A stretch of DNA of 64,000 bases from Caulobacter rhizosphaerae (GTDB lineage Bacteria > Pseudomonadota > Alphaproteobacteria > Caulobacterales > Caulobacteraceae): positions 3,154,501 to 3,218,500 of the forward strand of contig NZ_CP048815.1 of the NCBI RefSeq assembly GCF_010977555.1. Direction: 5' to 3'. The notes under the pieces are model-generated. The model saw only the letters and a program-made list of their open reading frames with translations. It did not search any database and was not told where the DNA came from. The position numbers and the translations under genes are program-made. Shown piece by piece: positions 1-64,000 of the stretch. Positions within the stretch are counted from its first letter, which is position 1; each line of letters begins with the position of its first letter.

Positions 1-2
1 TG

Positions 3-389
3 CCCCTCCGCTGGCGCCGACAAGGGGTCGAGACCCTGGAAGGTCACTTCGCCCGTGGCGACGAGGTGGTGGTGGTCACCGCGGCGCCAACCGTCCTGGC
101 CCAATCCCTGATCGGTCCGCTTGATCGACCGATCGTCGTCTTGGGCACCTCGCTCAAGCGTCAGGCCGGCGGCTGGGTGGCCGACGTTCATTGCCGCCAC
201 CAGCGCAAGTGCCAGGCCCTGGCCGAGGCCGGCCATGGCCCGCGTTGGGCCTACGCCTATACCGACAGCCTCGACGACCTGCCGCTGCTCCGCGGGGCCG
301 ACGCGCCGATGATCGTCGGCTGCGGCAAGGCCGCCAGGCGCCGTCTTGGCCGCGCCCGCCTGCCCAACGGCCGCGCCATGGCGTGGTAG
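3..389 (+). CDS. HAD-superfamily phosphatase, C-terminal part (cut by window edge)
   Basis: The reading frame is open from the first bases of the window to the stop at 389, so the start lies upstream; about 128 residues are visible. The segment RGDEVVVVTAAPTVLAQ followed by HCRHQRK and YTDSLDDLPLL fits HAD-IB phosphatases: a Thr-Ala motif II, a conserved Lys, and the Asp-rich motif that closes the Mg site. The nucleophile aspartate motif is outside the window. Such enzymes remove phosphate from small molecules or lipids; the substrate cannot be told from this fragment. It converges on the minus-strand gene ending at 456. Confidence 0.72.
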   Translation, partial: PLRWRRQGVETLEGHFARGDEVVVVTAAPTVLAQSLIGPLDRPIVVLGTSLKRQAGGWVADVHCRHQRKCQALAEAGHGPRWAYAYTDSLDDLPLLRGADAPMIVGCGKAARRRLGRARLPNGRAMAW

Positions 390-455
390 GGATCCTCTCC
401 CCGTTCGCCGGCGGCGCGCGGCTCTCCTTGGGCTAGGGACGCGCGAAGTCCCTGC

Positions 456-1019
456 TCAGCGGCGAGTGTCGACGGCGATCCAGTTCACTTCCCAGTTGAC
501 CCCGCCGTCATCCGAAAACGCCTGCTCGAAGCGCGCGGAGTTTGCGGTGACGTCGGAGATGATGAAGCGCACCAGGATGGCCCGGCCGCCCAAGCTGTCC
601 TGTCCGTAGAAGACGCCGCGACCCTCCTTGAACTGGCCGTAGACCGGCCGGGTGAGCACCCCGCCGCCGGCGAAGTTGAGGCTCCACTGCTGGGCGTCCG
701 GGTCGTACAGGCGCAGGGACAGGCCCTCGATCCGGCCGGCCGCGCCCTTGACCTTCAGCTCGACCAGATTGGCGCTGCCGTCCAGCACCGGTCGGACAAC
801 GGTCACCCCCTCGTACTCGACCCAGGCGTTCGACCCGGTCAGGGGATGCTGGAGGCGGGACAGGCGCGTCGTCCATTCACCGATCTCCCAGTCAAAATCC
901 CGCTGGCCGTCCTGGCTCTTCGCCGCGACCGCGGAGGACGGCTGCGCGGCGATGGCCAGCGGCGGCCCGCCGAGCAAAAGCGCCAGGGCTGCACCGACCG
1001 CCTTCAAGCTGTGGATCAT
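456..1019 (-). CDS. Secreted protein of unknown function, DUF1579-like
   Basis: 187 residues. The start at 1019 was chosen because GGAGGG lies about 4 bases upstream and it puts a signal peptide at the N-terminus (hydrophobic residues about 6-25, Ala-rich cleavage region near IAAQPSSA). The mature part begins DFDWEIGEWTTRLSRL and has alternating beta-type segments, which recalls DUF1579 and related single-domain exported proteins. No catalytic residues are recognised. The neighbouring intergenic DNA carries repeats and insertion sequences, and the gene is not in an obvious operon. Export is inferred from the leader; the function is unknown. Confidence 0.7.
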   Translation of the reverse strand: MIHSLKAVGAALALLLGGPPLAIAAQPSSAVAAKSQDGQRDFDWEIGEWTTRLSRLQHPLTGSNAWVEYEGVTVVRPVLDGSANLVELKVKGAAGRIEGLSLRLYDPDAQQWSLNFAGGGVLTRPVYGQFKEGRGVFYGQDSLGGRAILVRFIISDVTANSARFEQAFSDDGGVNWEVNWIAVDTRR

Positions 1020-1257
1020 GCCGCCCTCCAAGCGCCTCGCGATGAACAGCAATAGAGCGCAGGAGGGGCCATGGAGTCTCGCTGCGGACGCAGCGGACCG
1101 TGCGTTCCTTCCACTGGCCGCCAAACGCGAGGGCTCCGGGCCTGCCGGACAGGCCTTCGCCCGTGATCCCGGCCGTTCTCCCCCTCCTGTGAACCCACCA
1201 CCCCACCCCTACCGCCGGGTCGATCGCCGTTGACGCCTTCGATAGCCCGCTAGCGCC

Positions 1258-1280
1258 GGTGGACGGTGGACGGTGGACGG
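1258..1280. repeat. GGTGGAC tandem repeat, three copies
   Basis: Three head-to-tail copies of the heptamer GGTGGAC followed by GG. It lies in intergenic DNA just before the REP-like hairpin. No function is implied; a copy-number-variable microsatellite is possible. Confidence 0.8.
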
Positions 1281-1289
1281 CCTTGGGCC

Positions 1290-1328
1290 GAATTCCTCGT
1301 CCTTCGACAAGCTCAGGATGAGGAATTC
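1290..1328. repeat. REP-like palindromic intergenic repeat
   Basis: Arms GAATTCCTC and GAGGAATTC enclose a core with TCCT/AGGA pairing, giving a 14-bp stem with one G/T wobble and an 11-base loop. The core wording CCTTCGACAAGCTCAGGA is one I know as a frequently dispersed intergenic repeat in alphaproteobacterial genomes, so this is probably one copy of a multi-copy element. Copy number cannot be counted from this window. Confidence 0.55.
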
Positions 1329-1502
1329 TGCTCGGCCGCCCTACCAATAGCCTCATCCTGACCCCGGCCGAACGACGAGGGTGGCGCCTCGACGCCAAAC
1401 GCCTGACGGTCGACAGCCCCAAGAGCAAGCCGCGCGAGATGAGGAATGGCGCAGCTTGCTCTAGGTCCCGCCTTCGCGCCGCTTTTTCCGCGCGATGCTC
1501 TA

Positions 1503-2345
1503 GGAGCTGTGGACTCTAAGAATTCCGGCGGCTCCAAATCGTGATTCAAGACTGTCTTTTAGGAGGCGGTCTTGGGTGTGATGGATCGTTTGGTGCTGAG
1601 CGACGCCGATTGGGACCGCATGTCGGGCCTGATCATCGGTCGTCCTGACCAGAAGGGCTCGACGGGCCGTGACAACCGGCTGTTCGTCGAGGGCGTGTTG
1701 TGGATCGTGCGCACGGGTTCGCCCTGGCGCGACCTTCCCGAGGCGTTCGGCGATTGGAACAGCGCCTTTCGACGGTTCAGTCGCTGGAGCCAGAAGGGCG
1801 TCTGGCGACGGATCTTCGAAGCGATGTCGGGCGATCCCGACTTCGAATACCTGATTGTCGACTCCACCATCGTTCGCGCCCACCAGCACGCTAGCGGGGC
1901 CAAAGAAGGGGGTCTGAAGATCAAGCCTTTGGACGTTCCCGCGGTGGCCTGAGCACCAAGGTCCACATGGCCGTGCGGGACTTGGCCTGCCCGTCCGGTT
2001 CATCCTGACCCCGGACACCGGGGCGACACACCCCAGGCCGCCGCCTTGATCCAAGGCCTGCCCGCCCGCGTCGTCATGGCCGACACCGCCTACGACGCTG
2101 ACCATCTGCGCCAAGCCATCGCCGCCAAGGGCGCGCTCGCGGTCATTCCCAACAACCCCTCGCGCGCCAGCAAGCATCCGCTCGACAAGCACCTCTACGC
2201 CCAACGCCACCTGGTCCAATGCTGCTTCAGCCGCCTCAAGCAGTTCCGGCGCGTCGCCACACGCTTCGAGAAGACGCCAGGAACTACCTCGCCGTCCTAC
2301 ACCTCGCCGCCGCCGTGCTCTGGGGCGGTAAGTGTCCACAGATCC
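1503..2345 (+). mobile_element. IS5-family (IS427-type) insertion sequence, decayed, copy A
   Basis: Terminal inverted repeats match 16 of 18 positions when the flanking CTAG is included (1500-1517 against the reverse complement of 2331-2348). The element is 843 bp and is flanked by TA at 1501-1502 and 2346-2347, the 2-bp duplication expected for the IS427 group. The transposase inside is broken. Its right TA is also the left TA of copy B, so the two elements abut on one shared dinucleotide. Confidence 0.85.
1572..2331 (+). pseudogene. IS5/IS427 transposase, frameshifted remnant
   Basis: The N-terminal frame (1572-1952) gives a DUF4096-like helix-turn-helix region with WRDLPEAFGDWNSAFRRF and the first DDE aspartate in IVDSTIVRAHQH. 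The C-terminal DDE part continues in other frames: RSRGGLSTKVHMAV, then ARVVMADTAYDADHLR and CCFSRLKQFRRVATR. The change near the G run at about 1910 may be the natural orfA/orfB frameshift of this group. Further breaks near 1979, 2012 and 2275 each look like one G lost from a short run, so no complete transposase can be made. Confidence 0.85.
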
Positions 2346-2347
2346 TA

Positions 2348-3193
2348 GGCTGCGGTGACGATTTAGCTATTTGAGCCAGAGCATGATGGCGGCCAGGGTG
2401 ACGAAGCCCATGAAGGTGGCCGCCACCTCGTCGTCTCGCGTGGCGATGCATCGGAAGTGCTTGATGCGGCTGAAGAAGCGTTCGACGCGGTTTCGCTCCT
2501 TGTCGAGCGCGGTCATAGGCGTGCTGTCGCTCGCGATGGCGACGGGGCGGCACGACGGGGTCGCCGCCCTGCTGGATGATCTTCAGATACGGCCGATCGG
2601 CGTCATAGGCCTTGTCGGCCAGGACGTATCGGGCGGCCACGCCGTCGATCAAGTCGCAGGCGGGCGCCATGTCGTTCTTATGGCTTGGCCCCAGAATGAT
2701 GCGGACCGGCAGGCCCAAGGCGTCTACGCAGACGTGGATCTTGGTTCCGAAGCCGCCGCGCGAGCGGCCAAGCGCCTGGGCGTGCGGCCCCCCCTTTTTC
2801 GCCGCGCGCCGGCGGCTTGGACGTCGGCGCGGATCAGGGTGGCGTCCAGCATCGTCCATTCCAGATCGGGCTCGGCCGCCACCGCCTCGAACAGCCGGTT
2901 GAGCACCCCATCTCGATCCGGCGACAATAGTGTCGCTTGGCCGTCTGATAGGGCCCAACTCGCGCGGGCAGATCACGCCACCGCCCGCCTGAGCGCGCCA
3001 TCCGCAACAGCGCGTCCACGAACAACCGGCCGTTGCTGCGCGGCCCGCGCTTGCCCTTGCGGCCGCCCGGCACGAACGGCTCGATCCTCGCCCATTGATC
3101 GTCCCGAACAACCTCGCCTTCCAACGCCGCCTCCAAAAAGCAGCGTTGAATCAGAACCTCGGGCCGTCGAAATCCCAAATCGTCACCATAACC
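2348..3193 (-). mobile_element. IS5-family (IS427-type) insertion sequence, decayed, copy B
   Basis: Ends are GGCTGCGGTGACGATTT at 2348-2364 and, inverted, a 14-of-17 match at 3177-3193. TA is present on both outer sides (2346-2347 and 3194-3195). The 846-bp element lies in the opposite orientation to copy A and has different terminal repeats, so it is a different IS of the same family. Its right end falls exactly at the stop codon of the GFA-family gene. Confidence 0.85.
2367..3178 (-). pseudogene. IS5/IS427 transposase, frameshifted remnant (copy B)
   Basis: Recognisable pieces in order are DDQWARIEPFVPGGRKGKRG, then LEWTMLDATLIRADVQAAG with the first catalytic Asp, GGFGTKIHVCVDALGLPVR, YVLADKAYDAD with the second Asp, and ERFFSRIKHFRCIATR near the end. 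These lie in different frames. One switch at an A5G7 run near 2795 may be the programmed orfA/orfB frameshift; a break near 2915 is a missing G in a G run and another near 2470 is a small deletion. An active product is not expected. Confidence 0.85.
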
Positions 3194-3543
3194 TAGAGCG
3201 ACTTGCCGTCGAACCGGTGGGGTTCCAGCGCGAAGACGTCCACGTCGTCCAGGGTGCGCACATTGATCGCCGCCATCTCGGCCCCGTCCGGCCCGACACC
3301 GCGGCCGAAGGATTGGATCCCGCAGGTCTTGCAGAACAGGTGCGAGATCTTGTGGCTGTTGAAGCGGTATTCAGTCAGGGAGTCCTGGCCCTGCTTCAGC
3401 TCGAACGCCGAGGCGGGGGCGAAGGCCAGCACCGACCCCAGCTTGCCGCATCGCGAGCAGTTGCAGGCGATCAGCTTGTCGAGTTCGAGCTCGACCGCAT
3501 AGCGCACCGCGCCGCACTGGCAGCCGCCTTCATGTCTGGCCAT
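3193..3543 (-). CDS. GFA/CENP-V domain protein (glutathione-dependent formaldehyde-activating family)
   Basis: 116 residues, the usual size for a single GFA domain. The zinc-binding cysteines are visible: CQC at 8-10, CNCSRC at 27-32 and CKTC at 71-74, giving the two zinc sites of the fold. The start at 3543 has AAAGGAAA about 6 bases upstream. Family members include S-(hydroxymethyl)glutathione synthases, but many have unknown substrates, so catalysis is not claimed. The TAG stop overlaps the CTAG where IS copy B inserted; the insertion restored the same stop, so the protein is intact. Confidence 0.85.
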   Translation of the reverse strand: MARHEGGCQCGAVRYAVELELDKLIACNCSRCGKLGSVLAFAPASAFELKQGQDSLTEYRFNSHKISHLFCKTCGIQSFGRGVGPDGAEMAAINVRTLDDVDVFALEPHRFDGKSL

Positions 3544-3716
3544 GAGAATTTCCTTTCGAAAACTGATGGGATCCGCGCGCTTCAGGCCCAAGAGACGCGC
3601 ACGAAAACCTTGGGGGCCGACAAGGATGCCGCCCCTGCCCCAAATCCCTCCGTCCGGTGTTGACGGCCAACGACAAAGCCGAGCCCAAGCCCGACGCCTA
3701 CGCCGCCATCACCTCG

Positions 3717-4031
3717 TCAGCTCGCCTCCACGCCCCATTCGGCCCTACGCGCGGATGTGGGCGAAGCCACCTCCGCGTTGAAACGGTCGGCCAGCGCGTC
3801 CAGCAAGTCCGCCCGAGACCCCATGCCCGCGGCGCTCAGCGCATCGGCGATATGTCCCGCCATGTCGGCCAGGATGATGGCCCAGGCTCTGGTCTCTCCT
3901 GACGCACCATCGTCGGCATAGAGGCCCACCCTCAGGGAGCAGTGCAGCCCCCGCTCGGCGATCCAGACCCGGGCCAGTTCCAGGGCTTCGGCGTCGCGCA
4001 GCGCCGCCGGCGGAATTCCAAGTACGTTCAT
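3717..4031 (-). CDS. DUF5076 domain-containing protein
   Basis: 104 residues, starting MNVLGIPPAALRDAEALE. The layout, with an N-terminal NVLGIPP segment, a central RVGLYADDGASGETRAWAI strand region and a C-terminal helix, matches small uncharacterised Caulobacter proteins assigned to DUF5076. The start at 4031 was preferred over 4082 because the longer form adds an unlikely basic extension; a GGGGGT stretch lies upstream. No catalytic motif is seen. It lies just downstream of dnaE on the same strand with a gap of about 160 bases. Function unknown. Confidence 0.65.
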   Translation of the reverse strand: MNVLGIPPAALRDAEALELARVWIAERGLHCSLRVGLYADDGASGETRAWAIILADMAGHIADALSAAGMGSRADLLDALADRFNAEVASPTSARRAEWGVEAS

Positions 4032-4190
4032 CAGACCCCCACGTCTGGAAATCCAGACTCGAACCGGCAGCCTGGGCGCCAACGCCTCGTGCTCGAAACA
4101 AGGCGGCCGGTCCCGGCGATGACAAGGTTCTCCCGCCTTCGGGCCGCACCGGATGACGCGACGACCACATTCGCCGGCGCGCCCCTCCCA

Positions 4191-7625
<3,435 letters not shown>

Positions 7626-7649
7626 CACCGCACCTCACCGCTACACGAC

Positions 7650-7739
7650 TCAGGCCACTAGCTGGGCGACCTGACACATCATCCAGACGAAGCTGACGAC
7701 AGATACAAGAGCCAAAGACTCACGCGCGATACGGACCAT
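7650..7739 (-). CDS. sidA: SidA-like SOS-induced cell division inhibitor, 29 residues
   Basis: A 29-codon gene with a very strong ribosome binding site (AGGAGG, 6 bases before ATG). The product has a basic N-terminus (MVRIARES) and then one hydrophobic helix (ALVSVVSFVWMMCQVAQLVA), so it should be a single-pass inner membrane peptide. In Caulobacter crescentus, SidA is a 29-residue LexA-controlled membrane protein that blocks division by contacting FtsW/FtsN, and I recall its gene lying beside dnaE. Length, topology, position and a near-consensus SOS box upstream all agree. I identify it from these traits; I could not align it to SidA. Confidence 0.75.
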   Translation of the reverse strand: MVRIARESLALVSVVSFVWMMCQVAQLVA

Positions 7740-7775
7740 GGGAACCCTCCTGCGGTCGTTGCTTGTTTGTTCTAT

Positions 7776-7790
7776 ATTCCACTTTTGTTC
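7776..7790 (-). promoter_or_regulatory. Candidate LexA (SOS) box for sidA
   Basis: Read on the minus strand this is GAAC-N7-GAAT, one base off the alphaproteobacterial LexA site GAAC-N7-GAAC (GTTC-N7-GTTC on the other strand). A further GAAC lies 3 bases on (7772-7769), and the TATAGA-like sequence between them could be the -10 element. It sits about 37 bases before the sidA start, where LexA would block transcription. It could also affect the divergent gene at 7905. Confidence 0.5.
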
Positions 7791-7904
7791 TCGCGCGCAA
7801 GAGACCCTCGTTCGATTGCGCGCTTTTTTGTCGCGTAGCCGCGCGCCTGGGCCGCAGCCCCCCTTTCCAGTGGATTTGCGCCCCGGATCGGCGCAGATCG
7901 CCCC

Positions 7905-8864
7905 ATGCGCCTGATCATCGACACCGACACCGCCGGGGACGACGTGTTCTCCCTGATGCTGGCCCTGCGCCGCCCGGACGTGAGCGTCGAGGCCATCACC
8001 ATCGCCCACGGCAATGTCGGCTTCGAGCAGCACGCCGAGAACGCCCTGGCCACCCTGGAAGCCTGCGAACGCGGCGGCGAGATCCCGGTCTATCTGGGCG
8101 CCCAGCGGCCGTTCACCCGCGCGCCGCTGGACGCGGCCTATGTGTTCGGGGCCGACGGCATGAGCGACAGCGGCTTTGCGAAGACCGTCCAGCGCCCCTC
8201 CCCCGGCCACGCGGCCGACGAAATCGTGCGGCGGGTGATGGACGCGCCCGGCGAGATCACCCTGATCGCCCAGGCCGCCCTGACCAACATCGCCCTGGCC
8301 TATCTGCGCGAGCCGCGCATCGCCCAGGCGGTCAAGCGCCTGTGGATCATGGGCGGAACCGACAACGGGGTCGGCAACGTCACCCCCGCGGCCGAGTACA
8401 ATTTCTATGTCGATCCGGAAGCGGCCAAGATCGTGATCAACGCCGGCTTTCCGACGAGCATCGTCACCTGGACCGAGACGCTGCGGGACGGCCTGCTGAC
8501 CGTGGACCAACTGGCGGCGCTGGAGGCCCTGGGCACGCCGCGCGCGGCGTTCTTCACGAAGGTCAACCGCACCTCCCTGGCCTTCGCCCAGGAAACCCAA
8601 GGCCTGGACGGCAGCCTGCATCCGGACGCCCTGACCTGCGCCGTGGCGCTGGACGAGACCCTGATCCTGGAGTCCGACATGGCCGTGGTCGATGTCGAGA
8701 CGATCGGCGAGCTGACGCGCGGCTATCTGAGCGTCTCCCACCCGATCCTGCCGGACATCGAACTGGCGGATCCGGCTCTGAAGCGCCGGCCGCCCAACGC
8801 CCGGATGATCCGGAAGATCGACCAGGCGGGCTTCTACGCCGCCATGCGGGCCGCGCTGCTCTAG
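7905..8864 (+). CDS. Nucleoside hydrolase (inosine/uridine-preferring family)
   Basis: 319 residues, normal family size. The N-terminal calcium-binding signature appears as IIDTDTAGDDVFSLMLAL (residues 4-21), and further fold markers include ITIAHGNVG, TLIAQAALTNIALAY, LWIMGG and AEYNFYVDPEAA. These enzymes cleave the N-glycosidic bond of nucleosides for purine or pyrimidine salvage; substrate preference cannot be read here. The start ATG lies just after a GC-rich leader without a strong ribosome binding site. The TAG stop interlocks with that of lolD on the opposite strand in a shared CTAG (8861-8864). Confidence 0.88.
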   Translation: MRLIIDTDTAGDDVFSLMLALRRPDVSVEAITIAHGNVGFEQHAENALATLEACERGGEIPVYLGAQRPFTRAPLDAAYVFGADGMSDSGFAKTVQRPSPGHAADEIVRRVMDAPGEITLIAQAALTNIALAYLREPRIAQAVKRLWIMGGTDNGVGNVTPAAEYNFYVDPEAAKIVINAGFPTSIVTWTETLRDGLLTVDQLAALEALGTPRAAFFTKVNRTSLAFAQETQGLDGSLHPDALTCAVALDETLILESDMAVVDVETIGELTRGYLSVSHPILPDIELADPALKRRPPNARMIRKIDQAGFYAAMRAALL

Positions 8865-9547
8865 AAGCTCTGCGCCACCAGGTGGCCGTCCTTCAGAGCG
8901 AAGACCCGGTCCATGTAGCGGGCCAGCTCCATGTTGTGGGTGGCGATCAGGGCCGCCACGCCCCTTTTACGGGCCTGATCGTACAGGGCCTGGAACACCG
9001 CCGCCGAATTGGCCGGGTCGAGGTTGCCGGTCGGTTCGTCGGCCAGCAGCAGCTTCGGGCTGTTGGCCAGCGCCCGGGCGATGGCCACGCGCTGCTGCTC
9101 GCCGCCGGACATCTGGCCCGGCTGGTGCTCGATGCGCTGAGCCAGGCCCAGTTGCTCGAGCATCACCTGGGCCGCCTCGCGCGCCTCACCCCGGCCCTTG
9201 CCCGCGATCATCGCCGGCATGGCCACGTTGTCGAGCGCGCTGAACTCGGGCAGCAGGTGGTGGAACTGGTAGACGAAGCCGACGGTCGACAGCCGCATCT
9301 TGGTGCGCTGGCGCTCGGACAGCTTGGAGCAGTCGCGGCCGTCCAGGGCGATCAGGCCGGCGTTGGGCTTTTCCAGCAGGCCGGCCGCGTGCAGCAGCGA
9401 CGACTTGCCCGAACCGGACGGACCGATCAGGCCCACGACCTCGCCCGGATAGACGTCCAGGTCGACGCCGCGCAGCACGTTCAGGGCGCCGGCCTCGGTG
9501 ACATAGGTGCGCTCGACGCCGCGCAGGGCCAGGACGGGGCTACTCAT
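8861..9547 (-). CDS. lolD: Lipoprotein-releasing ABC transporter ATP-binding protein LolD
   Basis: 228 residues. Walker [10 protein letters not shown] is at 42-50, the Q-loop in [14 protein letters not shown], the signature MSGGEQQR and Walker [13 protein letters not shown] follow, and the switch histidine is in IATHN. LolD powers release of outer-membrane lipoproteins from the inner membrane to LolA. The start overlaps the end of the permease gene by 8 bases, so the two are translationally coupled and form one operon with proS upstream. Confidence 0.95.
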
Positions 9548-10814
9548 AGCGAAGGGCCTCGACCGGATCGATTCGCGAGGCCCAGACGGCAGGCAGAAGG
9601 GCGGCCAATATGCTGAGGAGAGTCGTTATGGCGACGATCACCCCGACCTCCGTCCAGTCGATCTTGGCCGGGATGTGGGCCAGGAAGTAGATGTCGGCGC
9701 TGAACACCGCCGTGCCCGTCATCCATTCCACGAAGTTCTGGATGGCGGTGATGTTGGCGCAGAACAGCACGCCCAGCAGCAGGCCCAGCAAAGTGCCGGC
9801 CAAGCCGATCACGGCGCCGGCCATAACGAAAATCCGTAGGATCGCCCCCTGGCTGGCGCCCATGGTCCGCAGAATGGCGATGTCACGGCTCTTGTTCTTC
9901 ACCAGCATGACCAGGGCCGAAATGATGTTGAGCGTGGCGAGAGCGACGACCGAGAACAGGATCAGCCGCATCACCTTGCGCTCGACCTGCAGGGCGTTGA
10001 AGTAGCTGGCGTTCTTGTCCATCCAGTCCTGGACGAAGGCCCCCGGGCCACTGGCCTGCTGGATGATCGGCTTGACCGCCTTGGCCTTGTCCGGATCGGC
10101 GATCTTGATCTCGACATAGTCGATCGAGGTGTCGCGGTTGAAGAACAGCTGGGCCTGGGGCAGCGCCATATAGACGAAGCTCTCGTCGAACTGGCTCATG
10201 CCGACGCTGAAGATCCCGCCGACCGTGTAGTCCTTCTCGCTGGTCGAGGTCCCGAAGGCCGTGGCGGGACCCGAGGGCGAGATCAGGGTGATGGCGTCGC
10301 CGACCGACAGGCCGAGGTTGCGGGCCATGCGGTCGCCGATCAGCACGATGTCGCCGCCGTCCTCCCCCTCGCCGAAGCCGGCCAGGGATCCGCGCTTGAT
10401 GTTGGACGCAATCATCTTCATGCCGCGCAGGTCGGCCGGCGTGACCCCGCGCACGATGGCGCCGGACACCTGGCTGGGGCCGATGACCATCGCCTGGGCC
10501 TCGACCATCGGCGCGGCCTGGGTCACGCCACGCACAGCCTTGATGCGGGTGATGACGCCGTCGCGGTCGGGTCCGTTCAGCAGCGGGCCCTGGGCGTAGA
10601 CGTGGCCGTTGAAGCCCAGCAGCCGCCCCAGCAGCTCGGCGCGGAAGCCGTTCATCACGCTCATCACCGTGATCAACACGAAGACCGCCAGCATCACCGC
10701 CGAGAACGAGATGATGGTGATCACCGCCGCGCCGCCGTTCTTGCGCTTGTTGCGCAGGTACCGCCAGGCGACGGTGCGCTCCCAGGTTCCGAACGGACCC
10801 GCGCCGAGGGCCAT
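9540..10814 (-). CDS. lolC: Lipoprotein-releasing ABC transporter permease (LolC/LolE family)
   Basis: 424 residues with the LolC/E layout: a first membrane helix at about 30-55, a large periplasmic domain to about 265, and three C-terminal membrane helices, ending with the FtsX-type tail. Only one permease gene is beside lolD. Either a homodimer (LolF-like arrangement) is used or a second permease is elsewhere; the sequence does not settle this, so the symbol is by family. ATG overlaps the proS stop as TGATG, which supports coupling to proS. Confidence 0.88.
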   Translation of the reverse strand: MALGAGPFGTWERTVAWRYLRNKRKNGGAAVITIISFSAVMLAVFVLITVMSVMNGFRAELLGRLLGFNGHVYAQGPLLNGPDRDGVITRIKAVRGVTQAAPMVEAQAMVIGPSQVSGAIVRGVTPADLRGMKMIASNIKRGSLAGFGEGEDGGDIVLIGDRMARNLGLSVGDAITLISPSGPATAFGTSTSEKDYTVGGIFSVGMSQFDESFVYMALPQAQLFFNRDTSIDYVEIKIADPDKAKAVKPIIQQASGPGAFVQDWMDKNASYFNALQVERKVMRLILFSVVALATLNIISALVMLVKNKSRDIAILRTMGASQGAILRIFVMAGAVIGLAGTLLGLLLGVLFCANITAIQNFVEWMTGTAVFSADIYFLAHIPAKIDWTEVGVIVAITTLLSILAALLPAVWASRIDPVEALRYE

Positions 10815-12139
10815 CAGGCGGCCTTGGCGCTGAGTTGGGCCAGGATCGCGTCGAGCGAGGCGCTGTGGCGCTCGCCGGTCTTGCGGTTCTTCAGTTCGAC
10901 CACGCCCTCGGCGATCCCCTTGGGACCGACGATCAGCTGCCAGGGCACGCCGATCAGGTCCATGGTCGCGAACTTGGCGCCGCCGCGGGCGTCGGTGTCG
11001 TCATAGAGCGGGTCGCGGCCGGCGGCCTTCAGCGCCTGGTAGGCGGTCTCGCAGGCTTCGTCGCAGCCGGCGTCGCCCTGGCGCATGTTGATGATCCCCA
11101 CGCCGAACGGGGCGACCGACTCGGGCCAGATGATGCCGCCCTCGTCGTGGCTGGCCTCGATGATCGCGCCCAGCAGGCGCGAGACGCCGACGCCGTAGCT
11201 GCCCATCTGCACCGGCACGTCCTTGCCGTCCGGCCCGGTGACCAGGGCCTTCATCGGCTCGGAATACTTGGCGCCGAACGAGAAGATATGGCCCACCTCG
11301 ATGCCGCGCGCCGACAGGCGGTCGCCCTCGGGGATGGCGTCGAAGGCCGCCTCGTCGTGCATTTCCTCGGTGGCGGCGTACAGCGCCGTGCGCTGGTTCA
11401 CCAGCGGCTGCAGGTCGCCGTACCAGTCGACGTCCGGGCCGGGCGCGGCCATCTCGACCAGGTCCTTGTGGCAGAAGACGGCGCTTTCGCCGGTGTCGGC
11501 CAGGACGATGAATTCGTGGGAAAGGTCGCCGCCGATCGGGCCGGTGTCGGCGCGCATCGGCACGGCCTTCAGGCCCATGCGCGAGAACAGGTTCAGATAG
11601 GCCACGAACATGCGGTTATAGGCCTTGCGCGCGCCCTCGGCGTCGAGGTCGAAGCTGTAGGCGTCCTTCATCAGGAACTCGCGGCCGCGCATCACGCCAA
11701 AGCGCGGGCGGCGCTCGTCGCGGAACTTCCACTGCACGTGGTAGAGGTTCTTGGGAACGTCCTTGTAGCTCTTCACATAGGCCCGGAAGATCTCGGTGAT
11801 CATTTCCTCGTTGGTGGGTCCGTACAGCAGCTCGCGCTCGTGGCGGTCGACGATGCGCAGCATCTCCGGGCCATAGGCGTCGTAGCGACCCGACTCGCGC
11901 CACAGGTCGGCCAGTTGCAGGGTGGGCATCAACAGCTCGATGGCCCCGGCCCGGTCCATCTCCTCGCGGACGATCTGCTCGACCTTGTTGAGCACCTTCA
12001 GGCCCAGCGGCAGCCAGGCGTAGATGCCCGCCGCCTCCTGGCGGATCATGCCCGCGCGCAGCATCAGCTGGTGCGAGACGATCTGGGCGTCCGAGGGAGC
12101 TTCTTTCAGAACGGGCAGGAAATAGCGCGACAGGCGCAT
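10814..12139 (-). CDS. proS: Prolyl-tRNA synthetase
   Basis: 441 residues, the short alphaproteobacterial form without the large editing insertion seen in Escherichia coli ProS. The start [15 protein letters not shown] (12139) is the conserved N-terminus; an upstream in-frame extension of 103 residues was rejected as non-coding. Class II motifs are visible, for example [20 protein letters not shown] near residue 145 and [14 protein letters not shown] in the C-terminal catalytic part, followed by the anticodon-binding domain. It heads an operon with the Lol genes. The DNA upstream is unusually structured. Confidence 0.96.
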
Positions 12140-12239
12140 GGACGAGACGTCTCCGGGGGATTCAAGGCGTTGAGATAGCCGCTTGGGCCTCAGCTTGGCA
12201 ACGCGCGCGGCGAAAAGATGGCTCCCAGGCGTCCAGAAA

Positions 12240-12272
12240 CGAAAAGAGGGCCGCGCGGTGTTCGCGCGGCCC
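12240..12272 (-). terminator. Rho-independent terminator upstream of proS
   Basis: Perfect 10-bp stem GGGCCGCGCG / CGCGCGGCCC with a 5-base loop; on the minus strand it is followed by TCTTTTC. It lies about 200 bases past the DUF1467 stop and about 100 bases before proS, so it ends either that operon or a separate small transcript, and it implies that proS has its own promoter. Confidence 0.75.
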
Positions 12273-12460
12273 TTCAAGTCATCGTCGGGGAAGACGCCAC
12301 AGAGCAAGGTCGGAAAAGCCGGCCTCGTGAGTCTGAGACTAACCCCCGAACAGTTGTTCGGGGCGCCCGATTGCGTTTGGCCTGACCACTTGGAGAACTT
12401 CGCCCACGAAATGGGCGAACGCCGGCAAATCCATCGCTCTGCGCCCAAGGCTTGGGCGCC
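12248..12460 (-). ncRNA. Candidate structured RNA ending at the pre-proS terminator
   Basis: On the minus strand three stable hairpins come in succession: a 9-bp stem at 12441-12459, an 8-bp stem with a 5-base loop at 12399-12419 and a 9-bp stem at 12344-12363. A perfect terminator follows at 12248-12272. No open frame explains them. It could be a small RNA, a processed 3' UTR of the mce/DUF1467 transcript or a leader-type attenuator before proS. No known RNA family was recognised and no promoter was identified. Confidence 0.3.
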
Positions 12461-12470
12461 ATTCCTGGGA

Positions 12471-12731
12471 TTAATAGGTGGCCGGCAGCGCCGGCAGGTC
12501 GATCAGATGGAAATGGATGGTCAGCAGCAGTCCGGCCATCACCAGGGCCGAGACCCAGGTGGTGGTGAAGAACTTGCGCTTCAGGTTCGGATTGACCGGC
12601 GCCCCCGGATCCGCGCCGGGCGGCGGCTCGATCCCCATCTCCTTGAAGGTGCGGTTGCCCAGCGGCAGCACGGCGAACAGCGTGGTCCACCAGATGGTCA
12701 GATAGACGGCGATGCAGGTGACGGGACCCAT
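12471..12731 (-). CDS. DUF1467 family membrane protein
   Basis: 86 residues with two membrane helices (about 5-25 and 58-78) around a short charged, proline-rich loop. The pattern [17 protein letters not shown] near the N-terminus and the position directly after methylmalonyl-CoA epimerase are typical of DUF1467 proteins in alphaproteobacteria. ATG overlaps the mce stop as TGATG. Its function is not established; conservation of the pairing suggests co-expression rather than a proven role in propionate metabolism. Confidence 0.85.
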
Positions 12732-13147
12732 CAGTGAGCGTCCTTGGGGGTTTCCATGAGCTCGACCAGCATGCCGCCCATGTCTTTCGGGTGAACGAAG
12801 ATGATCAGCGTACCATGGGCGCCGATCCGAGGCTCGCCCAGCACGGTGGCGCCCTTGGCGACCAGGCTGTCGCGAGCTTGATAGATGTTCTCGACCTCGA
12901 AGCAGATGTGGTGCTGGCCGCCCTTGGGGTTCTTGGCCAGGAAGCCATGGATCGGCGAGGCCTCGCCATAGGGTTCGATCAGCTCGATCTGGCTGTTGGG
13001 CAGGTTGACGAAACAGACCCAGACGCCCTGCTCGGGCATGGCCCACTTGTCGGTGTGCGAGGTCGCGCCCAGCAGGTCGCGGTACATCTTCAGCGACTCG
13101 TCGATGGAGGGGGTCGCGACGCCGACGTGGTTGAGCTTGCCGATCAT
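12731..13147 (-). CDS. mce: Methylmalonyl-CoA epimerase
   Basis: 138 residues, a standard vicinal-oxygen-chelate protein. Metal ligands fit the family: His7 in KLNHVGVA, a His in GGQHHICFEV and the C-terminal Glu in MLVELME. It interconverts the (2R) and (2S) forms of methylmalonyl-CoA in the propionyl-CoA to succinyl-CoA route. It is translationally coupled to the DUF1467 gene; the rhomboid gene ends 129 bases upstream on the same strand. The mutase itself is not in the window. Confidence 0.93.
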   Translation of the reverse strand: MIGKLNHVGVATPSIDESLKMYRDLLGATSHTDKWAMPEQGVWVCFVNLPNSQIELIEPYGEASPIHGFLAKNPKGGQHHICFEVENIYQARDSLVAKGATVLGEPRIGAHGTLIIFVHPKDMGGMLVELMETPKDAH

Positions 13148-13276
13148 CCGTTCCGTGTCCTGCGGGAGTGGAGGCGCGAGCGCGCCGCTCGGTGTTTTCC
13201 GAGGATATAGACGACTTCATGGATCCGCGGCGAGGCGTTTCAGCGGCGGGACGCTTCGCCCTCGCGATCAATCCGT

Positions 13277-14008
13277 TCAGGCCGGCTGGCGGAGCCACCA
13301 ATATCGTGCGGGAAACATCTCGACCAGGAACAGCCCGGCGATGAAGCCGCCGACATGGCATTCCCAGGCGATCATCAGCCCGCCCTCCCCCGACGCCATG
13401 CCAAGGCCGAAACCGATGGCGACCAGCACCAGGTTCATGACGATGAACGACCAGGTCTGTTTGCCGACCTGGCTGGAGAGGATCGGTGTCAGGCCCCCGT
13501 CCGGCGTCAACCGGGCCACCGCGCCCCACAGGCCGCAGATCGCGCCCGAGGCCCCGACAGCCGAGATCTCGCCGTTCCAGTGCAGGACAAGAAACAGCAG
13601 CCCGCCCGCCAGGCCGCAGATCAGGAAGAAGGTCCAGAACAGCAGAGCGCCCTTCAGGTCCCGCCCCAGGCGCACGGCGATCGCCGGCCCCAGGCTGACC
13701 AGGGCGCTGGTGTTCATCACGATGTGCAGCAGCCCGCCATGCAGGAAGATGTGCGTCAGCGGTGTCCACCAGAACCCTTGCCGGAAGTACGGCGGGTAGA
13801 GGCTGCCCAGGGCGAGCATGGTCTCGTCCCAGCCCTGCGTCTTGCCCAGCAGCTGGACACCGGACACGATCCACAGGACCGCCGTGAGCGCGCCCAGCGC
13901 CCAGGCCTCACCGGTCATCAGACGCAGGGTCTGGCGCCAGCGGGGCTCGGGCTCGGGCTCGGGAGCGATCGGCCGCGTCGCCTCGGCGGGCGGGCTGGTC
14001 TCGTCCAT
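13277..14008 (-). CDS. Rhomboid-family intramembrane serine protease
   Basis: 243 residues. Catalytic Ser154 lies in GASGAICG, His218 in ECHVGG, and the oxyanion helpers His90 and Asn99 in HGGLLHIVMN, so the Ser-His dyad is complete. About six to seven membrane helices are predicted from hydrophobicity. An acidic, proline-rich cytoplasmic tail of roughly 30 residues precedes the first helix. Rhomboids cleave substrates within the bilayer; the target is unknown. It starts 7 bases after the RNase J stop, so it is probably the last gene of the birA-coaX-rnj run. Confidence 0.93.
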   Translation of the reverse strand: MDETSPPAEATRPIAPEPEPEPRWRQTLRLMTGEAWALGALTAVLWIVSGVQLLGKTQGWDETMLALGSLYPPYFRQGFWWTPLTHIFLHGGLLHIVMNTSALVSLGPAIAVRLGRDLKGALLFWTFFLICGLAGGLLFLVLHWNGEISAVGASGAICGLWGAVARLTPDGGLTPILSSQVGKQTWSFIVMNLVLVAIGFGLGMASGEGGLMIAWECHVGGFIAGLFLVEMFPARYWWLRQPA

Positions 14009-14015
14009 CGTGCGG

Positions 14016-15710
14016 TCAGATCCGCAGGACCGTGGTCTCGACCACGGGCTTGCGTTCCCAGATGCGGAAGGCGGCCTTCTTCACGGCCTTGGACAGGGCG
14101 CTCTCGATCGCCTCGTCGATCTCGCACTGGTCGCCGCTCAGGCGCTTGAAGGCGGTCTCGGCCTCCTCCGCCAGGTCGTCCAGGGCGTCGTCCAGCGGAT
14201 ATTCGGCGTCGCCCGCCAGACCCAGGCCGCGGACCTGCGGGCCCGAGACGATCTTGTTGCGGCCGTCCAGCACGACGGAAACGGCCAGCATTCCGTTGAA
14301 CGCCGCGTGGCGCCGCTCGCGCAGGGCCTCGCCGTTCTCGGGCGTCACCACCCCGCCGTCGACATAGAGGCGGCCCGACGGGACCTCGTCGATGATCTGG
14401 GGATGGCCGGGGGCCAGCAGCACCATGTCGCCGTTGCGCGGGCTGACCGCGTGCGGCACCTGCAGGTCCTTGGCGAAGGCGGCGTGCTCGATCAGGTGGC
14501 GGCGCTCGCCATGGGTCGGCACGGCGATGGTCGGCCGGGCCCACTGGTACATCTGCTTGAGCTCGTCGCGGCACGGGTGGCCGCTGACATGGATGCCGGG
14601 GGTGTCGCGCTCGGTGTGCAGGCGCACGCCGCGGTCGGCCAGCTTGTTCTGCAGGTTGCGGATCGGAATCTCGTTGCCCGGAATGACCCGCGAGGAAAAG
14701 ATCACGTGGTCGCCCTGCGAGAGCTTGACGTGCGGGTGGGTGCCTTCGGCGATCCGGGCCAGGGCCGCGCGGGCCTCGCCCTGGCTGCCGGTGCACAGGA
14801 ACAGAACCTCATTCTCGGGCAGGTACTTGGCCTGGTCGTCGGTGATGAAGGGCTCCAGGCCCTCCAGCAGGCCCACGTGACGGGCGGCGGCGGCCATCCG
14901 GTGCATCGAGCGTCCGGCCAGGCAGACCTTGCGGCCGGCGGCCTGGGCGGCGCGGATCACCGTGTCCATCCGGGCCACGTTCGAGGCGAAGCAGGCCACG
15001 GCGATCTTGCCGGTCAGGCCCTTGATCAGCCGGTTCATCGCCACGCGGACGTCGGCTTCGGAACCGGCCTCGCCATCGACGAAGACGTTGGTGCTGTCGC
15101 AGACCATGGCCAGCACGCCCTCGTCGCCGAGGCGCTTGATGGCCTCGATGTCCGTGGGGCCGCCCAGCTGGGGATCGGGGTCGATCTTCCAGTCGCCGGT
15201 GTGCAGGATCGTGCCCAGCGGCGTCTTGATCGCCAGGCCGTTCGGCTCCGGGATCGAGTGGGTCAGCGTGACCATCTCAAGGTGGAACGGACCCAGATCG
15301 AAGCTGCCGCTCAGCGGGATCTCGGTGATCGGCACCTCGTCCAACAGACGCGCGTCGCGCAGCTTCTCGCGCAGCAGGAAGGCGGTGAAGGGCGTGGCGT
15401 AGACCGGCGCCTTCAGGCGCGGCCACAGCCAGTGCACGGCGCCCAGGTGGTCTTCGTGGGCGTGGGTCAGGACGATGCCGATGATGTCGTCGGCATAGGC
15501 CTCGATGAATTCGGGGTCGGGCAGGATGATCTCGACGCCGGGCGTCGTCTGGTCGCCGAAGGTCACGCCCAGGTCGACGACGATCCACTTGCGGTCGTCC
15601 GCCGGGCCGTAGCCGTACAGATTGAAGTTCATGCCGATCTCGTTCGACCCGCCCAGCGGCAGGAAGACGAGTTCGTCCTTGGGGGAAGGCTTGTCGGTAT
15701 ATTTGGTCAT
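14016..15710 (-). CDS. rnj: Ribonuclease J
   Basis: 564 residues. The metallo-beta-lactamase motif HAHEDH is at 83-88, followed by the beta-CASP region (HTGDWKIDPDP, SRVIPGNEIPI, HVSGHPCRDELKQ) and a C-terminal domain. RNase J has 5'-to-3' exonuclease and endonuclease activity and takes part in rRNA maturation and mRNA turnover in alphaproteobacteria, alongside RNase E. ATG overlaps the coaX stop as TAATG, which indicates translational coupling. Confidence 0.95.
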   Translation of the reverse strand: MTKYTDKPSPKDELVFLPLGGSNEIGMNFNLYGYGPADDRKWIVVDLGVTFGDQTTPGVEIILPDPEFIEAYADDIIGIVLTHAHEDHLGAVHWLWPRLKAPVYATPFTAFLLREKLRDARLLDEVPITEIPLSGSFDLGPFHLEMVTLTHSIPEPNGLAIKTPLGTILHTGDWKIDPDPQLGGPTDIEAIKRLGDEGVLAMVCDSTNVFVDGEAGSEADVRVAMNRLIKGLTGKIAVACFASNVARMDTVIRAAQAAGRKVCLAGRSMHRMAAAARHVGLLEGLEPFITDDQAKYLPENEVLFLCTGSQGEARAALARIAEGTHPHVKLSQGDHVIFSSRVIPGNEIPIRNLQNKLADRGVRLHTERDTPGIHVSGHPCRDELKQMYQWARPTIAVPTHGERRHLIEHAAFAKDLQVPHAVSPRNGDMVLLAPGHPQIIDEVPSGRLYVDGGVVTPENGEALRERRHAAFNGMLAVSVVLDGRNKIVSGPQVRGLGLAGDAEYPLDDALDDLAEEAETAFKRLSGDQCEIDEAIESALSKAVKKAAFRIWERKPVVETTVLRI

Positions 15711-16492
15711 TACGTCTCTAGATGGGTGTTACGGCGATGAATTTCGAGGAGACCACGGATGGTCAGATCTGAATCGAAGTGGTCGATGCTGTCGGTGGCG
15801 CCTTCGAACAGCGAGGCGACGCCGCCGGTGGCGACCACGGTCATGGGTTCGGCCCGTTCGGCCTTGATGCGGGCCACTAGGCCCTCGATCAGCGAGATAT
15901 AGCCCCAGAACACGCCCGACTGCATGGCGCTGACGGTGTCGGTCCCGACGACGCGGTTGCCGGCCGGACGCTGGATGGCGATGCGCGGCAGCTTGGCGGC
16001 GGCCTCGTGCAGGGCCTGCATGGACAGGTTGATGCCGGGCGCGATGATGCCGCCCTCGAACGCCCCGTCCGCGCCGACGATGTCGAAGGTGGTGGCCGTG
16101 CCGCTGTCGATGACGATCAACGGACCCGGATAGACCATGTGCGCGCCCACGGCGTTGACCAGGCGGTCGGCCCCGGCCTCGGACGGCTTGTCGATCCGCA
16201 CCTCGACGCCCAGCTTGGCGTTCTCGCCGATCACCAGCGGCTCGACGCCGAAATAGCGGCGCGACAGGTTGCGCAGGTTGAAGATCGACTGCGGCACGAC
16301 GCTGGAGATGATCACCGAGTCGATGGCCCGGAAGCCCAGGCCCTGCATCGACAGCAGCTGCGACAGCCAGACCACGTATTCGTCGGCCGTGCGCGTGCTC
16401 TCGGTGGCCGCGCGCCACTGGGCGATCCACGTTTCGCCATCGTGGATGGCGAACATGGTGTTGGTGTTGCCCTGTTCGATGGCCAGCAGCAT
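15710..16492 (-). CDS. coaX: Type III pantothenate kinase
   Basis: 260 residues. The ASKHA-fold motifs are [10 protein letters not shown] at the N-terminus (phosphate 1), [12 protein letters not shown] near 107-118 and [11 protein letters not shown] near 127-137; GGIIAPGI and ATGGVA follow. It catalyses the first step of coenzyme A synthesis and, unlike CoaA, is not feedback inhibited. The start at 16492 shares a base with the birA stop. An upstream extension in the same frame overlaps birA and was rejected. Confidence 0.95.
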
Positions 16493-17250
16493 CAGGAGGC
16501 CTCTCCGAAGAAGACGTCGCCGGCGGTCACCCGCCGCAAATGGCCGTCGGCCAGACGAAGACGCAGCGCGCCGTCGCCGTCCAGGCCTTCGGCGATCCCC
16601 TCGAGGGTCTCCGCACCGAGGCGAGCGACGCAGGTTTGACCCAGGCCGTGGGCGCGGGCCGTCCAGGCGTCGGCGATCGCGGGGAAGCCCAGCCGCAGCC
16701 AGACGTCTTCCCAGCGGGCGAAGGCGCCCGCCAGCACCTCGATCGCCTCCACGGGCGTCGGCGGCGTGACCAGATAGGTGGTCAGGGCCGTGGCCGGGCG
16801 TTCGCTGTCGATCGGCTTGCGGGCCAGGTTCACCCCGACGCCGACGGCGATCCACAGGCCGCCGGCCGGCCGGGTCCCGGACTCCACCAGCACGCCGCTG
16901 ACCTTCAGTCCGCCCAGCAGCGGATCGTTCGGCCATTTCAGACTGACGAGACCGGGCGACACATAGGCGCCCAGCAGGTCCGCCACGGCGAGGGCGGCGA
17001 CGAACGTCACCTGGGCGGCCTCGCCCGGCGGCTTTTCGGTCGTGAACAGCAGGGTGGCGGCCAGGTTGCCGGCCCCGGTCTCCCAGGCGCGACCACGCCG
17101 GCCCCGCCCGGCGGTCTGGCGCAGGCCGACGATCCAGACCGGGCCCGCCTCGCCCGCTTCCGCGCGACGACGGGCCTCGGCGTTGGTCGAGTCGATCTCG
17201 TCCAGGACGACGACGGGCGGGACTTCGAAGGTCGAGGTCGGGCCCGTCAC
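16492..17250 (-). CDS. birA: Biotin--[acetyl-CoA-carboxylase] ligase
   Basis: 252 residues from a GTG at 17250; a TTG at 17265 in the same frame is an alternative that would overlap nuoN by 14 bases, and neither has a convincing ribosome binding site. The ligase signature GRGRRGRAW is at about 48-56 and the KWPND segment with GVLVES follows. There is no N-terminal helix-turn-helix, so this is a group I ligase that attaches biotin to BCCP without acting as a repressor. It lies immediately after nuoN and before coaX. Confidence 0.93.
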
Positions 17251-17251
17251 G

Positions 17252-18691
17252 TCACGCGTGGCCAAAGGCCGCCGCGGCGGCCCTGGCTGCGGGATCGAGC
17301 CAGATCAGGGCGACCAGCACGACCGGGAACGAGAAGGCCGCGGCCACGAAGCCGACCGCGCGGGCGATCGGTTGGGGCTTGTCGACCGCGCCTTCGGCGG
17401 CGTCGAACCACATCGTCTTGATCAGGCGCAGATAGTAGAACGCCGCGACCACGCTGCCGACCAGGCCCAGCACCGCCGCCCATTGCAGCAGCACGTCGCC
17501 CGAGCCCATGGCCGCGCCGAAGACATAGAACTTGGCCCAGAAGCCCGAGAACGGCGGCATGCCCAGGGCCGACAGCGAGAACGCCGTCATGGCCACGGCG
17601 ACGCCCGGACGGTGCTTCACCAGCCCCGCCATGTCCTCGATGGTCTCCATCGGCTTGCCGTCGCGCGACAAGGCTTGAAGACAAGCAAAGAAGCCGGTGA
17701 CGTCGACCATGTACAGGGTCATGAACAGCAGCATCGAATGCAGGCCGGTCTCGCCGCCGGTCGCCACGCCCAGCAGGGCGTAGCCGACATTGGCGATCGA
17801 GCTGTAGGCCCACAGGCGCTTGAGGTTGTTCTGGGCCAGGCCGGCGAAGGCGCCGACGAAGACCGAGGCCAGGGCGGTGATCACCAGGATCTGGCGCCAC
17901 TGGGCCACCGAGTCCGGGAAGGCGTCGCCCAGCACGCGGGCGAACATCATCATCGCGGCCAGCTTGGGCGCGGCGGCGAAGAAGCCGACGACCGGGGTCG
18001 GGGCGCCTTCGTAGACGTCGGGCGTCCACATGTGGAACGGCGCGGCCGAGACCTTGAACGCCAGGCCGCACAGCAGGAACACCAGGCCGAACAGCAGGCC
18101 CATGCCGTGCGTCCCGTGGGCCACGGCGGCGATGTCCTCGAAGCGGGTCGAGCCGGCGAAGCCGTAGATCAGCGAGGCGCCGTACAGCAGCAGGCCCGAC
18201 GACAGCGCGCCCAGCACGAAGTACTTCAAGCCCGCTTCCGACGACTTGGCGTCGTCGCGGCGGAAGGCGGCCAGCACGTACAGCGCCAGGGACTGCAGCT
18301 CGACGCCGACATAGAGGCTGATCAGGTCGCCGGCCGAGGCGGTGACGCCCATGCCCAGCGCCGACAGGATCACCAGCACGGCGTATTCGAACTTCTGGTC
18401 GCCGCGGACGGCCAGCCAGCGGTCGCCCAGCACGATGGCCAGGGCGCTGAAGCCGTAGATCGCGACCTTGGCGTAGGTGGCGGCGGCGTCGGCGGCGTAG
18501 ACGCCGTTGAAGGCGTGGCCGTGCGGCCCGACCACGGCGGCCGCGGCCGCGCCCAGCAGGGCCAGGACGGCCGCGCCGGTGAACAGCGGGGTGACCTTGC
18601 CGTGGAACGCGCCCCAGACCAGCAACACCAGGGCCGAGGCCCCGAGGATGACTTCGGGAAGAACGAGGGAGAAGTTGGCGGCGAACGTCAT
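17252..18691 (-). CDS. nuoN: NADH-quinone oxidoreductase subunit N
   Basis: 479 residues, about 14 membrane helices of the antiporter-like family. Fold markers include the buried Lys region in GLKYFVLGALSSGLLLYG and FKVSAAPFHMWTPDVYEGAP. ATG at 18691 follows the nuoM stop by 8 bases with GAGGG upstream; the GTG at 18703 was rejected. NuoN is one of three proton-pumping membrane subunits of complex I. birA follows directly, so the cofactor genes may be read through from the nuo operon. Confidence 0.96.
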   Translation of the reverse strand: MTFAANFSLVLPEVILGASALVLLVWGAFHGKVTPLFTGAAVLALLGAAAAAVVGPHGHAFNGVYAADAAATYAKVAIYGFSALAIVLGDRWLAVRGDQKFEYAVLVILSALGMGVTASAGDLISLYVGVELQSLALYVLAAFRRDDAKSSEAGLKYFVLGALSSGLLLYGASLIYGFAGSTRFEDIAAVAHGTHGMGLLFGLVFLLCGLAFKVSAAPFHMWTPDVYEGAPTPVVGFFAAAPKLAAMMMFARVLGDAFPDSVAQWRQILVITALASVFVGAFAGLAQNNLKRLWAYSSIANVGYALLGVATGGETGLHSMLLFMTLYMVDVTGFFACLQALSRDGKPMETIEDMAGLVKHRPGVAVAMTAFSLSALGMPPFSGFWAKFYVFGAAMGSGDVLLQWAAVLGLVGSVVAAFYYLRLIKTMWFDAAEGAVDKPQPIARAVGFVAAAFSFPVVLVALIWLDPAARAAAAAFGHA

Positions 18692-18699
18692 GGGGTCCC

Positions 18700-20184
18700 T
18701 CACCCGCCCACGGCGGCGCGCCAGGCGCCGACGAGCCCGTCGACGGACGACGCGGTCAGGTTGAAGATGAGATTGGGATAAACGCCGAGCACCAGGGTGC
18801 CGATGATCAGCGGGGCGAAGATCAGGATTTCACGGGCGTCCAGGTCGGTGATGGTCTTGAGCTCGGGATTGACGATCTCGCCGAACATCACGCGGCGGTA
18901 CAGGTTCAGCGCATAGACGGCCGACAGGATCACGCCCGTGGTGGCCACCAGCGCCGTCCAGGTCGAGGCCTTGTAGGTCCCGGTCATGGTCAGGATCTCG
19001 CCGACGAAGCCCGATGTGCCCGGCAGGCCGACATTGCCCATGGTGAACAGCATGAACACCGCGGCATACCAGGGCATGCGGTTGGTGAGGCCGCCATAGA
19101 AGGCGATCTCGCGGGTGTGCATGCGGTCATAGACCACGCCGACGCAGAGGAAGAGCGCGCCCGAGATCAGGCCGTGGCTCAGCATCTGGAAGATCGCGCC
19201 CTGCTCGCCCTGGGCGTTGCCGGAGAAGATGCCCATGGTCACGAAGCCCATGTGGGCCACCGACGAATAGGCGATCAGCTTCTTGATGTCGGTCTGACGG
19301 AAGGCGACCAGCGAGGTGTAGACGATGGCGATGGCCGACATCGCGAACACCAGGGGCTGGAACAGCTCCGAGGCGTTGGGGAACATCGGCAGGCTGAAGC
19401 GCAGGAAGCCATAGCCGCCCATCTTCAGCAGGATGCCCGCCAGGATCACCGAACCGGCCGTCGGCGCCTCGACGTGGGCGTCGGGCAGCCAGGTGTGGAC
19501 CGGCCACATCGGCATCTTGACCGCGAAGCTGGCGAAGAAGGCCAGCCACAGCCAGGTCTGCAGCCACGGGGCGAACTTGAAGACCATCAGCGCCGGGATC
19601 GACGAGGTGTGGGCGATGGCGATCATCGACAGGATGGCCGCCAGCATCAGCACCGAGCCGAGCAGGGTGTAGAGGAAGAACTTGTAGGCCGCGTAGACCC
19701 GGCGCTTGCCGCCCCAGATGCCGATGATCAGGAACATCGGGACCAGGCCGCCCTCAAAGAAGAGGTAGAATAGGATCAGGTCCAGGGCGCAGAACACGCC
19801 GACCACCAGGGTCTCGAGGACCAGGAAGCAGATCAGGTATTCGACCACGCGTTTGTCGACCGACTTCCAGCCGGCGATGATGCAGATCGGCAGCAGGAAG
19901 GTGGTCAGCAGCACGAACAGGATCGAGATCCCGTCCACGCCCATCCGGTAGTGCAGGCCCGCGAACCAGTTGAGGTCTTCAACGAACTGGAAGCCCGGGT
20001 TCTTGGCGTCGAACTGGGCGACCAGCACGACCGACAGGGCGAAGGTGACCAGGGTGGTCGCCAGGGCGATCCACTTGGCCAGGGTGTCCGTCTTGGCGTT
20101 GTCGCCGTGCAAGGCGCGCGCGCCCAGCAGCAGGACCACGCCGACGAGCGGGGCGAAGGTGGTGAGGCTAAGCAGGCCGGTCAT
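18700..20184 (-). CDS. nuoM: NADH-quinone oxidoreductase subunit M
   Basis: 494 residues, polytopic antiporter-like subunit. The conserved proton-path Glu lies in [20 protein letters not shown] (about residue 140), and the Lys/His helix region is [20 protein letters not shown]. Second-half markers are [12 protein letters not shown] and [10 protein letters not shown]. It pumps protons in the membrane arm of complex I. It lies 10 bases after nuoL and just before nuoN. Confidence 0.97.
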
Positions 20185-20194
20185 CGATCCGTCC

Positions 20195-22303
20195 TCAACG
20201 GAATGCGTAAAGGGCGAACGTCAGCAGGCCGGCGACGCCGAGCAGCATGACGAAGGCGTAGTGGTAAAGATAGCCGGACTGCAGCTTGCCGGTCCGGCGG
20301 CCGACTTCGTAGCTGACGGCGCTGACGCCGTCGGGGCCGAGGCCGTCGATCAGCTTCTGGTCGCCGCCCTTCCAGAACAGGTCGCCGAGGAACTTGGCCG
20401 CGCGCACGAAGGTCGCCTGGTACAGCTCGTCGAAGAACCACTTGTTGTAGAAGAACACGTAGAGCGGGCCGTTGCGGGCCGCCAGGGCGGCGCCCAGGCG
20501 CTCATTGCCCTTGATCAGATAGACCCAGACGGCGATCGCCAGGCCCAGGATCGAGGCGACCAGCGGGCTCCACTTCACCAGCTCGGGGACCTCGTGGGCC
20601 TCGTGCAGCACGTGGTTGGTCGGGGCGTTGTAGATCGCGCCGCGCCAGAATTCCTGCTGGTGATGGCCGACGAAGAAGTCGGTGAACACGAAGCCGGCGA
20701 AGACCGCGCCGATCGACAGCACGATCAGCGGGAACAGCATCACCCACGGGCTCTCGTGCGGCTTGTGGTCATGGCCGTGACCGTGGTCGTCGTGCCCATG
20801 GGCGCCATGAGCATCGTCCGGAAGCGGCTCGTCATGGGTTTCGGCGTGGGCGTGGTCGTCATGACCATGGGCGGCGTGCGCGTCATGCCCGTGATCGGCG
20901 GCGTGATGATCGTCATGACCCCAGCGGGCCGTGCCGTTGAAGGTGAAGAACGCCAGGCGCCAGGAGTAGAACGAGGTCAGGCCGGCCACCAGCACGCCGA
21001 TCACCCACGCGAACATGGCCACGCCGTTGTGCGTGCCCGCGGCGTAGGCGGCCTCGATGATGGTGTCCTTCGAGTAGAAGCCGGCGAAGCCCAGGTGCAG
21101 CGGCGGGAAGCCCAGGCCCGTGATGGCGATCGTACCGATGGTCATGGCGATGAAGGTCACGGGCAGCAGCTTGGCCAGGGCGCCGTATTTCCGCATGTCC
21201 TGCTCATGGTGCATGCCGTGGATCACCGAACCGGCGCCCAGGAACAGCAGCGCCTTGAAGAAGGCGTGGGTGAACAGGTGGAACATCGCCGCCTGGTAGG
21301 CGCCGACGCCGGCCGCGAAGAACATGTAGCCCAGCTGCGAACAGGTCGAATAGGCGATGACCCGCTTGATGTCGTTCTGGGTCAGGCCGACCGTGGCCGC
21401 GAACAGGGCCGTGATCGCGCCGATCACCGTGACGATGTTCTTGGCGACGGGCGCGTATTCGAACATCGGCGACAGCAGGCACAGCATGTAGACGCCGGCG
21501 GTGACCATGGTCGCCGCGTGGATCAGGGCCGAGACCGGGGTCGGGCCCTCCATGGCGTCCGGCAGCCAGGTGTGCAGGAAGAACTGCGCCGACTTGCCCA
21601 TGGCGCCGATGAACAGCAGGAAGCAGGCGATGTCGACCAGCGGGAAGGTGTGGCCGGCGAACTGCCAGGTGCGCGGCGCGCTGGCGGCGATCATCTGGAA
21701 CAGGTCGTGGAAGTTGATCGTGCCGTAGGCCCAGAACACCGTCATGATGCCGAGCGCGAAACCGAAGTCCCCGACCCGGTTGACGACGAAGGCCTTGATC
21801 GCCGCGGCGCTGGCGGTCGACTTCTTGAACCAGAAGCCGATCAGCAGGTACGAGGCCAGGCCCACCCCTTCCCAGCCGAAGAACAGCTGCATGAAGTCGG
21901 CGGCGGTGACCAGGGCCAGCATGGCGAACGTGAACAGCGACAGGTACGCGAAGAACCGCGGCTTGCTGTCGTCCTCGGCCATGTAGCCCCAGGAATAGAT
22001 GTGCACGAGGGCCGAGACCGTCGTCACCACGATCAGCATCACGCTCGACAGGGCGTCGATGCGGACCGACCAGTTGGAGACGAAGTTCCCGACGTGGATG
22101 AAGGGCAGCAGGTTGACCGTGAAGGCCTCCATGTGGCCCCAGGTCCACTGGCTGAAGGTGTACCAGCCCAGGGCGCAGCTGAGGATCAGCGCGCCCGTGG
22201 TGACGGCCTGCGAGGCGACGTTGCCGATGCGGCGGCCGAACAGGCCGGCGATGATCGCGGCGAGCAGCGGCGCAAGGACGAGGATGGTGACGAGAGTCTG
22301 CAC
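20195..22303 (-). CDS. nuoL: NADH-quinone oxidoreductase subunit L, with a histidine-rich loop
   Basis: 702 residues, longer than the roughly 610 of Escherichia coli NuoL. The core is normal: [55 protein letters not shown], and a C-terminal lateral helix region. The extra length includes a hydrophilic loop at about residues 458-515 made almost entirely of His, Asp, Ala and Gly, with about 19 histidines ([20 protein letters not shown] is its first part). It lies between membrane helices. The role of the loop is unknown; metal or proton binding is conceivable. Confidence 0.97.
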
Positions 22304-22308
22304 TGCGA

Positions 22309-22614
22309 TCAGCCCTTCATCACGCTGGCGTCGTCGACGGCGATGTCGCCGCGGTTACGGAAGAACGTCACCAGGATCGCCAGGCCCACGGCCGCTTCGG
22401 CCGCGGCGACCGTCAGCACGAACATGGCGAAGATCTGCCCCGTCACGTCGTGCAGATAGACCGAGAAGGCCACCAGGTTGATGTTCACCGCCAGCAGGAT
22501 CAGCTCGATCGACATCAGGATGACGATGATGTTCTTGCGGTTCACGAAGATGCCGAAGACGCCGATCGTGAACAGGATGGCGGCGACGACGAGATAGTGA
22601 GACAGGCCGATCAT
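22309..22614 (-). CDS. nuoK: NADH-quinone oxidoreductase subunit K
   Basis: 101 residues with three membrane helices. The conserved glutamates of the membrane proton channel are present in [14 protein letters not shown] (helix 2) and in [11 protein letters not shown] (helix 3). NuoK with NuoJ, NuoA and NuoH forms the E-channel that connects the quinone site to the pumps. The start overlaps the nuoJ stop by 4 bases. Confidence 0.97.
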
Positions 22615-23228
22615 TCGCTGATCCCCTCGCCCGGCTTGATCTGCACGATTTCCATTCCGGTCTTTGGCGTGCGGGCGATCTGCTTGCCGATGTCCTGGCG
22701 CTTGACGCCCGGCTTATGGCGCAGGGTCAGGACGATGGCGCCGATCATGGCGACCAGCAGCACCAGGCCCGCCAGTTGGAAGAAGAAGATGTAGTCGGTG
22801 TAGAGCACCCGGCCGATCGCCTCGGTGTTCGGCACGCCGGCGGGCGAGGCCATCGGGGCGGCGTTCTTGCCGGCCGCGCCGTTCGTGGCCACCGTCGCGG
22901 CGACGAAGATCATCTCCAGCGTCAGGATCCCGCCGACCAGCCCGCCGATCGGCAGGTATTGGGCAAAACCCTGCCGCAGCTCGGCGAAGTCGACGTCGAG
23001 CATCATCACGACGAACAGGAACAGCACCGCGACCGCGCCCACATAGACGACGATCAGCAGCATCGCCAGGAACTCCGCGCCCATCAGGACGAAGAGGCCG
23101 GCGGCCGAGAAGAAGGCGGTGATCAGGAAGAGCACCGAGTGCACGGGGTTCTTGGCCGAGACGACGAGAAGACCCGCCACCACGGTCGCTACCGCGAGCA
23201 AATAGAAAGCTATCGCCGGCAAGGCCAT
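22611..23228 (-). CDS. nuoJ: NADH-quinone oxidoreductase subunit J
   Basis: 205 residues and five membrane helices. The characteristic helix-3 segment [17 protein letters not shown] is present, as is the [10 protein letters not shown] start of helix 2. ATG at 23228 was chosen over an in-frame GTG at 23255 because it begins directly at the first helix. It overlaps nuoK by 4 bases and follows nuoI after about 80 bases. Confidence 0.96.
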
Positions 23229-23312
23229 CGGCCCAGGTGCTCCCTCAAAAACCACAAAACAACGACGGGTCGGAGGACCGGTCGCCTAACCCTCGGAATC
23301 GCGCCCCGTCCT

Positions 23313-23804
23313 TTAGCGGTAGGGCGCGTCCAACTCCAGATTCTTCGCGATCAGCCGCTCCCAACGGTCGCCGTTGTCGAGCAGCTTTTCCTTGTCGTAG
23401 TAAAGCTCTTCGCGCGTCTCGACGGCGAACTCCAGGTTCGGGCCCTCGACGATGGCGTCCACCGGGCAGGCCTCCTGGCACAGGCCGCAGTAGATGCACT
23501 TGACCATGTCGATGTCGTAGCGGGTCGTGCGGCGGCTGCCGTCGTCGCGCGGCTCGGCCTCGATGGTGATGGCCTGGGCCGGGCAGATGGCCTCGCACAG
23601 CTTGCAGGCGATGCAGCGTTCCTCGCCCGACGGATAGCGACGCAGGGCGTGCTCGCCGCGGAAACGGGGCGATTGCGGGCCGCGCTCGTTCGGATAGATC
23701 ACGGTCTTCTTGGGCGCGAGCATGTACTTCATGCCCAGGCCGAAGGCGCCCGCGAAGTCGAGCAACGCCACGCCCTTGATCGCCTGTGTGATGCGCTGGA
23801 ACAC
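23313..23804 (-). CDS. nuoI: NADH-quinone oxidoreductase subunit I
   Basis: 163 residues. Two tetranuclear iron-sulfur cluster motifs (N6a and N6b) are complete: Cys64/67/70 with Cys74 in [12 protein letters not shown], and Cys103/106/109 with Cys113 in [12 protein letters not shown]. An amphipathic N-terminal helix anchors it to the membrane arm. It relays electrons toward NuoB. Two small lipoprotein genes separate it from nuoH. Confidence 0.98.
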
Positions 23805-23814
23805 CAGAGCTCTC

Positions 23815-24051
23815 CTAACACTTCTCTTTTGGGAAGGGACGCACGTCCCTGCCCGCTTCGATCTGTTCCCGGCGGATGGACTGCCGGATGATGCATTCCT
23901 TGGCCTTGGCGTCGGCCTGTTGGCGCGCCTCGACCTGTTCGTCCAGGGACCCCGTCCGCGGCGGCGGGAGGCCGCGCGGATGTTCCCATGTGGCGCACCC
24001 GGACAAGGCGATCATCGCGATCAATCCGGTCCAGCGCGCCGTCCGTGTCAT
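23815..24051 (-). CDS. Small lipoprotein inside the nuo operon
   Basis: 78 residues. The signal [19 protein letters not shown] ends in a lipobox, so the mature protein should be lipidated at that cysteine. The rest is polar and charged, with a helix-forming segment ([16 protein letters not shown]) and two further cysteines. It starts 4 bases inside the end of the preceding lipoprotein gene and ends 10 bases before nuoI, so it is in the operon. No family recognised; a role tied to complex I is only suggested by position. Confidence 0.7.
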
Positions 24052-24296
24052 TTTCCGCCCCTTGGGATGACGCAGGTGTAGTTCGAAAGCTGGGTGGGGT
24101 CGCCCCCGTCCTGCTTGGCCTCGATCTTGCCGCCGTCGGCGACGCATTTCTCGCTGTCCCGGCGAAGCTGATCGTAGCTAGCCGTGCCGCGCCCCAGCGA
24201 ATAGGACGCCTTGGCCGGCGCCGCGCCGTCGGTCGCGCAGCCGGTCAGGGCCAGGGCGAGACCGGCGAGCGCCAGGTATGTCCTCCCGGCGATCAC
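24048..24296 (-). CDS. Small lipoprotein directly after nuoH
   Basis: 82 residues from a GTG at 24296, which overlaps the nuoH stop by 4 bases. The leader [20 protein letters not shown] carries a lipobox. The mature part contains [17 protein letters not shown] and ends [12 protein letters not shown], with two cysteines that could pair in the periplasm. The start codon is inferred; the next in-frame candidate would be a CTG behind GGGAGG. The function is unknown. It is translationally coupled both to nuoH and to the next lipoprotein gene. Confidence 0.65.
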
Positions 24297-25366
24297 ACCT
24301 GCAGCCCGAAAACGCGCCAGGCCGAAACCAGCATCACCAGCACCAGCGACATCGGCAGGAAGACCTTCCAGCCCAGGCGCATCAGCTGGTCGTAGCGGTA
24401 GCGGGGCACGATGGCCTTGGCCATGGCGATCATGAAGAACCAGAAGACGATCTTGGCGAAGAACACGACCGCCAGGAACAGATTGGCCCAGAAGGTCGGC
24501 CAGGCGCTCAGGAAGCCCGTCGGGAAGCCCGGGTTCCAGCCGCCGAAGAACAGGACGCTGATCATCGCGCACATCAGGACGATGTTCGAATATTCGGCGA
24601 CCATGAACAGCAGGTACGGGGTCGAGCTGTACTCGACCTGGTAGCCGGCCACGAGTTCGGATTCGGCTTCGGGCAGGTCGAACGGCGGGCGGTTGGTCTC
24701 GGCCAGCGCCGAGATGAAGAACATGCCCATGGCGATCACCATCACCGGCATCAGGATGATGTTCTTCAGGCCAGCGCCGCCGAACACGTTCCAGTTCCAG
24801 ATCCAGCCGCCTTGCTGCGAGACGATCGAGGTCAGGTTCATCGTGCCGGCCAGCAGGATCACCGTGATGATGATCAGGCCGATCGATACTTCGTACGACA
24901 CCATCTGCGCGGCCGAACGCAGCGCGCCCAGGAACGGGTACTTCGAGTTCGAAGCCCAGCCGCCCATGATGATGCCGTAGACGCCCAGCGAGCTCATCGC
25001 CAGCAGGTACAGGATGCCGACGTTGAGGTTGGAGACCACCCAGCCCGGCGCGAACGGCACCACGGCCCAGCCGACGAAGGCCAGGACCAGGCTCAGCAGC
25101 GGGGCCAGCAGGAAGATCACCTTGTCGGCGCCGGCCGGGATGATGATCTCCTTCAGCACGAACTTGAAGAAGTCGGCGAAGGACTGCAGCAGGCCGAACG
25201 GACCCACCACGTTGGGACCCTTGCGCATCTGCACGCCGGCCCAGATCTTGCGGTCGGCCAGCAGCAGGAAGGCCAGGCTCAGCAGCACCCAGATCACGAC
25301 CAGCAGGATCCCGCCGGTGGTCAGCAGGGTCCAGGTGACGGCGGGGTTGGAGAAGAATTCGCTCAC
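24293..25366 (-). CDS. nuoH: NADH-quinone oxidoreductase subunit H
   Basis: 357 residues, eight membrane helices. Typical segments are [20 protein letters not shown], which forms part of the quinone-cavity entrance, [20 protein letters not shown] with conserved acidic residues, and [13 protein letters not shown] near the C-terminus. It forms the heel of complex I, where quinone enters. It follows nuoG by 4 bases. Confidence 0.97.
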
Positions 25367-25370
25367 CGGC

Positions 25371-27431
25371 CTACTCCGCCGCGATCTTGGCGGCGCCGGA
25401 AGCCGTGGCCGCGCATTCGGCCATGGTCACGCTGGCGCGCGCGATGGGATTGGTCAGGTGGAAGGCCTTGATCGAGCTTTCGAAGGGCGCGTCCGAGAGC
25501 TCGCCCGCGCCGCCCAGGCCCGACAGGTCGAACGACGTGGCCACCGAACCGGGAGCGTAGTCGATCTGGCCGAAGGTCGGGTGCTCGGCGAACAGTTTGG
25601 CGCGCAGCTGGTCCAGGCTGTCATAGGGCAGCTTGGCGCCCAGGTGCTCGGACAGGGCTCGCAGGATCGACCAGTCTTCCTTGGCCTCGCCCTTGGGGAA
25701 CACCGCCCGCTCGCCCATCTGGACGCGGCCTTCGGTGTTCACATAGAGGCCGCTCTTCTCGGTGTAGGCGGCGCCCGGCAGGATGACGTCGGCCTTGTGG
25801 GCGCCGGCGTCGCCGTGGGTGCCCAGATAGACCTTGAAAGCGTCCGAGGCGGCGGTCTCGCACTCGTCGGCGCCCAGCAGGAACAGCACGTCCAGCGCGC
25901 CCGGCTTCAGCATCTCCGCCGTCGACAGGCCGCCCTCGCCCGGAACGAAGCCCAGGTCCAGGCCGGCCACGCGGGCGGCGGCGGCGTGCAGCACGTTCCA
26001 GCCGTTCCAGCCATCACGCACCACGCCGAAGGTCTTGGCGACGGCCGCGGCGGCCTTCAGCACGGCGCCGCCGTCGGCGCGGCTGAGCGCCCCCTGGCCG
26101 ATGATGATCGCCGGACGCTGGGCGTTCTTCAGAGCGGTGACGAAATCGTTCTTGGCCTTGGCCAGGCCCGACAGGGTCTTGGTCCCCGCGCCGAGATAGT
26201 CGTAGTCGAAGGTCAGATCGGCCTGCTGGCCGATCACGCCGAAGCGGGTCTTGCCGGCGATCCACTGCTTGCGGAAGCGGGCATTGAGAACCGGGGCCTC
26301 TAGGCGCGGATTGGCGCCGACGAACAGCACCACGTCGGCGTTTTCAATGCCGGCGATCGTCGAGTTGAACAGCCAGCTTTCGCGCGGGCCGTAGCCCAGG
26401 GCCGAACCGTCCTGACGCGCGTCGAGGTTCTTCACGCCCAGGGCGGTGAACAGATCCTTGGTCGCCTTCAGGCTTTCGGCGTCCTGCAGATCGCCGGCGA
26501 TCACGCCGATGCGCTCCGGCGCAGCGGCCTTGATCTTGGCGGCGACCGCGGCGAAGGCCTGGGCCCACGACGCCGGCTGCAGCTTGCCGCCGACGCGGAC
26601 GTACGGACGGTCCAGACGCTGGCGCTGCAGGCCGTCGACGGCGTAGCGCGTCTTGTCGGAGATCCACTCTTCGTTGACGTCCTCGTTGACGCGCGGCAGC
26701 ACGCGCAGCACCGCATTGCCGCGGGCGTCGACGCGGATGGCCGAGCCCAGGGCGTCCATGACGTCGACGCTCTCGGTCTTCTTCAACTCCCAGGGCCGCG
26801 CCTCGAAGGCGTAGGGCTTGGAAGTCAGGGCGCCGACCGGGCACAGGTCGATGACGTTGGCGCTGAGCTCCGACGTCACCGCCGCACCCAGATAGGTGGT
26901 GATTTCAACGTCTTCGCCGCGCGAGATCAGGCCAATCTCCGGCGAGCCGGCGACTTCGGTGATGAAGCGGACGCAGCGCGTGCACTGGATGCAGCGCGTC
27001 ATCACGGTCTTGATCAGCGGGCCCATGGCCTTTTCTTCGACCGCGCGCTTGTTCTCTTCATAGCGGCTGTCGTCGCGGCCATAGCCCATGGCCTGGTCCT
27101 GCAGGTCGCACTCGCCGCCCTGGTCGCAGATCGGGCAATCCAGCGGGTGGTTGATGAGCAGGAACTCCATCACCCCTTCGCGGGCCTTCTTGACCATCGG
27201 GGTCTTGGTGAAGATCTCCTGGCCCTCGGCGGCCGGCAGGGCGCATGACGCCTGCGGCTTGGGCGGGCCGGGCTTCACCTCGACCAGGCACATGCGGCAG
27301 TTGCCGGCGATGCTCAGGCGCTCGTGATAGCAGAAGCGCGGGATCTCCTCCCCGGCCAGTTCCGCCACCTGCAGAACCGTCATGCCGGGCTCGAACTCGA
27401 CCTCGACGCCGTTGACCTTGGCGATTGCCAT
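25371..27431 (-). CDS. nuoG: NADH-quinone oxidoreductase subunit G
   Basis: 686 residues. The N-terminal 2Fe-2S site N1b has Cys34, 45, 48 and 63; N5 uses His95 with Cys99, 102 and 108 ([14 protein letters not shown]); N4 uses Cys147, 150, 153 and Cys197. A molybdopterin-oxidoreductase-like domain without cofactor follows. It carries electrons from NuoF into the peripheral arm chain. The start is 6 bases after nuoF. Confidence 0.97.
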
Positions 27432-27437
27432 AATCGT

Positions 27438-28757
27438 TTACTCCGCCGCGATCAGCTTGGCGCCCTGCACGTGCAGGCGACCGCTACGATAGGATGCGAT
27501 CCGCTCCTCCACCTCGTGGCGGAAGTGGCGGAACAGGCCCTGGATCGGCCAGGCGGCCGCGTCGCCCAGGGCGCAGATGGTGTGACCCTCGACCTGGGTC
27601 GTGACGTCCAGCAGGGTGTCGATCTCTTTCGGATCGGCCTCGCCGGTGGCCATGCGCTCCATGACGCGCCACATCCAGCCGGTGCCTTCGCGGCACGGCG
27701 TGCACTGGCCGCAGCTCTCGTGCTTGTAGAAGTAGCTCAGCCGGGCGATGGCGCGGACCAGGTCGGTGGACTTGTCCATGACGATCACGGCGGCGGTGCC
27801 CAGGCCCGAGCGCAGGTTGCGCAGGGCGTCGAAGTCCATCGGCAGGTCTTCGCACTGCTCGGCCGGGATCATCGGCACGGACGAGCCGCCCGGGATCACG
27901 GCCTTCAGGTTGCCCCAACCGCCGCGGATGCCGCCGCAGTGGTCTTCCATCAGCTGACGGAAGGGGATGCTCATGGCCTCTTCGACGTTGCAGGGCAGGT
28001 TCACGTGGCCCGAGACGCAGAACAGCTTGGTGCCGGCGTTGTTGGGGCGGCCAAAGCCGGCGAACCAAGACGCGCCGCGACGCAGGATCGTGCCGGCGAC
28101 GGCGATGCTCTCGACGTTGTTGACGGTGGTCGGCATGCCGTACAGGCCCGCGCCGGCCGGGAACGGCGGCTTCAGGCGCGGCTGGCCCTTCTTGCCTTCC
28201 AGGCTTTCCAGCAGGGCGGTCTCTTCGCCGCAGATATAGGCGCCGGCGCCATGGTGGACGTAGAGGTCGAAGTCCCAGCCGTGGACGTTGTCCTTGCCGA
28301 TCAGCTTGGCCTCGTAGGCCTGCTTGATGGCGGCTTCCAGCACTTCGCGCTCGCGGACGTATTCGCCGCGGATGTAGATGTAGCAGGCGTGGGCCAGCAT
28401 GGCGCGCGAGGCGATCAGGCAGCCTTCGATCAGGAGGTGCGGATCATGCCGCATGATCTCCCGGTCCTTGCAGGTGCCCGGCTCGGATTCGTCGGCGTTG
28501 ACGACCAGGTAGTGCGGACGGCCGTCCTTCACTTCCTTGGGCATGAACGACCACTTCAGGCCGGTGCCGAAGCCCGCCCCGCCCCGGCCGCGCAGGCCGG
28601 AGTTCTTCATGTTGTCGATGATCCAGTCGCGCCCGGCGTCCAGGATGTCCTTGGTGCCATTCCAGCAGCCGCGCTTCTTCGCGCCCTCGAGGCCCCAATC
28701 GTGGAGACCGTAGAGGTTCGTGAAGATGCGGTCCTTGTCTTCGAGGATACCGACCAT
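27438..28757 (-). CDS. nuoF: NADH-quinone oxidoreductase subunit F
   Basis: 439 residues. FMN and NADH binding is indicated by [15 protein letters not shown] and the [19 protein letters not shown] segment. The N3 cluster cysteines are in [10 protein letters not shown] near residue 347 and a fourth in HTICALGD near 393. This is the NADH-oxidising entry point of complex I. Three small membrane-protein genes lie between it and nuoE. Confidence 0.98.
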
Positions 28758-28760
28758 GAC

Positions 28761-29027
28761 TCAGCTTTGCGGATCGAATGGATGGGCGCGCACATAGCGC
28801 GTCCGACGAATGATGACATAGGCGAAAAGCGACCAGGCGGCGCCGATCACCAGGAAAGCGACCGGAACGGCCCAGGCGGGCGCGCCCTGGCCCATCCGGC
28901 CCCAGATCAGGAGCATCGCCCCGACCAGGGAGCCGACCAGGCCGGCGATGCGCTCGTTGCGGTAAAGACCCCGGATGGCCTTCACATAGGCCACGCGCTT
29001 GGCCAGGAGTTGGGGATCGTCGGTCAC
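28761..29027 (-). CDS. Small two-helix membrane protein between nuoE and nuoF
   Basis: 88 residues with a basic cytoplasmic N-terminus, two hydrophobic helices (about 28-45 and 52-73) and a basic C-terminal tail RRTRYVRAHPFDPQS. Start and stop overlap or abut the neighbours: ATG lies 4 bases inside the end of the previous gene, and nuoF starts 3 bases after its stop. No family recognised. The arrangement indicates co-translation with complex I subunits. Confidence 0.65.
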   Translation of the reverse strand: MTDDPQLLAKRVAYVKAIRGLYRNERIAGLVGSLVGAMLLIWGRMGQGAPAWAVPVAFLVIGAAWSLFAYVIIRRTRYVRAHPFDPQS

Positions 29028-29254
29028 GACGCCTTGCCCTCCCCGTCCCGCTTGGCGGCCTTCATCCAGCCCAGGATGAACCAGATCTGCGCGCCCAGGC
29101 CGACGGCGATGGCGCCGATGAACACCGGCGCCAGCCAGCCGATGCCGGCCGCGACGTAGCCGATGACCGCCGCGCCGGCCAGCACGAAGCAGACCACGTC
29201 GATGGCGAACATCGTGGTCAGGCGCTTCTTCTGGATGGCGTCGGCGGGATTCAT
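29024..29254 (-). CDS. Small two-helix membrane protein in the nuo operon
   Basis: 76 residues, MNPADAIQKKRLTTMFAIDV at the start and two hydrophobic helices (about 14-34 and 39-62), then a short charged tail. It overlaps both neighbours by 4 bases. Not recognised. It is of similar size and topology to the two genes around it, although no clear sequence repeat is visible between them. Confidence 0.62.
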   Translation of the reverse strand: MNPADAIQKKRLTTMFAIDVVCFVLAGAAVIGYVAAGIGWLAPVFIGAIAVGLGAQIWFILGWMKAAKRDGEGKAS

Positions 29255-29496
29255 TCGACGATCTTCGGGTTGGACCTGGCGGCGGCCGCTCTCTCGGCCT
29301 TGATCCGTCCGGTGTAGCGCAGGATCACGAAAAGCATGGGCATGCCGCCCAGCAGGATGATCAGCACGAAGGGAAGTTCCTGATTGAACGTCAGGTACGT
29401 CCACACCCCAGCGCCCATGCACGCCCAGTTGAAGACGAGCGCGAGCTGGAAGGCTCTCGTCTTCACAAGGTTCGGCTGGGGCGAAAGCTGGTTCAT
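29251..29496 (-). CDS. Small membrane protein directly after nuoE
   Basis: 81 residues, two hydrophobic helices (about 17-36 and 42-59) and a basic C-terminus (RYTGRIKAERAAAAR). ATG at 29496 overlaps the nuoE stop as TGATG, and its stop overlaps the next gene by 4 bases. Not assigned to a family. It is the first of three consecutive small membrane genes in the operon. Confidence 0.62.
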   Translation of the reverse strand: MNQLSPQPNLVKTRAFQLALVFNWACMGAGVWTYLTFNQELPFVLIILLGGMPMLFVILRYTGRIKAERAAAARSNPKIVE

Positions 29497-30182
29497 CAGG
29501 CCGCCGGCTCCGTCTTCGGGGCCTTCTTCGGCTTTTCGGGCAGGTTCGGGATCTTGATCTTCTTGGCCAGCGAGCCGTCGTACAGCTTCGGATCGGTCAG
29601 GGTGTGGATCGCGCCCTTCGGTTCCGACGCGCCGCGGCCTTCGTAGCTGCCCGGCTGCGGCGACTTGCCGGCGGCGAAGTCGTCGAGGATCTGGGCCAGG
29701 CTCTCCGGCGTCAGGTCCTCGTAATAATAGTCGTTGATGGCGGCCATCGGCGCGTTGCAGCAGGCGCCCAGGCACTCAACCTCTTCCCAGCTGAACTTGC
29801 CGTCGGCCGAGACCGCGTGGGCCTCGCCGATCTTGGCCTTCAGCACGGCCTTCAGGTCCAGCGCGCCGCGCAGCTGGCACGGCGTGGTGCCGCACAGCTG
29901 GACGAAGGCGACCTTGCCGACCGGCTGCAGCTGGAACATCACGTAGAAGGTGGCGACCTCCAGCACGCGGATGACCGGCATCGAAAGCTGGCGGGCGATC
30001 TCCTGGATCGCGGGCTCGGAAACCCAACCTTCCTGTTTCTGGGCCAGCCACAGCATCGGGATCACCGCCGACTGCTTGCGCTCGGCGGGGTACTTGGCTT
30101 TCCACCAGTCCGCCTTGGCCTGGCTCTCGGTCGAGAACGCAAAGCTGGCCGGCTGTTCCTTGGCGAGGCGACGAACGCTCAT
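29496..30182 (-). CDS. nuoE: NADH-quinone oxidoreductase subunit E
   Basis: 228 residues. The thioredoxin-like domain carries the N1a 2Fe-2S ligands Cys97, 102, 137 and 141 (LCGTTPCQLRG and VECLGACCNAP). About 55 residues of Pro/Lys-rich tail (KIPNLPEKPKKAPK) extend beyond the usual length. NuoE pairs with NuoF in the NADH dehydrogenase module. It starts 4 bases inside the end of the SnoaL-like gene. Confidence 0.97.
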   Translation of the reverse strand: MSVRRLAKEQPASFAFSTESQAKADWWKAKYPAERKQSAVIPMLWLAQKQEGWVSEPAIQEIARQLSMPVIRVLEVATFYVMFQLQPVGKVAFVQLCGTTPCQLRGALDLKAVLKAKIGEAHAVSADGKFSWEEVECLGACCNAPMAAINDYYYEDLTPESLAQILDDFAAGKSPQPGSYEGRGASEPKGAIHTLTDPKLYDGSLAKKIKIPNLPEKPKKAPKTEPAA

Positions 30183-30526
30183 CGTGCGAAATCCACGCGG
30201 GCGATCTTGTCGCCCCTGAAGGTGTAGATGGCGGCGACCTGGAAGGGCGCGTCGCCGTTGCCGCGGTCGACGTGCTCGTGATCGATCACGTTCGCGCCCA
30301 CCACGATGCGGTTGAGAAGCTTGGCCTTGTTGTTCGGGAACTGCGCGAACGCGGCCGCGTACCAGGCGCGATAGGCCTCGATGCCCGTGCGCGCCACCTC
30401 GCCGTTCAGGCCGGCGACTACGACGTCGTCGGTGAAATGCGCGCAGTGGGCGTCCAGGTCCTGGACGTTGTAGGCGTCGAGCTGGGCCTGGGCCACTTTT
30501 TCGAGGGCGATGGTTTCGAGACTCAC
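30179..30526 (-). CDS. SnoaL-like / nuclear transport factor 2 fold protein in the nuo operon
   Basis: 115 residues from GTG at 30526 (overlapping the nuoD stop as GTGA). The pattern [46 protein letters not shown] and a final strand ending VDFAR matches NTF2/SnoaL-like cone-shaped proteins, often steroid-isomerase-like. No substrate can be assigned. It sits between nuoD and nuoE with 4-base overlaps on both sides, which is not part of the canonical complex I gene set. Confidence 0.78.
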
Positions 30527-31776
30527 CGATCCACCTCGCCGAACACGATGTCGAGCGAGCCCAGGATGGCCGAGACGTCGGCCAGCTGGTGGCCGCGGTT
30601 CATCCAGTCCATGGCCGCCAGGTGCGAGAAGCCGGGCGCCTTGATCTTGCAACGGTAGGGCTTGTTGGTGCCGTTGCTGACCACGTAGACGCCGAACTCA
30701 CCTTTGGGCGCCTCGACGGCCGCATAGACCTCGCCTTCCGGCGTGCGGAAGCCTTCGGTGTAGAGCTTGAAGTGATGGATCAGGGCTTCCATCGACCGCT
30801 TCATCTCAGCCCGGCGCGGCGGGCTGACCTTGTTGTCCTCGGTCAGCACCGGGCCGGGCGTGGCGCGCAGCTTTTCGATGGCCTGAAGGATGATCTTGGT
30901 CGACTCGCGCATCTCCTGCATGCGGCACAGGTAGCGATCGTAGCAGTCGCCGTTCTTGCCCAGCGGGATGTCGAACTCGAACTCGTTGTAGCACTCGTAG
31001 GGCTGGTTGCGGCGCAGGTCCCAGGCGATGCCCGAACCGCGCACCATCACGCCCGAGAAGCCCCAGGCCAGGGCGTCTTCCTTGCTGACCACGCCGATGT
31101 CGACGTTGCGCTGCTTGAAGATGCGGTTGTCGGTGATCAGGCCCTCGATGTCGTCGCAGATCTTCGGGAAGGCTTTCGCCCACGTCTCGATGTCGTCGAT
31201 CAGGGAGGGGGTCAGGTCCTGGTGGACGCCGCCCGGACGGAAATAGTTGGCGTGCAGGCGAGCGCCGCTGGCGCGCTCGTAGAACACCATCAGCTTCTCG
31301 CGCTCCTCGAAGCCCCAGAGCGGCGGCGTCAAGGCGCCGACGTCCATGGCCTGGGTCGTCACGTTCAGCAGGTGGTTCAGCACCCGGCCGATCTCGCAGA
31401 ACAGCACGCGGATCAGGCTGCCGCGCCTGGGCACGTCCACGCCCAGCAGCTTCTCGATGGCCAGGCAGAACGCGTGTTCCTGGTTCATCGGCGCCACGTA
31501 GTCGAGGCGGTCGAAGTACGGGATGTTCTGGAGGTAGGTGCGCGCCTCCATCAGCTTCTCGGTGCCGCGATGCAGCAGGCCGATGTGCGGATCGACGCGC
31601 TCGACGATCTCGCCGTCGAGTTCCAGCACCAGGCGCAGCACGCCGTGCGCGGCCGGGTGCTGCGGGCCGAAGTTGATGTTGAACTTGCGCACCGGGGTTT
31701 CCGGCACGGCAGGCAGCGACGGCGGTGTCTCGTGGAAGAAGTCGGTCGCGGCGGCGGGGGAATTGGAACCAGTCAT
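30523..31776 (-). CDS. nuoD: NADH-quinone oxidoreductase subunit D
   Basis: 417 residues, the 49-kDa-type subunit. [20 protein letters not shown] and [12 protein letters not shown] near the N-terminus are family signatures and line the quinone pocket together with NuoB. The ending [11 protein letters not shown] is the expected C-terminus. The start follows nuoC by 5 bases. nuoC and nuoD are separate genes, as is usual in alphaproteobacteria. Confidence 0.97.
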
Positions 31777-31781
31777 GACTC

Positions 31782-32423
31782 TTACGCGTCCCCTGCCCGC
31801 TTCTCGGCCTTCTCGTCGCCCGGCAGGGCGTACTTGGCGCCCTCCCACGGGGACAGGAAGTCGAAGGCGCGGAACTCGGTGATCTTCACGGGCTCGTAGA
31901 CCACGCGCTTCAGCTCGTCGTCGTAGCGGACCTCGACATAGCCCGTCATCGGGAAGTCCTTCCGCAGCGGATGGCCGTGGAAGCCGTAGTCGGTCAGGAT
32001 CCGCCGCAGGTCGGGGTGGCCGTCGAAGAAGATGCCGTACATGTCGAAGGCTTCGCGCTCGAACCAGTCGGCGACCGGGAACACCGGCGTGGCGCTGGGA
32101 ACGGCGGTGTCCTCGTCGGTCTGGACCTTGAACCGCACGCGATGGTTCTTCACCAGCGACAGCAGGTGATAGACCACGTCGAACCGGCGCTCGCGCTCCG
32201 GATAGTCGACGCCCGTCAGGTCCACCAGCTGGTGGAACCGGTAGTCGGGATGGTCGCGCAGATAGGTCAGGGCCTGGACCACGCGGTTGGACGGGCCCAG
32301 CAGGTTCAGTTCGCCGAACGCCACGTGGAACGCGGTGATCGCGCCGGCCGAGTTGGCGACGATCGCCTGGCCCAGGGCTTCCAGCGGCGACAGGACCGCT
32401 TCGGTGGTGACAACGTCGGTCAT
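31782..32423 (-). CDS. nuoC: NADH-quinone oxidoreductase subunit C
   Basis: 213 residues, the 30-kDa-type subunit. The signature [20 protein letters not shown] is followed by [20 protein letters not shown], both strongly conserved. It lies in the peripheral arm and contacts NuoD. ATG overlaps the nuoB stop by 4 bases. Confidence 0.97.
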
Positions 32424-33016
32424 CGCTCGATCGTCCCCGTGCGACGGATCTTCTTCTGCAGCTGCAGCACGCCGTAGACCAGGGCCTCGGCGGTGGGCGG
32501 GCAGCCGGGAACATAGATGTCGATCGGCACGATCCGGTCGCAGCCGCGCACGACGCTGTAGCTGTAATAGTAGTAGCCGCCGCCGTTGGCGCAGCTGCCC
32601 ATCGAGATGACGTAGCGCGGCTCGGGCATCTGGTCGTAGACCTTGCGCAGAGCCGGGGCCATCTTGTTGGTCAGGGTGCCGGCGACGATCATCACGTCCG
32701 ACTGGCGCGGGCTGGCGCGCGGCGCGAAGCCGTAGCGCTCCAGGTCGTAGCGCGGCATGGCCGAGTGCATCATCTCGACAGCGCAGCAGGCCAGGCCGAA
32801 GGTCATCCACATCAGGCTGCCGGTGCGGGCCCAGGTGATCAGGTCGTCGGCGGCGGCCGTGACGAAGCCCTTGTCGGCCAGCTGGCCCGACAGGCCGTCG
32901 AAATAGGGGTCGTGCAGCTTGGGGTCATAGCCCTGCACCGTCGACCGCGCGGCCGAGCCCGCGGGAACGAGCGGGGAGCTGGGGGCCGCGCTGTTGGGGG
33001 GAACGATCACTCCCAT
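32420..33016 (-). CDS. nuoB: NADH-quinone oxidoreductase subunit B
   Basis: 198 residues. N2 cluster ligands are Cys77 and Cys78 (the adjacent pair in [10 protein letters not shown]), Cys142 and Cys172 (VPGCPP). N2 is the last cluster before quinone. A roughly 40-residue N-terminal extension rich in Pro, Ser and Ala precedes the core. The start lies 10 bases inside nuoA. Confidence 0.97.
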
Positions 33017-33384
33017 TCGAGGGCGCCCTTCTTCCATTCGTAGATGAAGCCGACAGTCAGAACGCCCAGGAAGACCAGCATCGACCAGAAGGCGAAGGCG
33101 GCCACGTCGTGCGGCAGCTTCATCAGCGAAACGGCCCACGGGAACAGGAAGGCCACTTCCAGGTCGAAGATGATGAACAGGATCGAGACCAGGTAGAACC
33201 GGACGTCGAACTTCATGCGCGCGTCGTCGAAAGCGTTGAAGCCGCATTCGTAGGCGGACAGCTTTTCCGGGTCCGGCGCCTTGGGGGCGAGCACGGCGGC
33301 GGCGAGGATGAAGGCGATGCCGATGACCGCCGCGATCCCTAGGAAGATCACGATCGGCAGATACTGGAGAAGGAAGGCGTTCAT
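33007..33384 (-). CDS. nuoA: NADH-quinone oxidoreductase subunit A
   Basis: 125 residues and three membrane helices; the loop [20 protein letters not shown] and the helix with [10 protein letters not shown] are diagnostic. It is the first gene of a 16-kb minus-strand operon holding all fourteen nuo genes. The operon promoter should lie in the 198 bases between here and tRNA-Asp 1, but I could not fix it. Confidence 0.97.
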
Positions 33385-33582
33385 GACAGCCCTTGGCTTG
33401 AATCGAGCGGGTTGTAGCTCAGTGTCGCCAGCGCTTCAAACGCCTCGGACACATTGAGAAACGGTCGCAACTGGCATTCACTCACAGCTTCCGCGACATG
33501 GCCGTTGACACGCCCATCGGCCCGACATATCAGACGCCCCTCGCCGCACGGCGGGTCGCACTTCGCTTCGGCGGAGCCTGAT

Positions 33583-33659
<77 letters not shown>

Positions 33660-33736
33660 CCTTCCCTGAAGTTGGCTGCTTCCCACCGCCAGGCAGTCTA
33701 TGGAACGACCGCGCCGGACATTGGTTCGCGCCCGAC

Positions 33737-33813
<77 letters not shown>

Positions 33814-33864
33814 CTTCCCCTTCTCCTTGCAGTCCTCGCGGTCAGGCCATGGACTCGCCGCGCC

Positions 33865-34170
33865 TCAATAGAATCGCGGAATCGGTCCCGGGTGCGGAGT
33901 CGGCGCGTCGAATTCGAAGAACTCCTCGTCGACATAGCACCAGCCCCAGCCCTCGGGCGGGTCGTAGCCCTCGATGATCGGGTGGGCGGTGGCCTTGAAA
34001 TGTTTGGTCGCATGCTTGTTTTTTGACTGGTCGCAGCAGCCGACATGCCCGCAGGTCCGGCACAGCCGCAGGTGCAGCCAGGAATCGCCCGTCTTCAGGC
34101 ACTCCTCGCAGCCGGCCGTTCCGGGCGTCACATCCTGGATCTGGTCCAGATGGGTGCATTTCAACGCCAT
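33865..34170 (-). CDS. UBP-type zinc finger protein
   Basis: 101 residues. The zinc ligand pattern is clear: Cys5/His7, Cys21/Cys24, Cys37/Cys40, Cys45, and histidines in KHATKHFKATAHPII. This is the ZnF-UBP fold otherwise known from ubiquitin-specific proteases, found as stand-alone small proteins in many bacteria that lack ubiquitin; the partner is unknown. ATG at 34170 has GGAG 7 bases upstream, so the longer in-frame version was rejected. Confidence 0.88.
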   Translation of the reverse strand: MALKCTHLDQIQDVTPGTAGCEECLKTGDSWLHLRLCRTCGHVGCCDQSKNKHATKHFKATAHPIIEGYDPPEGWGWCYVDEEFFEFDAPTPHPGPIPRFY

Positions 34171-34298
34171 GACGGTCTCCGTTCCTGGTCGCCCTTCAGG
34201 CGAAACGATCCACGGCGACTCCTGCACCGATCCCGGCGGCCCGGCTAGAACGAACCGATCGTCTTGAGGTTCGCCTTCCGCGTTCCGATCTAGCGTGC

Positions 34299-35315
34299 AT
34301 GTCGCACGCCCATCCCCTGCCCTTTTCCGTCCTCGACCTGGCCCCCGTCCCGCAAGGAACCACCGTCGGCCAGGCGCTTCAAAACAGCCTGGACCTGGCC
34401 CGCCATGCCGAACGGCTGGGCTATCACCGCTATTGGCTGGCCGAGCACCACAACATGCCGGGAATCGCCAGCGCCGCGACCGCCGTGGTCATCGGCCACG
34501 TGGCGGCCGGCACCTCGACCATCCGCGTCGGCTCGGGCGGGGTCATGCTGCCCAACCACGCGCCGCTGATGGTGGCCGAGGCGTTCGGCACCCTGGCGGC
34601 CCTCCATCCCGGCCGAATCGACCTGGGTCTGGGTCGCGCGCCGGGCACTGACCAGGCCACCATGCGGGCCCTGCGCCGTTACATGGGCGCGGTGGACAGC
34701 TTCGCTCAGGACGTCGTCGAGCTGCAGGGCTGGTTCCAGCCGGCCCAGCCCGGCCAGTCGGTGCGCGCCGTGCCGGGCGAGGGCCAGGACGTGCCGTTGT
34801 GGCTGCTCGGCTCCAGCACCTACAGCGCCCAGTTGGCCGCCGCCCTGGGCCTGCCGTTCGCCTTCGCCGCCCACTTCGCGCCCGACCAGCTGATGGAGGC
34901 GATCGCCATCTATCGGCGCACCTTCAAGCCGTCCGAAGCGCTGGCCCAGCCCTATGTCCTGGTCTGCATCGGGGTCTGCGCGGCCGACGGCGACGACGAG
35001 GCCCGCCGCCTGTTCACCTCAAGCCAACAGCAGTTCGTGGCCCTGCGGCGCGGCAATCCGGGCCTGTTGCCGCCGCCGGTGGACGACATCCGCGATGTGG
35101 CCTCGGACGCCGAGATCGCGGGACTGGACCACACCTTCCGCTATTCGGCGATCGGCGCGCCCGACACGGTCCGCGCCAAGATCCAGAAGGTGCTGGACCT
35201 CACCGGCGCCGACGAACTGATGGCCGCTTCGCAGATCCACGACCATGCGGCGCGGAAACGATCCTACGAGATCCTGGCTCAGGTGCGCGGCGCGCTGACG
35301 AAAGCGGCCGCTTAG
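34299..35315 (+). CDS. LLM-class flavin-dependent oxidoreductase (luciferase-like)
   Basis: 338 residues, single-domain TIM barrel of the bacterial luciferase family. [52 protein letters not shown] and [14 protein letters not shown] are the standard segments for this group (MsnO8/YhbW type). It would use reduced flavin and oxygen on an unknown substrate. It stands alone; the next gene converges on it with 6 bases between the stops. Confidence 0.9.
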
Positions 35316-35321
35316 GTCAGC

Positions 35322-36554
35322 CTAGGCCCATCCGACCAGCTCGGCCGCGGGTTCCGGCGCGTCTTCGAACGCGGTGCAGCCGGTGAGTCGGCCGTAGATC
35401 GCCGACAGCTTGCGGAAGACCGGGTCCCAGCCGTGCCGGTGCTCGGCGCGCTGGCGGGCGGCGCGACCCAGGGCCGAAACGTCGCGCGCGAACACCGCCT
35501 CGACCGCTTCGGCGAAGGCGCGGGCCTCCGACGCCGTGGCCAGGGCCCCGACGGTCTCATCCACGGATTCGGCCACGCCGCCGGCCGCCACGCCGATCAC
35601 CGGCAGGCCGCAGGCCATGGCCTCCAGCACGATCAGGCCGAACGGCTCGTTGTCGTTGGCGTGGACGAAGGCGTCGCAGCCGGCCAGCACCGCCGCCAGG
35701 CTCTGGGGATCACGCTGGTAGTCCATGCAGATCACCCGGTCGCTGGGCGGCGCGCCGGCGCCCGCCCCCACGAACAGCAGCACATAGGGGTCGCCCAGAC
35801 GCTCGACCGCCTCGACCAGCACGTCCAGCTTCTTCTCCTTGGCCGGACGGCCGGCGAACACCAGGATCCGATGGCGGCTGGTCAGGCCCAGACGGCGGCG
35901 CAGGGCTTCGCGATCGCCGCGACCAGGATTGAAGATGTCGGTGTCGACGCCCAGCGGCAGGCCAATGGCGTTCTTGACGCCCGCCTCGATCAGCCGGCCG
36001 GCGATGAACTGACTGGGGGCCACGGCCTGATCGAACTGGCGGTAGATCGCCGCCCAGCGCTTCTGCACCGGCTTTTCGGCCCATTCGCCGATGTGCAGCG
36101 CCGCCAGCGCGCCCAGGTCGGTGTGACAGAAACCCACCACAGGCACGCCCAGGGCGTCGCCCGCCTTCAGGGCCGCCAATCCCGGCGTGTACGGATCGCC
36201 GGCCTCGATGATGTCCGGCCGCTGACGAATCAGTCGCTCCATCCAGGCGTTCTTGACCACCGGCCAGCGATAGCCGTCGCCGAACGGCAGAGGCGCCGCA
36301 TAGATCGAAACCCGTCCGTGCCCGTCGTGAGCATCCCGGGGGCCGGGCACCACGAGGGTGTGCCGAACCTGGGGCCGATTCGCCGCGATCCAGGCCCGCT
36401 TGGAGTTCAGATAGCGCCGAACCCCGCCGCTACGGGGCGCATAGAGCATCGTGGTGTCGACCAGCCTGACCGGCTTTCCGCCGGGCCGGACCGCCTTGAA
36501 CAGGGGTTCTTCTGCCTCGTTGAACGCCGAGAGCCGATCAAACCTCAAATCCAT
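35322..36554 (-). CDS. Glycosyltransferase family 4 protein
   Basis: 410 residues, GT-B fold. The N-terminal acceptor domain includes LYAPRSGGVRRYLNSKRAW; the C-terminal donor domain has FAGRPAKEKKLDVLVEA and the EX7E motif in EPFGLIVLE within a GLPVIG context. ATG at 36554 (MDLRFDRLSAFNEAEE) was chosen over one 13 codons upstream. It would transfer a sugar from a nucleotide donor; donor and acceptor cannot be read. No glycan operon surrounds it. Confidence 0.85.
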   Translation of the reverse strand: MDLRFDRLSAFNEAEEPLFKAVRPGGKPVRLVDTTMLYAPRSGGVRRYLNSKRAWIAANRPQVRHTLVVPGPRDAHDGHGRVSIYAAPLPFGDGYRWPVVKNAWMERLIRQRPDIIEAGDPYTPGLAALKAGDALGVPVVGFCHTDLGALAALHIGEWAEKPVQKRWAAIYRQFDQAVAPSQFIAGRLIEAGVKNAIGLPLGVDTDIFNPGRGDREALRRRLGLTSRHRILVFAGRPAKEKKLDVLVEAVERLGDPYVLLFVGAGAGAPPSDRVICMDYQRDPQSLAAVLAGCDAFVHANDNEPFGLIVLEAMACGLPVIGVAAGGVAESVDETVGALATASEARAFAEAVEAVFARDVSALGRAARQRAEHRHGWDPVFRKLSAIYGRLTGCTAFEDAPEPAAELVGWA

Positions 36555-36614
36555 CACGCCGGAACCTCGCTTGTCAGCCGCTCCCGCCGACACGGTCGCA
36601 GAGCCTTAAGACAC

Positions 36615-36833
36615 TCACGGGGACGGAGGTTCCTCCGAAGCTGGAGCGGTGTCCAGCGCCCGCAACGCACCCCGCCGCGAGAGCGCTTCCCGCAGGAGCA
36701 TTTCGACCTGGGCGTTGACGCTGCGCAGTTCGGCCGCCGCCAGGGTTTCGACGGCGGCCAGCACCTCGGGGCGTACGCGCATCAGGAACGCGCGGCGCCC
36801 GCCTTTCGACGCATCGGATGGAGACGCGGCCAA
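36615..36833 (-). CDS. Ribbon-helix-helix (Arc-like) DNA-binding protein paired with the SPFH gene
   Basis: 72 residues from a TTG at 36833; no ATG fits, so the start is inferred. [20 protein letters not shown] gives the beta strand and first helix, and [18 protein letters not shown] the second helix of an Arc/MetJ-type dimer. It begins 4 bases after the SPFH stop and so is in its operon. Such proteins usually repress their own promoter by binding a palindrome; the palindrome at 37740-37759 upstream of this operon is a natural candidate, though untested. Confidence 0.68.
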
Positions 36834-36837
36834 CGGA

Positions 36838-37719
36838 TCAGCCGTACAGCGTGCCGGTGTTGACCACGGGCTGGGCCTCGCGGTCGGCGCACAGCACCAC
36901 CAGCAGGTTGGACACCATCGCCGCCTTGCGCTCATCGTCCAGGACGACGACGTCCCGCTCGCTGAGCTGCTGCAGCGCGTTCTCGACCATGCCGACCGCG
37001 CCGGCGACGATCGTGCGGCGGGCGGCCAGCACAGCCTCGGCCTGCTGGCGCTTGAGCATCGAACCGGCGATCTCGGGCGCGTAGGCCAGGTGCATCAGGT
37101 GCGTCTCGTCGATCGACACGCCGGCCACGGCGGTGCGCCCCCGCAGGTCCGTCCGCAGGCGCTCGCTTACATGGTCCGCGTCCGACCGCAGGGTCGGTTC
37201 GCCGCTGTCGTCGTGGTCGTAGGCGTAGTGCGAGGCCGTCTCGCGCAGCGCCGTCTCAATCTGGATGTGCACGAAGGCAGCATAGTCGTCGACGTCGAAC
37301 AGGGCCTGGGCGGTGTCCGACACCCGCCAGACGATGTTGGCGGCGATCTCGACCGGGTTGCCGCGCTTGTCGTTGACCTTGAGGGTTTCGCTGGTGACGT
37401 TGCGCACCCGCAGGCTGATCTTCTTGCGGCCGTACCAGGGCAGCACCCAGCGCAGGCCGGTCCGCCGGTCGGTGCCGACATAGGTCCCGAACAGGGTGAC
37501 GACATAGGCTTCGTTGGGCTGCAGCGCATAGAAGCCGCAGCTGGTCAGCAGGAAGAGCACGATCAGGACCGCGCCGCCGACCGGACCGGCGACGCCGCCC
37601 GTCGAGAAGGCCCAGACGGCGGCGGCTAGCATTACCGGAAGCGAGATCAGCGGCAGCCCGCCGCCGATCCCGCCATAGGGGCGTTCGGTCGAGCGATTGA
37701 TGTTCGGCGCGTCGGACAT
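36838..37719 (-). CDS. SPFH / band 7 domain membrane protein
   Basis: 293 residues. After a polar N-terminus there are two hydrophobic segments (about 22-40 and 43-62), then the SPFH domain: [49 protein letters not shown] and a coiled region [24 protein letters not shown] proteins oligomerise on membranes as flotillin-like scaffolds or protease regulators. GGAGGA lies 6 bases before ATG. A 20-bp perfect palindrome ends about 20 bases upstream of the start. Confidence 0.9.
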
Positions 37720-37739
37720 GGAGTCCTCCAGGGTTGATT

Positions 37740-37759
37740 TCAAAGTGATATCACTTTGA
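37740..37759. promoter_or_regulatory. 20-bp perfect palindrome, probable operator
   Basis: TCAAAGTGATATCACTTTGA is fully self-complementary. It lies in the divergent region between the SPFH operon and the glycosyltransferase at 37825, 20 bases before the SPFH start and about 65 before the other. A symmetric AT-rich site in a GC-rich genome at this position fits an operator bound by a dimer or tetramer. The regulator is not known; the RHH protein encoded two genes away is one candidate. Confidence 0.6.
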
Positions 37760-37824
37760 TCGCTTATGGCAAGGCTCGTTCGGACCGCGTAGGCAGGCGA
37801 TGCGAAGGCGGTCGAGGGTCCCTG

Positions 37825-39078
37825 ATGGCGCGTTATCTGTTCACCACCTGGGAAGGCGGCGGCCACGTGCAGCCCATGCTGTCGGTCGCCCGCGACCTGG
37901 CGGCCCGCCGCCACGCCGTGCTGACGCTGAGCGACCCGTGCAACGCGCCCGACGCCGCCGCCCTGGGCGTGCCGTTCCGCGCCTGGACCACCGCGCCCTT
38001 CCAGACCGGCAAGACTCGCGACGACGACCGGCTGAAGGACCACGAGGCCGACAATCCGCTGGCCGTGATCCACCGCCTGCTTGAGCGGGTGATGGCCGGC
38101 CCCGCCCTCGCCTACGCCAACGACACCCTGGCGGCGATCGACGCTTTCGGGCCGGACGTGGTGGTGTCGCAGGAACTGCTGCTGGGCTCGATGGCCGCGG
38201 CGGAGGCCCGCGGCCTGCCTCTGGCCCTGCTGGCCGCCAACATCTGGTCGCTGCCGACGATGCCTGGCGCGCCGCCGTTCGGGGCCGGCATGCTGCCGGC
38301 GACCAGCGACGAGGAACGGGCCATGCACGCCATGGTTGGCCAGATGGGCCGAAGCTTCTTCCAGGCCGGCCTGCCCGACCTGAACGCCGCCCGGGCCGCT
38401 CTGGGTCTGCCGCCCCTGAGCGACCTGTTCGGACAACTCGACGTCGCCAAGGCCGTCCTCCTGGCGACCAGCAAGGCCTTCGACTTCGCCCCCGAGCCCC
38501 TGCCCGCCCCCTTCGTCCATGTGGGGCCCTACCTGGCCGATCCGGCCTGGGTCGAGCCGTTCCCGACGCCGTCCGGCGACGCGCCGCTGGTGGTGGTGTC
38601 GTTCTCCAGCCTCTACCAGGCGCAGGAGCCGGTGCTGCGCGCGATCCTCGCCGCCCTGGGCCGATTGCCGGTGCGCGGCGTGGTCACCACCGGCCCGACC
38701 ATCGATCCGGCCGAGTTCGCGGCGCCGGACAATGTCGCCGTCGTTCGCAGCGCCTCGCACGGCGATCTGCTGAAGGGCGCGGCCCTGTTCGTCACCCATG
38801 CCGGCCATGGTTCGACCTTGAGGCCGCTGATGGCCGGGGTTCCGCTGCTGTGCCTGCCGATGGGTCGCGACCAGCACGACAACGCCGCCCGCGTCGCCCA
38901 TCGCGGCGCCGGCCTGACCCTGCCGGCCGACGCCGGCCCCGACCAGATCGCCGCCGCCGTGCGTCGCCTGCTCGACGAGCCGGCGTTCAAGGCCGCCGCC
39001 GAGACCCTGGGCGCGGCGATCCGCGCCGACGAGGCCGCCCGCGACGCGGCCGCCGCGCTAGAGGCGCTGGCGGCCTAG
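37825..39078 (+). CDS. GT1 (UGT/MGT-type) glycosyltransferase
   Basis: 417 residues from ATG at 37825 with GAGGG upstream; a 23-residue longer form was rejected. N-terminal GGGHVQPMLSVARDL is the acceptor-side start and the C-terminal donor motif reads THAGHGSTLRPLMAGVPLLC followed by LPMGRDQHDNA. The family includes macrolide, sterol and carotenoid glycosyltransferases that use UDP- or dTDP-sugars. The acceptor is unknown. Its TAG stop interlocks with that of the next gene in CTAG. Confidence 0.85.
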   Translation: MARYLFTTWEGGGHVQPMLSVARDLAARRHAVLTLSDPCNAPDAAALGVPFRAWTTAPFQTGKTRDDDRLKDHEADNPLAVIHRLLERVMAGPALAYANDTLAAIDAFGPDVVVSQELLLGSMAAAEARGLPLALLAANIWSLPTMPGAPPFGAGMLPATSDEERAMHAMVGQMGRSFFQAGLPDLNAARAALGLPPLSDLFGQLDVAKAVLLATSKAFDFAPEPLPAPFVHVGPYLADPAWVEPFPTPSGDAPLVVVSFSSLYQAQEPVLRAILAALGRLPVRGVVTTGPTIDPAEFAAPDNVAVVRSASHGDLLKGAALFVTHAGHGSTLRPLMAGVPLLCLPMGRDQHDNAARVAHRGAGLTLPADAGPDQIAAAVRRLLDEPAFKAAAETLGAAIRADEAARDAAAALEALAA

Positions 39079-40181
39079 GTCTCGGCGACCTCGATCCGGA
39101 CTTCGCCGCCGGCGTGCTTGGCGGCGAAGACCAGCAGGCGCTCGCCCTCGTCCGCCAGGGCGGTGGCGACAGCCTTGGTCGGTTTGGCGAACAGGTCGAC
39201 GTGGAGCACCGACGCCGTCTTGCCGTCCTCGATGCGCCACCGCCCGGCCGTGAAACCGTCGATCAGCACCGTCGCCCGCAGGATGCCGTTGGGCGTGTAG
39301 AGCCGGCGCTTGTGATCCGCCGACATGATCCGCGTCCGATCCTCGTGGGCCAGCAGCACGTTGTCGAACTCGCCGAGGAACCGCAGGGGCGTCTCGGCGT
39401 CGCCCGGCGGGCGCTCGGCGTGGGGGAGGTCGAACAGATCCACCCCGTCCTCACCTTGGAAAACCGCCAGGAGCGGGCGGAGCGACTCGAACGTGGGGGC
39501 CAGGCGACTGAGGCCCAGCCAGGTCTGGGCGTCGGCGACGCTGGCGGGCCCGAACGCCGCCAGGTAGCGCCGCACCAGGTCGGCCAAGGCGAAGCCGCGC
39601 TTGGGCGCGGCCAACCGATCCTCCATTGCCGCCAGCGTCGGCTGGCCGCTCCGCCCCCATAGCCCGCGCGGCGGTAGTTGCAGCATCGGCAGGTGAATGC
39701 GGGCCGCCATGGCCAAGGCCTGCGGATCGCGCCCCGGCCAGCGCGCAGCCAAGGCGTCGCGAAGCTCGGCGGCGGTCAGCGGTCCGCGCCGCAGCAGTTC
39801 GCGCGCCGCCGCCGTGATCTCGGCTTGGTCCAGCCCGGCCAAGGCGCGACCGTACACGCCGCCTTCGGTCAGGAACCGATCCAGGCCCCGCTGGATCAGC
39901 GGCCGGATCGCCGCGAAATCCTCGGCGGCGGCGATGTGCAGGGTGCCGCGCATCAGCGTGCCGCGCGCCAGGCTGAAGTCTTCCAACAGTTCGGACAGGT
40001 CTTGCGGCGCGAAGGCCTTAAGCCGGGTCCAGAGCGCGAAATACGGCGCCTGGGCGGACTGGGCCTGCAGGGCGATCAGCCGCTCCAGCGCCTCCGGCAC
40101 GGACAGGTCGGCGCGCCGCGACAGGTGCTGGCGCGCCAGCAGCGCCCGGTTCAGCGCCCGGCGGTCCAGGATCTTCACCAT
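39075..40181 (-). CDS. Winged-helix DNA-binding protein of the AlkZ/YcaQ type (HTH_42)
   Basis: 368 residues. The QxQ element in LIALQAQSAQAPYFALWTRL (about 36-55) corresponds to the catalytic motif of AlkZ/YcaQ DNA glycosylases, and RGTLMRGTLHIAAAEDF plus later winged-helix segments (RRGPLTAAELRDAL) support the family. AlkZ-type enzymes unhook DNA crosslinks or remove bulky adducts and often protect producers of genotoxins. Many homologues are uncharacterised, so activity is inferred. The start overlaps the upstream esterase gene by 7 bases. Confidence 0.75.
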   Translation of the reverse strand: MVKILDRRALNRALLARQHLSRRADLSVPEALERLIALQAQSAQAPYFALWTRLKAFAPQDLSELLEDFSLARGTLMRGTLHIAAAEDFAAIRPLIQRGLDRFLTEGGVYGRALAGLDQAEITAAARELLRRGPLTAAELRDALAARWPGRDPQALAMAARIHLPMLQLPPRGLWGRSGQPTLAAMEDRLAAPKRGFALADLVRRYLAAFGPASVADAQTWLGLSRLAPTFESLRPLLAVFQGEDGVDLFDLPHAERPPGDAETPLRFLGEFDNVLLAHEDRTRIMSADHKRRLYTPNGILRATVLIDGFTAGRWRIEDGKTASVLHVDLFAKPTKAVATALADEGERLLVFAAKHAGGEVRIEVAET

Positions 40182-41377
40182 GGGGCTCCCCCTCCGCCCG
40201 CGACCTGCTCGCCGTCGGCGAGCGGGGCGGGGAAGCTGACCCTGAAGAACGCCGTCTCCCGGCCCTCGACCCCAAAGTCGTTGTCGGTGCTGAGCAGCAG
40301 GTCGCGGTCCGACAGCAGGGCCAGGCCTTCCAGGTCGGCGTCGATCTGCGGCCAGTCATCGGTCGACAGCACCAGGGTCTTGGTCAGGACCGGCGCGTCC
40401 AGCGTCACGCGATAGAGCTTCGAGGTGCGGGAGATCCGCTCCAGGACCAGCAGTTGGTCGCCGCCCAGCGACACGGCCTCCGAGATCTTCAGGTCCTCCG
40501 GCCCCACCGGTCCAGTCTCGGCGTCACGCCGGAACGTCTCCGGCGCGTCGAACGGATAGAAATGCTCGGCGAGCGGCGCGCCGGTCCGGGCGTCCAGCGT
40601 CCACAGGCGGGCGCGGCCACGCCCTTCGGCCGTGACCTCGTCCTTGGCCGCCAGCGGACTTTGCAGGATCACGTGCAGCCGCGTTTCGTCCGGCGACAGG
40701 GCAATGGCTTCGAAGCCCCGGTTCAGGCGCCGGCGGGCCGACAGGGCCGGCAGCACGTCCTCCACGCGATAGGCCGCGCCGACCAGGGCCGCGCCGTCGC
40801 CTTTCGGGACCCAGCGCGCCACGACCACGCCGTCGGCGCCCACGACCAGGATCGAGGGGCCGTATTCGTCGGCCACCCGGAAGGTGCCGTCGCCCAGGGC
40901 CACGATCCCCTCGGTGTCGCCGCCGGACAGGCTGGGCGCCAGCGGGGCGCCCGACAGGTCGAAGGCGGGCTCCATCGCCGCCAGGTCGCCGCCGGGTCCC
41001 GGTAGACCGTCGAAGGCCGCGCCCGTCGCGTCGCGCAGCGGCAGCGTCTGGAGACAGACGACCCTATCGGCCTCGACCCGAAGCTGGGCCAGCGTCGGCC
41101 CGATCGCCGGGTGCGGCATGATCTTGGCTCCTTCGAGCTCGGCCAGGCCTGACAGCGACGCCAGGCCGTGATCCTCGACCGCCGCCCCGACCTTGATGTT
41201 GGGACCACGATCCCCGATCGCCCAGACGACGCCCGGCGGATCGCAGGCTCGCCGGGCCAGGCCCGAGCCCAAGCCCAGGGTGATGCGCAGGGCCCCCTTG
41301 GGCGTCTCCACCTGGTCGAGAAGGCGGTCGGCCCAGACAAGGCGGGTGACGGTGATGTCGGCGGGTTCGGCGGCCAT
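40175..41377 (-). CDS. Esterase-like activity of phytase family protein
   Basis: 400 residues, predicted beta-propeller. Repeated blade-like segments are visible, for example GGDTEGIVALGDGTFRVADE, GFEAIALSPDETRLHVILQS and ADLEGLALLSDRDLLLSTDN, each with an E-(A/G)-(I/L)-(A/V) core typical of this phytase-like family. ATG at 41377 was chosen; an upstream in-frame extension crosses the tRNA-Val gene. There is no signal peptide, unlike many relatives, so a cytoplasmic location is likely. Substrate unknown. Confidence 0.78.
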   Translation of the reverse strand: MAAEPADITVTRLVWADRLLDQVETPKGALRITLGLGSGLARRACDPPGVVWAIGDRGPNIKVGAAVEDHGLASLSGLAELEGAKIMPHPAIGPTLAQLRVEADRVVCLQTLPLRDATGAAFDGLPGPGGDLAAMEPAFDLSGAPLAPSLSGGDTEGIVALGDGTFRVADEYGPSILVVGADGVVVARWVPKGDGAALVGAAYRVEDVLPALSARRRLNRGFEAIALSPDETRLHVILQSPLAAKDEVTAEGRGRARLWTLDARTGAPLAEHFYPFDAPETFRRDAETGPVGPEDLKISEAVSLGGDQLLVLERISRTSKLYRVTLDAPVLTKTLVLSTDDWPQIDADLEGLALLSDRDLLLSTDNDFGVEGRETAFFRVSFPAPLADGEQVAGGGGAPW

Positions 41378-41445
41378 ACCCGATCCGTGCGGGCGGCGAT
41401 GGCGAAAGTCCTCGCCTGTCGAACCCTGGTTTGTCGCGCTGATGT

Positions 41446-41520
41446 TGGTGGGCGGTGAGGGGATCGAACCCCCGACCCTCTCGGTGTAAACGAGACGCTC
41501 TACCGCTGAGCTAACCGCCC
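41446..41520 (-). tRNA. tRNA-Val (TAC)
   Basis: 75 bases including CCA. On the minus strand GGGCGGT pairs with ACCGCCC; the D arm is GCTC/GAGC, the anticodon stem TCTCG/CGAGA holds loop TTTACAC with anticodon TAC, and the T arm is GGGGG-TTCGATC-CCCTC. It lies between the HU gene and the phytase-like gene on the same strand. Confidence 0.97.
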
Positions 41521-41611
41521 CCAGGACCTTCAAGCCCGTCTGTGCGAGGCGGACGAAGCCAAGACGGACGGGGATGTGGGAGATACCCCGTCCGCTCGGA
41601 AATGTCCTGCA

Positions 41612-41645
41612 TAGAAAAGGCGGGACGCCTGCGTGGCGGCCCGCC
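41612..41645 (-). terminator. Terminator after the HU gene
   Basis: Outer stem GGCGGG/CCCGCC with further inner pairing, followed on the minus strand by TTTTC. It starts 21 bases past the HU stop and separates HU from tRNA-Val. Confidence 0.75.
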
Positions 41646-41665
41646 CTCGAAATCTGTTTACTGGA

Positions 41666-41944
41666 TCAGCCGTTCAGCGTGGTCTTCAGACCTTCGCCGA
41701 CCTGGAACCGGGCGGTCTTGGAGGCCGGACGATTGACGGTCTCGCCGGTGCGCGGGTTGCGCGCGGTGCCGGCGGCCCGGGCGACCGCCTTGAACGTGCC
41801 GAAGCCGACCAGGCGCACGTCCTCGCCCGATTTCAGCGAGGTGGTGACGGCGTCGATGAAAGCTTCGAGAGCGTCCTTAGCCTGGTTCTTGTTGATGCCC
41901 GCCTTTTCGGCGATCGCCGTGACGAGTTCGGCCTTTGTGGTCAT
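41666..41944 (-). CDS. hup: DNA-binding protein HU
   Basis: 92 residues, the standard HU size. MTTKAELVTAIAEKAG begins the helical part; GFGTFKAVARAAGTARNPRT contains the arm with the conserved RNPxTG intercalating segment. HU compacts DNA and helps replication and transcription. It follows lon on the same strand with a terminator between them, so it has its own promoter in 41945-42030. The lon-hup order is widely conserved in proteobacteria. Confidence 0.96.
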   Translation of the reverse strand: MTTKAELVTAIAEKAGINKNQAKDALEAFIDAVTTSLKSGEDVRLVGFGTFKAVARAAGTARNPRTGETVNRPASKTARFQVGEGLKTTLNG

Positions 41945-42029
41945 GTTCTTCTCCCAGCATGAAAGCGGCGGCGCTGGCTACAGCTCACGCCGCTTCGCTC
42001 GACCGGGAGTATGCGGGGTTCAGACGGCC

Positions 42030-42067
42030 CGTCAAACGAAGGCGGCGCGGAAATACTCCGCGCCGCC
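42030..42067 (-). terminator. Terminator after lon
   Basis: An 11-bp stem GGCGGCGCGGA/TCCGCGCCGCC with loop of 5, followed on the minus strand by TTCGTTTG. It begins about 25 bases after the lon stop. Confidence 0.8.
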
Positions 42068-42091
42068 CAAGTTATCGACGATAAGTTGCTA

Positions 42092-44491
<2,400 letters not shown>

Positions 44492-44610
44492 GATGCTCTC
44501 TACTCCTGGCCGGCGCGTTGCACTCGCGCTCGGCCACGCGGGCCGCCGTCACCCAGACGATGCGCCTGAGTCGTACGACCCGTCCGCTCGGGACTGAGCG
44601 GATGGTCGTT

Positions 44611-44642
44611 ATTTATGTGGACCTTTTGCAACACGGTTCAAG
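44611..44642 (-). promoter_or_regulatory. Candidate sigma-32 (heat-shock) promoter of lon
   Basis: Read on the minus strand: CTTGAA (44642-44637), 16 bases, then CCACATAAAT (44620-44611). This resembles the RpoH pattern CTTGAA ... CCCATNT used for heat-shock genes. It lies about 120 bases before the lon start. The match is partial and the spacing slightly long. Confidence 0.4.
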
Positions 44643-44830
44643 CGTGCTCGCCTGATAGCGGCGACGGGTCGCGGTGAAGCGGTCAAGGTGCAACGGCCAT
44701 GCCCCCTGCCCGGCTCCACAATGCACGATCCATGCTGGCGCAGGGCTCGCGACGCCCAGGTTTTGCCGCCGCGGACCTTTCGCGCCGGTTGATCCAAGGG
44801 AAGCGTCACAACGCAAGGCGGTCCCGTGTG

Positions 44831-44866
44831 ATGAAAAAGGCGCGCCCGGCGGAGCCGGACGCGCCT
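44831..44866 (-). terminator. Terminator after clpX
   Basis: Stem AGGCGCG/CGCGCCT with inner CCCGGC/GCCGGA pairing and a TTTTTC tract on the minus strand, 24 bases past the clpX stop. Confidence 0.85.
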
Positions 44867-44890
44867 CGTTCAGAGCCGTTTTGACGAGGG

Positions 44891-46153
44891 TCAGGCCGAA
44901 GCCGCCCCGCCCTTCTTCTCGGCGTAGATCAGCAGCGGCTGGGCCCGGCCTTCGACGACCTCGGCGTTGACCACCACTTCCTCGACGCCCTCGTAGTTGG
45001 GCAGTTCGAACATGGTCTCCAGCAGGATGCCTTCCATGATCGAGCGCAGACCGCGCGCGCCGGTCTTGCGGGCGATGGCCTTCTTGGCGACGCCGTGCAG
45101 GGCGTCGTCGGTGAAGGTCAGGCCGATATTCTCCATCTCGAACAGGCGCTGGTATTGCTTGACGAAGGCGTTCTTCGGCTCGGTCAGGATCTTCACCAGG
45201 GCGGCCTCGTCGAGGTCCTCCAGGGTGGCGATCACCGGCAGGCGGCCGATGAATTCCGGGATCAGGCCGAAGCGCTGCAGGTCGTCGGGCTCGACGCCGC
45301 GCAGGATCTCGCCCGTGCGACGCTCCTCCGGGTCCGCCACCTTGGCGCCGAAGCCGATCGACTTGCCCTGGCCGCGCGCCGAGATGATGCGCTCCAGGCC
45401 CGCGAAGGCCCCGCCGCAGATGAACAGGATGTTGGTCGTGTCGACCTGCAGGAACTCCTGCTGCGGATGCTTGCGCCCGCCTTGCGGCGGCACGGAGGCG
45501 ACAGTGCCTTCCATGATCTTCAGCAGGGCCTGCTGCACGCCTTCGCCCGACACGTCTCGGGTGATCGACGGGTTGTCGGACTTGCGGCTGATCTTGTCGA
45601 TCTCGTCGATATAGACGATGCCGCGCTGGGCGCGCTCGACGTTGTAGTCGGCGGCTTGCAGCAGCTTGAGCACGATATTCTCGACGTCCTCGCCCACATA
45701 ACCGGCTTCGGTCAGGGTGGTGGCGTCGGCCATCGTGAACGGCACGTCGATGATTCGGGCCAGGGTCTGGGCCAGCAGCGTCTTGCCGGTGCCGGTCGGA
45801 CCGACCAGCAGGATGTTCGACTTGGCCAGCTCGACGTCGTTGTTTTTCGAGGCGTGGTTCAGGCGCTTGTAGTGGTTGTGCACCGCGACCGCGAGCACCT
45901 TCTTGGCGTGATTTTGCCCGATCACGTAATCGTCCAGGACTTCGCAGATTTCGCGCGGCGTGGGCACGCCGTCCTTGGACTTCACGAAGGCGATCTTGTG
46001 CTCTTCGCGGATGATGTCCATGCAAAGCTCGACGCATTCATCGCAGATGAACACCGTCGGCCCCGCGATGAGCTTACGCACCTCATGCTGGCTCTTTCCG
46101 CAGAAAGAACAGTAGAGAGTGCTCTTGGTGTCGCCGCTCGCGGCTTTCGTCAT
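44891..46153 (-). CDS. clpX: ClpX, ATPase subunit of the ClpXP protease
   Basis: 420 residues. The N-terminal zinc domain has Cys15, 18, 37 and 40; Walker A GPTGTGKT is at 118-125; the pore loop GFGAK and sensor motifs follow. ClpX unfolds tagged substrates for ClpP and is essential in Caulobacter, where ClpXP degrades CtrA during the cell cycle. It is separated from clpP by an oppositely oriented HAD gene and the DUF3857 gene, so the two Clp subunits are transcribed independently. Confidence 0.98.
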
Positions 46154-46546
46154 GGTCGCTTCTCACGCTAGGGCGGTCCAGGCCGAAAGCCGAAACCACC
46201 GACTCCTTAGCGCCTATCTCGCCACCGAAGCAGCAGGATATCCGCCGGGAGTTGTCTAATCCTTGACATTCCCCGATCCGGGCGCACGGCACAAGCCTTG
46301 GAGCCGATTTACAGCCCCCAAGTTCGTGGATGGTGCGTACGGTTTCATGGAATTCCTCTCTAAAATGGCGTCCACGAGCGTCAACGCAAGCCGCCCGTCG
46401 TTTGCTCCGTCGGGGGGCGCGTCAAAAAGCCCCGCCTTGAACAACCCGGACGCTCGTTCGCTTCACCTGGCGATGGCCTTAGGCGGCCAAGGCGGAATCG
46501 TGTTGCAAGGCCGGCAAGGTTGCGGGGCGCGCGAGCGCGGAGACGA
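46154..46546. other. Divergent intergenic region between clpX and the cicA-like gene
   Basis: About 390 bases with no convincing gene. It must hold the clpX promoters (minus) and the promoter of the HAD gene (plus). A TTGACA hexamer occurs at 46262-46267 on the plus strand but without a clear -10 partner. In Caulobacter crescentus several clpX promoters are reported in the equivalent region. Confidence 0.5.
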
Positions 46547-47218
46547 ATGGCGAAACGTTCATTGATGGCCAAGGGCTTGTCGGCCTCCACGGGGATGACC
46601 GGGGACCTGCACGAGGGGCCGCCCCTGGTCGCCTTCGACTTCGACGGCACCCTGACGGTTCGCGACAGCTTCACCGCCTTCCTGAAGTGGCGGGTCAGCC
46701 CCGCCCGCCATCTGATGGGCATGGTGCGCCTTTTCCCCGCCGCCGTCGGATATCTGTTCGATCGCAACCGCGGCAAGATCAAGGCCGCCGCCATTCGCGA
46801 GTTCCTGCGCGGCCTGCCCCTGGAGGAGTTGGAGCGCGAGGCCCGCGCCTTCGCCGAATCCGAAGCCCCCAGGCTGTTCCGCCCCGACGCCCTCGCGGTC
46901 TGGCGCCGCTGGCGGGCCAAGGGCGCCAGGCTGGTGATCGTCACCGCCTCGCCCGACGTGGTTGTCGCGCCGTTCGCTCGCGGCCTGGGCGCCGACCTGC
47001 TGATCGGCTCGCGCCTGGCCCTGGATCCCGACAACAAGGTGCTGGGGCCCCTGCTCGGCCCCAACTGCCGGGGCGCGGAAAAGGTCGTGCGGCTGCGCGA
47101 GGTGTTCGGCGACGATCTGTCGCTGGCCGCCGCCTATGGCGACACCTCCGGCGACCGCGAGATGCTGGCGATCGCCCACGAGAGGGGCTATCGCATTTTC
47201 AGGGGCAAGCCGGGCTGA
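46547..47218 (+). CDS. cicA: HAD-family hydrolase, CicA-like
   Basis: 223 residues from ATG at 46547 (GGAG 5 bases upstream); starts at 46565 and 46595 are possible. Motif I FDFDGTLTVRDSF carries the nucleophile Asp, motif II VTASPD, and motif IV YGDTSGDREML; the middle resembles PgpC/SerB-type HAD-IB phosphatases. In Caulobacter crescentus the gene between clpX and clpP, pointing the other way, is cicA, and the symbol rests on that position plus family. Substrate unknown. The fragment at the left edge of the window is of the same broad family. Confidence 0.8.
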   Translation: MAKRSLMAKGLSASTGMTGDLHEGPPLVAFDFDGTLTVRDSFTAFLKWRVSPARHLMGMVRLFPAAVGYLFDRNRGKIKAAAIREFLRGLPLEELEREARAFAESEAPRLFRPDALAVWRRWRAKGARLVIVTASPDVVVAPFARGLGADLLIGSRLALDPDNKVLGPLLGPNCRGAEKVVRLREVFGDDLSLAAAYGDTSGDREMLAIAHERGYRIFRGKPG

Positions 47219-47787
47219 TCTTCGCATGGGCCTCTCCTTGGCGCGGACGGGGACAGGCGCATGCGCCTGTCCCCAACGGTGGACGCGGTTTCAGGCGGCG
47301 GGCCGCTGAAGTTGGGGAGGGACGCGGAGCGCCGGGCCAGGCCCGGAAGCTTTTGTAGACAATACCGTTTCGACCAGGACCGACGCTCCGCGCGGTCGTT
47401 TTCCGGGAGCGTCCGGCGATCGGCCCTGTTCGGACCTCGCCGGTCTTGGCCCCCGACGGGAGGGCGAGGCCCGCGAAGCCCCGTCCCTTGCGGCGGGCGT
47501 CACCGCCCGCCTTGACCCTCGCCAGCCCTTGCACCCCACGCCGTTTTTGTGTTCCAGGCCCGGCCGGCTCCAGAGGGATGCAGGTCGCGGTCCGCCTCGG
47601 GAGCAAACCGCCGCCGACGAGCGCTGCCCGCTCGACCGCACCCCAAGGCCGCGAAGGTCGCAGGCCTTAGCGCCCTCCCCATCGCCTTGTGGTGCAGTGA
47701 TTATGCGCCGGCGTGGGAAAGGGAGGATAAGCGCGTTTGGGGCGTTGTTTTTGTTGCAGAACCACGCCGGGAGCGATGGGAACAAGC
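47219..47787. other. 570-base gene-free stretch after the cicA-like gene
   Basis: Very GC-rich DNA between convergent genes. Several frames stay open but give low-complexity Arg/Pro/Gly-rich translations with no start context, so none was called. A stem GGCGGGCG/CGCCCGCC with a 4-base loop lies at 47492-47511. It may be a dispersed intergenic repeat or the scar of an insertion; nothing definite is seen. Confidence 0.5.
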
Positions 47788-49815
47788 TCAGTTCTTCGGA
47801 GCAGACACGCAGGGCACGTCGTTGGCCGTCCAGTCGAAGTCATAGGTTGCGGGGACGGTCTCTCCATTTCCCACGGCGCTCTTGCGCGTCGAAGGGCGAT
47901 AGAAGATCCAGCCCATGCTGTTGTCGAACGCCGCGATCCGTCCGTTGTCGCGCTGGGCGGTAGCCGAATCGATCTCTGGCTGCTCCACCCGTGACCCGCG
48001 GATCATGCGAATTGCACCATCGCGCAGCTCCCAAGCCCGATGATAGTTGCGACCGAAGATGCGCGTATCGTAACTCTTCTCGGAAGACCATTGGTTGGGC
48101 TGGGTCGAGGTCGGCAGTCGCACCGTGGTGACGTGGCAGGTGTATTCCGGCTTGGTGTAGTAGGGCGCGTCCTTGTGATCCGCCCTCGCCCGCCGTTCAG
48201 GCGGGTTGAACCCGCCTCCAGGAAGCGCCAGGGACTTTTCACCGGGCCCGTCGTCGTCCCAATCCATGGTCCCCGTACCGCTGATCGTCAGGATGCTCGC
48301 GCCCGCCTTCTGATCATAGCGCCACTTGACGTCATCGATCGTCTGCCAGACACCGCCGGTCGCGTTCTGGCGGAAGAACTCGAGCAACTGGCCTTCGCTG
48401 ACCGAAGAAAATTGCACCTGCTGTTCCAGGGCCGGGAGACCGCGGACAATTTCGGTGGACACGATCCGCGACGGCTTGTCGAAACCCGCGCGCGCATCGA
48501 TCTCGAACAGGCTGATCTGCTCGGGCGTCGCGGCCGGGCGCCATTCCAGTCGCTCGAGGTCAGCGCCCTGCGCGGTCAGGGGCAGGACCCATTTGACCGG
48601 AAGGACGGGCTGTGGGCTGGGCGAAGCGACCGGCGGCAGTGTGCCGTCCAGCCAGTAGACCTTGCCGTCGATATGGGCGCGCACGAGCACATGATCGAAC
48701 AACTGCGGAATGGGCAGGCGCTGATCGAAGCCGTCGTCGACGCCGCTGGAATTGACGAGCACGGCCTCAGCGTCGATGCCCAGCTCACGCAACAGGGCCA
48801 GCAGGAGTACGGTCTTGCCCTTGCAATCCCCATAGCGGCGCTTCCAGGTTTCGTCCGCGGAGACGGGGACCAGATTGCCGCCATTGAGGCCCACATAGAT
48901 GTACCGCACGTTCTGCTGGACCAATTTCAGCGCGGCGCCGGCGCGATCCAGGGGGCTCGCCTGCGCGGCGCGGAGGCGAGCGGCCTCGCGCTTGAGCGAA
49001 GAGTCCGGAGCAAGGACGGACGCCGTCGCGTACAGCGGCGCGAAATGCCGCGAAAGCGCCGACCAGTCGTGAAAATCGCTGTATTCGACCACGCGCTGCC
49101 ACTGGTAGCGGATCGGCGCATCGGTCGGTGCGGACTGGAGCGGCGGATTGTCGAAGCGGAATTCGACGGCCCGCTCGGAGTTCTGCATAGCCGCCGTCAT
49201 GTCGGCCGTCATCTTCAAGTCGGGCTTGTGGCCCTCGTCCCAGCTCAACCCTAGGCGATAGCGGCCTGGCGACGGACTGGGGCCGAGCAGGAGCAAGCCG
49301 GACTGATTGCTCCCGAGGGCGGGATTGCGCTGGAACGTCGTCAGTTCGACCTCCAGTTCGTCGCCGACGCGAAGGTCGGGAACGCGAAGAACCGCCGTCA
49401 GCATCCCGTCCAGCTTGGCCGCCTCCAGTTGATCCTCGCGGCGCAGGATTTCGAAGGTGGCGTCCTTCAGAACGTCGATGACTTGCTCGTCGCGAAAGAC
49501 CTTGATGCCATGGACGATCGGAGCGCCCGCCGCCGGGTCCCAGGCGATCGAGATATTGCCAAGCTGCAGCGCGCTAGGCTGGAGAATCCTGATGCGATAG
49601 CCGAGGTACTGCGCCTGGCCCTTGTCGCTCAGATGGATTTCCGCATCCTGGCGACGGAAGAACACCGCCCCGGTGGCGGTCTCCGGCACGGGCATCGGCG
49701 AGGATGCGACCGCCCAGGCCGGGGCGGGACCACGCCGGATCTCCTGTGATTGCGCAAAGGCCGAGGTCGCGACGAGCACGCACGCCGAAACCAGCAACGA
49801 AACTTTCAAAGCCAT
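47788..49815 (-). CDS. Exported DUF3857 / transglutaminase-like protein
   Basis: 675 residues. A signal peptide (MALKVSLLVSACVLVATSAFAQ) precedes a DUF3857 beta domain, a transglutaminase-like core with Cys in YGDCKGKT, His in LFDHVLVRA and Asp in WLDGT, and a C-terminal beta region. The Cys-His-Asp triad is complete, so peptidase or transglutaminase chemistry is possible, but no substrate is known for the family. It stands between the cicA-like gene and clpP, and it looks like an insertion into an otherwise conserved group. Confidence 0.85.
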   Translation of the reverse strand: MALKVSLLVSACVLVATSAFAQSQEIRRGPAPAWAVASSPMPVPETATGAVFFRRQDAEIHLSDKGQAQYLGYRIRILQPSALQLGNISIAWDPAAGAPIVHGIKVFRDEQVIDVLKDATFEILRREDQLEAAKLDGMLTAVLRVPDLRVGDELEVELTTFQRNPALGSNQSGLLLLGPSPSPGRYRLGLSWDEGHKPDLKMTADMTAAMQNSERAVEFRFDNPPLQSAPTDAPIRYQWQRVVEYSDFHDWSALSRHFAPLYATASVLAPDSSLKREAARLRAAQASPLDRAGAALKLVQQNVRYIYVGLNGGNLVPVSADETWKRRYGDCKGKTVLLLALLRELGIDAEAVLVNSSGVDDGFDQRLPIPQLFDHVLVRAHIDGKVYWLDGTLPPVASPSPQPVLPVKWVLPLTAQGADLERLEWRPAATPEQISLFEIDARAGFDKPSRIVSTEIVRGLPALEQQVQFSSVSEGQLLEFFRQNATGGVWQTIDDVKWRYDQKAGASILTISGTGTMDWDDDGPGEKSLALPGGGFNPPERRARADHKDAPYYTKPEYTCHVTTVRLPTSTQPNQWSSEKSYDTRIFGRNYHRAWELRDGAIRMIRGSRVEQPEIDSATAQRDNGRIAAFDNSMGWIFYRPSTRKSAVGNGETVPATYDFDWTANDVPCVSAPKN

Positions 49816-49933
49816 AAGCGCCCCCTGTCCGACAGATGCGGCAGAAAGGCCAAGCTTTCAAGGGTCGCCTTCCGCGATAGCAGCGGCCCGAAAGGTTTGA
49901 GGCCGCCCCAGCCTCGGCGGCGAGGTCCGACCA

Positions 49934-49967
49934 TGAAAAAGCCGCCGACCTTGCAGCCGGCGGCTTT
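49934..49967 (-). terminator. Terminator after clpP
   Basis: Perfect 10-bp stem AAAGCCGCCG/CGGCGGCTTT followed by TTTTTC on the minus strand, 26 bases after the clpP stop. It makes clpP a single-gene unit, as reported for Caulobacter crescentus. Confidence 0.9.
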
Positions 49968-49992
49968 CCCTTTTCGCAAAAGGCTCGAAGCC

Positions 49993-50619
49993 TTAGGCCT
50001 TGTCTTCCGAGGCGTCGCGGCTTTCGTTGATGTGGTCGATCAGACCCCAGGCCTTGGCTTCCTCGGCGCTCATGAAGTGGTCGCGGTCGAGGGTTTTTTC
50101 GACTTCCTCATAGGTGCGGCCGGTGTGCTTGACGTAGATCTCGTTCAGGCGGCGCTTGGTCTTGATGATGTCCTCGGCGTGGCGCTCGATGTCCGAGGCC
50201 TGGCCGCGGAAGCCGCCCGACGGCTGGTGGACCATGATGCGGGCGTTCGGCAGGGCGATGCGCTGGCCGGCGGCGCCGGCGGTCAGCAGCAGGCTGCCCA
50301 TCGAGGCGGCCATGCCCATGCACACCGTCGAAACCGGGCTCTTGATGTATTGCATGGTGTCGTAGATCGCCAGGCCGGCCGTCACCACGCCGCCCGGCGA
50401 GTTGATGTACATGGCGATTTCCTTCTTGGGGTTCTCGGACTCCAGGAAGAGCAGCTGGGCGCAGATCAGGCTGGCCATTCCGTCTTCGACGGGACCGGTC
50501 AGGAAGATGATCCGCTCTTTCAACAGACGGGAGAAGATGTCGAACGCCCGCTCGCCGCGGCTGGTCTGTTCGACCACCATCGGCACGAGGTTCATCGCCG
50601 TCGCCATCGGATCATACAT
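49993..50619 (-). CDS. clpP: ClpP protease subunit
   Basis: 208 residues from [14 protein letters not shown] (start 50619); an ATG six codons upstream is possible but has no better ribosome binding site. The triad is Ser106 in MGMAASMGS, His131 in HQPSGG and Asp180 in LDRDHF. ClpP forms the tetradecameric peptidase chamber for ClpX and ClpA. It is bounded by terminators on both sides. A TTGCAA element near 50712-50717 with a GATAT further on could be its promoter; this is weak. Confidence 0.97.
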
Positions 50620-50742
50620 AGGGATCGCCCTTTTCATTGTGTCTGGGCGGCGCGAACGCGAATCAGCCCCCGCGCGCCGTCGCCAACGCATATCGCGTGG
50701 CGCTTAACAGGTTGCAAGGAGCCGCCCCCCCGCATCACGCAC

Positions 50743-50780
50743 GAAAAAGGGCGCGACCCTCGCGGATCGCGCCCCGTTTT
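50743..50780 (-). terminator. Terminator after trigger factor gene
   Basis: Stem GGGCGCGA/TCGCGCCC with a 10-base loop, T-rich on both sides (TTTTTCG on minus, GTTTTTCG on plus). It lies just past the tig stop and before the clpP promoter. Confidence 0.85.
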
Positions 50781-50797
50781 TCGTCGATGGACGGAGC

Positions 50798-52162
50798 TTA
50801 GCCGCCGTAGCCTTCCGGCAGGTCGTCTTCTTCCAGGAGCTCTTCCTTGGAGACTTCCTTTTCCTCGATCTTGGCCTTGCCGAAGATCAGGTCGACGACC
50901 TTGTCCTCGTAGATCGGGGCGCGCAGGGCGGCCTGCAGGTCGGCGCGCTGGCGGTACATGTCGAACACCTGCTGGGCTTGCGCGCCGTATTGGCGGGCTT
51001 CGCGCATCATGGCGTCGGCCAGTTCCTGCTCGGTGACGGCCACGTCGTTCTTGCGGCCGATCTCGGCGAGCACCAGGCCCAGGCGCACGCGGCGCTCGGC
51101 GATCTTCTTGTACTCGTCCTTCAGCTGGTCCTCGGTCTTGCCCTCGTCCTCGGGCGGCAGGCCGCCCTGGGTCTTGTCGGCCTGGACCTGTTGCCAGATG
51201 CCGGCGAACTCGGCGTCGACCATGCGCGGCGGCAGGGCGAAGTCATGCTTGGTGTCCAGCACGTCCAGCAGGGCGCGCTTCAGCTTGAAGCGCGACGAAT
51301 TGCTGTAGCGGCCTTCCAGGTTCGACTTCAGCAGGTCCTTCAGGGCGGCCAGGTCGGCCAGGCCCAGGCGCTTGGCCAGTTCGTCATCGGGTTCGGCGTC
51401 GACCGGGGCGCGCACTTCCTTGACGGTGGTGGCGAATTCGGCGGCCTTGCCGGCCAGGTTGGCGGCTTGGTAGTCGGCCGGGAAGTCGACCTTCACGGTG
51501 ACTTCGTCGCCCGGCTTGGCGCCGACCAGCTGGTCTTCGAAGCCGGGGATGAACTGGCCCGAGCCCAGGGTCAGCTCGGCGTCGGTGGCCGTGCCGCCGT
51601 CGAAGGCCACGCCGTCGATGGTGCCGACGAAGTCGATCAGCAGCTGGTCGCCGTCCTTGGCCTTCAGGGACTTGCCCTTGCGCGGCTCATAGGTGCGGGC
51701 CTGCTTGGCCAGGTCGGCCAGGGCCTCGTCGACCTCGGCGTCCGAGACCTTGTAGACCGGCTTGGTCAGCTCGATCGACGCGGGGTCGATCGGCTCGAAG
51801 TCCGGCATCACTTCCACGGCCAGTTCGAAGGCCAGGTCCTCGCCGCCGGCCAGGACCTTGTCCATGTCGGACGAGGGCTTCAGGTCCGGCTGGCCCGCGG
51901 GGCGCAGCTTGTTGTCGTCCAGGACCTTCTGGGCGCCTTCGTTCAGCGTCGCCTCGATGACTTCGCCCATCAGGGCCTTGCCGTAGAGGCGGCGGACGTG
52001 GGCGGTCGGCACCTTGCCAGGGCGGAAACCCTTGACGTTCATCTGGGGCGCGACCTCGGCGATCCGGGCTTCGAGACGCGTGGCGAGTTCACTCGCGGGC
52101 ACCGTCACGCCATAAACGCGGCTGAGGCCTTCGCCCGACTTTTCAACGATCTGCATCGACAT
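50798..52162 (-). CDS. tig: Trigger factor (ribosome-associated chaperone)
   Basis: 454 residues from [15 protein letters not shown]. The ribosome-binding signature is in GFRPGKVP (about 44-51); the peptidyl-prolyl isomerase domain includes [15 protein letters not shown] and [15 protein letters not shown]; a long helical chaperone arm and an acidic tail ([16 protein letters not shown]) end it. It shields nascent chains at the ribosome exit. The ATG two codons downstream is an alternative start. The tig-clpP order is conserved in many bacteria. Confidence 0.97.
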
Positions 52163-52360
52163 TCTTAGCTTCTCGGCTCTTGGGCGCCCGCGCCCGTCGT
52201 CCGCCCCAGGGGTCAAAACATCAAAGCCGCCCACGTCACCGGGGCGGCGAAAGAGCGCCCTTATGTCACGCGTTTGGCGACCATCCAAGGGCATTGGCGT
52301 CCTCGCGAGACGAAAGTCCCGCCAGGCGGCGCGCTTCGTCGGACCAGGGGCCCGGCGAAG

Positions 52361-52445
52361 TGGTGCGGATGAGAGGACTCGAACCTCCACGCCTCTCGGC
52401 GCCAGAACCTAAATCTGGTGCGTCTACCAGTTTCGCCACATCCGC
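52361..52445 (-). tRNA. tRNA-Leu (TAG)
   Basis: 85 bases including CCA, class II with a long variable arm (GCGCCGAGAGGCGT). The anticodon stem CCAGA/TCTGG encloses TTTAGGT, giving anticodon TAG. The acceptor GCGGATG pairs with CATCCGC. Confidence 0.96.
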
Positions 52446-52755
52446 ACGATGCGCCGGAGCGGGTTAGACATGCCCGGGCGGCTTGGCAAGTCGCCAGGCG
52501 ATTTGCGCCGGAGTCCGGCCTGTCGCGGACATGCTCGAAAGTTCGAATATTTCTCGCCACGCCCGGAACAACTTCCCGGCCCGCCGGTTATGATGATGTC
52601 CGCGGCTGTTCAGAACGCCCTGGATCTACACCGGCCCGGGCCATGCCCCCCCGACTGACGCCCGGGCCGGTGTTTCACCTTCCAAGACATTTTGGCGCGG
52701 AACGATTTTGGCCCTGGCCGGGTTTGCGTCTGACTTCGTCCAGCGAGCGCGCGCC
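52446..52755. other. Intergenic region with a strong hairpin
   Basis: 310 bases. The main feature is a 14-bp perfect inverted repeat at 52628-52673 followed by TTT on the plus strand. A TATGAT hexamer at 52589-52594 lies about 40 bases before it. The short open frames here have no supporting signal. Confidence 0.5.
52628..52676 (+). terminator. Strong hairpin, terminator-like
   Basis: ACACCGGCCCGGGC pairs with GCCCGGGCCGGTGT over 14 bp around an 18-base loop, with a short TTT after it. No plus-strand gene precedes it within several hundred bases, so it may end an unannotated small RNA. Confidence 0.45.
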
Positions 52756-52932
52756 ATGGAAACCATCGAGGTTGTCGAAAGCGACAAGGGCTGGACCGTG
52801 AGGCACGGCGCCAGGGTCCTTTTCATCGACACAGTGAAGGAACGAACCCTCCAAACGGCGCAGGCGATCAGCGATTCCCTGTTCGACGAGGGCGTGCGCC
52901 GCCAGGTCGTCCTGATCCGCCAGGACAGCTAG
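52756..52932 (+). CDS. Small conserved-looking hypothetical protein
   Basis: 58 residues, METIEVVESDKGWTVRHGAR at the start, with a beta-beta-alpha-beta pattern (VRHGARVLFIDTV, a helix with AQAISDSLFDE, then RQVVLIRQDS). This resembles short DUF2188-type proteins, but the assignment is weak. ATG at 52756 was chosen over an in-frame TTG at 52708. No good ribosome binding site is visible. The stop interlocks with that of the NAD(P)HX repair gene in CTAG. Confidence 0.55.
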   Translation: METIEVVESDKGWTVRHGARVLFIDTVKERTLQTAQAISDSLFDEGVRRQVVLIRQDS

Positions 52933-54383
52933 CGCTCTCGCGCCTCCCACAGCTTTCGCAGCACCGACGGCGCCAGGCCCGGCAGGTCCTCGGCGATCAG
53001 GCCCGGGCCATGAACCGCGCCGGCCTCGGCGTGGATCCAGGCGGCGGCGCAGGCGGCTTCGAAGCTCTCCATGCCTTGGGCGATCAGGCCGGCGATGAAG
53101 CCGGCCAGCACGTCGCCCGCCCCCGCCGTCGCCAGCCAGGGCGCGCCGTTCAGCCCCACCGCCGCCCGGCCATCAGGCGCGGCGACGACGGTGTCGGAGC
53201 CCTTCAGCAGCACCACAGCCCCGGCCCGCCGCGCGGCCTCACGCGCCGCCGTGATCCGTTCGGGCGACGCGGCCAGCAGGCCGGGGAAGATTCGCTCGAA
53301 CTCGCCCGGATGCGGTGTCAGCACGTCGTCGCGGTCCAGCGCCGAAAACAGCGCCGCCGGATCGTCGGCGAAGCTGGTCAGGGCGTCGGCGTCGACCACC
53401 AGGGCCGCGCCGTTGCGGGCCAGGGCGAAGACGTGGCGCATGGTCGCCTCGCCCACGCCCGCCGCCGGCCCGATCACCACCGCGTCGGCCTTTTCGGCCC
53501 GGGTCTGCAGGTCGAACTCGCTTTCGAACGGCGCCAGCATCACCGCCTCCAGGTGGGAGGCGTTGACGGCCAGGGCGCCTGGCGGAGACAGCACGGTCAC
53601 CACCCCCGCGCCGATCCGCAAGGCCCCGCGCGCCGCCAGCCGCGCCGCCCCGGTGTTCCAGGCCTCGCCGCTGACGGCCATCATCCGCCCACGAGCGTGC
53701 TTGTGGGCGTCGGCCGCCGGCCAGGGGAAGCGCTCGGCCCAAAGGCCAGGATCGTTCTCGAACAGGCGCCTTTGCCCCGTCTCCTCCAGGCCGATGTCGG
53801 CCACCACGACCTCGCCGCAGGCGGCTCGCCCCGCCGCCAGCACGTGGGCGGGCTTGCGGCGATGGAAGGTGACGGTGAGTTGCGCCTTCAGGCTGCGCTC
53901 GCCGAGCGGACGGCCGGTGTCGCCGACCAGGCCGCTGGGCACGTCGACGGCGACGATCCGCGCGGCGCCGGGCATGATCCGCGCCAGGCGGTCGGCCTCG
54001 CCGTCCAGCGGACGCGACAGGCCCGCGCCGAACAGGCAGTCGACATAGAGCGCCGCCGACCCGGGCTCCGAGACCAGCGGCCCGGTCTCGCCTTTCCAGC
54101 GCCCGGCGGCCCACTGCCCCGCCGGGCTGGACGGCGGGGCCAGCGCCTCGACCCGCACCGGCCAGCCGCGCCGGCGCAGATGCCGGGCGATCACATAGCC
54201 GTCGCCGCCGTTGTCGCCGGGGCCGCACCAGACCACCGTCGGGCAGCGGGCGTAGCGCTCGCGGATGACCTCGGCCGCCGCCCGGCCGGCCCGCTCCATC
54301 AGCACGATCGTCGGAGTCCCGGCTTCGGCGGCGGCCCGGTCCGCGGCGGTCATCTCGGCGACGGTCATGATCTGGCGCGGCAC
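52929..54383 (-). CDS. nnr: Bifunctional NAD(P)H-hydrate epimerase / ADP-dependent dehydratase
   Basis: 484 residues from GTG at 54383, which has GAGG 7 bases upstream; the internal ATG at 54368 is an alternative. The N-terminal YjeF epimerase domain (1 to about 210) shows GPGDNGGDGYVIARHL and VDVPSGL. The C-terminal ribokinase-like dehydratase domain shows LTPHPGEFERIF, LLKGSDTV and TAGAGDVLAGF. The enzyme repairs hydrated NADH and NADPH. It lies 14 bases after the histidine phosphatase gene on the same strand. Confidence 0.95.
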   Translation of the reverse strand: MPRQIMTVAEMTAADRAAAEAGTPTIVLMERAGRAAAEVIRERYARCPTVVWCGPGDNGGDGYVIARHLRRRGWPVRVEALAPPSSPAGQWAAGRWKGETGPLVSEPGSAALYVDCLFGAGLSRPLDGEADRLARIMPGAARIVAVDVPSGLVGDTGRPLGERSLKAQLTVTFHRRKPAHVLAAGRAACGEVVVADIGLEETGQRRLFENDPGLWAERFPWPAADAHKHARGRMMAVSGEAWNTGAARLAARGALRIGAGVVTVLSPPGALAVNASHLEAVMLAPFESEFDLQTRAEKADAVVIGPAAGVGEATMRHVFALARNGAALVVDADALTSFADDPAALFSALDRDDVLTPHPGEFERIFPGLLAASPERITAAREAARRAGAVVLLKGSDTVVAAPDGRAAVGLNGAPWLATAGAGDVLAGFIAGLIAQGMESFEAACAAAWIHAEAGAVHGPGLIAEDLPGLAPSVLRKLWEARER

Positions 54384-54397
54384 GGCGGTTCCTCTTC

Positions 54398-54967
54398 CTA
54401 CAGGACCTGGGTGGAGGCCTCCCCGCCCTTGTCGACCAGGATCAACGCGCCGTCGACCACATCGAACGTCGTCACCGACACGTGGTCGGGCCGGAAGGCC
54501 GCCACCGCCTCTTCGCCGGTCGCCGCCGACACCGCCGCGTTCAGCGCCACGAAGTGGCTGAACACCGCCGCGCCGGGGTGCGAGGCCACGCCTTGCGCCA
54601 CTTCGCGGGTCCAGGCCGCATAGTCGAGATCGCCCCGGATATCGCTCCACCGGCCCTGGAAGGCCTGGCGTAGCCAGCCGGGACGGTCCTGGGCGTTCAG
54701 AGCGGCCGGCGTCGGGATCTCGCCGACCCTCGAATCGATCTCCACCGTCACGCCCAGGGCGTCGGCCAGCGGCTGGGCGGTCTCGCGGCAGCGCCGCAGC
54801 GGCGAGCTGATCACCCGCGACGGTCGCTCCGGCTCCGGCAGGGCCAGCAGGGTCCGCGCCACCGCCCTGGCCTGCTCCGCCCCGACGGCGTCCAGGCCTG
54901 GATCGGGATCGGCCTCGCCCCAGGTCGAGGCGGGACGGCCATGGCGGATCATGTGAACGCGGCTCAT
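54398..54967 (-). CDS. Histidine phosphatase family protein
   Basis: 189 residues from ATG at 54967 with GAGGA upstream. The phosphohistidine motif is IRHGRP (about 7-12), with ISSPLRRCRETAQPL as the second Arg segment and a catalytic His in FSHFVALN. Such enzymes dephosphorylate sugar phosphates, nucleotides or proteins; the substrate is unknown. Probably one operon with the NAD(P)HX repair gene. Confidence 0.88.
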   Translation of the reverse strand: MSRVHMIRHGRPASTWGEADPDPGLDAVGAEQARAVARTLLALPEPERPSRVISSPLRRCRETAQPLADALGVTVEIDSRVGEIPTPAALNAQDRPGWLRQAFQGRWSDIRGDLDYAAWTREVAQGVASHPGAAVFSHFVALNAAVSAATGEEAVAAFRPDHVSVTTFDVVDGALILVDKGGEASTQVL

Positions 54968-55811
<844 letters not shown>

Positions 55812-55851
55812 GGCCCGGCCGAAAACCGCTTAACGCTCAAAGGGGATAACT

Positions 55852-57261
55852 ATGAGCACCGCCAAGCAGATCCTGGACCTGATCAAGGAAAAGGACGTCA
55901 AGTACGTCGACGTCCGCTTCACGGACGTTCGCGGCAAGCTGCAGCACGTGACCTTCGACATCGACCTGGTCGACGACGACTTCCTCAACGACGGCACCAT
56001 GTTCGACGGCTCGTCGATCGCCGGCTGGAAGGCCATCAACGAGTCGGACATGAAGCTGCGTCCGGACCTGTCGAGCGCCATCATCGACCCGTTCTACCAG
56101 CAGACCACCCTGGCGCTGTTCTGCGACGTGGTGAACCCCGACACGGGCACCCCCTACAACCGCGACCCGCGCTCGATCGCCAAGAACGCCCTGGCCTACG
56201 TCAAGTCGTCGGGCATCGGCGACACCGTGTTCTTCGGCCCGGAAGCCGAGTTCTTCATCTTCGACGACGTGCGCTGGAACACCTCGTCGAACAACACCGG
56301 CTACTCGTTCGACTCCGTCGAACTGCCGGGCAACTCGGCCAAGGAATATCCGGAAGGCAACATGGGCCACCGCCCGGGTCCCAAGGGCGGCTACTTCCCG
56401 GTCAACCCGATCGACTCGGCCCAGGACCTGCGCGGCGAAATGCTGGCCGTCATGGGCGAGCTAGGCATGAAGCCGGAAAAGCACCACCACGAAGTGGCGC
56501 CGGCCCAGCATGAACTCGGCCTGAAGTTCGACACCATGGTCGTGATGGCCGACCGCATGCAGCTCTACAAGTACGTGATCCACAACGTGGCCCACGCCTA
56601 CGGCAAGTCGGCCACCTTCATGGCCAAGCCGATGTTCGGCGACAACGGCTCGGGCATGCACGTGCACCAGTCGATCTGGCAGGACGGCAAGCCGCTGTTC
56701 GCCGGCGACAAGTACGCCGGCCTGTCGGACATGTGCCTGTGGTACATCGGCGGCATCATCAAGCACGCCAAGGCGATCAACGCGTTCTCGAACTCGACGA
56801 CGAACTCGTACAAGCGCCTGGTGCCGGGCTACGAAGCCCCGGTGAAGCTGGCCTACAGCTCGCGCAACCGCTCGGCCTCGATCCGCATCCCGCACGTCGA
56901 CTCGCCGAAGGCCAAGCGCATCGAGGCGCGCTTCCCCGACCCGATGGGCAACCCGTACCTGACCTTCGTCGCCCTGCTGATGGCGGGTCTCGACGGCATC
57001 AACAACAAGATCGATCCGGGCGCGGCCGCCGACAAGAACCTGTACGACCTGCCGCCCCGCGAGCAGAAGAAGATCCCGGAAGTCTGCGGCAGCTTGCGCG
57101 AAGCCCTGGAAAACCTGGACAAGGACCGCGCCTTCCTGAAGGCCGGCGGCGTCATGGACGACGACTTCATCGACAGCTACATCGAGCTGAAGATGGAAGA
57201 GGTCATGCGCCTGACGCTGCACCCGCACCCGGTCGAATTCGACATGTACTACAAGTGCTAA
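55852..57261 (+). CDS. glnA: Glutamine synthetase type I
   Basis: 469 residues. Start signature [16 protein letters not shown] and [10 protein letters not shown]; the ATP-binding [16 protein letters not shown] segment; and the adenylylation Tyr at about residue 398 in NLYDLPPRE, which indicates control by GlnE. It catalyses ATP-dependent amidation of glutamate. AAAGGGGAT before ATG is a fair ribosome binding site. Confidence 0.98.
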
Positions 57262-57286
57262 GCTTCACGGCTTAGGACCAGGGACG

Positions 57287-57316
57287 AGGCCCGCGGAGCG
57301 ATCCGCGGGCCTTTTT
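57287..57316 (+). terminator. Terminator after glnBA
   Basis: 10-bp stem GGCCCGCGGA/TCCGCGGGCC, loop GCGA, then five T. It lies 27 bases past the glnA stop. Confidence 0.92.
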
Positions 57317-57426
57317 CACGCCCGTCGCCTGGGTGCTCGCGATAAGAGTGTTGTCAACATTTCTACCGGAGGTTATCAAATCCGTCAGTTGCGTCTCGTG
57401 ATCGAACTCAACCGAGGGCCTCCTGA

Positions 57427-58011
57427 ATGACCTTTCTACTTCGCCGCGCGGCCATGGCCGTGATCGCTATAGCGTGCCTGAGCCTTGGCGCGTGCGACAA
57501 GAACCTTGTCAAAGTCTCCTATCAACAGTTGGGCAACGCCCAGAGTTGGAACCTGGAGAACAAGAGCGGCGGTGACGCCAACGGCATGTGGCACATCTAC
57601 ATGCTGCGCGGAGTGGTCAACGACAGCGAGAACGCCAAGCCCTTCACCTTCGACCTGTCGAAGGTCGCCCTGAAGAACGGCGCGGTCGTCACCAGCGCCG
57701 GCCCGATGCTGCACGGCGCCCCCTTCATGCTCCCGGTCAATTTCAAGGCGCCGGTCGCGCCCAAGGTGGCCTACACCGTGCCCTATGGCTCGGGGGTGAT
57801 GTTCGTCATCAAGGAGGACGGCGACACCGACAAGACCGCCTATACGACGCTCACCTACAAGTCGGCGTCAGGAGAGTCGGTTCTGATGGTGCCGCTCGAC
57901 AGCAAGGCGACTCCGGCCTTCGGCCAGATCGACCAGGCCTTCCTGAACGTCCTGCACAGCAAGCAGAATACTTACGAGAACACTTACCAGCCCAGCGGCG
58001 ACAAGAACTAA
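57427..58011 (+). CDS. Lipoprotein of unknown function
   Basis: 194 residues. The leader MTFLLRRAAMAVIAIACLSL ends in lipobox LGAC, so the mature protein starts at that Cys. The rest is beta-rich: MWHIYMLRGVVNDSENAKPF, KVAYTVPYGSGVMFVIKEDG and SVLMVPLDSKATP. No family recognised. GAGGG and CCTCC-flanked sequence precede the ATG. The 3' end approaches the next gene to within 2 bases on the opposite strand. Confidence 0.75.
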   Translation: MTFLLRRAAMAVIAIACLSLGACDKNLVKVSYQQLGNAQSWNLENKSGGDANGMWHIYMLRGVVNDSENAKPFTFDLSKVALKNGAVVTSAGPMLHGAPFMLPVNFKAPVAPKVAYTVPYGSGVMFVIKEDGDTDKTAYTTLTYKSASGESVLMVPLDSKATPAFGQIDQAFLNVLHSKQNTYENTYQPSGDKN

Positions 58012-58013
58012 GC

Positions 58014-58418
58014 CTAGCCGTTCGCGAGACCGACACCGCCGATCGGAACGGTCTCGAACCGATGGCCGAAACCGGCGATGATCGGGCGGGCCTTGGCGAT
58101 GGCGGCCTGGACGGCCGGCAGCTTCAGAGAAGCGGTGTGGCTGTCCTTGTCGGTCCAGACCTCGGTGATCCACAGGGCGTCGCCGTCGGCGGCGTCCTTG
58201 GCCACGATATAACTGAGGCAGCCGGGCATGGCGCCGGTGCTCTCCGACAGGATGGCCACCAGTTCGTCCCGCTTGCCGGGCGCGGCCTTCATCTGGCCGA
58301 TCAGTCCGTACATCGTGTTCTCCTCCTTGGCCCGGGCCAGCGCCGGGCTGGCGACGGCCGCCAGGGCCAGTCCGCCCGCGATCAGCGTGCGCCGTTCGAT
58401 GTCCTGCGAATGCGTCAT
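58014..58418 (-). CDS. Exported antibiotic-biosynthesis-monooxygenase (ABM) domain protein
   Basis: 134 residues. The N-terminal ERRTLIAGGLALAAVASPALA resembles a twin-arginine or Sec leader. The rest is one dimeric alpha-beta barrel: MYGLIGQMKAAPGKRDELVA, GCLSYIVAKDAADGDALWIT and EVWTDKDSHTASLKL. Relatives include YgiN-type quinol monooxygenases, but many members have no proven activity. An internal Met at MYGLIGQ could give a leaderless form. ATG overlaps the LysR gene stop by 4 bases. Confidence 0.82.
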   Translation of the reverse strand: MTHSQDIERRTLIAGGLALAAVASPALARAKEENTMYGLIGQMKAAPGKRDELVAILSESTGAMPGCLSYIVAKDAADGDALWITEVWTDKDSHTASLKLPAVQAAIAKARPIIAGFGHRFETVPIGGVGLANG

Positions 58419-59305
58419 GGTTCCTCCCCCTCGCCAGTCTCGGCGAGCACGAACCGGATCGTGTCAGCATCGGGCGAGGCCAGCGCCGCGCCAAGCCCCA
58501 GCAGGTGCAGGGCGTTGAAGCACAGGGGCCGCCCGGCGGGTCGCACGATTCGCACGCGGTCGCGCCAGCCGGCCGACGAGACCAGGTCCAGCGGCGCGAT
58601 GATCGCCCCGCGGCCGGCGGCGCAGCTCTCCATGGCCTCCTCGATCTCGCCCGCGTGGTCCAGCCGCCGCAGGGCGTCCGGCTGGGCGCCGAACACCGTC
58701 TCGAACCAATGGCCGAACACGAACTCGTATTCGTCATAGGTGGCGAAGGCGGTGCGCGAGAGGCCGGCGAGGTCCTGCGGGATCTCCATGCGGATCGGCG
58801 CGGCCAGCACCAGTTCCTCCCGGGCGACCGGCATGGACTGCACCGGCGCGGCGACCACCGGCCGATAGGTGACGCCCAACTCGACGGTCCCCGTGGCCAC
58901 CGCCGACAGCACGGTCTCGTGCGCGCCGAACACCAGCTCGATCGGGCGATCCGCCGGCAGGCCGGCATAGAGCCGCGGCGCGAGCCGGTAGCGTCCGAAG
59001 GCCGAGACCACGGCCAGGCGCAGCGGGCGCAGGGCGGGGTCGGCGCGACTCAGCCGCTCGCGGGTGCGCTCCACCTCGTCCAGCGCCCGGCCGACGGTCT
59101 CGAACAGGGCCTGGCCCGACGCCGTCAGGCGCAGCCCCCGCCCCACCCGCTCGAACAGCGGCCGGCCGATCTCGCGCTCGAAGGCTTTGATGTCGTGGTG
59201 AATGGCCGGCGGCGACTTGCCCAGGCGCGGACTGGCGGCGGCGATGCCACCGGCCGCCGCCACGGCATGGAACACCGCCGCCCGCCGTAGATCGACATGT
59301 CGCAT
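58415..59305 (-). CDS. LysR-family transcriptional regulator
   Basis: 296 residues from ATG at 59305. The winged helix-turn-helix is at about 3-62 (RRAAVFHAVAAAGGIAAASP, then SPPAIHHDIKAFEREIGRPL and FERVGRGLRLTASG), followed by the periplasmic-binding-like effector domain. It is translationally coupled to the ABM-domain gene and divergent from the exported-protein gene at 59400. The usual LysR arrangement makes both the likely targets. Confidence 0.9.
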   Translation of the reverse strand: MRHVDLRRAAVFHAVAAAGGIAAASPRLGKSPPAIHHDIKAFEREIGRPLFERVGRGLRLTASGQALFETVGRALDEVERTRERLSRADPALRPLRLAVVSAFGRYRLAPRLYAGLPADRPIELVFGAHETVLSAVATGTVELGVTYRPVVAAPVQSMPVAREELVLAAPIRMEIPQDLAGLSRTAFATYDEYEFVFGHWFETVFGAQPDALRRLDHAGEIEEAMESCAAGRGAIIAPLDLVSSAGWRDRVRIVRPAGRPLCFNALHLLGLGAALASPDADTIRFVLAETGEGEEP

Positions 59306-59336
59306 CGTTTCGAGATCCAGAATGAAAAGCCGCCTC

Positions 59337-59357
59337 CGTTCGAAATATTGCCGAACG
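59337..59357. promoter_or_regulatory. Candidate LysR operator
   Basis: CGTTCG-N9-CGAACG, an interrupted palindrome in the 94-base divergent region between the LysR gene and the gene at 59400, 43 bases before the latter. Size and place suit a LysR recognition site. No further evidence. Confidence 0.4.
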
Positions 59358-59399
59358 CCGTTCGACGCTAGACCGGTCGCGCAATCGAAGGAGGCGCCG

Positions 59400-60134
59400 A
59401 TGACCTGGAAGCACACGACGCTGGCGATCGCCCTGACCGCCGGCCTCGCGAGCGGCTCCGCTCGAGCCCAGACCGAACAGGCGGCTTTCCTGTTCACCTA
59501 CGACATTGATCGCGGAAAGGAGGCCGCCTTCGAGGCCGGCTACGCGGCCCACCTGCAATGGCATGCCGCCCACGCCGACGCCCTGCCCTGGTTCGGCTGG
59601 TATGTGACCAGCGGCCCGCGCACCGGCCTGTTCGTCGACGGGACCTTCGGCGTCCCGTTCGCCGCCATGGACGCCCGCCCGGACCTGGCCGGCGACGGCG
59701 CCGACATGGCGGCCCGTGTTCTGCCCTACGCCAAGGCCCGCGCCTATTCGGCCCATGTCCTGTGGCCGGAGCTCAGCACGGTCCGCAACCTGGAGGCCCG
59801 CCAGCCCAGTTCTGTGGTCGACGTCTACACCCTGCGGGTCGCGCCCGGTGACGTCGCGGCCTTCGAGGCCGCCCTGCTGGCCTCCGCCAGGACCGGCAAG
59901 GGCGACCTGGCCTGGACCTGGTACCGCCTGGCCGGCGGCGGCGACCTCGGCGCCTACATGGTCCTGGTCCCGCGCCGGTCCTGGGCCGAGCTCGCCGGCC
60001 GGCCGACGGACCTGGCCGGGTTGATCGCGGCCGCCCACGGCGACGGTCCGGACCAGGCTCGGGCGGCCGCCCTGATCCAGAGCGTCGAGGTCGAGGCCTG
60101 GTCCTACAAGCCGGGGCTCAGCCGGATTCCCTAG
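59400..60134 (+). CDS. Exported protein with two ABM/NIPSNAP-like repeats
   Basis: 244 residues; AAGGAGG lies 5 bases before ATG. A signal peptide ends near ARAQTEQ (about 24). Two similar halves can be seen: FLFTYDIDRGKEAAFEAGYA ... WFGWYVTSGPRTGLFVDGTF, and VVDVYTLRVAPGDVAAFEAA ... WTWYRLAGGGDLGAYMVLVP. Each looks like a ferredoxin-like dimeric alpha-beta barrel unit, so the protein may form a barrel within one chain. This is my reading, not a database match. It probably belongs to the LysR regulon next door. Confidence 0.7.
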   Translation: MTWKHTTLAIALTAGLASGSARAQTEQAAFLFTYDIDRGKEAAFEAGYAAHLQWHAAHADALPWFGWYVTSGPRTGLFVDGTFGVPFAAMDARPDLAGDGADMAARVLPYAKARAYSAHVLWPELSTVRNLEARQPSSVVDVYTLRVAPGDVAAFEAALLASARTGKGDLAWTWYRLAGGGDLGAYMVLVPRRSWAELAGRPTDLAGLIAAAHGDGPDQARAAALIQSVEVEAWSYKPGLSRIP

Positions 60135-60487
60135 GCCTTGCACTCGCCCTGGCTGGCGACGCTGGCGCCCTGGGTCGCGGCGTTGCAGGCGCTGGGATAG
60201 GTCTTGCCGTCGCAGCCGCAGACCGGGGCGTAGATCATCGTGCAGGCCTGGGGCGGCTTGCGGCAAGTTCCCGCGCCGTCGGCGACGTGGCATTGGCCGG
60301 CCGGCATCTGGCAGACCAGGCCCGAGGCGCACTGGAAGCCGGCGAATCCGCCGCACATGCCGCCCTCGGCCACCGGCGTCCGAGCGTGAGACACCGGCGG
60401 ATTCGGCGCCGGCTGACCGCCGCCCGGGCTGGAGCAGCCCAGCAGCACCAGCGCGGCGAGCGCGGAAAACAGGCTGCGCGAGGTCAT
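60131..60487 (-). CDS. Lipoprotein with a Kazal-type protease inhibitor domain
   Basis: 118 residues. The leader MTSRSLFSALAALVLLGC has a lipobox. After a Pro-rich linker and a Cys-rich stretch (GGFAGFQCASGLVCQMPAGQ), the C-terminus holds the Kazal pattern CTMIYAPVCGCDGKTYPSAC and a final Cys in QGEC. Such domains inhibit serine proteases in eukaryotes; in bacteria the role is unclear, possibly protection against external proteases. GGAG lies before the ATG. The stop interlocks with the gene at 59400 in CTAG. Confidence 0.85.
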   Translation of the reverse strand: MTSRSLFSALAALVLLGCSSPGGGQPAPNPPVSHARTPVAEGGMCGGFAGFQCASGLVCQMPAGQCHVADGAGTCRKPPQACTMIYAPVCGCDGKTYPSACNAATQGASVASQGECKA

Positions 60488-60660
60488 GGGGCGGCTCCTT
60501 GTTGATCAACAATCCTAGATTGCCACGCTCTCGCCCCTGGGAGCAAACGGCCGCCCCCGCGCATCTGCCAGTTTTCGTGGCGCGGCCACGCAGCCCCTTT
60601 TCAGGGGACGACGCAGAGCCCATACGAGGCGCTCCCGCCGAATCGACGCATGTTCACCTA

Positions 60661-62763
60661 ATGTCCTCCAAAGACGATCCCAACTTCTCGCTGTTCGGCG
60701 ACGACGCCCTCGCCCCGGTTCCCGCCTCGCCGTTCCCGGCCCGCGAGCCGCACCCCGAGCCGGCGCCGCGCCCGGCCGCGCCGCCGCCGCCGCCGGCCAA
60801 GCCGAACGCGCCGGCCGCGCCCGCGTCCTCGGGCGGCTACGACGCCAGTTCGATCGAGGTGCTCGAGGGTCTCGAGCCTGTCCGCATGCGTCCAGGCATG
60901 TACATCGGCGGCACCGACGAGCGGGCCCTGCACCACCTGTTCGCCGAGGTGCTGGACAACTCGATGGACGAGGCCGTGGCCGGCTTCGCCAAGACCATCG
61001 AGGTCAAGCTCGACGCCGACGGCTACCTGTCGGTCCGCGACGACGGACGTGGCATGCCCGTCGACGAACACCCCAAGCATCCGGGCAAGTCGGCCCTGGA
61101 AGTGATCATGACTGTCCTGCACGCGGGCGGTAAGTTCAGCGGCAAGGCCTACGAGACCTCGGGCGGCCTGCACGGGGTGGGCGCCAGCGTCGTCAACGCC
61201 CTGTCGGAACTGGTCGAGGTCACCGTCTGGCGCGACGGCTTCGAGCACCGCCAGAGCTTCGCGCGCGGCAAGCCGCTGGGCCCGGTCGAGAAGATCCAGC
61301 CCAGCAAGAAGCGCGGCACCCAGGTGCGGTTCAAGCCCGACGACCAGATCTTCGGCGAGGGCTGCGGCTTCAAGCCGGCGCGCCTGTACCGCATGGCCCG
61401 CTCCAAGGCCTATCTGTTCCGCGGCGTGCAGATCAAATGGTTCTGCGATCCCTCGCGGATCCACGACCAGACCCCGCCCGAGGCCACGTTCCACTTCCCC
61501 AACGGCCTGGCCGACTTCCTGGCCGAGCGCACCAAGGGGCTGGAACTGGTCACGCCGGACAGCTTCTCCGGCCGCATCGAGCGCCAGGGTGAGGCGGGCG
61601 CGGTCGAGTGGGCCATCGCCTGGACGCCGCGCGGCTTCGGCGAGCACGACGGCTTCATGCAGTCCTACTGCAACACCGTGCCCACGCCGGAGGGCGGCAC
61701 CCACGAGAGCGGCCTGCGCGCCGCCCTGACCCGGGGTCTTAAGGCTTACGCCGAGCTGAAGGGCGAGAAGCGGGCGACGATCATCACCGCCGACGACGTG
61801 ATCGCCCAGGCCGGCGCCTTGATCTCGGTGTTCATCAAGAACCCGGAATTCCAGGGCCAGACCAAGGAAAAGCTCTCTTCGAGCGAAGCGCAACGCTTCG
61901 TCGAGAATGCGCTTCGCGACCCGTTCGACCACTGGCTGACCGGCAGCCCCAAGGCCGCCCAGGCCCTGCTGGAGTTCGTGATCGAACGGGCCGAGGAACG
62001 CCTCAAGCGCCGCAAGGACAAGGAAGTCCAGCGCGCCTCGGCGACCCGCAAGCTGCGTCTGCCGGGCAAGCTGGCCGACTGCGCGGCCGGCGCCGTCGAC
62101 GGCGCCGAGCTGTTCATCGTCGAGGGCGACTCGGCGGGCGGCTCGGCCAAGCAGGCCCGCAACCGCAAGAACCAGGCAATCCTGCCCCTGCGCGGCAAGA
62201 TCCTCAACGTGGCCTCGGCCAGCGGCGAGAAGTTCACGGCCAACAAGGAGCTCAGCGACCTGATGCTGGCGCTGGGGGCCCAGGGCGGCAATCGGTACAA
62301 GGAAGAGGATCTGCGTTACGAGCGGATTATCATCATGACCGACGCCGACGTCGACGGCGCCCACATCGCCAGCCTGCTGATCACCTTCTTCTACCGGACC
62401 ATGCCGGACCTGATCCGCCAGGGTCACCTGTTCCTGGCCCTGCCGCCGCTGTACCGCATCAGCCACGGCGGCAAGAGCGCCTACGCCCGGGACGACGCCC
62501 ACAAGGACGAACTGCTGGCCACGACGTTCAAGGGCAAGAAGCCCGAGATCGGCCGGTTCAAGGGCCTGGGCGAGATGATGGCCTCCCAGTTGAAGGAGAC
62601 CACCATGGACCCGGCGGTGCGGACCCTGGCTAAGATCACCCTGCCCCGCTCCGAGGAGGCGGTCGAGGCCCTGGTCGAGACCCTGATGGGCCGCAAGCCC
62701 GAGCTGCGCTTCCGCTTCATCCAGGAAAACGCCGAGTTCGCGGCCGACGACCTGGACCTGTAG
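60661..62763 (+). CDS. parE: DNA topoisomerase IV subunit B
   Basis: 700 residues from ATG at 60661; an in-frame extension to 60499 was rejected. About 60 Pro/Ala-rich residues precede the GHKL ATPase domain (VLDNSMDEAVAGF; GGLHGVGASVVNALS). The TOPRIM domain has EGDSAGGSAKQARNRKNQA and TDADVDGAHIASLL. It decatenates daughter chromosomes with ParC. I call ParE over GyrB from the AKQARNRKNQA wording and overall length. Confidence 0.94.
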   Translation: MSSKDDPNFSLFGDDALAPVPASPFPAREPHPEPAPRPAAPPPPPAKPNAPAAPASSGGYDASSIEVLEGLEPVRMRPGMYIGGTDERALHHLFAEVLDNSMDEAVAGFAKTIEVKLDADGYLSVRDDGRGMPVDEHPKHPGKSALEVIMTVLHAGGKFSGKAYETSGGLHGVGASVVNALSELVEVTVWRDGFEHRQSFARGKPLGPVEKIQPSKKRGTQVRFKPDDQIFGEGCGFKPARLYRMARSKAYLFRGVQIKWFCDPSRIHDQTPPEATFHFPNGLADFLAERTKGLELVTPDSFSGRIERQGEAGAVEWAIAWTPRGFGEHDGFMQSYCNTVPTPEGGTHESGLRAALTRGLKAYAELKGEKRATIITADDVIAQAGALISVFIKNPEFQGQTKEKLSSSEAQRFVENALRDPFDHWLTGSPKAAQALLEFVIERAEERLKRRKDKEVQRASATRKLRLPGKLADCAAGAVDGAELFIVEGDSAGGSAKQARNRKNQAILPLRGKILNVASASGEKFTANKELSDLMLALGAQGGNRYKEEDLRYERIIIMTDADVDGAHIASLLITFFYRTMPDLIRQGHLFLALPPLYRISHGGKSAYARDDAHKDELLATTFKGKKPEIGRFKGLGEMMASQLKETTMDPAVRTLAKITLPRSEEAVEALVETLMGRKPELRFRFIQENAEFAADDLDL

Positions 62764-63086
62764 GTCAGGGCGGCCTCCTCGCGTTTCAGGGCGGGGATGG
62801 CCGCCCGGCCGGCGCCTGAAGCCCGATCTATAAAAGAATCTGACATTTCACATTTGGGCCGCTCAAGCGTCGCTAAGCCCTCAAATGAATTCGACTTTTC
62901 GCGATCGAAAAGCTTCGTTCGCTCGATTTTTGACCGTTTTGTCGACCTTTTTCGCTTTTCGTGGACGCTCTTTGAGCAGATGCAAGATGACGAAGCGCGA
63001 TTTCGAGCCGGTCCGTCCGCGGATTCGGCCCGCGATCGGGCCGAGCGGCGCCCCAAGACGCCGCCAAAGTCTAGGGAAGTCGACCC
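62764..63086. other. AT-richer intergenic region between parE and the UrcA-family gene
   Basis: 323 bases. The middle (about 62820-62990) is clearly richer in A and T than its surroundings and contains CTTTTCG-N4-CGAAAAG at 62895-62912. A frame open from 62797 to 63090 has no start signal and was not called. This is the likely promoter and regulator zone of the UrcA-family gene. Confidence 0.5.
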
Positions 63087-63413
63087 ATGAAGATCCTGCT
63101 CGCCTCCACCGTCGCCGTCCTGGCCCTGGCCGCCGCGCCGTTCGCGGTCGCCGCCCCCGTCGGCGTCGAAACCATCAGCATCCCGGTGTCCAAGTCCAAG
63201 CTGGACCTCAACAATCCCCGCGACGCCCAAGTGTTGATGCGCCGCATCAATACCGCCGCCTTGCAAGCCTGCGGCGCCGACACCCACAGCTTCGCCGAAC
63301 TCAAGCGCGTCGTGGCCGCCTCGTCCTGCCATCGCGACGCCGTCGCCGGCGCGGTCAGCCAGCTGAACAGCAACCAGGCCGCCCTGACCGTCACCGGCGT
63401 CCGCGGTCGTTAG
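63087..63413 (+). CDS. UrcA family protein (small exported protein)
   Basis: 108 residues. The signal peptide MKILLASTVAVLALAAAPFA is followed by a short domain with SIPVSKSKLDLNNPRDAQVL, MRRINTAALQACGAD and the second Cys in SSCHRDAVAGAVSQL. Two cysteines, an LD-x-(N/T) segment near the start and a final Ala-rich helix are typical of UrcA proteins of Caulobacterales and Sphingomonadales. Function unknown. It is followed by a terminator. Confidence 0.82.
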   Translation: MKILLASTVAVLALAAAPFAVAAPVGVETISIPVSKSKLDLNNPRDAQVLMRRINTAALQACGADTHSFAELKRVVAASSCHRDAVAGAVSQLNSNQAALTVTGVRGR

Positions 63414-63450
63414 GCTCTCCATTCTCTCCTGCTCGAAGGAGAGGTCGGCG

Positions 63451-63484
63451 AAACGCCCGGGGCGAAAGTCCCGGGCGTTTTGCG
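63451..63484 (+). terminator. Terminator after the UrcA-family gene
   Basis: 11-bp stem AAACGCCCGGG/CCCGGGCGTTT with an 8-base loop and TTTTG tail, 38 bases after the stop. Confidence 0.9.
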
Positions 63485-63602
63485 TTTCCGGGCTGGCGAC
63501 GAACTCGATCGATCTTCACGTGAGACACTGCCCTTTTTTCGATCACTTATTGATCTTGATCCGTAAACGTCGCACAACCTCAGATAATATTGGGGTGAAA
63601 CC

Positions 63603-64000
63603 ATGATTATCGATGGCACTGAAGGCCCCGACCATCTGGTCGGCGGTTCTGGCGATGACCTCATCAATGGTCTCGGGGGAGCCGACACGCTGGAGGGTCT
63701 GGACGGAAACGACCAGCTCTTCGGAGGCGCCGGCGGGGATCACCTTTACGGAGGCGCCGGCGCTGATGTCCTGGACGGCGGAACGGAGTTCGATCTGGCG
63801 CGGTATGATGGCTCCTTGTCCGGCGTAAACGTCAATCTGACGACGAACACCGGCATCGGCGGCGACGCGCAAGGCGACACCTTCAACTCTATCGAAGGTC
63901 TGGTTGGGTCCAGCTTCGCGGACTTCCTGACCGGAAGCGACACCTGGGGCAATATCATCTATGGCCTGGGCGGTGACGACACTCTGTACGGCGGGGCCGA
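63603..64000 (+). CDS. RTX calcium-binding repeat protein, N-terminal part (cut by window edge)
   Basis: The frame opens at ATG 63603 (GGGGTG 5 bases upstream) and runs off the window with 132 codons visible. GGxGxDxLxG nonapeptides begin almost at once: LVGGSGDDLINGLGGADTLE, LFGGAGGDHLYGGAGADVLD, then a spacer with VNVNLTTNTG and further repeats (GNIIYGLGGDDTLYGGA). These form calcium-stabilised beta rolls of type I-secreted proteins. No enzyme domain precedes the repeats. Length and C-terminal secretion signal lie beyond the window. Confidence 0.88.
   Translation, partial: MIIDGTEGPDHLVGGSGDDLINGLGGADTLEGLDGNDQLFGGAGGDHLYGGAGADVLDGGTEFDLARYDGSLSGVNVNLTTNTGIGGDAQGDTFNSIEGLVGSSFADFLTGSDTWGNIIYGLGGDDTLYGGA

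Follow-up and report, generated by a model that had tools for sequence, protein, structure and literature searches.

Within the window, by which we mean the whole 64,000-nucleotide stretch of Caulobacter rhizosphaerae DNA that was analysed, a 29-codon open reading frame (ORF) lies on the minus strand directly upstream of dnaE, behind two predicted LexA boxes. The features of this locus, in order of position, are as follows:

4191..7628, minus strand: dnaE, replicative DNA polymerase III alpha (NF004226/TIGR00594 and Pfam), 21 nt 3' of sidA
7650..7739, minus strand: very probably sidA, 29-residue SOS cell-division inhibitor (ATG 7739-7737, TGA 7652-7650; NCBIfam NF033228.1)
7746..7751, minus strand: Shine-Dalgarno sequence AGGAGG, read from the sequence, 6 nt 5' of the sidA ATG
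7758..7772, minus strand: predicted LexA box 2, GAACAAACAAGCAAC, 7/8 positions, 18 nt downstream of box 1
7771..7776, minus strand: putative -10-like element TATAGA, read by eye, touched by both LexA boxes
7776..7790, minus strand: predicted LexA box 1, GAACAAAAGTGGAAT (GAAC-N7-GAAT), 7/8 positions, between the -35-like and -10-like elements, conserved in Caulobacteraceae
7795..7800, minus strand: putative -35-like element TTGCGC, read by eye, 18 nt before the -10-like element
7905-8864, plus strand: nucleoside hydrolase gene (PF01156), between the lolD-like gene and sidA
8861..9547, minus strand: lolD-like ABC ATPase gene, upstream (best NCBIfam match TIGR02211, LolD, 262.6 bits, below the cut-off of 307.75)

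As the first-pass annotation had stated, the ORF has 29 codons, a ribosome binding site, a basic start and one hydrophobic stretch, all of which can be read directly from the sequence; the product, MVRIARESLALVSVVSFVWMMCQVAQLVA, is exactly 29 residues long. The same annotation proposed that this product is probably SidA, and the proposal is upheld. When the 29 residues are compared with SidA through the curated equivalog model NF033228.1 (div_inhib_SidA), they match it from end to end, with 71.6 bits against a cut-off of 35 (E 3.5e-20). Since a curated model exists that scores the ORF at twice its cut-off, the further statement that the gene is missed by automatic callers is unsupported. No Pfam model was found for the ORF at E 0.001. 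On the whole genome the SidA model finds a single locus, at 69.2 bits, and in 14 control genomes its sole match is in Caulobacter vibrioides. The protein has one predicted transmembrane helix and a best 17-residue hydropathy value of 2.08, computed on the identical SidA of Caulobacter sp. BK020; this strain, whose dnaE is 99% identical, is the closest of the named relatives in the set of 80 loci that we kept out of 584 dnaE relatives.

The gene is found throughout the genus. In a first draw, sidA is present in 37 of 37 genus genomes (E 3.1e-7 or better), and in a wider draw in 72 of 75 (E 3.6e-9 or better); the remaining three, one with a weak match and two with none, are genomes that are 73-86% complete. 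A single-sequence search of 24 genomes from other families gave two matches, both weak (E 0.55 and 1.19). A phage copy of SidA was considered and rejected, as 50,697 phage records held no match at E <= 1. For the comparison within Caulobacteraceae, a pattern search recovered the ORF from 86 of the 88 loci (L023 and L070 were missed); seven pairs of loci are one genome under two names, which leaves 79 distinct loci, 78 of them with at least 80 nt of upstream sequence. The SidA reading frame is under purifying selection, with pN/pS 0.25 over 1,109 pairs of at least 80% DNA identity, some of them from duplicate genomes. The window ORF agrees with SidA of Caulobacter crescentus (NF033228) in its length of 29, its full-length match to the model, its single helix and its LexA-type promoter. 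It is very likely, on these comparisons, that the window ORF is sidA; that is, judged by sequence, the window gene is the ortholog, in another species, of a known checkpoint protein.

The first-pass annotation had also placed a GAAC-N7-GAAT site at the promoter. This site is real, runs from 7790 to 7776, and starts 51 nt 5' of the ATG. The claim of a LexA-type promoter stands, and the site is conserved in Caulobacteraceae, but a single site is only half of what proves to be a tandem operator: box 2, at 7772-7758, was absent from the earlier description. A LexA scan of the window, which had been suggested as a check, finds the operator sites, but sites that differ from GTTC-N7-GTTC at one position or fewer do not exceed chance in number (35, against 42.7 expected), and no perfect GTTC-N7-GTTC site was found in the window. 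We therefore rejected the operator as stand-alone evidence, sites of 7/8 being no commoner in the window than chance would have them. It rises above chance because of the second 7/8 site and the conservation of the pair: paired sites of 7/8 or better, 16-19 nt apart, occur at 76 of the 78 distinct Caulobacteraceae loci (83 of 85 before duplicates were removed), against 0 of 78 when the half-site is read backwards. All 78 loci have at least one site of 7/8 or better, and 41 have at least one perfect site. The window promoter has two 7/8 boxes, whereas part of its relatives have a third, perfect box. Across the genome, GAAC-N7-GAAY occurs 197 times; its backward reading occurs 116 times. The genome also contains lexA, recA and ftsW, and GAAC-N7-GAAC, to which we refer below as the perfect box, is found near both lexA and recA. 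The lexA gene lies about 33 kb from sidA, outside the window (G000:C1:3128700-3129395).

Read by eye, the window and many relatives have TTGnnn about 17-19 nt before a -10 element like TATAGA or TATGGA, and some relatives have TTGACG or TTGTGA near the -35-like position. The spacer is thus taken up by box 1, while box 2 extends to the end of the -10-like element, and LexA bound to such a layout would exclude RNA polymerase. Downstream, dnaE begins 21 nt past the sidA stop codon, which bears out the adjacency given in the first-pass annotation and is the arrangement that we take C. crescentus sidA to have as well. A terminator scan of 7500-8000 finds no terminator-like site in the 7629-7649 gap between sidA and dnaE; its one hit is a weak site inside sidA at 7721-7709, with 0.4 expected. 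Since the gap is without a terminator-like site, read-through from sidA into dnaE is likely. The gene 5' of sidA is on the opposite strand, and, together with the short gap and the lack of a terminator-like site, this means that dnaE may be transcribed partly from the SOS promoter. A strict sigma-70 scan finds no promoter at this place, so that the promoter hexamers, like the read-through, are inferred rather than observed.

These features suggest the following course of events, in which the action of SidA is carried over from C. crescentus. In undamaged cells LexA would occupy the two tandem boxes, covering the spacer and the -10 region, and RNA polymerase would be blocked. DNA damage would activate RecA and lead to LexA cleavage, upon which the 29-residue, one-helix SidA would be produced and enter the inner membrane. 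There it would bind FtsW and keep the septal FtsW/FtsI/FtsN complex inactive until repair is complete, while transcription would probably continue into dnaE. SOS induction, FtsW binding and the division block are thus ascribed to window SidA by analogy.

The analogy draws on published work on C. crescentus. SidA interacts with FtsW, and SidA and a second protein, DidA, are thought to keep the FtsW/FtsI/FtsN complex inactive; cells without both divide prematurely after damage, which is lethal (PMC4211646). The two are partly redundant, and delta-sidA cells still arrest division in mitomycin C (PMC4211646), so that the first-pass annotation goes too far in making division arrest dependent on this gene. 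The filamentation of a delta-lexA strain is due to sidA, which is an early SOS gene with a promoter stronger than that of uvrA (PMC12700426). The start codon of C. crescentus sidA had needed correction (PMC4117421).

The arrangement of LexA box, short ORF and dnaE extends beyond Caulobacteraceae. Among the 80 named loci, one-helix short ORFs lie directly upstream of dnaE in Maricaulis, Oceanicaulis, Robiginitomaculum, Parvibaculum, Tepidicaulis, Phreatobacter, Stappia, Pseudovibrio and others, and all of these named genera except Oceanicaulis have a perfect box upstream of the ORF. Magnetospirillum, Insolitispirillum and one Rhodobacteraceae strain have neither box nor ORF upstream of dnaE. 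The same is true of the dnaE copies on plasmid records of Methylobacterium, Cereibacter, Ruegeria, Azospirillum and Sphingomonas, some of which may be second copies of dnaE.

We counted these arrangements in two samples. In the first, drawn evenly from the class, 188 of 192 genomes yielded a dnaE position, and for 140 of these, representing 95 families, the region upstream of it was collected. A perfect box occurs within 700 nt upstream of dnaE in 22 of the 140 regions; nine other spacings give 0-6, and the motif when reversed or complemented gives 1-2. In 20 of the 22 box regions, a one-helix ORF with an ATG start opens 15-130 nt past the box, compared with 61 of 3,540 random anchors (1.7%) in the box-less regions. 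The two misses, G127 and G421, do hold such an ORF; in one case it falls short of the hydropathy limit, and in the other no ATG is in range. In the other 118 regions the perfect box is missing, so the distribution of box and microprotein is patchy. The thresholds for the class sample were fixed after 80 of its 140 regions had been seen, and the second sample, from the Sinorhizobium-type order, therefore serves as an out-of-sample test with thresholds unchanged. Here dnaE was found in 62 of 63 genomes, and 58 regions were used (two duplicates and two without a dnaE start were omitted). The box is present in 31 of the 58, against 0-5 for control spacings, and a one-helix ORF follows it in 28 of the 31, representing 23 of 45 sampled families; the misses are G611, G655 and G630. 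The random-anchor rate is higher in this sample, at 66/810 (8.1%), and the ORF also follows in 6 of 18 regions with a control spacing, in part because the microprotein occurs in some regions without a box. Contigs that end near dnaE (for example L148, L249 and L260) were retained in the denominators, and family labels were copied by hand from the listings of dnaE locations. Similar one-helix microproteins upstream of dnaE but without a perfect box were seen at L279 (G646), L315 (G607) and L321 (G660); since such microproteins also occur without the perfect box, counts based on the box probably understate the family.

Outside Caulobacteraceae, pN/pS is 0.18 when pooled over nine pairs, which are not all independent (L123 enters twice), and the substitutions are mostly synonymous, a pattern that indicates that these microproteins are coding. 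We regard it as highly likely that a LexA-linked, coding microprotein is real in these lineages.

The spacing of the elements bears on which gene the operator serves. It could be that dnaE is the meaningful LexA target and the microprotein a passenger, as might be expected from the 21-nt gap without a terminator-like site in the window and from a 2012 comparative study that lists dnaE among the genes already reported as SOS-regulated in C. crescentus (PMC3323433). However, the distance from box to ATG is tight, at 40-59 nt in 24 of the 28 ORFs picked by script (51 in the window), whereas the distance from ORF to dnaE match in the same set is loose, at 32-290 nt. Moreover, control of dnaE does not exclude a role for the microprotein, as both may be induced. 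We consider it improbable that the microprotein is only a passenger, and we retain the reading in which the box is a microprotein promoter.

Members outside the Caulobacterales include those of Sinorhizobium. For S. meliloti Ak57, the gene table, which is possibly incomplete, lists nothing between dnaE and an ABC ATPase gene whose position is that of lolD. This interval encodes MADFVRDLAAFASMSLFIVSISVIALGL, a one-helix protein of 28 residues, with GGAG before its ATG, and the ATG lies 48 nt past the start of GAACGGAAATAGAACAAAAAGGGAAC, which consists of two overlapping perfect boxes. The identical peptide is encoded in Sinorhizobium sp. K101, and one like it in Shinella; in both, a perfect box precedes the ORF. 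Immediately upstream of the microprotein interval, S. meliloti (L333) has the ABC ATPase gene, unlike the window, where the nucleoside hydrolase gene stands between. The L333 record itself (CP090106.1, 3.7 Mb) is labelled plasmid pSymB and carries dnaE and a lolCD-type pair; it therefore resembles a chromosome, or else a replicon given the wrong label.

The S. meliloti peptide was also used as a query against the family of G623, taken for Rhizobiaceae from best matches of 82-89%, and gives matches in 97 of 199 genomes at E 1, 40 of them at E <0.001. The best 30 loci were ranked by the peptide alone; neither box nor dnaE was used in the search, and yet 29 of the 30 have a perfect box and 28 a downstream dnaE motif. 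At loci with several possible start codons, the script favoured the start with dnaE and more boxes. The Rhizobiaceae-type promoters (L341-L370) mostly carry, 26-51 nt before the ATG, GAAC repeats with an 11-nt period that form two or three overlapping LexA-type boxes, whereas the boxes of Caulobacteraceae stand in tandem, 16-19 nt apart.

A translated small ORF has been described at this place. A 2023 Ribo-seq study reports a novel sORF25 in the 5'-UTR of S. meliloti dnaE1, with function given as unknown, and proposes an upstream-ORF (uORF) role for 5'-UTR sORFs, singling out sORF25 (PMC10117765). From its position, we infer that sORF25 is the 28-residue Ak57 ORF; both are small ORFs just before dnaE, which the authors read as a possible uORF and we as a one-helix microprotein behind LexA boxes. 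Applied to the window, their suggestion would make the ORF, which stands just 21 nt before dnaE, a leader peptide or uORF that tunes dnaE translation, the protein itself being inactive. Yet the distance to dnaE varies from 32 to 290 nt, and the Phreatobacter-type ORF of G619 starts as far away as -693. The amino-acid sequence is under purifying selection and keeps its hydrophobic helix, for which a leader peptide has no need, and a protein function of SidA has been demonstrated in C. crescentus (PMC4211646). An inactive leader is thus very improbable.

It is important, then, to ask how the outside microproteins are related to SidA. The curated SidA model was run on ten dnaE-linked microproteins from other genera. 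Phenylobacterium passes with 67.2 bits, Brevundimonas (26.9) and Asticcacaulis (26.5) fall below the cut-off of 35, and the seven proteins from outside Caulobacteraceae give no match. In pairwise comparison, the S. meliloti microprotein against window SidA gives P 0.11 when all residues are shuffled and 0.21 when only the helix is; this single-sequence similarity is not significant, and we rejected it as evidence. Against five other Caulobacterales members the values are 0.0005-0.013 (helix-only 0.003-0.084). Weak matches to a SidA profile outside Caulobacteraceae were likewise rejected as evidence after a LolC-type helix reached 11.7 bits with that profile, since weak matches alone are then meaningless. 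A tally of 371 profile matches among 390 genomes of one family (19 without a match) was not taken as a count of family presence, because many of its matches are weak. Since none of the outside proteins scanned reaches the curated cut-off, and pairwise similarity is weak, we refer to them as SidA-like rather than as SidA.

Profiles can be compared with one another as well. The profile of 20 Caulobacteraceae SidA proteins against that of 32 hand-picked outside proteins (near-duplicates and further members of the same family omitted, start codons picked by eye) scores 33.0, with a probability of 95%. The maxima of the controls are 17.0 for 60 column permutations, 21.8 for 60 helix-only permutations and 14.0 for 13 windows on real membrane helices, taken from two families of proteins whose genes lie near dnaE, and the reversed profile scores 7.6. 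The script-picked set of 28, in which at least one ORF (G605) is probably wrong, scores 22.4 (73%), a value that none of 200 permutations reaches (maximum 18.4). A further set of 30 Rhizobiaceae-type proteins, composed of 28 of the 30 S. meliloti-peptide loci (two longer proteins dropped, three trimmed to ATG) plus S. meliloti and Shinella, scores 22.7 (82%), reached by 0 of 120 permutations (maximum 20.6). Each of these probabilities belongs to a single comparison, and they are therefore not proof.

The four alignments also share a pattern. D or E occupies the most acidic column in 30 of 32 hand-picked, 26 of 28 script-picked, 16 of 20 SidA and 30 of 30 Rhizobiaceae-type proteins, and the column ten positions later is aromatic in 18, 23, 19 and 30 of them, respectively. 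In three of the four alignments no column is more aromatic than this one; in the hand-picked set it is second, behind a later, mostly tryptophan column.

One could still suppose that the microproteins outside Caulobacteraceae arose independently, or that they are DinQ-like membrane toxins induced by the SOS response, and that they are not relatives of SidA. Identity is low, one-helix proteins come to resemble each other easily, the SidA model gives no match for any of the seven outside proteins, and DinQ of E. coli is indeed an SOS-regulated, toxic single-helix peptide (PMC3567139). Separate origins would, however, have to arrive at the same neighbourhood, at similar operator distance and length, and at the acidic column with an aromatic one ten later in four separately built alignments. 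They would also leave unexplained why the profile scores exceed all permuted and real-helix controls, and why the Brevundimonas and Asticcacaulis forms are intermediate between SidA and the outside microproteins. On balance we hold independent origin to be unlikely and common descent of the dnaE-linked microproteins with SidA to be likely, as far as sequence comparison can tell. SidA thus probably belongs to a widespread family of SOS microproteins, which we propose to define as LexA-controlled, dnaE-linked and one-helix, with an acidic residue at the helix start that is often followed, ten positions on, by an aromatic one. As to function, we lean, by analogy with SidA, towards division inhibition in the outside members as well.

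Taken together, the evidence suggests that SidA, rather than being peculiar to Caulobacter, belongs to an SOS checkpoint that is old in the Alphaproteobacteria. Microproteins with one helix and about 24-47 residues, under LexA control and encoded a short way 5' of dnaE (in Caulobacterales, 23 of the 45 sampled families of the Sinorhizobium-type order and several further families), would block division via the septal FtsW complex and would be co-transcribed with dnaE. We put the probability of this reading at roughly 0.6.

To our knowledge, SulA of E. coli has no relation to SidA. Like SidA it is an SOS-induced division inhibitor, but it disrupts FtsZ polymerisation (PMC4211646). DidA of C. crescentus resembles SidA in being a small, one-helix, damage-induced inhibitor of the FtsW/I/N complex (PMC4211646); unlike SidA it has 71 residues, is controlled by DriD independently of SOS, and binds FtsN. 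The Gram-positive SOS inhibitors YneA, SosA and ChiZ are, like SidA, damage-induced membrane inhibitors with FtsW as the proposed target, and low-confidence AlphaFold 3 models in the same 2026 paper place SidA on FtsW TM7, on the side opposite to these inhibitors (PMC13396833). Unlike SidA, ChiZ and YneA have other domains.

Among the literature matches listed, which are mostly without subscription papers, none describes SidA relatives outside Caulobacteraceae, and the excerpts of PMC13384398, PMC2248561, PMC6473078 and PMC9578287 hold nothing on such relatives outside Caulobacter. A LexA site before dnaE is not in itself new, since LexA control of C. crescentus dnaE has been reported (PMC3323433); the class-wide reading of that site as a microprotein promoter has no precedent among the matches listed.

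The wider pattern would supply many Alphaproteobacteria with a candidate SOS division inhibitor, and it would offer a second reading of LexA sites that have been assigned to dnaE. It would account for a translated S. meliloti ORF of unknown function, and the damage-induced stop of division outside Caulobacter would be reducible to a single-gene question in that species. Finally, it suggests that SOS transcription may extend into the gene of the replicative polymerase.
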